64,000 nucleotides of DNA, from contig WFMF01000052.1 in assembly GCA_011033025.1 (NCBI GenBank), forward strand, positions 186,001 through 250,000, written 5' to 3'. Below, piece after piece: positions 1 through 64,000 of the stretch. Each line of letters starts with the position of its first letter. Position 1 is the first letter of the stretch. Both the position numbers and the translations under genes were made by a program. This DNA comes from Beroe forskalii. Its lineage: Eukaryota; Ctenophora; Nuda; Beroida; Beroidae. A model generated the notes under the pieces. It saw only the letters and a list, made by a program, of their open reading frames with translations, had not been told where the DNA came from and searched no databases.

Positions 1-23
1 ATTTTAGAATTTTCGAAATTTCG

Positions 24-116
24 GGGTGTGATAATTTTTCCAGGTGTGTGATAACTGTACAGTTATCACACCCCTAAAAGAACAGTTATCACACCTTTGA
101 AAAATTATCACACCTC
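24..116. repeat. short palindromic element
   Basis: An inverted repeat built on GTGTGATAA / TTATCACAC words, with a smaller palindrome (TAACTGTACAGTTA) near its centre. It could fold as a nested hairpin. No coding potential is seen. It looks like a non-autonomous foldback or MITE-type repeat whose outer ends may lie left of the window. Confidence 0.55.
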
Positions 117-186
117 AAAAATCAAATCTTTAGAATTTTGTGATTCGTATGAAAGATCATTTAAATCTGACTTTTAAGTCAATGCT

Positions 187-945
187 GTCACTCTATCACG
201 ATACACCAGTGTACACAATACACATCTTACCTTGTTTTGGTTTCATGAGTTTATGCAATCACCGTTCACTTTAGTCGTTATATGAGCCGCGCACGCACGT
301 GCCAGTAAAGCAGTTAAGGGTGGGATTTTGTCCGGGTGGTGTTTTGTCCTACCATCAGTAGGACAAAACACCACCCGGACAAAACCCCACCCGGACATAA
401 CCCCACCTTAGAGCACAAATTGTGCGATGGGAACGTTCGTGCTAATTCTGCTCGGAAACATGTTCTGCCAAAACAAGAAGCATCACGCCAAAGCAACAAA
501 ATATAATTTGTATACGGTCGTGTATCATAATGTAGACATGTTGTGAGGGTAAGTGGCCCTTGTGGTACGTGCGTGCGCGGCTCATATAACGAGTATACAT
601 AAACTCATGAAATCAAAACAAGATAAAATAATAAATGTTTACACTGGTGTATCGATTGGAGTGAGAGCTTGTGGTCGTACTGGCACGTGGGTGCACGGCT
701 CATATAATGATCAACAAGTATACATAAACTCATGAAACCAAAACAAGATAACATAATATGTATACACTGGTGTATCGTAATGGAGTGAGAGGGTGCGCGG
801 ACAAAACACCACCCGGACAAAACCCCACCCGGACATAACCCCACCCCAGAGCACAAATTGCGCGAAAGGGACGCTCGTGCGTAATCCTGTGACGCAATGT
901 TACGGTTAGGGTTAGGATGCAGAACATGTTTCCGAGCAGAATTGT
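187..945. repeat. composite inverted and direct repeat element
   Basis: A segment of about 115 bp (GTGTATCG..., ...GCACGGCTCATATAA) appears inverted at about 187-305 and then twice in direct order at about 562-665 and 680-790. A second module of CCACCCGGACAAAA-type words occurs at about 361-480 and 797-945. Around 319-390 that module forms a near-perfect hairpin (GTGGGATTTTGTCC against its complement). The whole block reads as nested copies of one palindromic, non-autonomous element. Short open frames here repeat the same proline/cysteine-rich words and follow from the repeat, not from a gene. Confidence 0.6.
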
Positions 946-1432
946 GACAAATTTAGCGCGGTGGTTTGCGCGCTACGCACATTGTTGAAGATGAAATTCT
1001 CGTAAATCAAGGCTGAAATTTTTGGTTCGGATCAAATGTTAATCTAAATATGTTTCGTTAATTACAATCAGCAATATAGTCAGCAATTCAATATATACAT
1101 TATACACATAATATATCTCATGCCGTTATATGCTATGCTTGTATGCTTTTGTGATATTCTTACTCTCCGAAATGCTTAAGTGGTTTTATTACCATTACTT
1201 CCTGGCACAATTATGGTAATAGGAGAGGGGTAAATTAACAGCAGTACAATTGACGACATCTAATTAGACATGACTGGGCTCATCAGCCAATCCACCAACT
1301 CGAGGTTCCTTTTTGTGCCTTCTGAAGTCTAATTAGAAGCCACGATAAATTTCATCCAAACGAGATAAATGTGTAAATGGGAAGTAGGTCATAGGTAATA
1401 AAAACAACAAAATGAACACCTTGTCTAGGTTT
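946..1432. other. intergenic, no feature seen
   Basis: AT-rich sequence with no convincing open frame, RNA gene or repeat visible by eye. Confidence 0.5.
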
Positions 1433-2057
1433 ATTTCAAAATTGTGACAAATTTTGGACCTGCATTATGTTCAGGATCAATACAAGCTAAGAGCGAAATT
1501 TAATTTTTCCGATTTTTGATCCCAGACTTTTATAGAATACGTTTTGGGCATTTTGGAAGTGAATAATACGAGCTTTAAAATTTTCAATTTTTGCACGTGA
1601 CGCGCATTTTTCGCACGTGCAGTACCATAAATGGCGCAATTAAGCATTAAATGTCGCCACATATCAATGTTTCACAGTTATAGACCGAAATCAGACCATT
1701 TTAAGGTATATTATGGCCATGGTGAGGTTTATTTCAAAATTGTGACAGATTTTGCATCTGTAACATTTTCTATGTTCAGGATCAATACAGGCCAATAGCA
1801 AAATTTTATTTTCCGATTTTTGATCCCAGACTTTTATAGAATACGTTTTGGGCATTTTGGAAGTGAATAAGACGAGTTTTAAAATTTTCAATTTTTGCAC
1901 GTGACGCGCATTTTTCGCACGTGCAGTATCATAAATGGCACAATTAAGCATTAAATGTCGCCACATATCAATGTTTCACAGTTATAGACCGAAATCAGAC
2001 CATTTTAAGGTATATTATGGCCATGGTGAGGTTTATTTCAAAATTGTGACAGATTTT
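1433..2057. repeat. tandem duplication, unit about 300 bp
   Basis: Two almost identical units (starting near 1433 and 1731) plus the first bases of a third (2035). Each contains a CACGTGACGCGC ... TTTCGCACGTGCAGT segment with two E-box-like CACGTG cores, and the phrase GTTATAGACCGAAATCAGACC. The open frames seen here on both strands repeat with the unit and show no recognisable domain, so they are treated as by-products. High similarity between units suggests a recent duplication or continuing homogenisation. Confidence 0.8.
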
Positions 2058-2584
2058 GAAATTCGTCACATTTTTGTCACAATTTTTCCGGAAACATGGA
2101 CTCTGTTTTGGTGTTTTGTAAACTTGACATTCGTTGCACAGTTTACACGTTGGTGGAATGTCACTTGTTTGAATGTGCCCGCAATTTTCCAAAAAATGCG
2201 CGTCCTTTATTAAGGCGTTACACACTTGATGATCTTTCTATTTTGTTTCGTCATAGCTTGAGAAATATTGACGTTGTTATACAATTCAATCGACAAACAC
2301 TTTATAGTACCTAGTTGAATCAAAAGATATAACCTAAGTTCATGAAGTTATGAATATTCTGGACTTGGTTTTTTGTTCATACTTTCTTTGACAAATTTAA
2401 ATTTACATAGCCACTCTTTATAATATAAAATTCCAGGCCACTTCGGAGCTTGATATTTTCAAGGTTCAATCAATTTCAAGCCCTCCAGTTCAAAGGATTT
2501 TTATATTTAAAGGCTTCTAAATTCGCTTTCTTATTGGAAAACCAGTGTAAATATCCGCCCGTTTCTCACGTTATATAATAGATT
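2058..2584. other. intergenic, no feature seen
   Basis: AT-rich sequence. A 72-codon open frame near 2096-2314 has no recognisable motif or splice context and is not called as a gene. Confidence 0.45.
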
Positions 2585-2758
2585 AATCAAACACCCTATG
2601 GATACGTTTATATCAATTATCACACTCGCCTTCGGCTCGAGTGATAATTGGAATTATAGCACTCGCCTTCGGCTCGAGCAATAATTCGAATTATCACACT
2701 CGCTTCGCTCGTGTGATAACTGATAATTCATATAAACGTATCTTAAGGGTGTTTGATT
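2585..2758. mobile_element. MITE-like element with 28-bp terminal inverted repeats
   Basis: The left end AATCAAACACCCTATGGATA is matched by the inverted right end at 2731-2758 over 28 bp with only a few differences. The interior is itself palindromic, with CACTCGCCTTCGGCTCGAGTG words repeated and ATTATCACAC arms. It has no coding capacity. The family (class II, non-autonomous) is inferred from structure alone; the target-site duplication is not clear. Confidence 0.7.
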
Positions 2759-2763
2759 ATCCT

Positions 2764-2832
2764 ATATTAGCGCATCCCAAGCCATGCTCTAAGCGTATAT
2801 TAGCGCATTCCCAGCCATGCTCTAAGCGTATA
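2764..2832. repeat. two-copy tandem repeat, about 34 bp
   Basis: The phrase TATTAGCGCAT, CC(C)AGCCATGCTCTAAGCGTA occurs twice in direct order, directly after the MITE-like element. Confidence 0.65.
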
Positions 2833-3132
2833 TTATTTCGGAACTAGAGATGATGTTGATCATTAAAAATATTTTTGATTAATAATTAACTCTTGTTTCT
2901 CTGAACAAGTTTGCAACATAAGAGGAATATCAGACTTTACTCATATCAATTATCAATCACCAAAGTAGTGCTAAATAGGAAGGTACATTCTAATTTTCAA
3001 ATTTAAACCCAATGATGCAATATTCCATTTTTCAAATTAAATCCGACTCGGATTAGATTTGAAAATAGGCATTATTCACCTTCCAGGCATGTTTTTGCTA
3101 TGTATTCAAAAACCCTATAGGCACCAGGGTAC

Positions 3133-3236
3133 CATACGCAATAAATTATTACGCACTGAAGTGCCAAAATCAGGATTTATTACGCACTGTAGGTCATAAT
3201 AATTTATTATGGTGTGCGTAATAATTTATTTCGCAC
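3133..3236. repeat. inverted repeat element
   Basis: CATACGCAATAAATTATTAC at the left pairs with GTGCGTAATAATTTATT at the right, and a third inverted copy of the motif lies inside. It is the same general style of short palindromic repeat as its neighbours but a different sequence family. Confidence 0.55.
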
Positions 3237-3331
3237 AGTCGACCCAGTTGTAGCTTCATATCATAAATTAAAACATTTCCTTGTGTTTGAAATTATCCCC
3301 TTTTTCACGAGTAATTACGGTGCATTATTCA

Positions 3332-3472
3332 GTTTAATAACTCGTAAAAATTGCAAACCTCTGCAATAAAAACCTCGGCCTTCGGCCTCGGTTCTTAATG
3401 CGATATAACATACTCGGGGCTTCGGCCCTCGTGTGTTATATCAAGGTTTGCAACTTTTACTCGTTACTAAAC
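3332..3472. mobile_element. MITE-like element with about 29-bp inverted ends
   Basis: The left arm GTTTAATAACTCGTAAAAAT continues to GCAAACCT and is matched by the inverted right arm ending GTTACTAAAC at 3472. The interior has GCCTTCGGCCTCGG and CTTCGGCCCTC hairpin words. It is non-coding. It lies just upstream of the first transporter copy. Confidence 0.65.
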
Positions 3473-3663
3473 CCTTCATTTTCAAAAAGAAGATTTTCCT
3501 ATGCAAGGTTAGAATCTGAGACAGTGCTTGTTAATAAGTTTATTTCTGGAGGTTGGTGATATGACCTTTTTTAATTTAATTATTCTAGGTTTATGGGAGA
3601 GAAAAAGTGCCCGCATACGAGGATAACAGGTGCAGTTCTTGTTGTTACTTTAAACTCACCATT

Positions 3664-5043
3664 ATGGCTGAACATGATGAACAGACTGCACTGACGACTG
3701 GGGAGGCTGAGGTACGAGACATCAATGTTGCATTAGAGAAGGCAGGCTGCGGTCCCGGCACAATCCTGGGCGCAGAAGTGTTCGTGTTAGCAATCGTGGG
3801 ACCCATCCTGAGATGTGAGTGGAACTTGGATTCCTTCTCCTTGACGGCCCTCCAAATGAGCACCAACTTTTCCATGATGTGTTTCACGGGCCTGACTTCC
3901 ACCCTCGGCGACAGGTTTGGTCGCCGTCCGATGGCACTTATCGGAGCAGTAGGGGTCGTTGTCGCAGGCATCCTCTGTACCTTCACCACGGAATACTGGC
4001 AGCTTCTAACCCTCCGGCTCTTGATGGGACTCTTCTTCGGAGTAGGTATTCCTCCTGCGGTGGTTTTAAGTGGGGAGGTCCCGCCCAAACGGTTCAGAGC
4101 TCTTGGGATGTCGGGTTTCTCACTGGCTTGGGGTGTTGGGGTATCCGTCTGTGGGACCATTGCTTACTATAGCATAGAGCCATATGGGTGGAGAGGACTT
4201 TTGCTAGGGACTGTGTTGACCTTTTCACCGGTTATTATTACTCTGGCATGTATCAGGGATTCGCCTAGGTTTTACTTTTACAACGGGGAAAGAGAAAAGG
4301 CAGAGACTACAATAAAAGAGTTGTACAAGATGAACTGTAAAGGTTGTGTTGATATCAAGTTAACCTGCATCGGGATCAGAGAATCACATGAAAGAAAAGG
4401 GCTTATTGCAACGTGCAAAATCTTACAGGAGACCGAAAACGTACAGAATTCTGTGTACATCTTGCTTTTAGGGTTCGCTGGCCAGCTCTGTTACTACCTA
4501 TAATATGCGTACATCATGCCACGACTTCTAAACGAAGGCTACTGCACAGGAGAAACCGTGAAAATCCATCCAGAAGCATCCTGTACATTTGAAAAGAACA
4601 CCCTGGCCAACATTGCAGTGGTTAACCTTGCAGAGCCAGTCGGTCTGATTGTGGGCCTGATTCTCCTGGAATACCAGGGTCGACGGAAGACCTTCATAGG
4701 GGGAGCCCTATTGGTATCTCTCTTTCCCACTGCCACGTATTTCTGTGCGGGTCACGCCTACCTAGTCACCTTTCTCCTCCTCATTTGTGCTCTAAGTGCT
4801 GGATTCGGGATGGCGTCAGTAGTTCTTGTTAACGAGTACATGCCGACAGTCATCAGGTCCTGTATGACATCCATGGAAAGGGTCTTTGCTTGGACAGGAG
4901 CTCTGATTGCCATCTTCGCGGCAGAGTATGCTTTCAATTTCAGTCCACGAATGGCTCTCGGGGTGTTTCAAGTTTCTGCTTTCATGACTTTGGGGTGTTT
5001 GATAATGCTGAAGAAAGAAACAGCAGGTGAGGATCTTGCTTAA
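3664..5043 (+). CDS. SVOP/SV2-like MFS transporter, copy 1, with one in-frame stop
   Basis: Encodes 459 residues of a major-facilitator protein most like SV2-related (SVOP-like) or organic-cation transporters, expected to carry a small solute across a membrane; the substrate cannot be read from sequence. A GDRFGRRP loop (about residues 82-88) is the MFS motif between helices 2 and 3, and YQGRRKT (about residue 335) is its second-half counterpart. Helix-like segments run to a C-terminus just after the last one. The ATG at 3664 is preferred to the GTG at 3607. An acceptor (TTATTCTAG) ends at 3588, so an upstream untranslated exon is likely. The coding part has no introns. TAA at 4501-4503 interrupts the frame; copy 2 lacks exactly these three bases, so this is a 3-nt insertion or a sequence error. 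The first helix looks about 15 residues shorter than in SVOP. The family is sure, the subfamily less so. Confidence 0.8.
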
Positions 5044-5708
5044 GGGACATTGAGTGATAATGATAGCTGACGACGAAGTTTAAAAGATCTCAGTAAACTC
5101 GTAGCTTATACTTTTGGAGTTTTGGGACATGATGCTTTTGAGAACTCTAGCAATGGCCTCACGAACTCCTAAAGCCTTCTTTGGTATCCAAGGAAGTTGA
5201 TTTTACAACTTATGTCTAAGTTATTTTATTATTTTATTTCTAAAACTTTATTATTTTGTTTCTAAAGAGTTCAAAGTAATTTTATCATTAATTCTGGAAT
5301 TGATGAGACACTATGGAGTTAATAGTACGCTAGATAATTCAAAAATTCTTTTGGATCCTAATGGTTTCAATGATCTGATTAGTGACGAATCATGACATTT
5401 TCAACCAGTATCCAAGCAGCCCAATCATATCTGGATGCATATTAAGCCATTGGACGGTTGGTGTAGTAAACCCCCAGGATATTTGGATGTGGTAAGTACA
5501 TTTTGTCGCCTTTAGGATTCCTGTTGCCACATCCAACCCCGCGGGAGTTACTAGACCTACTCGCGGGGTAGCAATATTATACTATAGGTCGAAGGAGGAA
5601 CCGCTCATTTTCAGATCACCGAGTTTGTATGTGTGACTACAGGCAGGGTGAATAAAAAATCGAAGGAGGAACCTAATTGTAATATCATGAAGCTTTTTTC
5701 TCCAATCC
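5044..5708 (+). other. 3' flank of transporter copy 1, probably 3' UTR
   Basis: This non-coding stretch was duplicated together with the coding part, since the same sequence follows copy 2. A candidate polyadenylation signal AATAAA lies at 5651-5656; the matching place in copy 2 reads AATTAGA. The homology between copies stops at about 5708, after AGCTTTTTTCTCCAATCC. Confidence 0.5.
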
Positions 5709-7991
5709 TACTGCAGTAGCTGAGGGCAAGGTCGTGTACCCTTCATTGTCGAGAAGGTTGCTCAACGGTTTTCAGTAATTTAGACCATGCCGAACAAAAC
5801 GTACTTGCTGGCGTTTGATGAATCGACGTCAGGAGGGGTGATATGGCCACGCCCATTTTTGCCCTCAGGCGGTGATATAAGACCGGATTATTTCGACTTC
5901 TGATGGTCACAGAGACTTCGGAATTGAACCAGGATGTCTATCTCATCGAGGGGAACAACTTTTTCTCTGACAACTTTTTTGTCAGATAATTAGTTAATTG
6001 ACCAATTAGCTAATTGGGTATTTTTCAAAAAATCGAAAAAACTTTTTTGGCTTAAAATGATCACAATTACATGAAACGTGTAAAAAAGTGGTTTTTAAGA
6101 ATATTTTAAAAAATTTTCCACTTAGAAAATTTTCTGGACTTATTTTGAGCGAAATAAATCGCAATTTTCATTTTTTGCATCCTCTAACTTTGTCCAACAA
6201 TGTTTGACTGCTAAAAGTCACTCAGAGACTATGGCTGTTTTTTGCAATTGCTGAGTGTGCCCTCTTCAGAACGTGTTACAGAGCCAGGATCACCACAGTT
6301 GAGTGCTTGCAAGCAACTGACGACCCCTGTTCTTGACCAATCCAACAATGGTGCTCAGAGAGCTGCCTCGGCCGTTAACCTGCGGAAGCAGGAGCTGAAG
6401 ACCAAAGCTGTGAAAACTGACCTCCACAAATAAGTGCCTTGCTGCTGAAGTCAAGATGGGCTGCACCATCCTCCTTTCTCAGGATAGCCAGATGGACCTG
6501 TCAGGCTGCCCTGCAAGGAGAACCCCTGTTATCCCCAAGAACTGTAATGATCATCATCCTTTCTGACTAAATTCTCTCTCACAACAACAAGTGCCTCCTT
6601 CTGTGGGACTCCTGACGCACTGAACAGACACCAATGCTGCTGGCATGGTGGACTACAATCACTGTATCATGGATGACACCCAAAAGTCCTTCCACACCCA
6701 ACCTCTGTAAACAGCTCTCCACCGTCATGACTACTTCCCAGACGTACTGCCCCTCCTTCTTGTCTTCTTCTAGTGAAACAAAATATTAGTGAAACAAAAT
6801 ATTAGAATTGATAGCTAACAATAATTTTAATTCCTTTATTAATATAGAAATAAATAAATCAATCATTCAGATTATTAAGGACAGATAAAAATTTAAAATC
6901 AAGTAGATTCATGTCAGATGCAATTTCATGAGGTTATAAGGGTAGGTATTTCTTCTTCATAATGGAATAATTTATTGTAATTAATATAATATATTGGAGT
7001 AATGGAGGATTCAGCCTTGGGTCTTTTTTATATTTAGTGTCAAATTTTCTAACAATTGAGGTTGAACAAAGGTTTGGGTGGAATCTTTGATTCTTGGATA
7101 TTAGGGAAGTGCATCTATTCCATTTTGAAATAGGTGCTTTTTGCAGGGTGGGGAGGGTAATTTACATACTAATACTTGACTTAACGTAACGTAACCTTAA
7201 CCTAGCTTGAGCAGAAAAAAAAATCTATCAAAGTCTTATTAATTATGCAGGGGATGCCAAGATTATTTCATAATCCTGGAAGTTCTAAATTGCAATATTA
7301 TTTTAATAAGTTGAACTTTTGATGATACACATCACTGCAGCTAAAGGATGTTCTTGCCTTGTCAGCTTAATCACATCCCCGGGACAGCAAGTATCTTGAG
7401 TAGGGGAAATATAAGCAAAATAGGTAATATGTAAGAGAAGTTTTCATGTTTTCTGAAGAACATACTTTCAGAGTGAATTTTGTTGGTTGTCTGGTTCTAT
7501 ATCTAGGGGAGAAAATTAATTGAACAGAAATAGTAATGGCGAGGGGGCAGGTGGGACATCTGGGAGTGGGGGGAGGGGAAAAAATTGGGCTGGGTCTTTT
7601 CATGCTTGGGGTCATAGCAGTTAGTTGGGTACTAATGATTTAAACTTTCTATTGAAAATTTAGACATACCAGTGGCTGCTTTGCAGAAGAAGTCAAGAGT
7701 GATATTAAAGCTGAGATTTTTTCTGATACATAATAAGATTATCATATTGGATATTATGGCTGTATGGATGATATATTTTCTTTCGCCCATTCAATATCAT
7801 GTCCAGAAGTTTGCATTTCTAACAGGAGATGTTCCAAGCGATTTCGGAATGTTCCTACAGGTATACTTAGGTCCGAGTTTGCTGTGGAGCCTGGAATAAT
7901 TATCATTAGATGATTACTTCTAACACATTTTGTGAGATCAGGGGCTTCGAGAAGTTTCTTAATATATATGTTCCATAACATAGTGGGATTT
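5709..7991. other. spacer between transporter copies, no certain gene
   Basis: About 2.3 kb between the duplicated blocks. 6240-6780 has a more balanced base composition and may be the ruin of a coding exon or transposon (a 63-codon frame ends at 6433), but no family is recognised. The rest is AT-rich. A 75-codon frame at 7672-7899 has hydrophobic stretches but no splice context or motif that links it to copy 2, so it is not called. Confidence 0.4.
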
Positions 7992-9166
7992 ACTTTTCCA
8001 TGATGTGTTTCACGGGCCTGACTTCCACCCTCGGCGACAGGTTTGGTCGCCGTCCGATGGCACTTATCGGAGCAGTAGGGGTCGTTGTCGCAGGCATCCT
8101 CTGCGCCTTCACCACGGAATACTGGCAGCTTCTAACCCTCCGGCTCTTGATGGGACTCTTCTTCGGAGTAGGTATTCCTCCTGCGGTGGTTTTAAGTGGG
8201 GAGGTCCCGCCCAAACGGTTCAGAGCTCTTGGGATGTCGGGTTTCTCACTGGCTTGGGGTGTTGGGGTATCCGTCTGTGGGACCATTGCTTACTATAGCA
8301 TAGAGCCATATGGGTGGAGAGGACTTTGCTAGGGACTGTGTTGACCTTTTCACCGGTTATTATTACTCTGGCATGTATCAGGGATTCGCCTAGGTTTTAC
8401 TTTTTACAACGGGGAAAGAGAAAAGGCAGAGACTACAATAAAAGAGTTGTACAAGATGAACTGTAAAGGTTGTGTTGATATCAAGTTAACCTGCATCGGG
8501 ATCAGAGAATCACATGAAAGAAAAGGGCTTATTGCAACGTGCAAAATCTTACAGGAGACCGAAAACGTACAGAATTCTGTGTACATCTTGCTTTTAGGGT
8601 TCGCTGGCCAGCTCTGTTACTACCTATATGCGTACATCATGCCACGACTTCTAAACGAAGGCTACTGCACAGGAGAAACCGTGAAAATCCATCCAGAAGC
8701 ATCCTGTACATTTGAAAAGAACACCCTGGCCAACATTGCAGTGGTTAACCTTGCAGAGCCAGTCGGTCTGATTGTGGGCCTGATTCTCCTAGAATACCAG
8801 GGTCGACGGAAGACCTTCATAGGGGGAGCCCTATTGGTATCTCTCTTTCCCACTGCCACGTATTTCTGTGCGGGTCACGCCTACCTAGTCACCTTCCTCC
8901 TCCTGATTTGTGCTCTAAGTGCTGGATTCGGGATGGCGTCAGTAGTTCTTGTTAACGAGTACATGCCTACAGTCATCAGGTCCTGTATGACATCCATGGA
9001 AAGGGTCTTTGCTTGGACAGGAGCTCTGATTGCCATCTTTGCGGCAGAGTATGCTTTCAATTTCAGTCCACGAATGGCTCTCGGGGTGTTTCAAGTTTCT
9101 GCTTTCATGACTTTGGGGTGTTTGATAATGCTGAAGAAAGAAACAGCAGGTGAAGATCTTGCTTGA
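7992..9166 (+). pseudogene. SVOP-like MFS transporter, copy 2, 5'-truncated
   Basis: This block matches copy 1 from its position 3866 onward with only scattered substitutions, so the duplication is recent. It begins inside the coding region at ...NFSMM, without the first roughly 67 residues and without the upstream acceptor. GDRFGRRP and YQGRRKT are intact. Compared with copy 1 one T is missing near 8325 (GGACTTTGC against GGACTTTTGC) and one T is extra near 8402, so about 75 bases are read out of frame before the frame is restored. The ORF then runs to TGA at 9164-9166. The 3-nt insertion that makes a stop in copy 1 is absent. Unless an upstream exon is supplied from elsewhere this copy is probably non-functional. 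Both frameshifts are in T runs and could be sequencing errors. Confidence 0.75.
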
Positions 9167-9811
9167 GGGACATTGAGTGATAATGATAGCTGACGACGAA
9201 GTATAAAAGACCTCAGTAAACTCGTAGCTTATACTTTTGGAGTTTTGGGACATTATGCTTTTGAGAACTCTAGCAATGGCCTCACGAACTCCTAAAGCCC
9301 TCTTTGGTACCCAATGAAGTTGATTTTACAACTTATGTCTAAGTTATTTCATTGTTTTATTTCTAAAACTTTATTATTTTGTTTCTAAAGAGTTCAAAGT
9401 AATTTTATCATTAATTCTGGAATTGATGAGACACTATGATATGGAGTTAATAGTACGCTAGATAATTCAAAAATTCTTTTGGATCCTAATGGTTTCAATG
9501 ATCTGATTAGTGACGAATCATGACATTTTCAACCAGTATCCAAGCAGCCCAATCATATCTGGATGCATATTAAGCCATTGGACGGTTGGTGTAGTAAACC
9601 CCCAGGATATTTGGATGTGGTAAGTACATTTTGTCGCCTTTAGGATTCCTGATACCACATCCAACCCCGCAGGAGTTACTAGACCTACTCGCGGGGTAGC
9701 AATATTATACTATAGGTCAAAGGAGGAACGGCTCATTTTCAGATAACCGAGTTTGTATGTGTGACTACAGGCAGGGTGAATTAGAAATCGAGGGAGCTTT
9801 TTCTCCAATCC
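7992..9811 (+). repeat. second copy of a 1.8-kb segmental duplication
   Basis: Direct duplicate of 3866-5708, covering most of the transporter coding region and its 3' flank. The left junction is inside an exon and the right one inside presumed 3' UTR or flanking DNA, so the breakpoints ignore gene structure. Copies lie about 2.3 kb apart in the same orientation. Confidence 0.85.
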
Positions 9812-9879
9812 ATAGTCCAACTCACTCTTGAAATTTTAGTACACGAATTCATCCACAGCTCTTATTTAATAACGAAGGG

Positions 9880-10200
9880 CGGACGGACAGGGGAAATTTT
9901 CGCGAGGGATATTATAAGGGCTCAATCCGGGAACTTTCTAGAAATAACTGTATATTTCGCGTATTAGTAATTAGTAATCCGCCGGGCTATTCATATTTTG
10001 TAGCGCGCGGCAGTACGAAGTGACGTCATATGGCCGGCGGATTTCTCTTGAACCGAATATAGTTGTATTCTAAACCTCGACCTCATATTATACACAATGT
10101 GTATTAAACATCCTATTTCTCACCTCCCCAACAACGATTTCTGCCAACCCTTTTCAATGCCTTTTTGTAAGATAAAAAGGCGACTAGGGGGGAAATGGGC
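9880..10200 (+). repeat. dispersed repeat, right-end module
   Basis: Shares GGGCGGACGGACAGG, TTTTCGCG, the phrase ATCCTATTTCTCACC, TGCCAACCC and a terminal hairpin GCCTTTTTGT / ATAAAAAGGC with copies ending near 21083 and 28667 and, inverted, near 34016. This copy is more diverged. The left-end module of the family (CAAGAATTGCGCC) was not found near it. Confidence 0.5.
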
Positions 10201-10397
10201 GTGGCCAATTATTGGCCTCAGCAATGGTTATAGGCAAGAAATAACAGGGGATTTTGGTTTGATGGCTCCTGGGAACATATTGAATCGAAAAAACAGTTAG
10301 TTCCCTAATAAAGTAATAACTCAAAATTTGTCTGTTTTCTACCGGACTATCTAGTTTCTGTATCGTTGTCTTCATTAATAATGCGTTAATGTGGCAG

Positions 10398-10547
10398 GTC
10401 CTGAAAGAGGACGTGGCAGTGCACAAGGAGGTGGTGCGACTGTTGGACAAGATGCTGGTGTCAGTTCCAGGCACGGTGTGTCAGTTCCTGTTCCTCCAGA
10501 CCTGGTTACCTCGCCTCATCTCACTCACCGTCAACAAACTGCAAGTG
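10398..10547 (+). CDS. probable internal exon, 50 codons, family unknown
   Basis: A 150-base open segment with an acceptor (AATGTGGCAG) on the left and a strong donor (GTG|GTAAGG) on the right, phase 0 at both ends. Its base composition and codon usage are like the deacetylase exons downstream. It begins VLKEDVAVHKEVV, has a helix-like LLDKMLVSVPG stretch and ends LTVNKLQV. Splicing to the exon at 12439 would be in frame and would put 50 residues before the MSIELL methionine. It could therefore be an upstream exon of the deacetylase/zinc-finger gene or belong to another transcript. No domain is recognised. Confidence 0.5.
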
Positions 10548-10645
10548 GTAAGGCTGCTACAGTGTAGGAATCAAATACTAAGGATGGTGATCTTTGTAGT
10601 GATTTGAAGAAGTAAATTAGTAATTTAGTGATATCTCCCCTTGAC

Positions 10646-11373
10646 CATAGCTTCATCCCCCCCCCCCCTGAATCAAGGGGGGGGATGAAGATTTTGGGTC
10701 AGATAAGGTATGTGGGGGGTTGCCCTAATTTCAATGATTCTGGGGGGACTTGGTCAGAAGGGGGGAGTGAAAAAATTAAGGGGGGATTGGGATCTGGCAG
10801 AAGAATTTCAAAATTGGAGATGAAAATCCTATATCCGTGAGAAATATTTCTTCTCAGACCCTCTGGCTTCTGGGGGCTGCGCCCCCAGACTACCATACTT
10901 CAATTCCCTGCCTTTTTCAAGTGATATCAACTTAACAAATGTGTTGACAATATCCCTGAGGCTTGGTTTCATGCCCTGGTTCCATTACAAGCGTCAATTT
11001 ATAGCTTTATATATTCAAGGATTAATTGACATCAAAATTGAACTTCATTACCATTTCAGTCATAAGAAATATCATAATATTATGTTGAAACTCATAATTG
11101 AATAAATTTCTTTTCTGACCTGCGATGTCAGCCACATTTAATATTTTACATACTTTCATCTTGTCATTAAGTTTCTATTTTTGGTTGACTCTTTTGTAAA
11201 CAATTCAACGGACATATCTTAGAAAAATTTTCTAAGTTTTTGGTGGGGGTTGGTCGAATTTTGAAATTCAGGTCAGGCCCAAAAGGGGGATTGAGGATTT
11301 TGAAAATTCAGGGGGAGGTTTTGGCAAGGGGGAGTTGAAAATTCAGGGGGATTGGACCCAGGATGAAGCTATG
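10646..11373. mobile_element. non-autonomous element with CATAGCTTCATCC ends
   Basis: Starts with CATAGCTTCATCC and ends with its exact complement GGATGAAGCTATG. Inside each end are long C or G runs (CCCCCCCC at left; GGGGGATT and GGGGGAGG words at right) and a GGCTGCGCCCCCAG-type hairpin near 10880. It is about 728 bp with no credible ORF. A shorter relative lies at 13733-14115. Confidence 0.65.
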
Positions 11374-11834
11374 CCTCTTGATCTCCCCTAGATCTCCTCT
11401 AGAGTCTAGATCTTATGTCCCATCTCCGATAATAATAATTGAAAGTTCAATAGCACGTCTTTCGCTAGAACTTACTAGTTTTCTTGCCCGTTTTAGTTAG
11501 CTACTTAGTTTACTCATTTGGTTTGGTGCAGTGGCAATCAGTCCACTGTTTGTTTCTTTGTGTTTCGTTTGAAATCCCTTATCTCACCGTGGGTTTTATA
11601 AAAGAGTTGACGTATTGTCGCAGATCATGTAAATGTCAAATAATATCTTCATTTTATGATCTGATGGCTTTTGATGAATGTAACTTTTCATGAAATAAAA
11701 TGTGTGCAACCTGACAACCATTATACACTCAAATGGTCAGTGAGTACAACCCTTATCTCTTTTTTACCGCCTTCCAGGGTTTTGCTATTTGCATGTTAAT
11801 AGTTTAATATGAGGACAGCAGTGGAATTGCTAAA
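11374..11834. other. intergenic or intronic, no feature seen
   Basis: AT-rich stretch with no convincing coding segment. A 69-codon frame at 11484-11693 has no splice context or motif. Confidence 0.4.
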
Positions 11835-12002
11835 CCAATCAGATGTCTGCATTAGAGTCACGTGACCAAGACTACGCCAATCAGATGTCTGCATTAGGGC
11901 CACGTGACCAAGACTACGCCAATCAGATGTCTGCATTAGGGCCACGTGACCAAGACTACACCAATCAGATATCTGTATTTTGGTCGCGTTATCACCAAAC
12001 AG
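11835..12002 (+). promoter_or_regulatory. 42-bp tandem array with CCAAT boxes and E-boxes
   Basis: CCAATCAGAT begins at 11835, 11877, 11919 and 11961, an exact 42-bp period. The first three units also contain CACGTG (once as TCACGTGA, twice as CCACGTGACC); the fourth has a degraded form. CCAAT is the NF-Y site and CACGTG the USF/MITF-TFEB/Myc-type E-box, a common pair in animal promoters. The array lies about 440 bp upstream of the first methionine of the deacetylase gene, so it is a candidate promoter element. A minisatellite that happens to contain these words is the alternative. Confidence 0.45.
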
Positions 12003-12438
12003 TGATCGACACGTGACTGTTATCTGCATGCTACCTGCTGTCGGGTGTTCAATGTTCATCCATTAATCGAGGTTTGTCCCGCCTCTTTTGTTCCTAAAAA
12101 TTTCTGCATTTGAGTTTTAACAACGTATTAAGCTGCATCTAATTTCAATCAATTTGATTTTAATTTCGAAAGATTTTACTTATATTTACTGTAAATGAAA
12201 TATTTCATGTAACTAGCATAGCGATTTCACATGCTGTTTCAACCCAATAGCAGAGTATTCAAAATTGTTACTTTATTTTAACTTTCTTCTTCTAGCCGTT
12301 AATAATTATGGATAACGAACGTAAAATAACTAAAAGTGAAATCAATCATTAACAAATAGATAAAGATCAATTAGATATTTATTAACATACCCCTATTAAA
12401 TACATTGATTAACTACATAACATAATCTTATCCCACAG

Positions 12439-15400
12439 ATGTCTATCGAACTACTTATCGGCTTTATGCTCCTGATCGCACTGATCATTGTGGTTGCCGC
12501 AGGTAAGAACAACTTCACAATTATACAATTGTTGCTGTAGTCGGTGATGAATTCTATATTTGTATATTTCGTGACTATAATTATATCATGATTATGAACG
12601 AGTTCTCGGAAATTGAATATTTTGCGGATTGTTCTATTGGCATTTCTTATGTGCGGACAGATAGATTAAAGTATAAACGTACAAATTTGATGTTCACACC
12701 GAAACGCCTTGTGCCAACAATTAAAATTTAAAAGATTAAATATAAATACCTATGTGATTGCTGACATTTGCCATTCCAGGACTTACATTATGCGCATCTT
12801 TCTAAACTTAGGTAATTGCTGCACGATCGATGAAATCGATTAAAAAATCTACAAAAAATCTACAAATGTCGATTAAAAACGATTGATTTCTAACTCTCCT
12901 CAGTTGTGACCCGGAGGATGCGGCGGGTGTCGCCAGAGCTGGTGGCTCTGCTGCCCCCAGGAGCAGGAGTGAGGGACCACCCTTACCGGAGGCCCCGCAA
13001 GCGCATCCAGGGTGAGTCTTGTTGGTTACTGTGAGTTGTTAGTTACTGCGCTGTTTACTGTTATAGTTTCTGTTAGTTCTTACTATAATTTGCTGTTAGC
13101 TGTTACCTACTGCGCTAGTTACTGCTAGTTCTTTAGTTGCTACCTTATCGGACATAATCATCACGGACCTCTAATTTCACGGACATTAATATTCACGCTC
13201 GATCCTGCCATTTCAAATTTCAAGAAAATCTCGAAATTTTCGGTTCCATTTTTTCCACGATTTAAATACTTGATTTCAATATTTATTCAATATATTTCGT
13301 TAATTAATATGATAAATTTCCATATTGCAGGTTCTAAGCATAAAAAAGAAGTATAATTTCCTTAAAAATTTTATTATTGCGTTTAAAGAGAAAGTTAGAA
13401 ATTTTGCGTCTCTACCCTAGAAATTTTAAGAGGAAATACCGGACTTAATTTTTACGGACCTGAAAATCACGGACATTAGTATCTCGGACAAAATTTTCAC
13501 GGACATTAATATTCACGCTGATGTGCTCAGCGTGAATTTAATGTCCGTGATAATTATGTCCGATAAGGTATTTACTATTAGTTACTGTCCGTTGTTAGTA
13601 ATTACTGCGCTGTTAGTTTCTGCGACTTCTTACTAAAAGCTCTCAGTTACTGTTAGCTGTTAGTGTTACTGTTGGTTAATGTAAGTTGTTAGCGCCAGTT
13701 ACTGGTAGTTGTTAGTTTAACTGCAAGTTGTTAGCATAGATTCTTCCCCCCCCCCTAAGAAAAGAGGTGTGATGAAGATTTTGGCCAAATAAGGTAGGTG
13801 GGGGAGAGTTTGCCCCAATTTCAATTCTTCTGGGGGGACTGGAACAGAAGAGGGGAGTGAACAAATTAACAGGGGGATAGGGATCTTGCAAAGAAACTTC
13901 CAAATTTGAGATGAAAATCCTGTCTCCGCGGAACCATCTCTCTCCGACCCTCTTGCTTCTTGGGACCGCGCCCCAAGTTCCCCGCCCCCTTTTGTAAGAC
14001 TGGAATATCACTGTGACGCTTCAAGTCCGTGCCTTTTTTATAGTTTATCAGCTTAACAAATATGTATCTATGTTTTTACATGTGTGACAATTAGGGGGGG
14101 GGGGGAATCAAGCCATATTTTTTGGAAAACACGTTTCTGAGACCCAAAAGGAATGCCCCGTGGGCCAACTTTTTGGCCAGGTTTGGTTCCCCAGACCCAC
14201 TGGCGCCAAAAGCGCCAAAATTTTGGCAAAATTTTGGCGCTTTTGGCGCCAAAAAATTTGAAGGCCTAACTCAAAAATCCGGCTCCATTTGTTTCTGCGG
14301 AATTTAGTCTAGTTTCACGTAAAAAAAGAATTGTGCAAAAATATCAATCGTAGCCAAGTTATTAGCCTTTCAGTGCACGGACCTAAAACTTCAAGGATAT
14401 CAATATTCACACTCGATCCTTCCACTTCAAATTTCAGCAAAAATTCGAAATTTGAACACTGGAATTGAAAATTTTTCGTTAATCAAATTTAATATGATAA
14501 ATTTCCATATTGCGGGTCTAAGCATGAAAAAGAAATATAATTTCCTTAAAAATTTTATTATTTGTGCGTTTAAAGAGATGAATCAGAAATTTTGCGTCCC
14601 TACCCTAGAACTAAAAGAGGAATTACCGGACTAAATTTTAAGAGGAATTACCGGACTAAATTTTCATGGACATTAATATTCGCGCTGAGGTGCTCAGCGT
14701 GACTACTGACTGTTATGTCCGTGATAATTATGTCCAATACGGCAGGAATTATTCCTAAATTACTGTCACCATTAACCCCCTCCCTCAGGAATTATTACCA
14801 AACTGTCACCTTTTAACAATAACCGCCCCCATGAATTATTCTCAAACCGTCACCATTATAAAAAAAACCCTATTCTCAGGAACCCCTATTCCCAGGAATT
14901 ATTCCCGAACTATCACCAAAAATTATTCCCGAACTATCACCATTTACCCTTCCCCAAGAATTATTTCCTAACTGTCACCATTAAAAAACCCTCCCCCAGG
15001 GATTATTTCCAAACTGTCACAATTATTATTAACCCCCTCCGCCAGGAATTATTCCTAAACTGTCACCATTAACCCTCTACCTAGGAATTATTCCCAAACT
15101 GAATCATGATTCATGAATCCGCCTCTCCCAGGAATCATTCCCAAACTAACACCAATAGCCCCTCTCCACAGGGATGCAGCGGGTCCGGACAGTAGTGTCC
15201 TTCGACCTCGGCACCCTCCTGCACGAGGGGGACATGACGGAGCAGGAGAGGCCCGCCAGGGTCAAGGCGACGCTGGCTCGCCTCAAGGAGACGGGCACCA
15301 TGGCCCGCATGCATTTCGTGCGCGGGCGCGAGTGCACCCAGAGCGAGGTAGGGTGACTGGATTTCGATAACTAGTGAACATGAATAGTTCTCTTAAATTA

Positions 15401-18400
15401 AAGAAATGACATAAATGTTCTTGAGTCATGTCTATCGATTTCATTGCTCGAATAATTCATTGAAGTGAGGTATTTGTAAATCATACTCTCTTTGTACCCT
15501 TTCTTCCCCCCCCCCCCCCCCCCCCTCGAACTAACACCCCCTTCAGGCACTGACCGTGCACACCCCTCGCTACTGGAAGCTGCTCGAGAGCTCCTCTGTG
15601 TTGAGTGAGGCCGAGTGCCGGGAGCTGGTGGTGAGGGAGATCAAGGACAGCGACAGCATCTACCTCAACCGGTATGAGAAACAACGTTTAATGAGAAACA
15701 ACGTTTAATAAATTTTTCGGCACTTTACAATCAAATCATATCAAAATATATTTATAGATATTAATGATAGGCTACCCTTCAGTGTAAAGATTTGTTTCAC
15801 AAGATTACATTTTCACGTTCAGAAATGTCACATGTGGAGTTGGTGTGCCCGAATCAGCTAATTTTACAACAGACTGTTTTTGAATATCAATTTCAAGCGC
15901 CAATTTCATTTCAGGTACTCGTTCCGCGCCGCCAGGCTGGCGGTCGGGTGCCTCCTCAACGTCATGGAGGAGGTGCTCTCGAGCAGAGTAAGTAACTAAT
16001 TACGTAATAATCAGTTAATTAACATCACAATAAATTCTTTACCACTTTTCAAAAGATTTTGATTTTCACGAAGATTTTACAAGTTCATTGGACAATGGAT
16101 ATCATTGCTATAGCAAGGCGTCTCTCCATCAATCATGCCACCAAATTCTCAAATTCAGGCTTGTTTTTCTACTTGTTTTTTCTGCTCATATCAAAGCCCT
16201 TATTTAACAATGTGAAATGTTTCAGGCCACTAACGGCGTGGCCGTGATCCGGCCTCCGGGCCACCACGCCGTGGAGACGGAGGCCATGGGCTTCTGCCTG
16301 CTGGGCAACGTGCCCATCGCCTGCCACAAGGCCTTCGAGGCCAACTACGAGAGGTGAGTTGATAGTCTCTTTCCTCTCCACTATGCTCCTTAGTGGAGCA
16401 TAATGGAGCATAACTAAGTGGAGCATAACTAATATTCATTAGTTATTTTATTTCGTCGTATACCCATACACCTTTATTACTTTTATAGAATATAAGACTT
16501 TGGATTAAATGATTCACTGCCTGTTTTAGGAATGAGGGATGCTATGCAAATAAAAAACTGACAGCTGCTCATGTCAGTATATTCTTGAAAAAGAAATCTT
16601 GAAATTTAAAAGGCTAAAAAGATTCTTATCACCTCTTAAAATTTTAAGAACAATACAGGATGATTGTTAATAGTTTCTACTCAATAATGCAATCAAATCA
16701 CTGTAATGGAATAACTCGGATGATTAATGTTGTTTATTTGTTAGTTGTTTATTGGATGCTAACCTTTGCCTCCGCAGGATCCTAGTGGTGGATTGGGATA
16801 TTCACCATGGAAACGGGACGCAGGACATGTTCCTGCGGGACCCCCGGGTCCTCTATATCTCAATCCACCGCTGGGATCACGGGGACTTCTACCCCGCCAC
16901 GGGGACGCCGCTGACGGTGGGGGACGGAGCCGGCGCTGGCTTCACGATCAATGTGGGCTGGAACCAGGCAAGTAGTCTCTGGCGAGTTATTTCGTAACCC
17001 AGTAACCTAGTAACCCAGTGTCCCAGTAACCTAGTAGCCTAGTAACCTAGTAGCCAAGTAACCTAGTAACCTAGTCAACTAGTAACCTAGTAACCTAGTA
17101 GCCCAGTAACCCAGTAACCTAGTAACCCAGTAACCCATTAACCCAGTAACCTAGTAACCTAGTAACCTAGTAACCCCGTAACCTAGTAACCAAGTAGCCA
17201 AGTAACCCAGTAACCTAGTAACCCAGTAACCTAGTAACCCATTAACCCAGTAACCTAGTAACCCAGTAACCCAGTAACCCATTAACCCAGTAACCAAGTT
17301 ACCTAGTAACCTAGTAATCTAGTGTTCTAGTAACCCAGTAACCTAGTAACCTTGTAACCCAGTAACCTTTTAACCTTGTAACCCAGTAATCTAGTAACCC
17401 AGTAACCTAGTAACCCAGTAACCTAATAACCCAGTAACCTAGTAAAATAGGTAGTAACCTAGTTACCAAGTAACCCAGTAACATAGTTACCTAGTTACCT
17501 AGTTACCTAGTAACCTAGTTACCTAGTAACCCAGTAACCCATTAACCCAGTAACCTAGTAACCTAGTAACCCAGTAACCTAGTAACCCAGTAACCTAGTA
17601 ACCCAGTAACCTATTACCCCCCTGCAGGCGCGGATGGGGGACGCGGAGTACCTCCGCTGCTTCCAGGAGCTGGTCCTCCCCGTGGCCAGAGAGTTCCAGC
17701 CCCAGCTGACGGTGATCAGCGCCGGCTTCGACTCTGGTGCCGGAGATCCCCTCGTAAGTGATGGTGATAACTTTAGAGTAATTACCCCTCTAATGAGTAA
17801 TAACCCTCTAATGAGTAAGGAGTAATTTATACCAAATGATAATGCAATAATCCCTCCAATTTGTGGATGGCAAAACTACTGACACCTGTATTCCCACTGA
17901 TAGAATCTGGGATTAAACCCTTGGGACAACCCCTAAGAATCTTGGAATGCTTATTGACAACACCCTACGGTTAACAATTATACTAATACCGCCCCTAAAT
18001 TCCAGGGCAGATGCTGTGTCTCTTCCTCCTGCTATGGGAAGATGACCACCTGGCTGATGGGGGTCTCCGGGGGCAGGGTCATCGTGGCTCTGGAGGTAAT
18101 TTCTCTATTTCTTAGCTCACAGTTAAAGGCATTTGTGATTGAACATTTGATGAAATGCAAAATTGTCAAAAATGATTGTTGAGACGATTTTTTTGGATAT
18201 AACTAAAATGGAGGACCTCTTTCACTTCTTAAAACTGATTGCACCTAATTTGCTCATGTAAGTCTAACAGTAACTCAGCTTGTACTCCTATTCCAGGGTG
18301 GGTACAACCTGAGGACTGTGGCGGAGGGCATGGAGGCATGCAGCAGGGCGCTCCTGGGCGAGCAGACCAGGTGCTCGCCCAAGAAGAATCCAGCGGCGGG

Positions 18401-21400
18401 GTAAGTGTTACTTAGGGAGCAAGTTGCTAAGCAACAAGCAGCTAGGTTGCTAAGCAACCCCTGCCCAGGCAGGGTAAGTGTTACTTAGGGAGCAAGTTGA
18501 AAACATCTTTTAATGATGCGAGAAAGTTTGAAAATCAGGAGCTTCCGAATAGCATGTGCTTACTAAGTTACTAGTCGTATTTAAGTGTTGTATTTAAGTG
18601 TTGGTTATTGAGCTGAACCAATCAGACACTAGTCACGAGCTTTTTAAGTCGGAGTTCAGTGACAAATCGACTGTGATTTAAAGTCAAATTACAAATGGCA
18701 TAATCGAAGTTTATTAACGTATGAACCATGATGTAGCTTATATGGTTTAAAATTCTTTAAGTTAATTGAGTCACAAACTTTCAGGGCACTGGAGAGCATC
18801 GGGGAGACGCGAAGGATTGTCTCCCCATTCTGGAACAGTCTCCAGGATCAAGGTGAGTCAAGAAACCCCGCAAGTAGGGACAAATCATGAGCTAATCACA
18901 AATCATGGAAAAAAGATTAATATGAAGTAAAAGGTTGTAACACCTGTAACTTAGTAAAAGGGACAGAAAGCTTGGCAGTAATAGCTGATTTGTAATGGTC
19001 TAACCTAACAGAGTAACAGGCAGAGATTTTCTAACTGGTACACCATAAGACCATACCTTATCGGAAATAATTATCACGGACTTTAGTTTCACGGACATAA
19101 GATTTCACGCTCGATCCAGCGACTTCAAATTTCAACAAAAATTTTCTTCCACGATTTGAATATTTGAATTGAAGATTTTTTTAAATAATTTTTGCTCATT
19201 TAAATGTTAAATTTTCATATTGCAGGTACTAAGCATCAAAAAGAAGTATTTTTTCCTTAAAAAGTTTATCATTTGTTAATTTAAAGAGATGAAGTCAGAA
19301 ATTTTGCGACTTGCGTCTGTACCATAGAAATTTTAAGAGGAAATACCGGACTTAATTTTCACGGACCTGAAAATCACGGACATTAATATCACGGACGAAA
19401 TTTTCACAGACATTAATATTCACGCTGAGGTGCTCAGCGTGAATGTAATGTCCGTGATAATTATGTCCGATAAGACGATAAGGTAATATCCAAACATTCA
19501 AGCATTTATGTATTTTAATATAACTTAAATTAGGAAACTTCAACTTAAGAGACATCATAAACGGAAGTGAACTTCAAACATTATTCTCTTTGGACTTTGA
19601 GTTACTAATTATTTAACCTTGATTTGATTAAGCTGAGTCTAATTCAGGCATTATTTCAGGGGAAGAACAGTTAAAGTGCAGTGTGGCTGGGTGTGACTAC
19701 AGCACCAAACTCAGGGCGAATATGGACCTACACGCTCAGACACACTGTGGTATGTAACTATGTGCTTATGTAGGAAATAAATTCTCGAGAGTAGTACATT
19801 TTACAATCAAAACGCGACGTAACTCAACGCGACAACCAAAACAAGAATTGCGCCCGTTACCCATCTGCGGGCGCTTAATTTCCCTCCCCCGAGCTTGAAG
19901 AAGATATTAATAGAAACGTGCAATTCTATATAATGCATGTGGGACGTAGGCAGCTTCGAGTTCGATCCACGTTGATGAGCTTTTAAACAACGCAATTGAA
20001 TTACTTCGCGAAGTTATTTGAAAACTCCGCGGTAGTTTGCCATGGTTTTCACGGTTGAACTTGGAGCAACTAGCATTGATGATTCAATTTCATGATACGC
20101 AATTTCATGATACAGTAATTTGTTTTTTTTTTCATCAATTTAATCAGAAATAGGACGATAGGTGGTTGCAAACATCTTCAATTGTAACAATTAAAACGTC
20201 GTGTTCTTGTGATATATTTCAATGAATATATCATTCATCATCAACATTCTGATCATTAAAACGGAAGTGAACATATTCAAATCATTATTCTTATCTTAAT
20301 TTAAATTAAATAATTAAATTAACATTGATTTGAATAATACTGAGTCTAATACGATAATCATTATTTCAATATACATTATACAATATGCAGTGTGGCTGGG
20401 TGTGACTAATAGCACCAAACTCAGGGCAATTATTTACCTTTAGCTAATTCAAGACTGTGGTATGAATAACTATGTGTTGCGTGTGTTCAAATAAACTTCT
20501 CAGAATAGTACATCTTAGACCCGTTCTAGAATGATTATTGAGGGCTATAGCTCGAGCTATAGCTCGAGCAAATTGACGAAGAAATCCCTATTCTACACAC
20601 CATAATTTGTTTTTCCACCATAAATTGTTCAAAATTGCTCGAATTTCAAACATTGGTAAAGTGTTGACTCAGCGCTTGAATTTTCGTTAGAAATTTGATA
20701 GGCTAACTAAAGCTTAACTTGAGCGCGCCACGCATGATGTTGAGCCGCAGCGCCGCGCACAAAACTGCTCGATAATATCCATCCCTAATCTTGCGGGTGA
20801 AAGCGCGCAATTGCACTTGCTATTGTTACGCGACTCCGCTTTGGTACCATTGTTGACAGTATCTCCCTCAAATATGAGGACATCTCCCTCAAATTTGCGG
20901 ACATCTCCCTCAAAATTTTGTGGACATATCTCCCTCGGACTTTCCGGGCACTTTCCGAAATTACAGTAGTTGTATTGCAAATCTGGACCTGCTATGCAAA
21001 TATCCTATTTCTCACCTTCCCAAACACGATCTCTGCTAACCCTCTCATTTGCCTTTTTGTATTCACAAAAAGGTCAATGGGGAGGGGAAAATGTAGCCGG
21101 ATGTCATTTTGATACGGATGCTTGGTTAAAAGTAAAACTAAAATATCAGTTGCATTTCCTATTTTAGGATGTTAGATCTCATCACAAGCAATCTGTATAA
21201 ACTCTGGTAGAGCAGGATTAATGTTTGGAATATTTCAGCTCAGAACCAGAGGATGTGGGCATGTGACGATTGCTCCTTCTCAACAGCAAAAGAGAAAACG
21301 CTGAAGAGTCACATGCTCACCCACAAGAGGGGGGTAGCCTCGTCAGACGAGCCGCGGTCACACGCAGGTGAGCATTTTATGAACTCATAACCCATATTAT

Positions 21401-22221
21401 GTGTCAGTGTGCACATGCATCGATCGATGAAGGGATTGATAAAGACGCGCATTTTACAGTCTGTGCAGTTTAATATTTATACATTAATAGGAATAGGATT
21501 TCTGTCGAAATTTACGTGTTTTTTCGATTGATCCATATGCACACATAATATGGGTCGTGCCTAGGATAAAGCATAAAATACGCAGACCTGCGCCAATTAT
21601 CAGTTCCATTTTGGGATACTTTCCGAAGGCGTTGCCCGAGGGATGTATCCGGTTTAAAGCCGCAGGCCAAAGGGCAATGGTTGAAACCAATATAGAAACT
21701 GATGAAAGGGTCGAAGGACTCTATAAGTATATAAATATATTATGAATATTTAAGTCCATTCAACAGAAATTTTTGCGATTATTTAATTGCTGTAACGTTC
21801 ATAACAACCCAGGGAGCCAAACAGAACACCAGTACGAGTGTGACATCTGTGGCGCCGTCCTCAGCGACCAAAGCAATCTGCGGCGCCACAAGAACCGTCA
21901 CACTCGTGAGCTCCCGTACGCGTGTGGCCGCTGCGGAAAGAGGTTCAACGACCGCAGTAACATGAAGCGGCATGAGCAACATTCATGCAAAGGTATGAGC
22001 TATTGCAAGCCATTTTATTGGTATCATGTTGTGGTGGCTCTGAGTCTGACAAAAATGACTACTAAGCAGGAGTACTATATTAGTATATTTACCCTGTGCA
22101 ACTGGCACTGTACTACTGGTTAAAATCTGAATGATCAATGAATCTGAGGATGATGGCACATAATTCTTGAACTAATATTTAACTAATTCTTAAATTAATA
22201 TTCCTTTCAGGATCTGCATGA
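12439..22221 (+). CDS. HDAC6-like deacetylase joined to four C2H2 zinc fingers (15 exons, 553 aa)
   Basis: Coding exons read by eye: 12439-12502, 12904-13011, 15172-15347, 15547-15671, 15915-15987, 16226-16353, 16778-16967, 17628-17753, 18006-18095, 18297-18400, 18785-18852, 19660-19749, 21239-21367, 21813-21992, 22211-22221. All junctions are GT-AG except a GC donor at 16968, every phase agrees, and the exons sum to 1662 nt with a final TGA. Residues 4-23 are a hydrophobic segment followed by RRMRR, a possible membrane anchor with the rest in the cytosol. Residues about 70-417 are a class IIb deacetylase domain closest to HDAC6, which removes acetyl groups from lysines of tubulin and other proteins. 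Residues 424-549 hold four C2H2 fingers. HDAC6 normally ends in a different finger (ZnF-UBP), so this architecture is unusual. The deacetylase call is firm; whether the first exon and the finger exons share one transcript is inferred from phase only. Confidence 0.8.
13141..13570. mobile_element. MITE family M1, copy 1, in deacetylase intron 2
   Basis: Starts TACCTTATCGGACATAAT and ends with the inverted ATTATGTCCGATAAGGTA, giving terminal repeats of about 28 bp. Internal words CACGGACATTAATATTCACG and a GTGCTCAGCGTGAA hairpin recur. TA at each end may be the target duplication, as in Tc1/mariner-type elements. It has no coding capacity. Further copies are at about 14376-14744 and 19054-19485. 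Confidence 0.75.
13733..14115. mobile_element. shorter relative of the 10646-11373 element
   Basis: Begins GCATAGATTCTTCCCCCCC and follows the same order of words as the left part of the element at 10646 (GATGAAGATTTTGG, CCCCAATTTCAATTCTTCTG, GGGGGGACT, GATGAAAATCCT, a GGGACCGCGCCCCAAG hairpin). It ends near a G run followed by AATCAAGCC. It lies inside deacetylase intron 2. Confidence 0.55.
14202..14250. repeat. 49-bp near-perfect palindrome
   Basis: GGCGCCAAAAGCGCCAAAAT pairs with its exact complement on the right over 24 bases, with one unpaired base in the middle. As RNA this would be a very stable hairpin inside a deacetylase intron. No larger element with these ends was recognised. Confidence 0.85.
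14376..14744. mobile_element. MITE family M1, copy 2, decayed left end
   Basis: Shares CACGGACCT, ATATTCACACTCGATCCTTC, GAGGTGCTCAGCGTGA and GTCCGTGATAATTATGTCC with the copy at 13141, but its outer left terminal repeat is missing. It is in the same intron of the deacetylase gene. Confidence 0.65.
14745..15162. repeat. minisatellite before deacetylase exon 3
   Basis: About eight to ten irregular repeats of a phrase like CAGGAATTATTCCCAAACTG followed by TCACCATTAACCC(CCTCC). Unit length varies between roughly 40 and 50 bp. The array runs almost to the exon 3 acceptor at 15171 and appears to supply its pyrimidine tract. Confidence 0.75.
15506..15525 (+). repeat. 20-base C run in intron 3
   Basis: A pure homopolymer just upstream of the acceptor of deacetylase exon 4. 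It may serve as part of the pyrimidine tract. The true length is uncertain because such runs are error-prone. Confidence 0.8.
16986..17620. repeat. GTAACCTA/GTAACCCA minisatellite filling a GC-AG intron
   Basis: More than 60 copies of a 10-bp word AGTAACCYAG or close variants fill nearly the whole intron between deacetylase exons 7 and 8. Every unit has a CAG or TAG, so dozens of acceptor-like dinucleotides precede the real acceptor CCCCCCTGCAG at 17627. The intron starts with the rare GC donor (CAG|GCAAGT). Confidence 0.9.
18398..18500 (+). repeat. direct repeat that duplicates a splice donor
   Basis: GGGTAAGTGTTACTTAGGGA and the next bases occur at 18398 and again at 18471, about 73 bp apart. 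The first copy is the donor of deacetylase exon 10, the second an equally good donor. Use of the second would add 73 bases, change the frame and disturb the downstream reading. A GTTGCTAAGCAAC palindrome lies between the copies. Confidence 0.7.
19054..19485. mobile_element. MITE family M1, copy 3, in the intron before the finger exons
   Basis: Left end TACCTTATCGGAAATAATTA and inverted right end ending GATAAGGTA at 19485; interior words are the same as at 13141. The right end has a short internal duplication (GATAAGACGATAAGG). It sits between the last deacetylase exon and the first zinc-finger exon. Confidence 0.72.
19835..21083 (+). mobile_element. element family E, copy 1 (Helitron-like ends?), about 1.25 kb
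   Basis: The left end has AACAAGAATTGCGCC and GCGCTTAATTTCCCTCCCCC, and the right end has GCCTTTTTGTATTCACAAAAA (a hairpin) followed by GTCAATGGGGAGGG. The same two ends, in the same order, bound the inserts at 27715-28667 and (inverted) 34016-34922, while the interiors differ. Variable interiors between constant ends, a 3' hairpin and a captured gene fragment are typical of non-autonomous Helitrons, but the canonical TC and CTRR ends were not seen, so the class is open. The interior holds a decayed zinc-finger exon copy and tandem ACATCTCCCTCAAA repeats at about 20867-20945. Confidence 0.55.
20256..20515 (+). pseudogene. decayed copy of zinc-finger exon 12 with flanking intron
   Basis: GTGTGGCTGGGTGTGACTA, AGCACCAAACTCAGGGC and ACTGTGGTATG here match the real exon at 19660-19749 and its donor. 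Intron words on both sides (ACGGAAGTGAAC, CTGAGTCTAAT, ATAGTACAT) match 19558-19805 too. Small insertions of A/T-rich bases break the finger: the HxxxH part is lost and the frame is open only in pieces. The acceptor is not preserved. It lies within element E copy 1. Confidence 0.75.
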
Positions 22222-22832
22222 ACCCCCCTCTGACCCCCTCTGGTTCCGGTCCCCTTGATCGGTCTTCACCCTGAGCCTGGAACAAAAGCCTGGAACAGAA
22301 CCCGACCCCACAACCTCACACAACTTGTGCCCACCCCTGCTGAGCCACCAGCTGCCGATTTGACCTGTACCCACCCGAGGATGGAGACACCTCCCCCAAC
22401 CTGAACACCTCCCGGATTGACATAGACCTGCCCTTCTTCCCGAGCCAGGAAGCCAACCTGTGCCCACCCAGCCTGTGTACGGGTATACACAGTCTAAGGT
22501 ATACACAGTCTAAGGTGTTAAAGCATCCATTATATTTCTTGTTGTACATAGAGTCTACAACCAGGCAGGGACTCAGTCTGTAGGATACGAGAAACAGACT
22601 ATTTCAAAGTGTTTTCGTCATCGTAATTAACCACTATACCCAATCAAACTACACTCATTATGAGATTATGTTTGTCACCGTCGAATCTTCAAATCGACAT
22701 CCACTTGCACCGATTCCAAATTAAACTTGATTTCGGCTCAACGCGCATACGATATAACTGATGACGAACTCCCCCCACCCATGACGGAAATATAAACAAA
22801 GTCCTCAAAGAGTAAAATTTGAACACGACTAG
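22222..22832. other. 3' UTR and spacer between deacetylase and Sox genes
   Basis: 22222-22500 is C-rich on the + strand and is open over long stretches of the minus strand, but no motif or splice site supports a gene; it is best read as 3' UTR. An ATTAAA near 22722 is a weak polyadenylation candidate. No HMG-box first half (MNAFMVW) was found here, although it would be expected upstream of the Sox exons. Confidence 0.45.
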
Positions 22833-24483
22833 CCATTGTCGATCTCAGTTAAACACTGGGCAAACTCTGGAGGATGCTCAGTGAGACGGACAAGCACCCT
22901 TACATCAAGGTACTGAAGTAACTACACTGATCCTACACTTGATTTCATCTGATTGTCAGATGATGAATTCTTATTACTTAAATCTGGTGTTTTCTCCCGT
23001 AAAATTATAGCCATCAGCTTCTGATAGTAATCATAGTAATACCCGTCATTTTCTCTCAGGAATCGGAACGGCTGCGTATGATCCACAAGAAGCAGCATCC
23101 AGAGTACAAGTACCGGCCTAAGAAGAGGAAACACCTCAAGAGACCCACGGAAAGACTGCCCCATGAGATTGAGAACCTCGCCAAACGGGCCTTGCTCAAC
23201 CCTGACCATGACTTCACTGCCAATACCCGAGCTCTTATTTCTCAGCAGGTATGGGTCTGAATATCGGTGTTTTCAATTTCAGTGGTATCTTGCTTTGAAT
23301 GCACATTGATGGACAAAATTCGTCAAATTAATTTTCCATTTGATGAACTGTTCACTCCTTCATTTAGTCGCCTAACGACAGACCCCTCCCTTCAGAACGC
23401 GTGTGTGTCCCCAGACAGCACCACTCCTCCTTCCCCTCTAACAACTCCTCCCCCACCCTGCCCTCTGATGGACTGGTTTCAAGTCTTAGTTCCTGTACTG
23501 CTGAACCACCCAGGGTCTACCTGGCTTCCGAGGCTTCCAACGCTTACTGCTCCACTTCCTCTGTTCTTGCGGGGTGAGTAAAGAGAGACTTCATTTAATT
23601 ATTCATCAAATTGAGTATCAAATTGAGCACGAGAATTTCCATTTTCAAAGTGTCAACCATCACATCAAATTCATGTTTGACTCTTGTATTTGCCCAAACT
23701 AACCCTCACTTCCTTGTAGGTACATGCGGTCCACTGAGCCCATCTACCGAGGGCCGCCTCTTCCTCCCCACCCTCTTGTGAGCAGCACAGGCAGCAGCTG
23801 CTTGTTTCCCACCTCCTCCACCTACCTCCCCTTCCCCTGCAGAGCTCCCCCCTACGAGAACCCACCCCTTGTCAAGGTGGAGCACAAGTCCTTCTATCCT
23901 GGCGGACCTGTTCAGGTGCGTTAAAAGTGAGAAATATTGCAGTGGGGAGACAAGAAATTTTAAATCTTTAAATCATCATTCAAAAAACTTATTGAATTTG
24001 AGATTTAAGATGATTGATGGGAATTTCAGATTTAATTACGATGATTTAATGGGTCATTTTGGCCAAAAACAACTTAGATTTACGTCATTTTTTATCTAAT
24101 CTAATCTAATCTAATCTATATTTCTGTGATTTAAAGTTATTTTCTTGACTATAATATAGATTTTTTCAGCAGACCTCTATTACGTCTCCCGGATCGTACC
24201 CTCACAAAACGAGCGCCTCTTCCTCGCCCCAAACCCCCTCCACCTCCACCCCTCCCCTGCCTCCCGGGATCCTAACGCGCACGTGGAGAATATCACGCGT
24301 GAGATGCCGCGCGCCCTGGTGACGTCACCACCCTCCTCGCCGCACGATCAGAGCAAGCTGGTGATAGACGCCCTCTCGTCCCTCAACGATATCAAGGACA
24401 TAGACGTGAACGAGTTTGACATGTACCTGCCGAGGGAGGGAGGCCAGCAGCAGCAGCACAGCAGCTGCAGTTCTAAGTCATGA
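22833..24483 (+). CDS. Sox-family (SoxF-like) transcription factor, 3' part, damaged or mis-sequenced
   Basis: Exons read: about 22833-22909, 23060-23248, 23368-23573, 23720-23915, 24170-24483. The first two encode the second half of an HMG box (TLGKLWRMLSETDKHPYIK, then ESERLRMIHKK and PEYKYRPKKRK), the DNA-binding domain of Sox factors. The rest is Ser/Pro-rich, ending DIDVNEFDMYLP, which resembles the conserved EFDQYL motif of SoxF proteins (Sox7/17/18). Three oddities: the first HMG half is not in the window; the codon before TLGKLW, a lysine in relatives (LSKTLG), is TAA at 22850; the phase-0 acceptor at 24169 opens a Ser/Pro-rich frame that stops early, while the EFDMYL tail is in another frame, as if one base were lost near 24240-24270. 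It may be a pseudogene or an assembly error; family call good, SoxF moderately sure. Confidence 0.72.
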
Positions 24484-24731
24484 ATACAGATAGGATGCGT
24501 GTACTCCGTATACATAGTACATTGTACACATGTACAGTGGTACTGGAACAGGCTGCTTTAGGTGGAATAGTGAAGCTGGCAGAGTTGCTCGGACTGTGGG
24601 TGTGTAGGAATGACGGACTTGTAGAAATGTGTGACAGACTTGATAAAGTGACTGCGTGGAAGGTTGAAAGGACTCGGGTGAAATATAAGATACGCCCCAC
24701 ATGATTGTGCCTTGCAGGGAACTAAACTGTA

Positions 24732-24737
24732 AATAAA
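24732..24737 (+). terminator. candidate polyadenylation signal of the Sox gene
   Basis: AATAAA about 250 bases after the TGA at 24481-24483, in AT-rich sequence. It is the first such hexamer after the stop and fits a short 3' UTR. Confidence 0.5.
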
Positions 24738-25526
24738 TGATTATGATTAATAATAATATTACAAAATATTGAATTATTGATAATTCTGTGAGGACTGAGG
24801 GCAGTTAATTTAGTGCCCACTCCTCAAGCGCACATTTGGTTGGTCAGAAACTTTCTCAGTGATTTCTTACTTGTAGACTGCAATGTTTTCAGCTAATTTA
24901 GGATTCAATGTTTATGATTTCTGAAGTCAACTTTTGAACCAGTTAAGGTTACTCATACGCCTTTATAAGTTTGTACAATCGATAAATATCTCAAGTTGAG
25001 CTAATTTATTTGCCCGATGTTGTGGCTTTTTGTGATCATATTTGTAATTAAAGTGTTTTGAGCTATGTTTGTACGATTTATATAACTAAACAATTTTATG
25101 TACTTCATTTACTTGATTGTAATTATTGCATTATTGACTAATTTATTCAATATTGCATTAAAAAATTTCTGGCATGAATACAATTGCAATCTACATTGCA
25201 TTATGATTTTTAGGATCTTAAAATTTCAAAATTCACAATTACCTGATTCAATATTTCGTAAGGAAATATGATAATCAACATAAATATTTAAATCTATTAA
25301 CTTGTTGACATAGAGAATGGATTAAAGTTTTTGCAAGCCATTTGAATTTAACAAAAATGAGTTCATCTGTTTAGAACCCACTTCTAACATGAGTAATTAT
25401 AAATTCCTCCTTCGGTCAAATCCTCGCAGCAAACCTTCGAAACTACAAATAACTTGATTCGAAAGAATGGTCGTATAAACAGATGAACAGATTCGAAGGA
25501 ATGGTCGTATAAACAGATGAACTCAG
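24738..25526. other. AT-rich intergenic stretch
   Basis: No gene seen. At its right edge (about 25455-25524) the phrase GATTCGAAAGAATGGTCGTA (second copy GATTCGAAGGAATGG) plus TAAACAGATGAAC occurs twice in tandem and then passes directly into the first satellite unit. Confidence 0.5.
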
Positions 25527-27714
25527 GTCAGTACAGTTTGATCTAACTAAGAAAATGCTGCTTTCAGAATTTTGAATTTCGGCCATTTTCACGATTTACA
25601 GCCTCTTGAAAACCCAATTTTGGCCTAATATGGACTTTTTTGTCTATAATTGTCCACAAAGACCAAAAATAAGGATGAAAACTGCTTTTTCCCATGTGAC
25701 TGCCTTCCAGAGAGTGTAGTAGAATCAAATAATGATGCATTTATACACAGAGTTTTCCCCAAGTCCAATTGTGTCAGAGTATTCTCTGAATTTTACTCAG
25801 TTTCTCCGGGGGGGGGGGGGGGGGTCCTCCTATTAATAAACTTACTAGTTAACTCATGAAATTTTGCAGGACAGTACAGTTTGATCTAACTAAGAAAATG
25901 CTGCTTTCAGAATTTTGAATCTCGGCCATTTTCACGATTTACAGCCTTTTGAAAACCCAATTTTTGGCCTAAAATGGACTTTTTTTGTCTATAATTGTCC
26001 ACAAGGACCAAAAATAAGGCTGAAAACTGCTTTTCCCATGTGACTGCCTTCCAGGGAGTGTACTAGAACCAAATAATGATGCATTTATACACAGAGTTTT
26101 CCCCAAGTCCAATTGTGTCAGAGTATTTTCTGAATTTTAATCAGTTTCTCGGGGGGGGGGGGGGGGTCCTCCTATTAATAAAGTTACTAGTTAACTCATG
26201 AAATTTTGCAGGTCAGTACAGTTTGATCCAACTAAGAAAATGCTGCTTTCAGAATTTTGAATTTCGGCCATTTTCACGATTTACAGCCTCTTGAAAACCC
26301 AATTTTTGGCCTAAAATGGACTTTTTTGTCTATAATTGTCCACAAAGACCAAAAATAAGGCTGAAAACTGCTTTTTCCCATGTGACTGCCTTCCAGAGAA
26401 GCAGAGAGTGTAGTAGAATCAAATAATGATGCATTTATACACAGAGTTTTCCCCAAGTCCAATTGTGTCAGAGTATTCATATGAATTTTACTCAGTTTCT
26501 TGGGGGGGGGGGTCCTCCTATTAATAAACTTACTAGTTAACTCATGAAATTTTGCAGGTCAGTACAGTTTGATCTAACTAAGAAAATGCTGCTTTCAGAA
26601 TTTTGAATTTCGGCCATTTTCACGATTTACAGCCTCTTAAAACCCCATTTTCGGCCTAAAATGGACTTCTTTGTCTATAATTGTCCACAAGGACCAAAAA
26701 TAAGGCTGAAAACTGCTTTTTCCCATGTGACTGCCTTCCAGAGAGTGTAGTAGAATCAAATAATGATGCATTTATACACAGAGTTTTCCCCAAGTCCAAT
26801 TGTGTCAGATTATTCTCTGAATTTTACTCAGTTTCTCGGGGGGGGGTCCTTTTATTAATAAACTTACTAGTCAACTCATGAAATTTTGCAGGTCAGTACA
26901 GTTTGATCCAACTAAGAAAATGCTGCTTTCAGAATTTTGAATTTCGGCCATTTTCACGATTTACAGCCTCTTAAAAACCCCATTTTCGGCCTAAGATGGA
27001 CTTCTTTGTCTATAATTGTCCAAAAGGACCAAAAATAAGGCTGAAAACTGCTTTTTCCCATGTGACTGCCTTCCAGAGAGTGAAGTAGAATCAAATAATG
27101 ATGCATTTATACACAGAGTTTTCCCCAAGTCCAATTGTGTCAGAGTATCTCTGAATTTTACTCAGTTTCTCGGGGGGGGTCCTCCTGTTAATAAAGTTAC
27201 TAGTTAACTCATGAAATTTTTGCAGTTCAGTACAGTTTGATCCAACTAAGAAAATGCTGCTTTCAGAATTTTGAATTTCGGCCATTTTCACGATTTACAG
27301 CCTCTTAAAACCCCATTTTCGGCCTAAAATGGACTTCTTTGTCTATAATTGTCCACAAGGACCAAAAATAAGGCTGAAAACTGCTTTTCCCATGTGACTG
27401 CCTTCCATGTGACTGCCTTACTAGAACCAAATAATGATGCATTTATACACAGAGTTTTCCCCAAGTCCAATTGTGTCAGAGTATTTTCTGAATTTTAATC
27501 AGTTTCTCGGGGGGGGGGGGGGGGGGGGGGTCCTCCTGTTAATAAAGTTACTAGTTAACTCATGAAATTTTGCAGGTCAGTACAGTTTGATCCCACTAAG
27601 AAAATGCTGCTTTCAGAATTTTGAATTTCGGCCATTTTCACGATTTACAGCCTCTTAAAAACCACATTTTCGGCCTAAAATGGACTTCTTTGTCTATAAT
27701 TGTCCACAAGGACC
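25527..27714 (+). repeat. 330-bp satellite, block A1, forward orientation
   Basis: About six to seven tandem units of a satellite whose unit is roughly 320-345 bp. In this orientation a unit runs: CAGTACAGTTTGATC, GCTGCTTTCAGAATTTTGAA, CGGCCATTTTCACGATTTAC, GTCTATAATTGTCCAC, CATGTGACTGCCTTCCAG, AATGATGCATTTATACACAG, CCAAGTCCAATTGTGTCAG, a G run of 5-20, TCCTCCTATTAATAAA, CTAGTTAACTCATGAAATTT. The G run varies most between units. Open frames of 60-85 codons on either strand repeat with the unit. Confidence 0.95.
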
Positions 27715-28667
27715 AACAAGAATTGCGCCTGCCGACACAATTCTTGTTTGTCCATTGTTCCCGTATGCAGGCGCTTAATTTCCCTCCCCCGCGATGCTTG
27801 ATGTCTTGTAACTCAACATTTTGGAAATTCTAGTCTTAACGACCTGGGCAACATGCTTATTTGAGTAGAAGTGCCATCATGTATTTCGAAATCTAACTGC
27901 TGAATTAAACTTATTACTGAAAACTTTCTGTGACCTGATTTAAAACCTTTCTGATGAACTGATTGGGCTGTACAGGATCATTTTTTGCTATCAGAAAACT
28001 GAAGATAAGCTTAGAAAATAAAAATTCGAAATTTGACTATAGTGGGGCTTGAACCCGTGACCTCCAGCGTGCCAGCACTACTAAGTCTGACGCGCTAACC
28101 GATTGAGCTACGAAATCATGAAATGACATGTTAATTATGTGTAACAATACGTGTAAAATTTCAGTTTTTTATTGTGATACTGATTCAATTTTTCATCATT
28201 TCTCAGAAAATAGTAAATTTGGCAAGCCTTCTTCACATTTACTCGGTCAATATCTTTTTTGGCGAAAAAAATCGTGTTTTTGTGTTTGAAATAGTCAAAA
28301 TGAAAATCAATTTCAGGACATTACATTTGATATGAAAACTTTAGTGACTGGGAATGTGGCTGGATGGGCCTGGTCAACGTATGAGATTAAAATTTTTGAC
28401 AACCGACAGCTCCGTTAAGAAATTCGTTATTTTGAAGATGTATGTGATATGGGGGGGGGGACGGACGGAGGGACGAGGACGGAGGACATTTTCGCGACTA
28501 TTATTATAAAGGAGCAGTCCGGGCACTTTCCAGAAATTACAGTAGTTCTATTGCAAAACTGGACCTGCTATGCACATATCCTATTTCTCACCCTCCCAGA
28601 CCACGATCTCTGCCAACCCTCTCATTTGCCTTTTTGTATTCACAAAAACGCCAATGGGGAGGGAAAA
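27715..28667 (+). mobile_element. element family E, copy 2, inserted in a satellite unit
   Basis: Enters right after GTCCACAAGGACCA and leaves just before AAAATAAGGCTG, neighbours in an uninterrupted unit. Left end: ACAAGAATTGCGCCTG with a hairpin partner CAATTCTTGT, then GCAGGCGCTTAATTTCCCTC. Right end: ACGGACGGAGGGACG, TTTTCGCGACTATTATTATA, TCCTATTTCTCACC, the hairpin TTTTTGTATTCACAAAAA and AATGGGGAGGG. The interior contains a tRNA-like segment but no gene. Confidence 0.65.
28042..28117 (-). pseudogene. tRNA-like segment (pseudo-tRNA or SINE head)
   Basis: Read on the minus strand it has GATTTCG, an A-box TAGCTCAATCGG and a B-box GGTTCAAGCCC at roughly tRNA spacing. The anticodon region is too long and does not form a standard 5-bp stem with a 7-base loop; instead GCGCGTCAG and CTGGCACGC form an extended arm. 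No anticodon is assigned. It is either a decayed tRNA gene or the promoter head of a tRNA-derived SINE carried within element E copy 2. Confidence 0.5.
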
Positions 28668-29519
28668 AATAAGGCTGAAAACTGCTTTTTCCCATGTGAC
28701 TGCCTTCCAGGGAGTGTACTAGAACCAAATAATGATGCATTTATACACAGAGTTTTCCCCGAGTCCAATTGTGTCAGAGTATTTTCTGAACTTTAATCAG
28801 TTTCTCGGGGGGGGGGGGGGGGTCCTCCTATTAATAAAGTTACTAGTTAACTCATGAAATTTTGCAGTTCAGTACAGTTTGATCCAACTAAGAAAAATGC
28901 TGCTTTCAGAATTTTGAATTTCATTATTTTTTCGATTTTACAGCCTCTTAAAACCCCATTTTCGGCCTAAAATGGACTTCTTTGTCTATAATTGTCCACA
29001 AGGACCAAAAATAAGGCTGAAAACTGCTTTTTCCCATGTGACTGCCTTCCAGAGAGTGTAGAATCAAATAATGATGCATTTATACACAGAGTTTCCCCAA
29101 GTCCAATTGTGTCAGATTATTCTCTGAATTTTACTCAGTTTCTCGGGGGGGGGGGTCCTTTTATTAATAAACTTACTAGTCAACTCTTGAAATTTTGCAG
29201 GTCAGTACAGTTTGATCCAACTAAGAAAATGCTGCTTTCAGAATTTTGAATTTCGGCCATTTCACGATTTACAGCCTCTTAAAAACCCCATTTTCGGCCT
29301 AAAATGGACTTCTTTGTCTATAATTGTCCAAAAGGACCAAAAATAAGGCTGAAAACTGCTTTTTCCCATGTGACTGCCTTCCAGAGAGTGAAGTAGAATC
29401 AAATAATGACATTTATACAGAGTTTTCCTAAGTCCAAAATTGTGTCAGAGTATTCTCTGAATTTTACTCAGTTTCTCAGGGGGGTCCTTTTATTAATAAA
29501 CTATTAGTCAACTCATGAA
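28668..29519 (+). repeat. 330-bp satellite, block A2, forward orientation
   Basis: About two and a half units continuing block A1 after the element insertion, with the G run on the + strand. The last units are slightly rearranged and the block stops at ...TCAACTCATGAAA where orientation flips. Confidence 0.92.
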
Positions 29520-30145
29520 AGAGGCTGTAAATCGTGAAAATGGCCGTGAAATGGGGAAAACTCTGTGTATAAATGCATCATTATTTGGTTCTAGTACACT
29601 CCTGGAAGGCAGTCACATGGAAAAAGTTTTCAGCCTTATTTTTATCCTTGTGACAATTATAGACAAAAGAAGTCCATTTAGGCCGAAAATGGGGTTTTAA
29701 GAGGCTGTAAATCGTGAAAATGGCCGAAATTCAAAATTCGAAAGGTATTTTTCAGTTGGATCAAACTGTACTGACCTGCAAAATTTCATGAGTTAACTAG
29801 TAACTTTATTAACAGGAGACCCCCCCCGAAACTGATTAAAATTCAGAAAATATCTGACACAATTGGACTTAGGAAAACTCTGTGTATAAATGCATCATTA
29901 TTTGGTTCTAGTACACTCCCTGGAAGGCAGTCATGGGAAAAAAGTAGTTTTCAGCCTTATTTTGGTCCTTGTGGACAATTATAGACAAAGAAGTCCATTT
30001 TAGGCCGAAAATGGGGTTTAAAATAATCGAAATGGCCGAAATTAAAATTCTGAAAGCAGCATTTTCTTAGTTGGATCAAACTGTACTGACCTGCAAAATT
30101 TCATGAGTTAACTAGTAACTTTATTAACAGGAGGACCCCCCCCTC
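29520..30145 (-). repeat. 330-bp satellite, block A3, inverted orientation
   Basis: The same satellite, now with the C run on the + strand. The first inverted unit is joined abruptly: GAGGCTGTAAATCGTGAAAA follows directly on the forward ACTCATGAAA, and part of the unit is missing before GGGGAAAACTCTGTGT. About two units precede the retroelement fossil. Confidence 0.92.
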
Positions 30146-31402
30146 TGTTATGATATTACTTTATATCTTTATTATCATGTAATAGATATTGTAATATGTA
30201 TCATTCCTTATAGGTCCTTATGTTATGAACTAGAACAGCTGTCTCACTTGTCCAAGACCACTCGAACAGATATCACAATATGGTGTCAGGAGTGGGATGT
30301 TTAAATCTAACTACTGAAAATGATTCACATAACCGAGTTATCCTGGAAGAACGCCAGATAAAATCAAAACAGTTTCATGATCGTCATGTTAGAAATGATA
30401 ATAGAACTAATTTTTGAGACAGGGTGATTTAGTTTTTGTACAAAAGATTCTAGTAAGGAAACTGGCAACCCGGCCAGATTGTGAACTCCAAGACTCGAAT
30501 CGGTCGTACCTGTTACAGAATGAGTCTGGCAATTTGGTAAACAGGAACAGACGCATGATTATTGCCGATAAGAGTAGTAATAAGTTGAATTATGATATTA
30601 ATTTACCAAATCCTGTTAACCAAGATGCTAACACTCCGACCGAACGACCAAAGATGATCTTACCATCATCTTTGCCGCCGTCGACGCCGCCCGTTCCTTT
30701 GCCGCCCGTCCGTCAGCCGCCCCTGTTCGCAGTTCGTCTAGAGTTCACAAGAAACCTGATTTCTATGGAAATCGGTAGCTCACTAGGAATCAAATGTACT
30801 ATGTTTTGTGGTAAGTTCGGTTTTTACCCGCGTGATTTGACTCTGTTTGCTATGTACCAAATGGGATTTTAAATAATTCATGAAAGTTGTTAATTATCCA
30901 TGCGAGACAGTTTTTTACCATTTTATGAGATATTATATGATTGCTGAATACAATATAATTGTATTTGAACTAGGCTGTTGTGAGATGATATTTCAGTTTA
31001 ATGTGTACTAGTTGATAAGATGACATTTCTATTATCTCGATTTACGATAAGAGAAAGACACGCACGATATTAGACTCTGGTACAATTGGCAATTTTAGTA
31101 TTAAACGGAAGCTGAGTTAAATTTTGTGTTCTAGCACAATGTAAATTGGCGCACGAACAGTTTTATTGTTATTGAATTGTAGGACTCGGGAGACGTTAAA
31201 AGTAGAGCCGCGCATCTCTGGCGTGAGTGTTTTGAAGTTAAAGGGAGATAAGGATATAGAAATCTTTTAGAAAATAAAGGTTGTTATGATATTACTTTAT
31301 ATCTTTATTATCATGTAATAGATATTTAATATATCATTCATGGTCCTTATGTTATGAACTAGACAGCTGTCTCACTTGTCCAAGACCACTAGAACAGATA
31401 TC
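30146..31402 (+). mobile_element. Ty3/Gypsy-type LTR retrotransposon fossil
   Basis: Two direct repeats of about 120-135 bp, at 30146-30277 and 31282-31402, begin TGTTATGATATTAC; the first ends in ACA and is followed by TGGTGTCAGGAGTGGGAT, which looks like a primer-binding site. Between them only a remnant of pol is recognisable, with a GDLVFVQ and a RSYLLQ...NRNRRMI section like the region after the integrase core of Ty3/Gypsy elements. The element is broken and most of gag-pol is absent; the number of breaks cannot be counted. It is inserted in a C run of a satellite unit. The LTRs are clearly similar but not identical, so it is not very young. Confidence 0.7.
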
Positions 31403-34015
31403 TAGCCCCCCCAAACTGATTAAAATTAGAAAATACTCTGACACAATTGGACTTGGGGAAAACTCTGTGTATAAATGCATCATTATTTGGTTCTAGTACA
31501 CTCCTGGAAGGCAGTCACATGGGAAGCAGTTTTCAGCCTTATTTTGGTCCTTGTGGACAATTTTTAAATTTACTTAAATTAAAACCTCAATTTCAAAACA
31601 AGGGGGGAGGGCGTTTTTTAAGGGAAAAGGGAAAAAATTTTGGGGGGGGCAGGCTTACTTGGGTTGGTTTAAATTATCCATTTTAGGCCAAAATTGGCGT
31701 TTTTAAGAGGCTGTACATCGTGAAAATGGCCGAAATTCAAAATTCTTAAAGCAGCATTTTCTTAGTTGGATCAAACTGTACTGACCTGCAAAAATTTCAT
31801 GAGTTAACTAGTAACTTTATTAATAGGACGACCCCCCGCCCCCCGAGATACTGATTAAAATTCAGAAAATACTCCGACACAATTGGACTTGGGGAAAACT
31901 CTGTGTATAAATGCATCATTATTTGGTTCTAGTACACTCCCTGGAAGGCAGTCACATGGGAAAAAGCATATTTCAGCCATATTTTTGGTTCTTGTGGACA
32001 ATTATAACCAAAGAAGTCCATTTTAGGCCAAAATGGCGTTTTAAGAGGCTGTACATCGTGAAAATGGCCGAAATTCAAAATTCTGAAAGCAGCATTTTCT
32101 TAGTTGGATCAAACTGTACTGACCTGCAAAATTTCATGAGTTAAATTGTAACTTTATTAACAGGAGGACCCCCCCCCCGAGATACTGATTAAAATTCAGA
32201 AAATACCCTGGCAGGAAATACTCTGGCAGGAAATTCAGGAAAACTCTGTGTATCAATTCACCATTATTTGGTTCTAGTAGACTCTCTGTAAGGCACTCAC
32301 ATGGGAAAAAGCATATTTCAGCCATATTTTTGGTCCTTGTGGACAATTATAACCAAAGAAGTCCATTTTAGGCCAAAAATGGCGTTTTTAAGAGGCTGTA
32401 CATCGTGAAAATGGCCGAAATTCAAAATTCTGCAAGCAGCATTTTCTTAGTTGGATCAAACTGTACTGACCTGCAAAATTTCATGAGTTAACTAGTAACT
32501 TTAGTAGGAGGACCCCCCCCGCCCCCCGAGATACTGATTAAAATTCAGAAAATACTCCGACACAATTGGACTTGGGGGAAAACTCTGTGTATGAATTCAT
32601 CATTATTTGGTTCTAATACACTCTCTGGAAGGCAGTCACATGGGAAAAAGCATATTTCAGCCATATTTTTGGTCCTAGTGGACAATTATAACCAAAGAAG
32701 TCCATTTTAGGCCAAAAAATGGCGTTTTTAAGAGGTTGTACATCGTGAAAATGGCCGAAATTCAAAATTCTGAAAGCAGCATTTTCTTAGTTGGATCAAA
32801 CTGTACTGACCTGCAAAATTTCATGAGTTAACTAGTAACTTTATTAATAGAAGGACCCCCCCGCCAGATACTGATTAATATTCAGAAAATACTCCGACAC
32901 AATTGGACTTGGGGAAAACTCTGTGTATAAATGCATCATTATTTGGTTCTAGTACACTCCCTGGAAGGCAGTCACATGGGAAAAAGCAGTTTTCAGCCTT
33001 ATTTTTGGTCCTTGTGGACAATTATAGACAAAGAAGTCCATTTTAAGCCAAAAATGGCGTTTTTCAGAGGCTGTAAATCGTGAAAATGGCCGAAATTCAA
33101 AATTCTGAAAGCAGCATTTTCTTAGTTGGATCAAACTGTACTGACCTGCAAAACTTTCATGAGTTAACTAGTAACTTTATTAACAGGACGACCCCCCCGC
33201 CCCCGAGATACTGATTAAAATTCAGAAAATACTCCGACACAATTGGACTTGGGGAAAACTCTGTGTATAAATGCATCATTATTTGGTTCTAGTACACTCC
33301 CTGGAAGGCAGTCACATGGGAAAAAAGCATATTTCAGCCATTTTTTGGTTCTGTGGACAATTATAACCAAAGAAGTCCATTTTAGGCCAAAAATGGCGTT
33401 TTTAAGAGGCTGTACATCGTGAAAATGGCCGAAATTCAAAATTCTGAAAGCAGCATTTTCTTAGTTGGATCAAACTGTACTGACCTGCAAAATTTCATGA
33501 GTTAACTAGTAACTTTAGTAGGAGACCCCCCCCCCGAGATACTGATTAAAATTCAGAAAATACTCTGACACAATTGGACTTGGGGAAAACTCTGTGTATA
33601 AATGCATCATTATTTGGTTCTAGTACACTCCCTGGAAGGCAGTCACATGGGAAAAAGCAGTTTTCAGCCTTATTTTTGGTCCTTGTGGACAATTATAGAC
33701 AAAGAAGTCCATTTTAGGCCGAAAATGGGGTTTTTAAGAGGCTGTAAATCGTGAAAATGGCCGAAATGCAAAATTCTGAAAGCAGCATTTTCTTAGTTGG
33801 ATCAAACTGTACTGACCTGCAAAATTTCATGAGTTAACTAGTAACTTTATTAACAGGACGACCCCCCCCCCCCCCCCGAGATACTGATTAAAATTCAGAA
33901 AATACTCCGACACAATTGGACTTGGGGAAAACTCTGTGTATAAATGCATCATTATTTGGTTCTAGTACACTCCCTGGAAGGCAGTCACATGGGAAAAAGC
34001 ATATTTCAGCCATAT
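31403..34015 (-). repeat. 330-bp satellite, block B1
   Basis: About eight inverted units. Near 31560-31680 one unit has an anomalous G-rich patch. Many units here carry variants typical of this block: AAGCATATTTCAGCCATA instead of AAGCAGTTTTCAGCCTTA, TATAACCAAAGAAG instead of TATAGACAAAGAAG, and TACTCCGACAC. One unit (32201) has an internal duplication, CCTGGCAGGAAATACTC, with TGGCAGGAAATTCAGG. Confidence 0.95.
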
Positions 34016-34922
34016 TTTTTCCCTCCCCAACGCCTTTTTGTCTTACAAAAAGGCATTGAAGAGGGTTAGCAGAGATCGTGGTTCGGGAAGATGATAAATA
34101 GGATCTGTGTATAGCAGGTCCAGATTTGCAATACAACTACTGTAATTTCTGAAAAGTGCCCGGAAAATGGTTGTGGTGTAAAAACGTCATAAAAGTGGTG
34201 TAAAAACGTCATAAAAGTGGCGTAAAAACGTCATAAAAGTGGCGTAAAAACGTCATACAGACGAGTCTCCTAGCAACTCTTACATTTGCGCGCGCACAAC
34301 ACGCGCGCGCAAACGCTTGCGGAGATCATGTATTGTTGATGAATGTTCGTGCGCGGCGCAGCATGAGTCAAAATATGTCAAAGTGCGCCGCAGTATGCAA
34401 CTAGTAACGATTACAGTGGAATGAATGAGGTAGAGCGTCCATTTTCCAAGAGCTGTTCATTGAGAAGGCAAACATCAAAGTTTTCGTCAAATTGAAATAA
34501 TTGTTTTTTCTTCAATCAAGTTGAAGTGCGAAGGTTCTGCACTTACGCCGCGCACTTGAGCTCCTTGCAGCGTGCGCAGGGCCGTCTGAAAAGTTTGACA
34601 GGGTAATAAATCAATTAACTGTTCGACTAATGTCAATCTTTTATACATCAACCCATGTTAATATTTAGCGTTATAGTGATACAGATACGAGAATATTGGG
34701 ATCTTTTACACTTAAGCCTTTTTGCAATTAATGCAACAGTATAACTACGCGCCGTTAGATTGGCTTAGATTATACTCTTACTAGGAGTAGGAGAGCCTGC
34801 ACGTGTTGTATCATGATACTAATTCAACCTCAATTTCAAGCACCACGGGGGAGGGAAATTAAGCGCCTGCATACGGGAAAAAGGGACAAACAAGAGTTGT
34901 GCCTGCAGGCGCAATTCTTGTT
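34016..34922 (-). mobile_element. element family E, copy 3, inverted, in a satellite unit
   Basis: Starts with the inverted right end (TCCCTCCCCAACGCC, hairpin CCTTTTTGTCTTACAAAAAGG) and finishes with the inverted left end (GAAATTAAGCGCCTGC, CAGGCGCAATTCTTGT). It interrupts the satellite between CAGCCATATTTT and GGTCCTTGTGGAC, the same point as copy 2, and has the same orientation relative to the satellite unit. The interior is unlike copy 2: it holds a 22-bp tandem repeat and a GCGCGCGC hairpin region near 34285-34315. Confidence 0.65.
34172..34258 (+). repeat. 22-bp tandem repeat
   Basis: Four copies of GTGGYGTAAAAACGTCATAAAA inside element E copy 3. Each has a TGACG-type (ACGTCA) core, the half or full CRE-like word, but no promoter is otherwise suggested. 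Confidence 0.85.
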
Positions 34923-37900
34923 GGTCCTTGTGGACAATTATAACCAAAGAAGTCCATTTTTAGGCCAAAATTGGCGTTTTTAAGAGGCTGTACATCGTGA
35001 AAATGGCCGAAATTCAAAATTCTGAAAGCAGCATTTTCTTAGTTGGATCAAACTGTACTGACCTGCAAAATTTCATGAGTTAACTAGTAACTTTATTAAC
35101 AGGACGACCCCCCCCGCCCCCCGAGATACTGATTAAAATTCAGAAAATACTCCGACACAATTGGACTTGGGGAAAACTCTGTGTATAAATGCATCATTAT
35201 TTGGTTCTAGTACACTCCTGGAAGGCAGTCACATGGGAAAAGCATATTTCAGCCATTTTTGGTTCTTGTGGACAATTATAACCAAAGAAGTCCATTTTTA
35301 GGCCAAAATGGCGTTTTTAAGAGGCTGTACATCGTGAAATGGCCGAAATTCAAAATTCTGAAAGCAGCATTTTCTGAAAACATAGTTGGATCAAACTGTA
35401 CTGACCTGCAAAATTTCTCATGAGTTAAATTGTAACTTTATTAACAGGAGGACCCCCCCCCGAGATACTGATTAAAATTCAGAAAATACCCTGGCAGGAA
35501 ATACTCTGGCAGGAAATTCAGGAAAACTCTGTGTATGAATTCATCATTATTTGGTTCTAGTAGACTCTCTGTAAGGCACTCACATGGGAAAAAGCATATT
35601 TCAGCCATATTTTTGGTCCTTGTGGACAATTATAGTCAAAGAAGTCCATTTTAGGCCAAAAATGGCGTTTTTAAGAGGCTGTACATCGTGAAAATGGCCG
35701 AAATTCAAAATTCTGCAAGCAGCATTTTCTTAGTTGGATCAAACTGTACTGACCTGCAAAATTTCATGAGTTAACTAGTAACTTTAGTAGGAGGACCCCC
35801 CCCCCCCCCCGAGATACTGATTAAAATTCAGAAAATACTCCGACACAATTGGACTTGGGGGAAAACTCTGTGTATGAATTCATCATTATTTGGTTCTAAT
35901 ACACTCTCTGGAAGGCAGTCACATGGGAAAAAGCATATTTCAGCCTTATTTTTGGTCCTAGTGGACAATTATAACCAAAGAAGTCCATTATAGGCCAAAA
36001 ATGGCGTTTTTAAGAGGCTGTACATCGTGAAAATGGCCGAAATTCAAAATTCTGAAAGCAGCATTTTCTTAGTTGGATCAAACTGTACTGACCTGCAAAA
36101 TTTCATGAGTTAACTAGTAACTTTATTAACAGGAGGACCCCCCCCCGAGATACTGATTAAAATTCAGAAAATACTCCGACACAATTGGACTTGGGGAAAA
36201 CTCTGTGTTTGAATTCATCATTATTTGGTTCTAGTACACTCCCTGGAAGGCAGTCACATGGGAAAAAGCAGTTTTCAGCCTTATTTTTGGTCCTTGTGGA
36301 CAATTATAGACAAAGAAGTCCATTTTAGGCCAAAAATGGCGTTTTTCAGAGGCTGTACATCGTGAAAATGGCCGAAATTCAAAATTCTGAAAGCAGCATT
36401 TTCTTAGTTGGATCAAACTGTACTGACCTGCAAAATTTCATGAGTTAACTAGTAACTTTATTAACAGGACGACCCCCCCCCGCCCCCGAGATACTGATTA
36501 AAATTCAGAAAATACTCCGACACAATTGGACTTGGGGAAAACTCTGTGTATAAATGCATCATTATTTGGTTCTAGTACACTCCCTGGAAGGCAGTCACAT
36601 GGGAAAAAGCATATTTCAGCCATATTTTTGGTTCTTGTGGACAATTATAACCAAAGAAGTCCATTTTTAGGCCAAAAATGGCGTTTTTAAGAGGCTGTAC
36701 ATCGTGAAAATGGCCGAAATTCAAAATTCTGAAAGCAGCATTTTCTTAGTTGGATCAAACTGTACTGACCTGCAAAATTTCATGAGTTAACTAGTAACTT
36801 TAGTAGGAGGACCCCCCCCGCTTCCCCGAGATACTGATTAAAATTCAGAAAATACTCCGACACAATTGGACTTGGGGGAAAACTCTGTGTATGAATTCAT
36901 CATTATTTGGTTCTAGTACACTCCCTGGAAGGCAGTCACATGGGAAAAAGCATATTTCAGCCATATTTTTGGTCCTAGTGGACAATTATAACCAAAGAAG
37001 TCCATTTTAGGCCAAAAATGGCGTTTTTAAGAGGTTGTACATCGTGAAAATGGCCGAAATTCAAAATTCTGAAAGCAGCATTTTCTTAGTTGGATCAAAC
37101 TGTACTGACCTGCAAAATTTCATGAGTTAACTAGTAACTTTATTAATAGGAGGACCCCCCCCCGCCAGATACTGATTAAAATTCAGAAAATACTCCGACA
37201 CAATTGGACTTGGGGAAAACTCTGTGTATAAATGCATCATTATTTGGTTCTAGTACACTCTCTGGAAGGCAGTCACATGGGAAAAAGCAGTTTTCAGCCT
37301 TATTTTTGGTCCTTGTGGACAATTATAACCAAAGAAGTCCATTTAGGCCAAAAATAGGGTTTTTGAGAGGCTGTAAATCGTGAAAAAGCCGAAATTAAAA
37401 ATTCTGAAAGCAGCATTTTCTTAGTTGGATCAAACTGTACTGACCTGCAAAATTTCATGAGTTAACTAGTAACTTTATTAACAGGAGGACCCCCCCCCCC
37501 GAGAAACTGATTAAAATTCAGAAAATACTCTGACAAAATTGGACTTGGGGAAAACTCTGTGTATAAATGCATCATTATTTGGTTCTAGTACACTCCCTGG
37601 AAGGCAGTCACATGGGAAAAAGCAGTTTTCAGCCTTATTTTTGGTCCTTGTGGACAATTATAGACAAAGAAGTCCATTTTAGGCCAAAATGGCGTTTTCA
37701 GAGGCTGTAAATCGTGAAAATGGCCGAAATTCAAAATTCTGAAAGCAGCATTTTCTTAGTTGGATCAAACTGTACTGACCTACAAAATTTCAAGAGTTAA
37801 CTAGTAACTTTAGTAGGACGACCCCCCCCCCCGAGATACTGATTAAAATTCAGAAAATACTCTGACACAATTGGACTTGAGGAAAACTCTGTGTATGAAT

Positions 37901-38990
37901 TCATCATTATTTGGTTCTAGTACACTCTCTGGAAGGCAGTCACATGGGAAAAAGCATATTTCAGCCATATTTTTGGTCCTAGTTGACAATTATAACCAAA
38001 GAAGTCCATTTAGGCCAAAAATAGGGTTTATGAGAGGCTGTAAATCGTGAAAATGGCCGAAATTCAAAATTCTGAAAGCAGCTATTTCTTAGTTGGATCA
38101 AACTGTACTGACCTGCAAAATTTCATGAGTTAACTAGTAACTTTATTAACAGGAGGACCCCCCCCCCCCCTGAGAAACTGATTAAAATTCAGAAAATACT
38201 CTGACACAATTGGACTTGGGGAAAACTCTGTGTATAAATGCATCATTATTTGGTTCTAGTACACTCCCTGGAAGGCAGTCACATGGGAAAAAGCAGTTTT
38301 CAGCCTTATTTTTGGTCCTAGTGGACAATTATAACCAAAGAAGTCCATTTTAGGCCAAAAAATGGCGTTTTTAAGAGGCTGTACATCGTGAAAATGGCCG
38401 AAATTCAAAATTCTGAAAGCAGCATTTTCTTAGTTGGATCAAACTGTACTGACCTGCAAAATTTCAAGAGTTAACTAGTAACTTTAGTAGGACGACCCCC
38501 CCCCGAGATACTGATTAAAATTCAGAAAATACTCCCCCGACACAATTGGACTTGAGGAAAACTCTGTGTATAAATGCATCATTATTTGGTTCTAGTACAC
38601 TCCCTGGAAGGCAGTCACATGGGAAAAAGCAGTTTTCAGCCTTATTTTTGGTCCTTGTGGACAATTATAGACAAAAAAAGTCCATTTTAGGCCAAAATGG
38701 CGTTTTTCAGAGGCTGTACATCGTGAAAATGGCCGAAATTCAAAATTCTGAAAGCAGCATTTCTTAGTTGGATCAAACTGTACTGACCTGCAAAATTTCA
38801 TGAGTTAACTAGTAACTTTAGTAGGACGACCCCCCCCCCCTGAGATACTGATTAAAATTCAGAAAATACTCTGACACAATTGGACTTGAGGAAAACTCTG
38901 TGTATGAATTCATCATTATTTGGTTCTAGTACACTCTCTGTAAGGCACTCACATGGGAAAAAGCATATTTCAGCCATATTTTTGGTCCTA
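34923..38990 (-). repeat. 330-bp satellite, block B2
   Basis: About twelve inverted units of the same variants as block B1. The CCTGGCAGG-duplicated unit recurs at 35484, 3283 bp after its match at 32201, and the next units also match in order. The block stops at GGTCCTAGT in the middle of a unit. Confidence 0.95.
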
Positions 38991-39700
38991 GTTCATCGAT
39001 AGCAGCCAGAATGCAAGTTGGCCATTTTTGACACTTAAAGGCTTCTGTGCAGTGAAAGAGGCATCCCAGATGGTTGGAAACAGTCTTATATGAAAGAACT
39101 CATTGATATCTATCATTTGCAACAAAATTATCAAAATCCGACCTTGCGTTGAGATTTTATGAGGTTAAAACCACCTAAAAAGTCGCTTTCGATTTGTAAG
39201 CATCACGACTCGATTTTCCCTCACAAAAGAGCTCATAACTCAAAAACTAAAAAGAGATACAGCCTTGGGACCTATCTCAAAATTCGAGAAGACCCTCTTA
39301 CATAAAGAGTCTTCACTGGAAGGTCAAGTCCTTCGTGGCCCGGTTGAGGTTATCGAAGGAGAGGCGTTAATACTTATGGCAGCAGCATGTGTGGCATGTT
39401 TCCGGCCTCCTAAACCTCAATATCCAACACAGAAGAAGAAACCAATCCTACACCAAACTGTAGTACCCATGGCTGCTACAAGTTGACATGGATAGATCCT
39501 GGCTACCTGCTTTACTTTTCCGTGGTCTGGTCAAAGGGGTGTGCCTGGCCTTGTATATCTGTCTCATTATTCCCCAGAGGGAGAGGGCTGACCTGAGTTG
39601 TTGTCTACCAACTTGTGTACCCATGTGGCTACAAAGTTGGTGGCGTCGTCCTACCTCTTTTATGTTGTCCCTCAGGGGTTAATCTTAGGCCCGTTTTCCG
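38991..39700. other. non-satellite island, no gene identified
   Basis: Begins TCATCGATAGCAGCCAGAAT and has no satellite similarity. Open frames of 60-89 codons on the + strand (39265-39486, 39488-39682 and 39598-39867) contain no recognisable domain and no clear splice structure. CTGCTACAAGTTG and GGCTACAAAGTTGG words recur, suggesting that this is an older repeat. Confidence 0.4.
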
Positions 39701-40880
39701 AAAACCGGGTTTTCGGATGTCGCGACACAAATTTAGCCTCAAGACCACAACAGAAGCCAATGAAAACATATTTTTGTTACCAAGATGAAGCTGAAACTGT
39801 CAAGGATCACCTCAAACCAAAATTTTACAATGGGATGAATTTGTGTGGCTCTCAGGAGAGGGGTTAAGCGATGTCCTCCGGGAATTTCATCGTAAAATTT
39901 GGCCTTGTTTTTGCCTCAAATGAACAACGCCAAGGTCAAAAAACTCCCAACTTTGAACCAAGGAGAGTATATTCTGACCTCTTGATTAAGATTACATTTC
40001 TTTAAGAGGACGGAAGCACCTCCATGAGGTTAAAAATAGCTAAAACTTCATAAAATCCAGGTTTTCAGATGTATGGCACAGTTTTAGCCTCAAGACAGCA
40101 ACAAAAAGCCAATGAAAACAGATTCTTGATGGCAAAATGAAGCTGAAACTGTCTAGGATCACCTCAAACCCAAATTTTTCACAATGGGATGGATTGGTGG
40201 CTCTCCAGGTGAGGTTAAGTGACTTCCTCCCGGGGATTTTATCAAAATTCAGGCCATTTTTAGCCTCAAATGGACAACTAGCAAGGTCAAAAACTCCCAA
40301 ATTTGACCAAGGAAGTATATTTTGACCTTTTGATTGAGACTGATAATTTTGGGAGGACTCAAACACTTCTTTGATGCTTGAAGTGGCTAAAAACAGTAAA
40401 ATCAGGTTTTTTTGAGATGTCGCGACAAAATTTAGCCTCAAAACAGCAACAAAAGCAAGTAAAGACATATTCTTGATACCAAAATGAAGCTGAAACTGTC
40501 TAAGATCACCTCAAATCAAAAATTTTACCAAAAGATTTGGGCAATCCGGTGAGGGGGCCTTCCTTTCCCCTTTTTTATAAAAATTATTTTTTGTTTGTCA
40601 AATCCAACAAGGTCAAAATCAAAATTTTACCAAAAGGTGGGTTTTACCCCCAGATCAAAAAAAATTTTGGGGGACTAAACACTTTCATTAAAAGCCAAAA
40701 GCCCATTAGGCATTTTGCTAAATCAGCCTCATATTTAACCTCACAGTTACAAATAAGGTAATATTGCAAAAAAGTTTTTTGGGCCCCCAGATGTCCAAAC
40801 AATTTTAGAAAAGATTTTTTAAACCTTTTTAAAAAAAGATCAAAAGCCAATGTCCTTTTTAATTCCCATCAAAGGACAAT
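39701..40880. repeat. second satellite, unit about 350 bp, three to four copies
   Basis: GATGTCGCGACACAAATTTAGCCTC..., AAGATGAAGCTGAAACTGTC and GGATCACCTCAAACC recur with starts near 39711, 40062 and 40407, with a badly degraded fourth near 40785. Unit length is about 345-351 bp. The sequence is unrelated to the main satellite. The last copy merges into the degraded sequence that precedes block C. Confidence 0.75.
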
Positions 40881-41450
40881 TAAACAAAAAAGTCCATTTA
40901 GCCAAAAAATAGTTTTATAGACAAACTGAAAATGGCCGAAAATTCAAAATTCTGAAAGCAGCTATTTTTAGTTGGAAAAATTCACCCAAAATTTCATGAT
41001 TTAAATAGTAACTTTATTCAGGGGGACCCCCCCCGAAACTGAAAAATTCAGAAAAACTTGACAAAAAGGGCTGGGGGAAAACCCGTGTATAAATGCACAA
41101 AATTGCAGCACTCCCGGAACGGGCCCTGGAAAAAAACAGCAGCCTTATTTTTGGCCCCGGGAAATTTTAGACAAAGAAGTCCATTTTGGCCAAAATGGGT
41201 TTTTTAGAGGTGTACACGGAAATGGCCGAATTCAAAATTTGAAAACACCAGGGTAAACGACTGACCCCAAAAATTTTTTGAGTTAACTAGTAACCCTTAA
41301 GGGAGAACTTTAAAAATTTTCCCCAACAATTACCCTTTTTTTAAACAAAAATTTTCCACTCCCGGGAAACCGAAAAAAATTTTTAAAATTTTTATAATTT
41401 CAAAAACCCTTTTTAAAAAAAGGGTTTTTAAAAGGAATGGGTAATCGTTT
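40881..41450 (-). repeat. degraded or poorly called satellite
   Basis: Satellite words (CAAAATTCTGAAAGCAGC, TAGTAACTTTATTC, TGTATAAATGCA) are recognisable but with many small losses and stretched A, T, G and C runs. It is either an eroded array edge or low-quality consensus. Confidence 0.7.
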
Positions 41451-44400
41451 TTTTAAAAAGGCTGTAAATCGTGAAATGGCCGAAATTCAAAATTTGAAAG
41501 CAGCATTTTCTTAGTTGGATCAAACTGTACTGACCTGCAAAATTTCATGAGTTAACTAGTAACTTTTACTAGACGACCCCGAGATACTGATTAAAATTCA
41601 GAAAATACTCTGACACAATTGGACTTGGGAAAACTCTGTGGATAAATGCATCATTATTTGGTTCTAATACACTCTCTGAAGGCAGTCACATGGGAAAAGC
41701 AGTTTTACGCCTTATTTTTGGTCCTGTGGACAATTATAGAAAGAAGTCCATTTTAGGCAAAAATGGGGTTTTAAAAGGCTGTAAATCGTGAAATGGCCGA
41801 AATTCAAAATTTGAAAGCAGCATTTTCTTAGTTGGATCAAACTGTACTGACCTGCAAAATTTCATGAGTTAACTAGTAACTTTACTAGGACGACCCCTGA
41901 GATACTGATTAAAATTCAGAAAATACTTGACACAATTGGACTTGGGAAAACTCTGTATAAATGCATCATCATTTGGTTCTAAACACTCTCTGGAAGGCAG
42001 TCACATGGAAAAGCAGTTTTACGCCTTATTTTTGGTCCTTGTGGACAATTATAGACAGAAGTCCATTTTTAGGCAAAAATGGGGTTTTAAAAGGCTGTAA
42101 ATCGTGAAAATGGCCGAAATTCAAAATTCTGAAAGCAGCATTTTCTTAGTTGGATCAAACTGTACTGACCTGCAAAATTTCATGAGTTAACTAGTAACTT
42201 ACTAGGAGGACCCCCCCCGAGATACTGATTAAAATTCAGAAAATACTCTGACACATTGGACTTGGGGAAAACTCTGTGGATAAATGCATCATTTGGTTCT
42301 AATACACTCTCAAGAAGGCAGTCACATGGAAAAGCAGTTTTACGCCTTATTTTTGGTCCTTGTGGACAATTATAGACAAAGAAGTCCATTTTAGGCAAAA
42401 ATGGGGTTTTAAAAAGGCTGTAAATCGTGAAAATGGCCGAAATTCAAAATTCTGAAAGCAGCATTTTCTTAGTTGGATCAAACTGTACTGACCTGCAAAA
42501 TTTCATGAGTTAACTAGTAACTTTACTAGGACGACCCCCCCTGAGATACTGATTAAAATTCAGAAAATACTCTGACACAATTGGACTTGGGAAAACTCTG
42601 TGTATAAATGCATCATTATTTGGTTCTAATACACTCTCTGGAAGGCAGTCACATGGGAAAAAGCAGTTTTACGCCTTATTTTTGGTCCTTGTGGACAATT
42701 ATAGACAAGGAAGTCCATTTTAGGCAAAAATGGGGTTTTAAAAGGCTGTAAATCGTGAAAATGGCCGAAATTCAAAATTCTGAAAGCAGCATTTTCTTAG
42801 TTGGATCAAACTGTACTGACCTGCAAAATTTCATGAGTTAACTAGTAACTTTACTAGGAGGACCCCCCCCCGAGATACTGATTAAAATTCAGAAAATACT
42901 CTGACACAATTGGACTTGGGGAAAACTCTGTGGATAAATGCATCATTATTTGGTTCTAATACACTCTCTGGAAGGCAGTCACATGGGAAAAAGCAGTTTT
43001 ACGCCTTATTTTTGGTCCTTGTGGACAATTATAGACAAAGAAGTCCATTTTTAGGCAAAAAATGGGGTTTTAAAAAGGCTGTAAATCGTGAAAATGGCCG
43101 AAATTCAAAATTCTGAAAGCAGCATTTTCTTAGTTGGATCAAACTGTACTGACCTGCAAAATTTCATGAGTTAACTAATAACTTTAGTAGGAGGACCCCC
43201 CCGAGATACTGATTAAAATTCAGAAAATTCTCTGACACAATTGGACTTGGGGAAAACTCTGTGGATAAATGCATCATTATTTGGTTCTAATACACTCTCA
43301 GTCCATTTTAGGCAAAAATGGGGTTTTAAAAGGCTGTAAATCGTGAAAATGGCCGAAATTCAAAATTCTGAAAGCAGCATTTTCTTAGTTGGATCAAACT
43401 GTACTGACCTGCAAAATTTCATGAGTTAACTAGTAACTTTACTAGGAGGACCCCCCGAGATACTGATTAAAATTCAGAAAATACTCTGACACAATTGGAC
43501 TTGGGGAAAACTCTGTGGATAAATGCATCATTATTTGGTTCTAAACACACTCTGAAGGCAGTCACATGGAAAAAGCAGTTTTACGCCTTATTTTTGGTCC
43601 TTGTGGACAATTATAGACAAAGAAGTCCATTTTAGGCAAAAAATGGGTTTTAAAAAGGCTGTAAATCGTGAAAATGGCCGAAATTCAAAATTCTGAAAGC
43701 AGCATTTTCTTAGTTGGATCAAACTGTACTGACCTGCAAAAGAAAATACTTCATGAGTTAACTAATAACAGTTTAGAGAACTTTAATTGGACTTTGTGTA
43801 TAAATGTATCTTTGGTTCAGATACTGATTAAAATTCAGAAAATACTCTGACACAATTGGACTTGGGAAAACTCTGTGGATAAATGCATCATTATTTGGTT
43901 CTAATACCCACTCTCTGGAAGGCAGTCACATGGGAAAAAGCAGTTTTAAGCCTTATTTTTGGTCCTTGTGGACAATTATAGATGTAAGAAGTCCATTTTT
44001 AGGCAAAAAATGGGGGTTTTAAAAGGCTGTAAAATAATGAAAATGGCCATGAAATTCAAAATTTTGAAAGCAGCATTTTCTTAGTTGGATCAAACTGTAC
44101 TAACCTGCAAAATTTCATGAGTTAACTAGTAACTTTACTAGGAGGACCCCCCCCCTGAGATACTGGTTAAAATTCAGAAAAATACTCTGACACAATTGGA
44201 CTTGGGGAAAACTCTGTTGGATAAAACATGCATCAAAATTTGGTTATAAAAAACTCTTTTTGGTCAGTCATAGGACATGGCAAAAAAAAGTTCTAGTATC
44301 TTTATTTTTGAACCCACAATTTAAAAAAGAAGTCCCTATTTTAGGCTTGATAAATTTGGTCCTTTTAAAGACAATGTAAAAGAAGTCCATTTTTAGGCAA

Positions 44401-45110
44401 AAATGGGGTTTTATTCAAAATTCTGAAAGTTCAAAATTCAAAGCAGCATTTTCTTAGTTGGATCAAACTGTACTGACCTGCAAAATTTCATGAGTTAACT
44501 AGTAACTTTACTAGGACGACCCCCCCGAGATACTTATTAAAATTCAGAAAAATACTCTGACACAATTGGACTTGGGGAAAACTCTGTGGATAAATGCATC
44601 ATTATTTGGTTCTAATACACTCTCTGGAAGGCAGTCACATGGGAAAAAGCAGTTTTAAACCTTATTTTTGGTCCTTGTATCAATTATAGACAAAGAAGTC
44701 CATTTTAGGCAAAAATGGGGTTTTAAAAGGCTGTAAATCGTGAAAATGGCCGAAATTCAAAATTCTGAAAGCAGCATTTTCTTAGTTGGATCAAACTGTA
44801 CTGACCTGCAAAATTTCATGAGTTAACTAGTAACTTTAGAGGACCCCCCCCCCCGAGATACTGATTAAAATTCAGAAAATACTCTGACACAATTGGACTT
44901 GGGAAAACTCTGTGGATAAATGCATCATTATTTGGTTCTAATACACTCTCTGAAGGCAGTCACATGGAAAAAGCAGTTTTACATACTATTTTTGGTCCTT
45001 GTGGACAATTATAGACAAAGAAGTCCATTTTAGGCAAAAAATGGGGTTTTAAAAGGCTGTAAATCGTGAAAATGGCCGAAATTCAAAATTCTGAAAGCAG
45101 CATTTTGGAT
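41451..45110 (-). repeat. 330-bp satellite, block C1
   Basis: About eleven inverted units of a third variant class: GTGGATAAATGCATC, CTAATACACTCTC, AGTTTTACGCCTTATT and GGGGTTTTAAAAGGCTG. Two places are irregular: a short unit near 43296, where about 70 bases are missing, and a scrambled stretch at about 43740-44460. Confidence 0.92.
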
Positions 45111-46520
45111 CAAACTGGATCAAAATTTCATGAGTTAAGAACTGCATAATTTCCCCCGAGAGATAAAATAGTAACTTTAGTACGGTAGGCCTGAGAATAC
45201 TGATTAAAACCAGCAAAATGCTTTCAATTGAACTTTGGGAAACTCTGGCAAAAATGCATCATTATTTGGTTCTAAACACTCTCTGGAAGGCAGTCACATG
45301 GGGAAAAAGCAGTTTTAGCCTTATTTTTGGTCACAATTATAGACAAAAAGTCCATTTTTAGGCAAAAAAATGGGGTTTTAAAAAGGCTGTAAATCGTGAA
45401 AATGGCCGAAATTCAAAATTCTGAAAGCAGCATTTTCTTAGTTGGATCAAACTGTACTGACCTGCAAAATTTCATGAGTTAACTAGTAACTTTACTAGGA
45501 CCCCCCCCCGAGATACTTATTAAAATTCAGAAAAATACTCTGACACAATTGGACTTGGGGAAAACTCTGTGTATAAATGCATCATCATTTGGTTCTAAAA
45601 CACTCTCTGGAAGGCAGTCACATGGGAAAAAGCAGTTTTACGCCTTATTTTTGGTCCTTGTGGACAATTATAGACAAAGAAGTCCATTTTAGGCAAAAAT
45701 GGGGTTTTAAAAAGGCTGTAAATCGTGAAAATGGCCGAAATTCAAAATTCTGAAAGCAGCATTTTGCTTAGTTGGATCAAACTGTACTGACCTGCAAAAT
45801 TTCATGGTTAACTAACCTTTACTAGACCCCCCCCCGAAAAAATGGGGTTTTAAATTTAAAAATACTCTGACACAAATTAAGGAAAACTAAAAAATTTTGC
45901 GTCCAAAACGAAGTCTCTACATGGGAAAAAAGGACAGTTTTACGCTTATTTTTGATCCTTGTGGACAATTATAGAAAAAGACAGTCCATTGGACTTGGGG
46001 AAAACTGGGGTTTTAAAAAAAGGCTATAAATGCATCAATGGCCAAAATTCAAAATCTGAAAGGCATTTCAATAGTTGGATTTAGCCTTACCTTTTGGTTT
46101 CATGGACAATAAACAAAGAAACTTTACTTAGGAAAAAATGGGGTTTTATAAATGCTTAAAATTCAGAAAATGGCTGAAATTCAAAATTCTGGAAAACAGT
46201 GGATAAATTTCTTATTTGGATCTAAACTGTACTGACCTGGCAAAATTTCAAGCAGTTTTAGTAACTTTATTTTTGGTCCTTGTACAATTATGATTAAAAT
46301 TCAGAAAATACCATTTTAGGCAAAAAACTTGGGGTTTTAAAAAGGCTGTAAATCATTTGGTTCTAAAACAAAATTCTGAAAAAGCAGTTTTACGCCTTAT
46401 TTTTTGGTCCTTTTATGACAGCACCACATGTTTCTTATTGGACAAAGAACTGTCCTGATTGGTCAAAAATGGGGTTTTAAAAAACGCTGTAAATCTAGAA
46501 AATTAAAATTCTGAAAGCAG
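45111..46520 (-). repeat. scrambled satellite segment
   Basis: Pieces of satellite units appear out of order, for example TTATTTTTGGTCC and GGGGTTTTAAAA repeated at wrong spacing, mixed with stretched homopolymers. An intact unit lies inside at about 45370-45800. It may reflect real rearrangement or collapse of several units in assembly. Confidence 0.65.
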
Positions 46521-49224
46521 CATTTTCTTAGTTGGATCAAACTGTACTGACCTGCAAAATTTCATGAGTTAACTAGTAACTTTAATAGGACGAGACTTGA
46601 TTAAAATTCAGAAAAATACTCTGACACAATTGGACTTGGGGAAAACTCTGTGGATAAATGCATCATTATTTGGTTCTAATACACTCTCTGGAAGGCAGTC
46701 ACATGAGAAAAAGCAGTTTTACGCCTTATTTTTGGTCCTTGTGGACAATTATAGACAAAGAAGTCCATTATTAGGCAAAAAATGGGGTTTTAAAAAGGCT
46801 GTAAATCGTGAAAATGGCCGAAATTCAAAATTCTGAAAGCAGCATTTTCTTAGTTGGATCAAACTGTACTGACCTGCAAAATTTCATGAGTTAACTAGTA
46901 ACTTTACTAGGACGACCCCCCCCCGAGATACTGATTAAAATTCAGAAAATACTCTGACACAATTGGACTTGGGGAAAACTCTGTGGATAAATTTGATCAA
47001 GATTTTGGTTCTAAACACTCTCTGGAAGGCAGTCACATTGGGAAAAAGCAGTTTTAAGCCTTATTTTTGGTCCTTGTGGACAATTATAGACCTTATTTTT
47101 GGTCCATTTTAGGCAAAAAATGGGGTTTTAAAAGGCTGTAAATCGTGAAAATGGCCGAAATTCAAAATTCTGAAAGCAGCATTTTCTTAGTTGGATCAAA
47201 CTGTACTGACCTGCAAAATTTCATGAGTTAACTAGTAACTTTACTAGGACGACCCCCCCGAGATACTTATTAAAATTCAGAAAAATACTCTGACACAATT
47301 GGACTTGGGGGAAACCTCTGTGGATAAATGCATCATTATCTGGTTCTAATACACACTCTGGAAGGCAGTCACATGGGAAAAAGCAGTTTTACGCCTTATT
47401 TTTGGTCCTTGTGGACAATTATAGACAAACAGGTCCATTTTTAGGCAAAAAATGGGGTTTTAAAAAGGCTGTAAATCGTGAAAATGGCCGAAATTCAAAA
47501 TTCTGAAAGCAGCATTTTCTTAGTTGGATCAAACTGTACTGACCTGCAAAATTTCATGAGTTAACTAGTAACTTTACTAGGAGGACCCCCCCCGAGATAC
47601 TGATTAAAATTCAGAAAATACTCTGACACAATTGGACTTGGGGAAAACTCTGTGTATAAATGCATCATCATTTGGTTCTAAAACACTCTCTGGAAGGCAG
47701 TCATATGGGAAAAAGCAGTTTTAAGCCTTATTTTTGGTCCTTGTGGACAATTATAGACAAAGAAGTCCATTTTTAGGCAAAAAATGGGGTTTTAAAAAGG
47801 CTGTAAATCGTGAAAATGGCCGAAATTCAAAATTCTGAAAGCAGCATTTTCTTAGTTGGATCAAACTGTACTGACCTGCAAAATTTCATGAGTTAACTAG
47901 TAACTTTACTAGGAGGACCCCCCCCCGAGATACTGATTAAAATTCAGAAAATACTCTGACACAATTGGACTTGGGGAAAACTCTGTGGATAAATGCATCA
48001 TTATTTGGTTCTAATACACTCTCAAGAAGGCAGTCACATGGGAAAAAGCAGTTTTTAGCCTTATTTTTGGTCCTTGTGGACAATTATAGACAAAGAAGTC
48101 CATTTTTAGGCAAAAAATGGGGTTTTAAAAAGGCTGTAAATCGTGAAAATGGCCGAAATTCAAAATTCTGAAAGCAGCATTTTCTTAGTTGGATCAAACT
48201 GTACTGACCTGCAAAATTTCATGAGTTAACTAGTAACTTTACTAGGACGACCCCCCCCCCGAGATACTGATTAAAATTCAGAAAATACTCTGACACAATT
48301 GGACTTGGGGAAAACTCCGTGTATAAATGCATCATCATTTGGTTCTAAAACACTCTCTGGAAGGCAGTCACAATGGAAAAAGCAGGTTTACGCCTTATTT
48401 TTGGTCCTTGTGGACAATTATAGACAAAGAAGTCCATTTTTAGGCAAAAAATGGGGTTTTAAAATGGCTGTAAATCGTGAAAATGGCCGAAATTCAAAAT
48501 TCTGAAAGCAGCATTTTCTTAGTTGGATCAAACTGTACTGACCTGCAAAATTTCATGAGTTAACTAGTAACTTTACTAGGACGACCCCCCCGAGATACTG
48601 ATTAAAATTCAGAAAATACTCTGACACAATTGGACTTGGGAAAACTCTGTGGATAAATGCATCATTATTTGGTTCTAATACACTCTCAAGAAGGCAGTCA
48701 CATGGGAAAAGCAGTTTTAGCCTTATTTTGGTCCTTGGGACAATTATTGACAAAGAAGTCCATTTTAGCAAAAATGGGTTTAAAAATAAATCGTGAAAAT
48801 GGCCAAAATTCAAAAATTCTGAAAGCAGCATTTACTTAGTTGGATCAAACTGTACTGACCTGCAAAATTTCATGAGTTAACTAGTAACTTTACTAGACGA
48901 CCCCCCCTGAGATACTGATTAAAATTCAGAAAATACTCTGACACACACTTGGGAAAACGCCGTATAAATGCACATCATTTGGTTCTAAACACTCTGAAGG
49001 CAGTCACAATGGAAAAAGTTTACGCCTTATTTTTGGTCCTTGTGGACAATTATAGATAAAGAAGTCCATTTTAGGCAAAAAATGGGGTTTAAAAAGGCTG
49101 TAAATCGTGAAATGGTTGAAATTCAAAATTTGAAAGCAGCATTTTCTTAGTTGGATCAATTGTTTGACCTGCAAAATTTCATGAGTTAACTAATAACTTT
49201 AGTAGAGGACCCCCGAGATACTGA
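46521..49224 (-). repeat. 330-bp satellite, block C2, dimeric organisation
   Basis: About eight units. From about 47.3 kb two unit types alternate: type 1 has GTGGATAAATGCATCATTAT and CTAATACACTC, type 2 has GTGTATAAATGCATCATCAT and CTAAAACACTC. Type 1 units at 47990 and 48655 share the private word CTCTCAAGAAGGCAG. The block ends at GAGATACTGAT. Confidence 0.93.
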
Positions 49225-51203
49225 TGCTCCATAAGTTGAGCCAGGGGAAAAAACCCCCCCTGTCCTGCTGTGCTCACCATGATGTGAGCCAAAAACATTA
49301 TAGCTCCATCAAACCAAATAGCTCCATATCTACATTTAGCCTAACAACCCAACAGCTCTATGTGAGCCAAATAGTTCCCATATGGGCTCAACAACCAAAG
49401 CAACTCCCAAGCAATCTAATAGCTCCTCACTATTACCAAACTGCTGACAGTTTATAATCTACCTATATCAGGTCACAGTTTTGGCAACACTCTACTTTCC
49501 TTTCAAAGTGGGGTGGGTGGAGAATAACAATTGTTCTCTGCCCCAAAGAACAAGACCTGGAAGCCGTTTGCTCCAAACACAGCTGTTTCAGTGGGCACAT
49601 GAACAATATGTACTGAATGCAACACTGTTACACCATATGAAATTTACGTGGTAACTTCATGCATTTAATAAAAAATGCTTGCACCTAGAATTTGCTTCCA
49701 ACCTAGTAGTAGTACAAAATTAAAAAATACATTACAAATTTACCAAATAAACCAATTTACTAATCAACATGAATACTATAACCACTTTGTCAATGGAAAA
49801 GACCACAAACTTTATTGATATAACAAAAATCATTGCACACCAACTTCGTTAAACTGGGAAGTTTTAGACTAATTATTCCCTTGTATCCAGTGGATAATGA
49901 AAATGCAGTTTTTAGAAACGAATAACACGCCATCACTTATAGAAAAACCACACAATTTAAGCTGTCCCAGCATTAAAGTCAACCAAAAGCCATTCTGATA
50001 GATATCAGACATAAATGTTGCAATGAAACCTACTTGAGTACATCAATGAAACACAAAAAGCTTTTCATACACGCCAAAAAGATATGAAAAGGACTTTGAT
50101 AGTGGATACCTCATCACATGCAGTAGTAACACCATGGATAACTATGACAAGAATTCATGAATTAATGCAACTAACCACACCCTACCGTCAAGGTAATCTG
50201 TGAACTGCACAAATCATAAATTAACAGAGAAAAAGCAAGGTAACTCATAATACAGTATTATATACTAAACATCAGCTATAAAATATGGAAGTACTGACAG
50301 AAAATCCATCCTTTATTAGGTAAACAATGGATAAAACGAAAATGAAACAAGAAATAACTAAATTGTTAAACCATCAAAGTTATGTGAAAAGTAGGCAAAA
50401 ATAATCTAAGCACGTGGATGCTAATGATAGTCGACCAGAGAACACTGCTCAGAGACACTTTAGTAATAACATAGTAAACTGCCTCATTCTTGAGCCTGAA
50501 CAAAACACACTTTTCGATTGCAAAAAGGAGCTTTACCTGCAGGAATATACAAAAACATACCAAGAAATAGAAACAAACCAAAAAGGGTTATTCACTCTGT
50601 TCGCCCAATAATGAGGAACATGACACAGGACATTCTTTCCCATTACTTGTCCTAGAAATAAAGAAGAATGGGAGGAGAAGATTTGGTTGCTTCATCGCCT
50701 CAAAAGAAGCAAACTGTATGTATTCGGCTCAAGTTGAACAGACAGATAACTGCTTGAGCTGGGGCCATTGGGGTCTATTACCCAATTGGAGAATATAGAT
50801 AAGCGAACAATACTCTGTATAGATATCTGTCCTCTACTATATAGATTATTAGTTATGCCAACATATTATCAGCCAAACCGCGACCGTTGCCTCTCAGACT
50901 ATGAGGGGCCATGTCGTATGGCACAGCGCCTCCGCGGAAGCGCATTTTACCTACCTACCTACCTACTGATTGATATTCAAACCTCTAGAAGTAATCTGAA
51001 TAGTGAATATTTCGAGGTTCAGCAAAATACAAATTATCATAAATGATACCTTTCCTTACATTAAAGATCCGGGAGGTCGGGAAATTTATTTTCAAAGATA
51101 AAATTGTATACAATTTGTATACAATTAAATTGCACTCATAATCATAGTTTGGAATCGTCAAAAAAATGAGCAAATGACACCTCGATGCTATTAACCCTTA
51201 ATA
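49225..51203. other. non-satellite island, no gene identified
   Basis: About 2 kb of AT-rich sequence. At 49225-49440 there are repeated ATAGCTCC / GAGCCAAATAG words on a loose period. A short (CTAC)n run lies near 50949-50966. The longest open frames (92 and 77 codons) have no recognised motif. Confidence 0.45.
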
Positions 51204-51440
51204 TCGAGTCAGGTCGTCGTGTCGATTCGATTCGAGGCGTCGATTCGAGTCGTCGAGTTGTCGAGATGTCGAGTCGAGTCGTCGAGTCGAGTCGTCGAGT
51301 CGAGTCGTCGAGTCGAGTCGTTGAGTCGAGTCGTTGAGTCGAGTCGTTGAGTCGAGTCGTTGAGTCGAGTCGTTGAGTCGAGTCGTTGAGTCGAGTCGTT
51401 GAGTCGACTGTCGAGTCGTTTAGTCGAGTCGTTGAGTCGA
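51204..51440 (+). repeat. 13-bp minisatellite GAGTCGAGTCGTT
   Basis: At least 15 copies of a word GAGTCGAGTCGTT or GAGTCGAGTCGTC, irregular at the left and regular at the right. It runs without spacer into a satellite unit cut at GTGGATAAATGC. Confidence 0.9.
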
Positions 51441-51880
51441 GTCTGTGGATAAATGCATCATTATTTGGTTCTAATACACTCTCTGGAAGGCAGTCACATG
51501 AGAAAAAGCAGTTTTACGCCTTATTTTTGGTCCTTGTGGACAATTATAGACAAAGAAGTCCATTATTAGGCAAAAAATGGGGTTTTAAAAAGGCTGTAAA
51601 TCGTGAAAATGGCCGAAATTCAAAATTCTGAAAGCAGCATTTTCTTAGTTGGATCAAACTGTACTGACCTGCAAAATTTCAAGAGTTAACTAGTAACTTT
51701 ACTAGGACGACACCCCCCCGAGATACTGATTAAAATTCAGAAAATACTCTGACACAATTGGACTTGGGGAAAACTCTGTGTATAAATGCATCATCATTTG
51801 GTTCTAAAACACTCTCTGGAAGGCAGTCACATGGGAAAAAGCAGTTTTAAGCCTTATTTTTGGTCCTTGTGGACAATTAT
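51441..51880 (-). repeat. 330-bp satellite, isolated fragment
   Basis: One truncated type 1 unit followed by part of a type 2 unit, the same order as in block C2. Flanked by the 13-bp minisatellite and by a GGGGGGATGAAG-type element, it appears cut off from the array by the surrounding insertions. Confidence 0.92.
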
Positions 51881-52020
51881 GGGGGGATGAAGCCCAAAAA
51901 AAACCAAAAAAAACCAAAAAAAACCTAGCCCAAGAATCGGAAAAGTAGAATTTGGCCTTGGTTTTTGGTTTTTGGTATTTTTTTTGGTTTTTTTTGGGTT
52001 AGGGTTTTTCAAAAATTTTG
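51881..52020. repeat. inverted repeat of CCAAAAAAAA and GGTTTTTTTT
   Basis: GGGGGGATGAAGCCC is followed by three AAAAAAAACC words, a spacer, and matching GGTTTTT / GGTTTTTTTTGGGTT words. It can form a long A/T-rich hairpin. The first bases resemble the ends of the element at 10646. Confidence 0.6.
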
Positions 52021-54359
52021 ACTTTTTCATGACAATTTGGATTTTTTGATGCTATTAATGTGTTATTATTGATATCAATATGGTTTCCAACAATATTCTT
52101 TAGTTTTTTCGGTATTTTGGGTGATTTATGGTGTTTTATATGACATAATCAGTACGTCAAGGCATTGTTTTGGTGAACTATCAGAAAAGGACAGCTCAAA
52201 AGTTGCCGAGGGTCAGTCAGCATGGACAGCAGGGGGTTAATAGGTGGTCAGAGTTCAATCACCAGGACAGGAGACCACTCGTTGCTGAAATAAGGACATG
52301 TGGGCCCTGCAAACTGACAAGTGCTAGTGAACCGGGAGGTTTCTAAAATTCTAAGTGCTCCCTGGTTGGCTGATTAAGTTCACACTAGTCTCATCCGAGA
52401 TTAACAATACGCTTTGCACTGGAAAGGTCGCCATGTCAAAGGATAGCGAAGTGTTGCCAGGAAGCCAGTCACCTATGATTGTTCTATATCAGGTTATTGT
52501 CAAAAGGAGCCAAGAGTAAGACGAAGTTAAGCAATGGGTCGCCATGCTAATATACTAATATAGTACTATGGGATCAAAAGGCTTTTGAGGGAAGAAGTTG
52601 GGTGAGGGCAATCAAGACATCAGCTTATCACTCATTCAGCCAGGATTTTTTCCGGGAGGGGCCCTTGAGCCATGAGCCAGCAGGGGTGTGGGGGCGGAGC
52701 CCCCTGGAAGGAAATGACTAATGAGGGCGCTGAAGAAGAATTTTAAACCAATTCAGAGTATATAATTATGATTATCAGTCAAAATACTTCTAGTCAAACT
52801 TATTTTTGAAAGGTTAGCCTTTCTTCCGAGGGGCTACAGCCCCTAGCCTCCCCAATCTGTCTACGGTCTGGTTGTTATTAAGGCTTTAAGTTTAAGGGAC
52901 AGCCAGGTTCAGCACAAAGTCAACCAATGGTCATAATGGGACCACTATTGCAGTTGGAAGAGGTGAGAAGGTAACTCCGGTTTTAACTTCTTGCAAGTAA
53001 AATATCAAATAGGTATCAGGTAACTGGTAAGGGTCAGTCAAATTTCCTCAGGGGTTGGTAAAAGAGGTTTGCCAGGGTCAAACAAAGTGCAGTTTCACCC
53101 CCGTTTCACCCTTGATTTACCTACCACTCAAAGCACAAGAAATATTTCACCATATTGTGCTGGCGGTATATACAACTTATATGCAACTTATGTCATTGTC
53201 CATGTTGGGTGTGGGAGAGAACCTACATGTCTTGCCTGGCTCAATGCGGTTGATGTCCTACCTGCATGGCTCATTAAACAGGAACTGAAACCGTAGGGCT
53301 TCTTACAGGGTTGGCTTTGCACCTTCTGGTAATAATGCTGCGATATGCCTCTAGATGTAATATGCTCAAAATTAAGGGCAGGAAAGGGTCTGTAAAAGTA
53401 TCCAGGGGTTAAGGTCAATCAGTCAGGTAGTGTAAGGATATGATTGGCCTTGGTTCAGCAGGGAGGAATGTAAGGCCCAATTAAAGGTCAAGGTCTCACT
53501 GGAGCAATAAAGCTGAAGATCATACGCAAAAATACAATTGACAAGAAGCTCAGATAAGCTCATAACTCTATAAGGACCATGTTAAAACTTAGGTCCTAGA
53601 ACAGTAGTCTGACCCATTTGGCTAAGCACAATTAGACCTACCTGGAAAAAGTACCCACCAGACTCCATAGTATGGAGATAAGGAGATAGTTATTCTGTGT
53701 TAGATTAAGTATTAGGAACTGGGGTCCAAACATGCTCTGAAGATTAACAGCTAGGGCTCTAGTTACTTAGTGTTAGGGTTGGTGTTAAACGTTAGTGAAT
53801 ACCTTCGTTAACTTTTCTCTGCGGAATCCTTTCTCACCTTACTAACCTCAGAACCCTTGGAAGGTTCACTAGGAAGTCAACTAGGGAGTAGGGGTCAGTA
53901 GGGACAAGGGGACACCCCTGAGAGACCCGCAACAGGTCATTTGGGGTTCATTCAGGGCCTCGAGATCAGCTCTAATATAAGATTGGATGCTTTTACATAA
54001 CGGATTACTATTGGAAGTCACTAAGCCGTGAATACCTGAGAATGATTTGAAAACCAATAGGAAAAAGTATAGCTATCTAGTGAAAATCATCTTATATACT
54101 CTGCAAGTGTCTTAGTACAGAAAGAATTTAGTATTAACATCCCAACAATAATAGAATGTCTTTTGGCAAATTGAAAAATCAGTCATGAAAGTGAATTTTG
54201 GATAATTGGACCAATTTCAGAACAATTAGATGAGCTTGAAAATTCTCAATTATATTCAGTAAAATACACAATTATAGGTCGCTTATCTGCTACAAACCAA
54301 GCTCCTGTGGATCTACAGTCACATGGTAGACATCTAAAACAATCAATTTTAACAAAAAC
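52021..54359. other. non-satellite island, no gene identified
   Basis: More balanced sequence than the array. Near 52630-52860 there are GGGGCGGAGCCCCC and GGGGCTACAGCCCC hairpins of the sort found near ends of dispersed repeats. Open frames of 75-77 codons at about 53055-53296 overlap in different frames and show no motif. No splice structure was seen. Confidence 0.4.
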
Positions 54360-54527
54360 TTACTAAAAACCAAAAAAAAAAAAACCCCCTCCTTGGTTTG
54401 ATCCCCAAATTTTACAAGTCAACCAAAATGGTTTTAAAAATAATCATAAAACCAGAAATTTAAAATTCTAAAAGCCTTTGTTGGACAAATTGTTTGGAAT
54501 TTCAGAGTTCATATTTACTAAATATAT
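54360..54527 (-). repeat. poorly called satellite next to a gap
   Basis: Distorted satellite words can be followed in order: AATGGTTTTAAAAATAATC, AAATTTAAAATTCTAAAAGC, TTGTTGGAC, AATTTCAGAGTTCATATT. This shows that the gap lies in satellite. Confidence 0.55.
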
Positions 54528-54627
54528 NNNNNNNNNNNNNNNNNNNNNNNNNNNNNNNNNNNNNNNNNNNNNNNNNNNNNNNNNNNNNNNNNNNNNNNNN
54601 NNNNNNNNNNNNNNNNNNNNNNNNNNN
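54528..54627. other. assembly gap, 100 N
   Basis: Exactly 100 unknown bases, the usual placeholder for a gap of unknown size. The true array may be much longer here. Confidence 0.98.
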
Positions 54628-56624
54628 TTTTTGGATCCTTTTAATTTTAGAAATTAAAAGGGGTTTTTTTTAAAAATTTTGGTTTAAAATTTGAAAGGGG
54701 GTTAAAATTTTTTGGTATAAAGATCATTTTTGGGTTTGTCATTTTGGAAAAGGGGTCTGGGAAAAATTTTTTTTTTGTAGGGCATAAAAAAAAGAAAAAA
54801 AGGAAAGGGGGTTTTTTAAATTTTTGTGAAAGGCAAAAAAATTTCGCTTTTTTGTTGGGCAAAGTAAAAATTTTTTTGAATTAAAAATTAATGGAAATTT
54901 TCCCCCGGGGGAAAAAAAAAAAATTAGGTTTTTGGTTGGAATTTTTTAAAAATTTTTTTTTTCATTGGGGGAAATTTGGGAAAAAAAAGTTTTTTTTTTT
55001 GGGGTTTTTACATTGGGCAAAATATTTTGGGTAAAATTTGGGGGGGAAAAGGTGGAAATTTAAAATTTGGGGAAAATTTTTTTTGGAAAATGTGCTTTTT
55101 TTGGAAGGTAATTTGTGGGACCCCCGGTCTTAAAAATTCAAAAGAAGGGGATTTTGGAAATTTCTTAAAAAAATTTAAAATTTTTTGGATTTTTAAAAAA
55201 ATTTTTTTTTATTTTTTTTTTGGACAATAAAAAAAGTCCTTTTTGGCAAAGGGGGGTTTTAGGGGTTTTAAAAAAAATGAAAATTTTTGAAAAAAGGGTT
55301 TCTTTTTTCCTGCTGAAAAATTTTTTTTTTTGTGGGAAATTGACAAATTAAAAAAAACTTTTTTTTCTTGGAAATTTGGTTTTTTTTTTTTTTTCTTGGA
55401 AGGGGAAAAAAAAAATTTTGCCTTTTTTGGTTTTTGGCTTGAAAGCATTTTAAACCAAATTTTTTGGGGAAATTAAAAAAAAGGGCCCCTTTTAAAGAGC
55501 ATTTTCTTTTGGTTTTTCTGGGGGCCCCGGGTTCGAATTTTGGTGGGGCCCCTTAAAAAATTTAAAAAAAGGTTGAAAGGGCTTTGGTTTTAAAAATTTT
55601 TTTTTGAAATTTAAAGGGATTTTGGGGGGTTTTTTAAAGGAAAAATTTTTTTTTTTTTAAAAGGGGGTTAAATTCCCCCAATTTTTTTTAAAAAACAATT
55701 TTTTCTTTTTTTTGGAAGGGTTTTTGGGGGGGAAAATTTTTGGGTTTTTTTTTGGGGGGGGGGAAAAAAAATTTTTTTTAAGGGGGTTTTTTTTGGGGTT
55801 TTTTTTTTTTTGGGGGGGGGGCCAAAAAAACCCTTTAAAATTTTGGGGTTTTTCTTTTGGGGGGGGGTTGGGAAAAAGGGGCCGGTTTTAAAAAAATTTT
55901 TGGCCCGGGGTTTTAGGGCCCAAAGGGGGCCATTTAAAGGGGTTTTTTTTTTGGGGGCCCAAATTTTTTTTTTTTGGTTGTAGGGTTTTTGGGGGGGAAA
56001 AATTTAAAAAAAAAAACAAGGGAAAATTTTAAAAAAAAGGGAAAAAATTTTTTTGGTTTCTTGGCCCCCTTTTTTGGGGGGGGTTTTTTTTTTTTGGGTT
56101 TTTTTTTAAAAAAAAGGGGGGGGGGTTTTTTTTAAAACCCCCGGGGTTTTAAAAATTTTTTTTTGGGGGTTTTTTTTCCCCAATTGGTTTTGGGGGTTTT
56201 AATTAAAAGTTGGGGAAAAAAAAAAAATTTTTTTTTTTTTTAATTTGGGAAAATGTTGGGTTTTTTTTGGGGGGGGAAAAAAGGGGGGGGGAAAAAATTT
56301 TTTTTAAAAAATTTTTTTTTTGGGGGGGTTTTTTTTTTTTGGGTTTTTTTTTGGGGGGGGGTTTTTTAAAAATTTAAAAATTTTTTTTTTTTGGAATTTT
56401 TACAAATTTCCCTTTTTTTTAAAAGGGGGGAAAAAAAAAAAAAAAAAATTAAAAAATTTTGGGGGAAAAAAAGGAAAAAAAAAAAATTTTTTAATTTTTT
56501 TTTTGGTTTTTCTTTTTGGGGTTTTTTTTGGGGGGTTTTGGGGGTTTTTTAAAAATTTTTTTTAAGGGGGGTTTTTGGGGGAAAGGGGGTTTTTAAAAAT
56601 TTAAAAAAATTTTTAAGGAAAAAA
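54628..56624. other. homopolymer-rich, probably corrupt satellite consensus
   Basis: About 2 kb made almost only of runs such as GGGGGTTTTTTTT and AAAAATTTTTT, with very few C and CG. Around 55215-55300 the order TTGGACAAT, AAAAGTCC, TTTTTGGCAAA, GGGGTTTT, ATGAAAATTTTTGAAA follows the satellite order. The apparent open frames (Phe/Lys/Gly-rich) are meaningless. Confidence 0.7.
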
Positions 56625-59600
56625 ATTGACCCCCCGAAACTGATTAAAATTCAGAAAATACTCTGACACAATTGGACTTGGGAAACTCTGTGTATAGATT
56701 CATCATTATTTGGTTCTAGTACACTCCTGGAAGGCAGTCACATGGGAAAAAGCAGTTTTTCAGCCTTATTTTGGTCTCATTGGACAATTATATATACAAG
56801 AAGTCCATTTTAGGCCGAAATGGGGTTTTAAGAGGTTGTAAATCGTGAAAATGGCCGAAATTCAAAATTCTGTCAGCCTTATTTTGGTCCTTGTGGACAA
56901 TTATAGACAAAGAAGTCCATTTTAGGCCAAAAATGGGGTTTTTAAGAGGCTGTAAATCGTGAAAATGGCCGAAATTCAAAATTCTGAAAGCAGCATTTTC
57001 TTAGTTGGATCAAACTGTACTGACCTGCAAAATTTCATGAGTTAACTAGTAACTTTACTAGGAGGACCCCCCCCCCCGAGAAACTGATCAAAATTCAGAA
57101 AATACTCTGACACAATTGGACTTGGGGAAAACTCTGTGTATAAATGCATCATTATTTGGTTCTAGTACACTCCCTGGAAGGCAGTCACATGGGAAAAAGC
57201 AGTTTTCAGCCTTGTTTTTGGTCCTTGTGGACAATTATAGACAAAAAGTCCATTTTAGGCCAAAAATGGGGTTTTTTAAGGCTGTAAATCGTGAAAATGG
57301 CCGAAATTCAAAATTCTGAAACCAGCATTTTCTTAGTTGGATCAAACTGTACTGACATGCAAAATTTCATGAGTTAACTAGTAACTTTTTAATAGGAGGA
57401 CCCCCCCCCGAGAAACTGATCAAAATTCAGGAAATCCACTGACACACTTGGACTTGGGGGAAAACTCTGTGTAAAAATGCATCATTATTTGGTTCTAGTG
57501 CACTCTCTGGAATGCAGTCACATGTAAAAAACAGTTTTCAGCCTTTTTTGGTCCATTTGGCCAATTATAGACAAAAACGTCTATTTTTAGCCCAAAAATG
57601 GAGGTTTTTAAGAGGCTGTAAATCGTGAAAATGGCCGAAATTCAAAATTCTGAAAGCAGCATTTTCTTAGTTGGATCAAACTGTACTGACCTGCAAAATT
57701 TCATGAGTTAACTAGTAAGTTTACTAGGAGGACCCCCCCGAGAAACTGATTAAAATTCAGAAAATACTCTGACACAATTGGACTTGGGGAAAACTCTGTG
57801 TATAAATGCATCATTATTTGGTTCTAGTACACTCACATGGGAAAAACGCAGTTTTCAGCCTTATTTTCGGTCCTTGTGGACAATTATAGACAAAGAAGTC
57901 CATTTTAGGCCAAAAAATGGGGTTTTTAAGAGGCTGTAAATCGTGAAAATGGCCGAAATTCAAAATTCTGAAAGCAGCATTTTCTTAGTTGGATCAAACT
58001 GTACTGACCTGCAAAATTTCATGAGTTAACTAGTAACTTTACTAGGAGGACCCCCCCCCGAGATACTGATTAAAATTCAGAAAATACTCTGACACAATTG
58101 GACTTGGGGAAAACTCTGTGTATAAATGCATCATTATTTGGTTCTAGTACACTCTCTGGAAGGCAGGCGCATATGAAAAGGCAGTTTCCAGCCTTATTTT
58201 TTGGTCCTTGTGGACAATTATAGACAAAGAAGTCCATTTTAGGCCAAAAATGGGTTTAAGAGGCTGTAAATCGTAAAAATGGCCGAAATTCAAAATTCTG
58301 AAAGCAGCATTTTCTTAGTTGGATCAAACTGTACTGACCTGCAAAATTTCATGAGTTAACTAGTAACTTTACTAGGAGGACCCCCCCCCCGAGAAACTGA
58401 TTAAAATTCAGAAAATACTCTGAAACAATTGGACTGGGGAAAACTCTGTGTATAAATGCATCATTATTTGGTTCTAGTACACTCCCTGGGAGGCAGTCAC
58501 ATGGAAAAAAGCAGTTTTCAGCCTTATTTTCGGTCCTTGTGGACATTTATAGACAAAGAAGTCCATTTTAGGCCAAAAATGGGTTTTTAAGAGGCTGTAA
58601 ATCGTGAAAATGGCCGAAATTCAAAATTCTGAAAGCAGCATTTTCTTAGTTGGATCAAACTGTACTGACCTGCAAAATTTCAAGAGTTAACTAGTAACTT
58701 TATTAATAGGAGGACCCCCCCCCCGAGATACTGATTAAAATTCAGAAAATACTCTGACACAATTGGACTTGAGGAAAACTCTGTGTATGAATTCATCATT
58801 ATTTGGTTCTAGTACACTCTCTGTAAGGCAGTCACATGGGAAAAAGCAGTTTTCAGCCTTATTTTTGGTCCTTGTGGACAATTATAGACAAAGAAGTCCA
58901 TTTTAGGCCAAAAATGGGGTTTTTAAGAGGCTGTAAATCGTGAAAATGGCCGAAATTCAAAATTCTGAAAGCAGCATTTTCTTAGTTGGATCAAACTGTA
59001 CTGACCTGCAAAATTTCAAGAGTTAACTAGTAACTTTATTAGGAGACCCCCCGAGAAACTGATTAAAATTCAGAAAATACTCTGACACAATTGGACTTGG
59101 GGAAAACTCTGTGTATAAACGCATCATTATTTAGTTCTATTACACTCTGGAATGCAGTCACATGGGAAAAAGCAGTTTTCAGCCTTATTTGTGGTCCTTT
59201 TGGCCAATTACAGACAAAGAAGTCCATTTTAGCCCAAAAAGGGGGTTTTAAGAGGCTGTAAATCGTGAAAATAACCGAAGTTCAAAAATCTGAAAGCAGC
59301 ATTTTCTTAGTTGGATCAAACTGTACTGACCTGCAAAATTTCATGAGTTAACTAGTAACTTTATTAATGGGGACCCCCCGAGAAACTGATTAAAATTCAG
59401 AAAATACTCTGACACAATTGGACTTGGGGAAAACTCTGTGTATAAATGCATCATTATTTGGTTCTAGTACACTCTCTGGAAGGCAGTCACATGGGAAAAA
59501 GCAGTTTTCAGCCTTATTTTTGGTCCTTGTGGACAATTATAGACAAAGAAGTCCATTTTAGGCCAAAAATGGGGTTTTAAGAGGCTGTAAATCGTGAAAA

Positions 59601-62600
59601 TGGCCGAAATTCAAAATTCTGAAAGCAGCATTTTCTTAGTTGGATCAAACTGTACTGACCTGCAAAATTTCATGAGTTAACTAGTAACTTTACTAGGAGG
59701 ACCCCCCCTGAGAAACTGATTAAAATTCAGAAAATACTCTGACACAATTGGACTTGGGGAAAACTCTGTGTATAAATGCATCATTATTTGTTTCTAATAC
59801 ACTCCCTGGAAGGCAGTCACATGGCAAAAAGCAGTTTTCAGCCTTATTTTGTCTTTGTGGACAATTATAGACAAAAAAGTCCATTTAAGGCCAAAAATGG
59901 GGTTTTTAAGAGGCTGTAAATCGTGAAAATGGCCGAAATTCAAAATTCTGAAAGCAGCATTTTCTTAGTTGGATCAAACTGTACTGACCTGCAAAATTTC
60001 ATGAGTTAACTAGTAAGTTTAATAGGAGGACCCCCCCTGAGAAACTGATTAAATCCAGAAAATACTCTGACACAATTGGACTTGGGGAAAACTCTGTGTA
60101 TAAATGCATCATTATGTGGTTCTAGTACACTCCCTGGAAGGCAGTCACATGGGAAAAAGCAGTTTCAAAGCCTTATTTTTGGTCCTTGTGGACAATTATA
60201 GACAAAAAAGTCCATTTTAGGCCAAAAATGGGGTTTTCAAGAGGCTGTAAATCGTGAAAATGGCCGAAATTCAAAATTCTGAAAGCAGCATTTTCTTAGT
60301 TGGATCAAACTGTACTGACCTGCAAAATTTCATGAGTTAACTAGTAACTTTATTAGGAGGACCCCCCCCCGAGAAACTGATTAAATTCAGAAAATACTCT
60401 GACACAATTGGACTTGGGGAAAACTCTGTGTATAAATGCATCATTATTTGGTTCTAGTACACTCCCTGGAAGGCAGTCACATGGAAAAAAAGCAGTTTTC
60501 AGCCTTATTTTGGTCCTTGTGGACAATTATAGACAAAAAAGTCCATTTAAGGCCAAAAATGGGGTTTTAAAGGCTGTAAATCGTGAAAATGGCCGAAATT
60601 CAAAATTCTGAAAGCAGCATTTTCTTAGTTGGATCAAACTGTACTGACCTGCAAAATTTCATGAGTTAACTAGTAACTTTATTAATAGGAGGACCCCCCC
60701 CCCCGAGATACTGATTAAAATTCAGAAAATACTCTGACACAATTGGACTTGGGAAAACTCTGTGTATAAATGCATCATTATTTGGTTCTAGTACACTCTG
60801 GAAGGCAGTCACATGGGAAAAAAGCAGTTTTCAGCCTTATTTTTGGTCCTTGTGGACAATTATAGACAAAAGAAGTCCATTTAAGGCCAAAATGGGGCTT
60901 TTAAGAGGCTGTAAATCGTGAAAATGGCCGAAATTCAAAATTCTGAAAGCAGCATTTTCTTAGTTGGATCAAACTGTACTGACCTGCAAAATTTCAAGAG
61001 TTAACTAGTAACTTTACTAGGACGACCCCCCCCCGAGAAACTGATTAAAATTCAGAAAATACTCTGACACAATTGGACTTGGGGAAAACTCTGTGTATCA
61101 ATGCATCATTATTTGGTTCTAGTACACTCCCTGGAAGGCAGTCACATGGGAAAAAGCAGTTTTCAGCCTTATTTTTGGTCCTTGTGGACAATTATAGACA
61201 AAAAAGTCCATTTAAGGCCAAAAATGGGGTTTTTAAGAGGCTGTAAATCGTGAAAATGGCCGAAATTCAAAATTCTGAAAGCAGCATTTTCTTAGTTGGA
61301 TCAAACTGTACTGACCTGCAAAATTTCATGAGTTAACTAGTAACTTTATTAATAGGACCCCCCCCCCCCCGAAAATACTGATTAAAATTCAGAAAATACT
61401 CTGACACAATTGGACTTGAGGAAAACTCTGTGTATAAATGCATCATTATTTGGTTCTAGTACACTCTCTGTAAGGCAGTCACATGGGAAAAAGCAGTTTT
61501 CAGCCTTATTTTTGGTCCTTGTGGACAATTATAGACAAAGAAGTCCATTTTAGGCCAAAAATGGGGTTTTTAAGAGGCTGTAAATCGTGAAAATGGCCGA
61601 AATTCAAAATTCTGAAAGCAGCATTTTCTTAGTTGGATCAAACTGTACTGACCCTGCAAAAATTTCAAGAGTTAACTAGTAACTTTACTAGGACCCCCCC
61701 CCCGAGAATACTGATTAAAATTCAGAAAATACTCTGACACAATTGGACTTGGGAAAACTCTGTGTATAAATGCATCATTATTTGGTTCTAGTACACTCCC
61801 TGGAGGCAGTCACATGGGAAAAAGCAGTTTTCAGCCTTATTTTTGGTCCTTGTGGACAATTATAGACAAAAAAGTCCATTTTAGGCCAAAAATGGGGTTT
61901 TAAGAGGCTGTAAATCGTGAAAATGGCCGAAATTCAAAATTCTGAAAGCAGCATTTTCTTAGTTGGATCAAACTGTACTGACCTGCAAAAATTTCAAGAG
62001 TTAACTAGTAACTTTTAGTAGGAGGACCCCCCCCCCCAAGAAACTGATTAAAATTCAGAAAATACTCTGACACAATTGGACTTGGGGAAACTCTGTGTAT
62101 AAATGCATCATTATTTGGTCCTAGTACACTCCCTGGAAGGCAGTCACATGGGAAAAAGCAGTTTTCAGCCTTATTTTTGGTCCTTGTGGACAATTATAGA
62201 CAAAGAAGTCCATTTAAGGCCAAGAAATGGGGTTTTTAGAGGCTGTAAATCGTGAAAATGGCCGAAATTCAAAATTCTGAAAGCAGCATTTTCTTAGTTG
62301 GATCAAACTGTACTGACCTGCAAAATTTCATGAGTTAACTAGTAACTTTATTAGGACCCCCCCCCCCGAGAAACTGATTAAAATTCAGAAAATACTCTGA
62401 CACAATTGGACTTGGGGAAAACTCTGTGTATAAATGCATCATTATTTGGTTCTAGTACACTCCCTGGAAGGCAGTCACATGGGAAAAAGCAGTTTATAGC
62501 CTTATTTTTGGTCCTTGTGGACAATTATAGACAAAGAAGTCCATTTAAGGCCAAAAATGGGGTTTTTAAGAGGCTGTAAATCGTGAAAATGGCCGAAATT

Positions 62601-64000
62601 CAAAATTCTGAAAGCAGCATTTTCTTAGTTGGATCAAACTGTACTGACCTGCAAAATTTCATGAGTTAACTAGTAACTTTAATAGGAGGACCCCCCCGAG
62701 AAACTGATTAAAATTCAGAAAATACTCTGACACAATTGGACCTGGGGAAAACTCTGTGTATAAATGCATCATTATTTGTTTCTAGTACACTCCCTGGAAG
62801 GCAGTCACATGGGAAAAAGCAGTTTTCAGCCTTATTTTTTGGTCCTTGTGGACAATTATAGACAAAGAAGTCCATTTTAAGGCCAAAATGGGGGTTTTTA
62901 AGAGGCTGTAAATCGTGAAAATGGCCGAAATTCAAAATTCTGAAAGCAGCATTTTCTTAGTTGGATCAAACTGTACTGACCTGCAAAATTTCATGAGTTA
63001 ACTAGTAACTTTAGTAGGAGGACCCCCCCCCCCCAGAAACTGATTAAAATTCAGAAAATACTCTGACACAATTGGACTTGGGGAAAACTCTGTGTATAAA
63101 TGCATCATTATTTGGTTCTAGTACACTCCTGGAAGGCAGTCACATGGGAAAAAGCAGTTTTCAGCCTTATTTTTGGTCCTTGTGGACAATTATAGACAAA
63201 AAGTCCATTTTAGGCCAAAATGGGGTTTTTAAGAGGCTGTAAATCGTGAAAATGGCCGAAATTCAAAATTCTGAAAGCAGCATTTTCTTAGTTGGATCAA
63301 ACTGTACTGACCTGCAAAATTTCATGAGTTAACTAGTAACTTTAACTAGGACGACCCCCCCCCCCGAGAAACTGATTAAAATTCAGAAAATACTCTGACA
63401 CAATTGGACTTGGGGAAAACTCTGTGTATAAATGCATCATTATTTGGTTCTAGTACACTCCCTGGAAGGCAGTCACATGGGAAAAAGCAGTTTATAGCCT
63501 TATTTTTGGTCCTTGTGGACAATTATAGACAAAGAAGTCCATTTTAGGCCAAAAATGGGGTTTTTAAGAGGCTGTAAATCGTGAAAATGGCCGAAATTCA
63601 AAATTCTGAAAGCAGCATTTTCTTAGTTGGATCAAACTGTACTGACCTGCAAAATTTCATGAGTTAACTAGTAAGTTTATTAATAGGAGGACCCCCCCCC
63701 CGAGAAACTGATTAAAATTCAGAAAATACTCTGACACAATTGGACTTGGGAAAACTCTGTGTATAAATGCATCATTATTTGGTTCTAGTACACTCCTGAG
63801 CATGGGAAAAGCAGTTTTCAGCCTTATTTTTGGTCCTTGTGGACAATTATAGACAAAAAAAGTCCATTTAAGGCCAAAAATGGGGTTTTTAAGAGGCTGT
63901 AAATGAAATCGTGAAAATACTCCGAAATTCAAAATTCTGAAAGCAGCATTTTCTTAGTTGGATCAAACTGTACTGACCTGCAAAATTTCATGAGTTAACT
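56625..64000 (-). repeat. 330-bp satellite, block D
   Basis: About 22 inverted units running off the right edge. Variant class: GTGTATAAATGCATCATTAT, CTAGTACACTCCCTGG, AAGCAGTTTTCAGCC, TTTTTAAGAGGCTG and mostly GAGAAACTGATT. Spacing of the GTTAACTAG word is 332, 334, 318, 330, 331, 336 and 325 bp for units from 57041 onward. Minor rearrangement is seen near 56860, where part of a unit repeats. Confidence 0.95.

Follow-up and report, generated by a model that had tools for sequence, protein, structure and literature searches.

The locus at positions 12439-22221 of the window, the whole 64-kb stretch that was analysed, raises the question of whether a deacetylase and a set of zinc fingers are joined there in one gene, and where such a protein would act. 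Fifteen exons were re-derived with a spliced length of 1662 nt, equal to 553 amino acids and a stop (554 codons), just as the sequence-only reading had proposed. The frame is intact over all 14 junctions with no internal stop, against 21 and 8 stops in the two alternative frames after splicing. Thirteen introns carry GT-AG borders and one, after 16967, is GC-AG, also in line with that reading. The locus is probably a well-formed, protein-coding gene of an animal-like eukaryote, in which a single frame would encode a class II deacetylase followed by four zinc fingers. Its features are as follows.

12439-12502, + strand: exon 1, TM-like start, [21 protein letters not shown], judged by donor rank and hydropathy
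12904-13011, + strand: exon 2, with the basic stretches RRMRR and YRRPRKR and, at Met27, an alternative start (ATG at 12918)
15172-15347, + strand: exon 3, beginning of the deacetylase domain; L1 loop EQ versus HP in HDAC6
15547-15671, + strand: exon 4, deacetylase
15915-15987, + strand: exon 5, deacetylase
16226-16353, + strand: exon 6, deacetylase; catalytic H195/H196 in RPPGHHA
16778-16967, + strand: exon 7, deacetylase; carries zinc ligands D232 and H234, with the GC-AG intron on its 3' side
17628-17753, + strand: exon 8, deacetylase; zinc ligand D323, gatekeeper L330
18006-18095, + strand: exon 9, deacetylase
18297-18400, + strand: exon 10, deacetylase; catalytic Y363
18785-18852, + strand: exon 11, final helix of the deacetylase domain; its donor ranks 1 of 611, above all others in the region
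18853-19659, + strand: intron 11, separating enzyme from fingers
19660-19749, + strand: exon 12, finger 1 (C-X4-C...H-X3-H), phase 1-1
about 20385-20450, + strand: decayed duplicate of exon 12, with acceptor lost, a frameshift and stops
21239-21367, + strand: exon 13, finger 2, phase 1-1
21813-21992, + strand: exon 14, fingers 3 and 4 with TRELPY linker, phase 1-1
22211-22221, + strand: exon 15, terminal codons GSA and stop
22720-22725, + strand: ATTAAA, putative poly(A) signal for this gene and the first such signal 3' of the stop codon

The enzyme half was matched by Pfam Hist_deacetyl (PF00850) with E = 1.2e-87 over residues 82-378, covering profile positions 2-297 of 298, and zf-C2H2 was matched C-terminal to it, in one protein, with E = 5.7e-14; matches of this strength are not chance. 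Only about 60 residues lie N-terminal to the deacetylase domain. The zinc ligands D232, H234 and D323 and the catalytic H195, H196 and Y363 are all found at the positions given earlier, and alignment with HDAC references showed the pocket residues S153, F205 and L330 to be likewise conserved. Judged by these residues, the domain is catalytically complete.

HDAC6 consists of two tandem deacetylase domains and a C-terminal ZnF-UBP. It is the nearest match by phmmer, and its domains are the best solved relatives by sequence in the PDB, with 46% identity to human DD2 and 41% to human DD1; the zinc ligands, the catalytic His pair, the Tyr and the Leu that serves as gatekeeper in DD2 are shared. In contrast to HDAC6, the gene has a single deacetylase domain, C2H2 fingers instead of ZnF-UBP, a TM-like N-terminus, the L1 loop EQ for HP, and Tyr at the F643 position. 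One Hist_deacetyl stretch was found in the protein by Pfam and no second copy within the 64-kb window by tblastn, and zf-UBP gave no Pfam match in the protein. The label "HDAC6-like" therefore holds for the nearest match only, as the domain is single, lacks the ZnF-UBP and takes no stable place in small trees. With six references, the relevant IQ-TREE supports were 49-61, while FastTree joined the domain weakly to HDAC4 (0.51). A likeness to class IIa (HDAC4/7) is seen in 46% identity to HDAC4 over 256 columns and in the short loop after the FxP motif, but the gene keeps the catalytic Tyr363 where HDAC4, a vertebrate class IIa enzyme, has His, and it has neither the HDAC4 insertions nor the long N-terminal regulatory region. 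HDAC10, the polyamine deacetylase, shares the class II fold and, over the C-terminal half, is about 40% identical, but its gatekeeper is Glu where the gene has Leu330, and its second pseudo-domain is absent here. By sequence, the domain belongs to class II, within which its place is not fixed by the small trees.

Fingers 1-3 have full C2H2 ligands and fit C-X2-4-C-X12-H-X3-5-H. Finger 4, [25 protein letters not shown], closes with either H-X2-H or H-X4-C and is probably a C2HC finger rather than a canonical C2H2, so that the earlier claim of a full set of finger ligands stands for three fingers and not for the fourth. Of the four, just fingers 3 and 4 are arranged as a classical tandem pair; they resemble DNA-binding pairs of solved structures, and their contact residues D, S, N and R are identical in both fingers. 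Read with the textbook recognition code, these residues would point to a core near GACGAC. The fingers may bind DNA or RNA. Exons 12, 13 and 14 are all symmetric in phase (1-1). Exon 12 is intact while its nearby duplicate has decayed, which suggests that exon 12 is maintained. Neither the phase 1-1 finger exons nor the decayed duplicate had been described in the sequence-only reading.

In the open-access literature, no deacetylase with C-terminal C2H2 fingers was found except in the unrelated plant HD2 family, which is a weak negative. The HD2/HDT family has been described with a C-terminal C2H2 finger, as in DoHDT3, and with an N-terminal MEFWG pentapeptide (PMC7747690). It is a separate family, whereas the gene here has an RPD3/HDA1-type domain, four fingers and the N-terminus MSIELLIG. 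Plant HDA15-type proteins such as DoHDA6 combine an RPD3/HDA1-type domain with a zinc finger in one protein, though of the RanBP2 type and not C2H2 (PMC7747690). A deacetylase has also been joined to a DNA-targeting module by engineering, in dCas9-HDAC3 and dCas9-HDAC8 (PMC7736826); these are man-made and guided by Cas9, whereas the finger array here is natural and its DNA binding only predicted. Within the limits of the open-access literature, the domain combination looks unusual.

At the junction between enzyme and fingers, the end of exon 11 coincides with the end of the catalytic domain, which matches that of HDAC6, and the exon contains no stop; its donor nevertheless scores highest among 611 GT sites, which makes onward splicing expected. 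A pair of same-strand neighbours, a deacetylase gene whose end lies near 18852 and a zinc finger gene with its start inside intron 11, united only in the gene model, would explain the strong difference in GC3 between the halves: 0.89 in deacetylase exons 3-10 versus 0.67 in exons 12-14, which encode the fingers (p = 1.3e-7), with 0.65 and 0.56 in the neighbouring SOX-like and SLC22-like genes. This gap points to different compositional histories and speaks against a long-united gene; the finger exons by themselves resemble a zinc finger gene of the ordinary kind, have in-frame Met codons in exons 12 and 13, and could be preceded by a non-coding first exon. Such a division is unlikely, however, given the missing stop and the strong donor of exon 11, and because exon 12 starts in the correct phase with a finger occupying the whole exon. 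In addition, neither AATAAA nor ATTAAA occurs in intron 11 or from there up to 19776. A separate first exon for the fingers within 18853-19659, which the sequence-only reading had named, together with a promoter, among the observations that would count against it, was sought as a phase-1 coding exon with a donor score above 3, and none was found. Half of intron 11 is filled by a repeat of 420 bp (19054-19474). Exon 12 has a moderate acceptor (rank 44 of 645) and exons 11 and 13 have weak ones (145 and 126); exon 6, certain by homology, has a still weaker one (230). The exon 11 donor and the content of intron 11 favour one gene over two, and transcription as one unit would follow this arrangement.

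The TM-like N-terminus had been overlooked in the sequence-only reading. Exon 1 reaches a hydropathy of 2.94 and is the most hydrophobic among 752 ATG-started stretches in the window, a comparison by which chance AT-rich sequence was ruled out. A hydrophobic helix of about 20 residues is followed by VVTRRMRR, whose basic residues RRMRR give the positive flank on one side that is a feature of signal anchors. The donor of exon 1 ranks 4 of 611 GT sites, and within 9.8-12.9 kb no other strong phase-1 donor goes with an ATG in frame. It probably encodes a membrane anchor, so free nuclear DNA targeting is no longer the default reading; an anchor would fit DNA targeting poorly unless the protein gets to the inner nuclear membrane. 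A soluble nuclear enzyme, started at Met27 with exon 1 non-coding and steered directly to DNA by its fingers, is rather doubtful: the start context of exon 1 is weak (C at -3) and that of Met27 is better (A at -3), YRRPRKR looks like a nuclear localisation signal, and fingers 3-4 resemble solved DNA-binding pairs, but a strong donor together with an outlying hydrophobic helix is improbable for a chance UTR, and finger binding is only predicted. From the proposed sequence-guided nuclear deacetylase, the joined frame, the catalytic domain and the fingers are retained, while its nuclear guidance is weakened by the probable anchor and by the restriction of the classical tandem to fingers 3-4.

Isoforms may also arise from a single transcription unit. 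Skipping of exons 12-14 keeps the frame and yields a finger-less enzyme ending SLQDQGSA*, and all tested skip combinations were in frame; read-through past the exon 12 donor runs into a stop two residues on (HCGM*), and AATAAA lies at 19776. That the finger-less enzyme is the main product, through such skipping or through transcripts ending after exon 12, would agree with exon 15 holding only GSA and a stop, as fits an original last exon. It is quite unlikely, however, as symmetric phase makes skipping possible and does not show that it occurs, and the intact ligands of fingers 1-3 suggest use. It is highly improbable that the gene is decaying or is an artefact of assembly or annotation. The window contains many repeats, is interrupted by a gap of 100 bases at 54528, and includes a SLC22-like copy that is broken and a SOX-like exon in which a stop lies in frame, but within 12439-22221 there is neither a gap nor a long near-identical duplication, and the frame and all catalytic residues are kept. 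No relatives were found in viral contigs scanned with the fingers and with the deacetylase.

The reading that we favour, somewhat beyond even chances, is one transcription unit for a membrane-held class II deacetylase with four C-terminal fingers, of which pair 3-4 would recruit, with isoforms possible. The long product would be held in the membrane by its N-terminal hydrophobic helix with the N-terminus outside, so that the catalytic domain and the fingers face the cytosol or nucleoplasm. Through fingers 3-4 the enzyme would be recruited to a partner, either nucleic acid or protein, and there may remove lysine acetyl groups from its substrate. Start at Met27 would give a soluble form with the NLS-like patch, and skipping of exons 12-14 the finger-less one. 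A stronger version, a natural membrane-anchored, sequence-guided deacetylase that reaches the inner nuclear membrane through the helix and the NLS-like patch and chooses DNA by fingers 3-4, is very unlikely. Classical deacetylases usually reach chromatin via corepressors or DNA-binding partners; if the inner-nuclear-membrane reading were true, chromatin would be deacetylated at the nuclear edge without a corepressor, and inclusion or skipping of the finger exons would switch targeting. The symmetric finger exons are a candidate case of domain gain through exon shuffling. An eraser and a finger array in one natural protein would be the evolved counterpart of engineered targeted deacetylases (PMC7736826), and the membrane-like N-terminus raises a second question, that of the cellular site at which such an enzyme works.

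The deacetylase and zinc-finger exons were rebuilt from the raw sequence, and the following parts of the gene are used below.

12439-22221, + strand: whole gene, 15 exons
12439-12502, + strand: exon 1
18785-18852, + strand: exon 11, end of the enzyme
18853-19659, + strand: intron 11, between enzyme and fingers
19660-19749, + strand: exon 12, finger 1
22211-22221, + strand: exon 15

The 15 exons join into 1,662 nt coding for 553 residues and a stop, and no internal stop was found in this rebuilt frame. Exons are GC-rich and introns AT-rich; 13 of the 14 introns have GT-AG borders and one, after 16967, is GC-AG. The exon coordinates, residue numbers and codon count of the sequence-only reading were all reproduced, and its single frame joining deacetylase to fingers held, with the junction 18852 to 19660 in phase 1 on either side. 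The sequence bears the feature out, and enzyme and fingers probably form one chimeric gene.

The exons might instead belong to two genes, and the fingers might then have a non-coding first exon of their own. GC3 speaks against one unit, being 0.89 in exons 3-10 (deacetylase) versus 0.67 in exons 12-14 (fingers; Fisher p = 1.3e-7), with 0.56-0.65 in the exons of neighbouring genes; this difference fits a chimeric origin and two genes equally well. Against two genes, the catalytic domain closes with a helix encoded by exon 11, which has no stop and whose donor scores highest among 611 GT sites in 11500-23000 by a generic splice-site table. Intron 11 contains neither AATAAA or ATTAAA nor any ATG-started coding exon whose phase-1 donor scores >3, and the next poly(A)-like signal, at 19776, lies 3' of exon 12. 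For these reasons the sequence favours a single transcription unit.

Exons 12, 13 and 14 each start and end in phase 1, while exon 15 starts in phase 1 and codes only for GSA and the stop. Such a pattern would be expected had a symmetric finger cassette been inserted ahead of an older last exon. All five tested skipping combinations retaining exon 15 are in frame; skipping exons 12-14 together yields a 420-residue enzyme ending SLQDQGSA*, so that a finger-less form is possible. If the exon 12 donor were read through, translation would stop after HCGM, close to an AATAAA, which may give a short form with one finger. In intron 12, at ~20385-20450, a duplicate of exon 12 and flanking intron has lost its acceptor and gained a frameshift and stops, while exon 12 over the same time retained its frame, splice sites and four ligands, which suggests that selection acts on the intact copy.

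Pfam finds one complete Hist_deacetyl domain (residues 82-378, E = 1.2e-87), in which zinc ligands, catalytic His pair and catalytic Tyr are all conserved. Among solved structures both catalytic domains of HDAC6 match best, followed by HDAC4, HDA15, HDA1 and HDAC10; identity is 46% to human HDAC6 DD2, 41% to human DD1 and, over a shorter alignment, 46% to HDAC4. The domain shares with HDAC6 the Ser of S531, F205 (F583) and the Leu gatekeeper (L712), but has Tyr at the F643 position and EQ instead of HP in the L1 loop. HDAC10 is a polyamine deacetylase and HDAC6 DD1 is Lys-gated; the Leu gatekeeper speaks against both specificities. Small trees gave no stable place among deacetylases: FastTree put the domain with HDAC4 at weak support (0.51), and IQ-TREE supports near it were 49-61. 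The label "HDAC6-like" therefore survives as a statement on the nearest sequence matches and not as a placement, and the protein should be named a class II deacetylase with a single domain rather than an HDAC6.

The fingers follow residue 420 (zf-C2H2, E = 5.7e-14, Pfam).

Finger 1: C-X4-C-X12-H-X3-H
Fingers 2 and 3: C-X2-C-X12-H-X3-H
Finger 4: terminal part H-X2-H or H-X4-C

The linker between fingers 3 and 4, TRELPY, resembles the classical TGEKPY. These two fingers match DNA-binding finger pairs among solved structures and have the contact residues D, S, N and R in common; a GACGAC-like target core can only be guessed at from the recognition code. With some 20 residues between fingers 2 and 3, the four fingers do not line up as one continuous rod that reads DNA.

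Repeats and neighbouring genes were observed as follows.

3866-5668 and 7992-9796: tandemly duplicated SLC22/MFS-type transporter gene, 98% identical; the second copy lacks a start and has frame breaks
11835-11979, just upstream of the gene: 42-bp unit, 3.5 copies, each with CACGTGACC; perhaps a promoter-proximal repeat carrying E-box-like sites
13141-13567, 14390-14739 and 19054-19474: ~420-bp MITE-like element with inverted ends CTTATCGGACATAATTATCACGGAC; one copy takes up half of intron 11
16994-17613, within the GC-AG intron: ~78 copies of the 8-base unit GTAACCTA, resembling splice-site motifs (CAG and GTAA)
22838-23250, + strand, downstream: SOX-like HMG exons
25500-64000, both strands: many copies of one repeat, its translation containing CDCLPGSVLEPNNDAFIHRVFPKSN
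54900-56600: low-quality G/T-rich or A/C-rich stretch adjoining a 100-base gap at 54528

The SOX-like exons match SOX9 by tblastn over the HMG box's second half. An in-frame TAA interrupts VDLS*TLGKLW, and no first half of the box was found in the window; this probably reflects a broken copy or an error in the sequence.

In the open-access literature searched, no deacetylase with C-terminal C2H2 fingers was found outside the plant HD2 family, which is described with such a finger (PMC7747690) but is unrelated. The only zinc finger described in a review of HDAC evolution is the ubiquitin-binding one of HDAC6 (PMC7288346), and engineered dCas9-deacetylase fusions exist (PMC7736826). Judged on this literature, the novelty of the architecture is provisional.

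The sequence-only reading had no mention of the hydrophobic start in exon 1. Its peptide peaks at a hydropathy of 2.94 (19 residues), and VVTRRMRR, encoded by exon 2, comes next. Of the 752 open stretches in the window that start with ATG, exon 1 alone reaches at least 2.8, and within 9.8-12.9 kb no other strong phase-1 donor has an in-frame ATG. The positive residues past the helix suggest that enzyme and fingers would lie towards the cytosol or nucleoplasm. The start context is weak at the exon 1 ATG and better at Met27 (12918), so that a second, soluble form carrying the basic patch YRRPRKR may also be made. The predicted membrane anchor would change the likely cell biology of this protein, for which a direct "sequence-guided eraser" is a possible reading among others.
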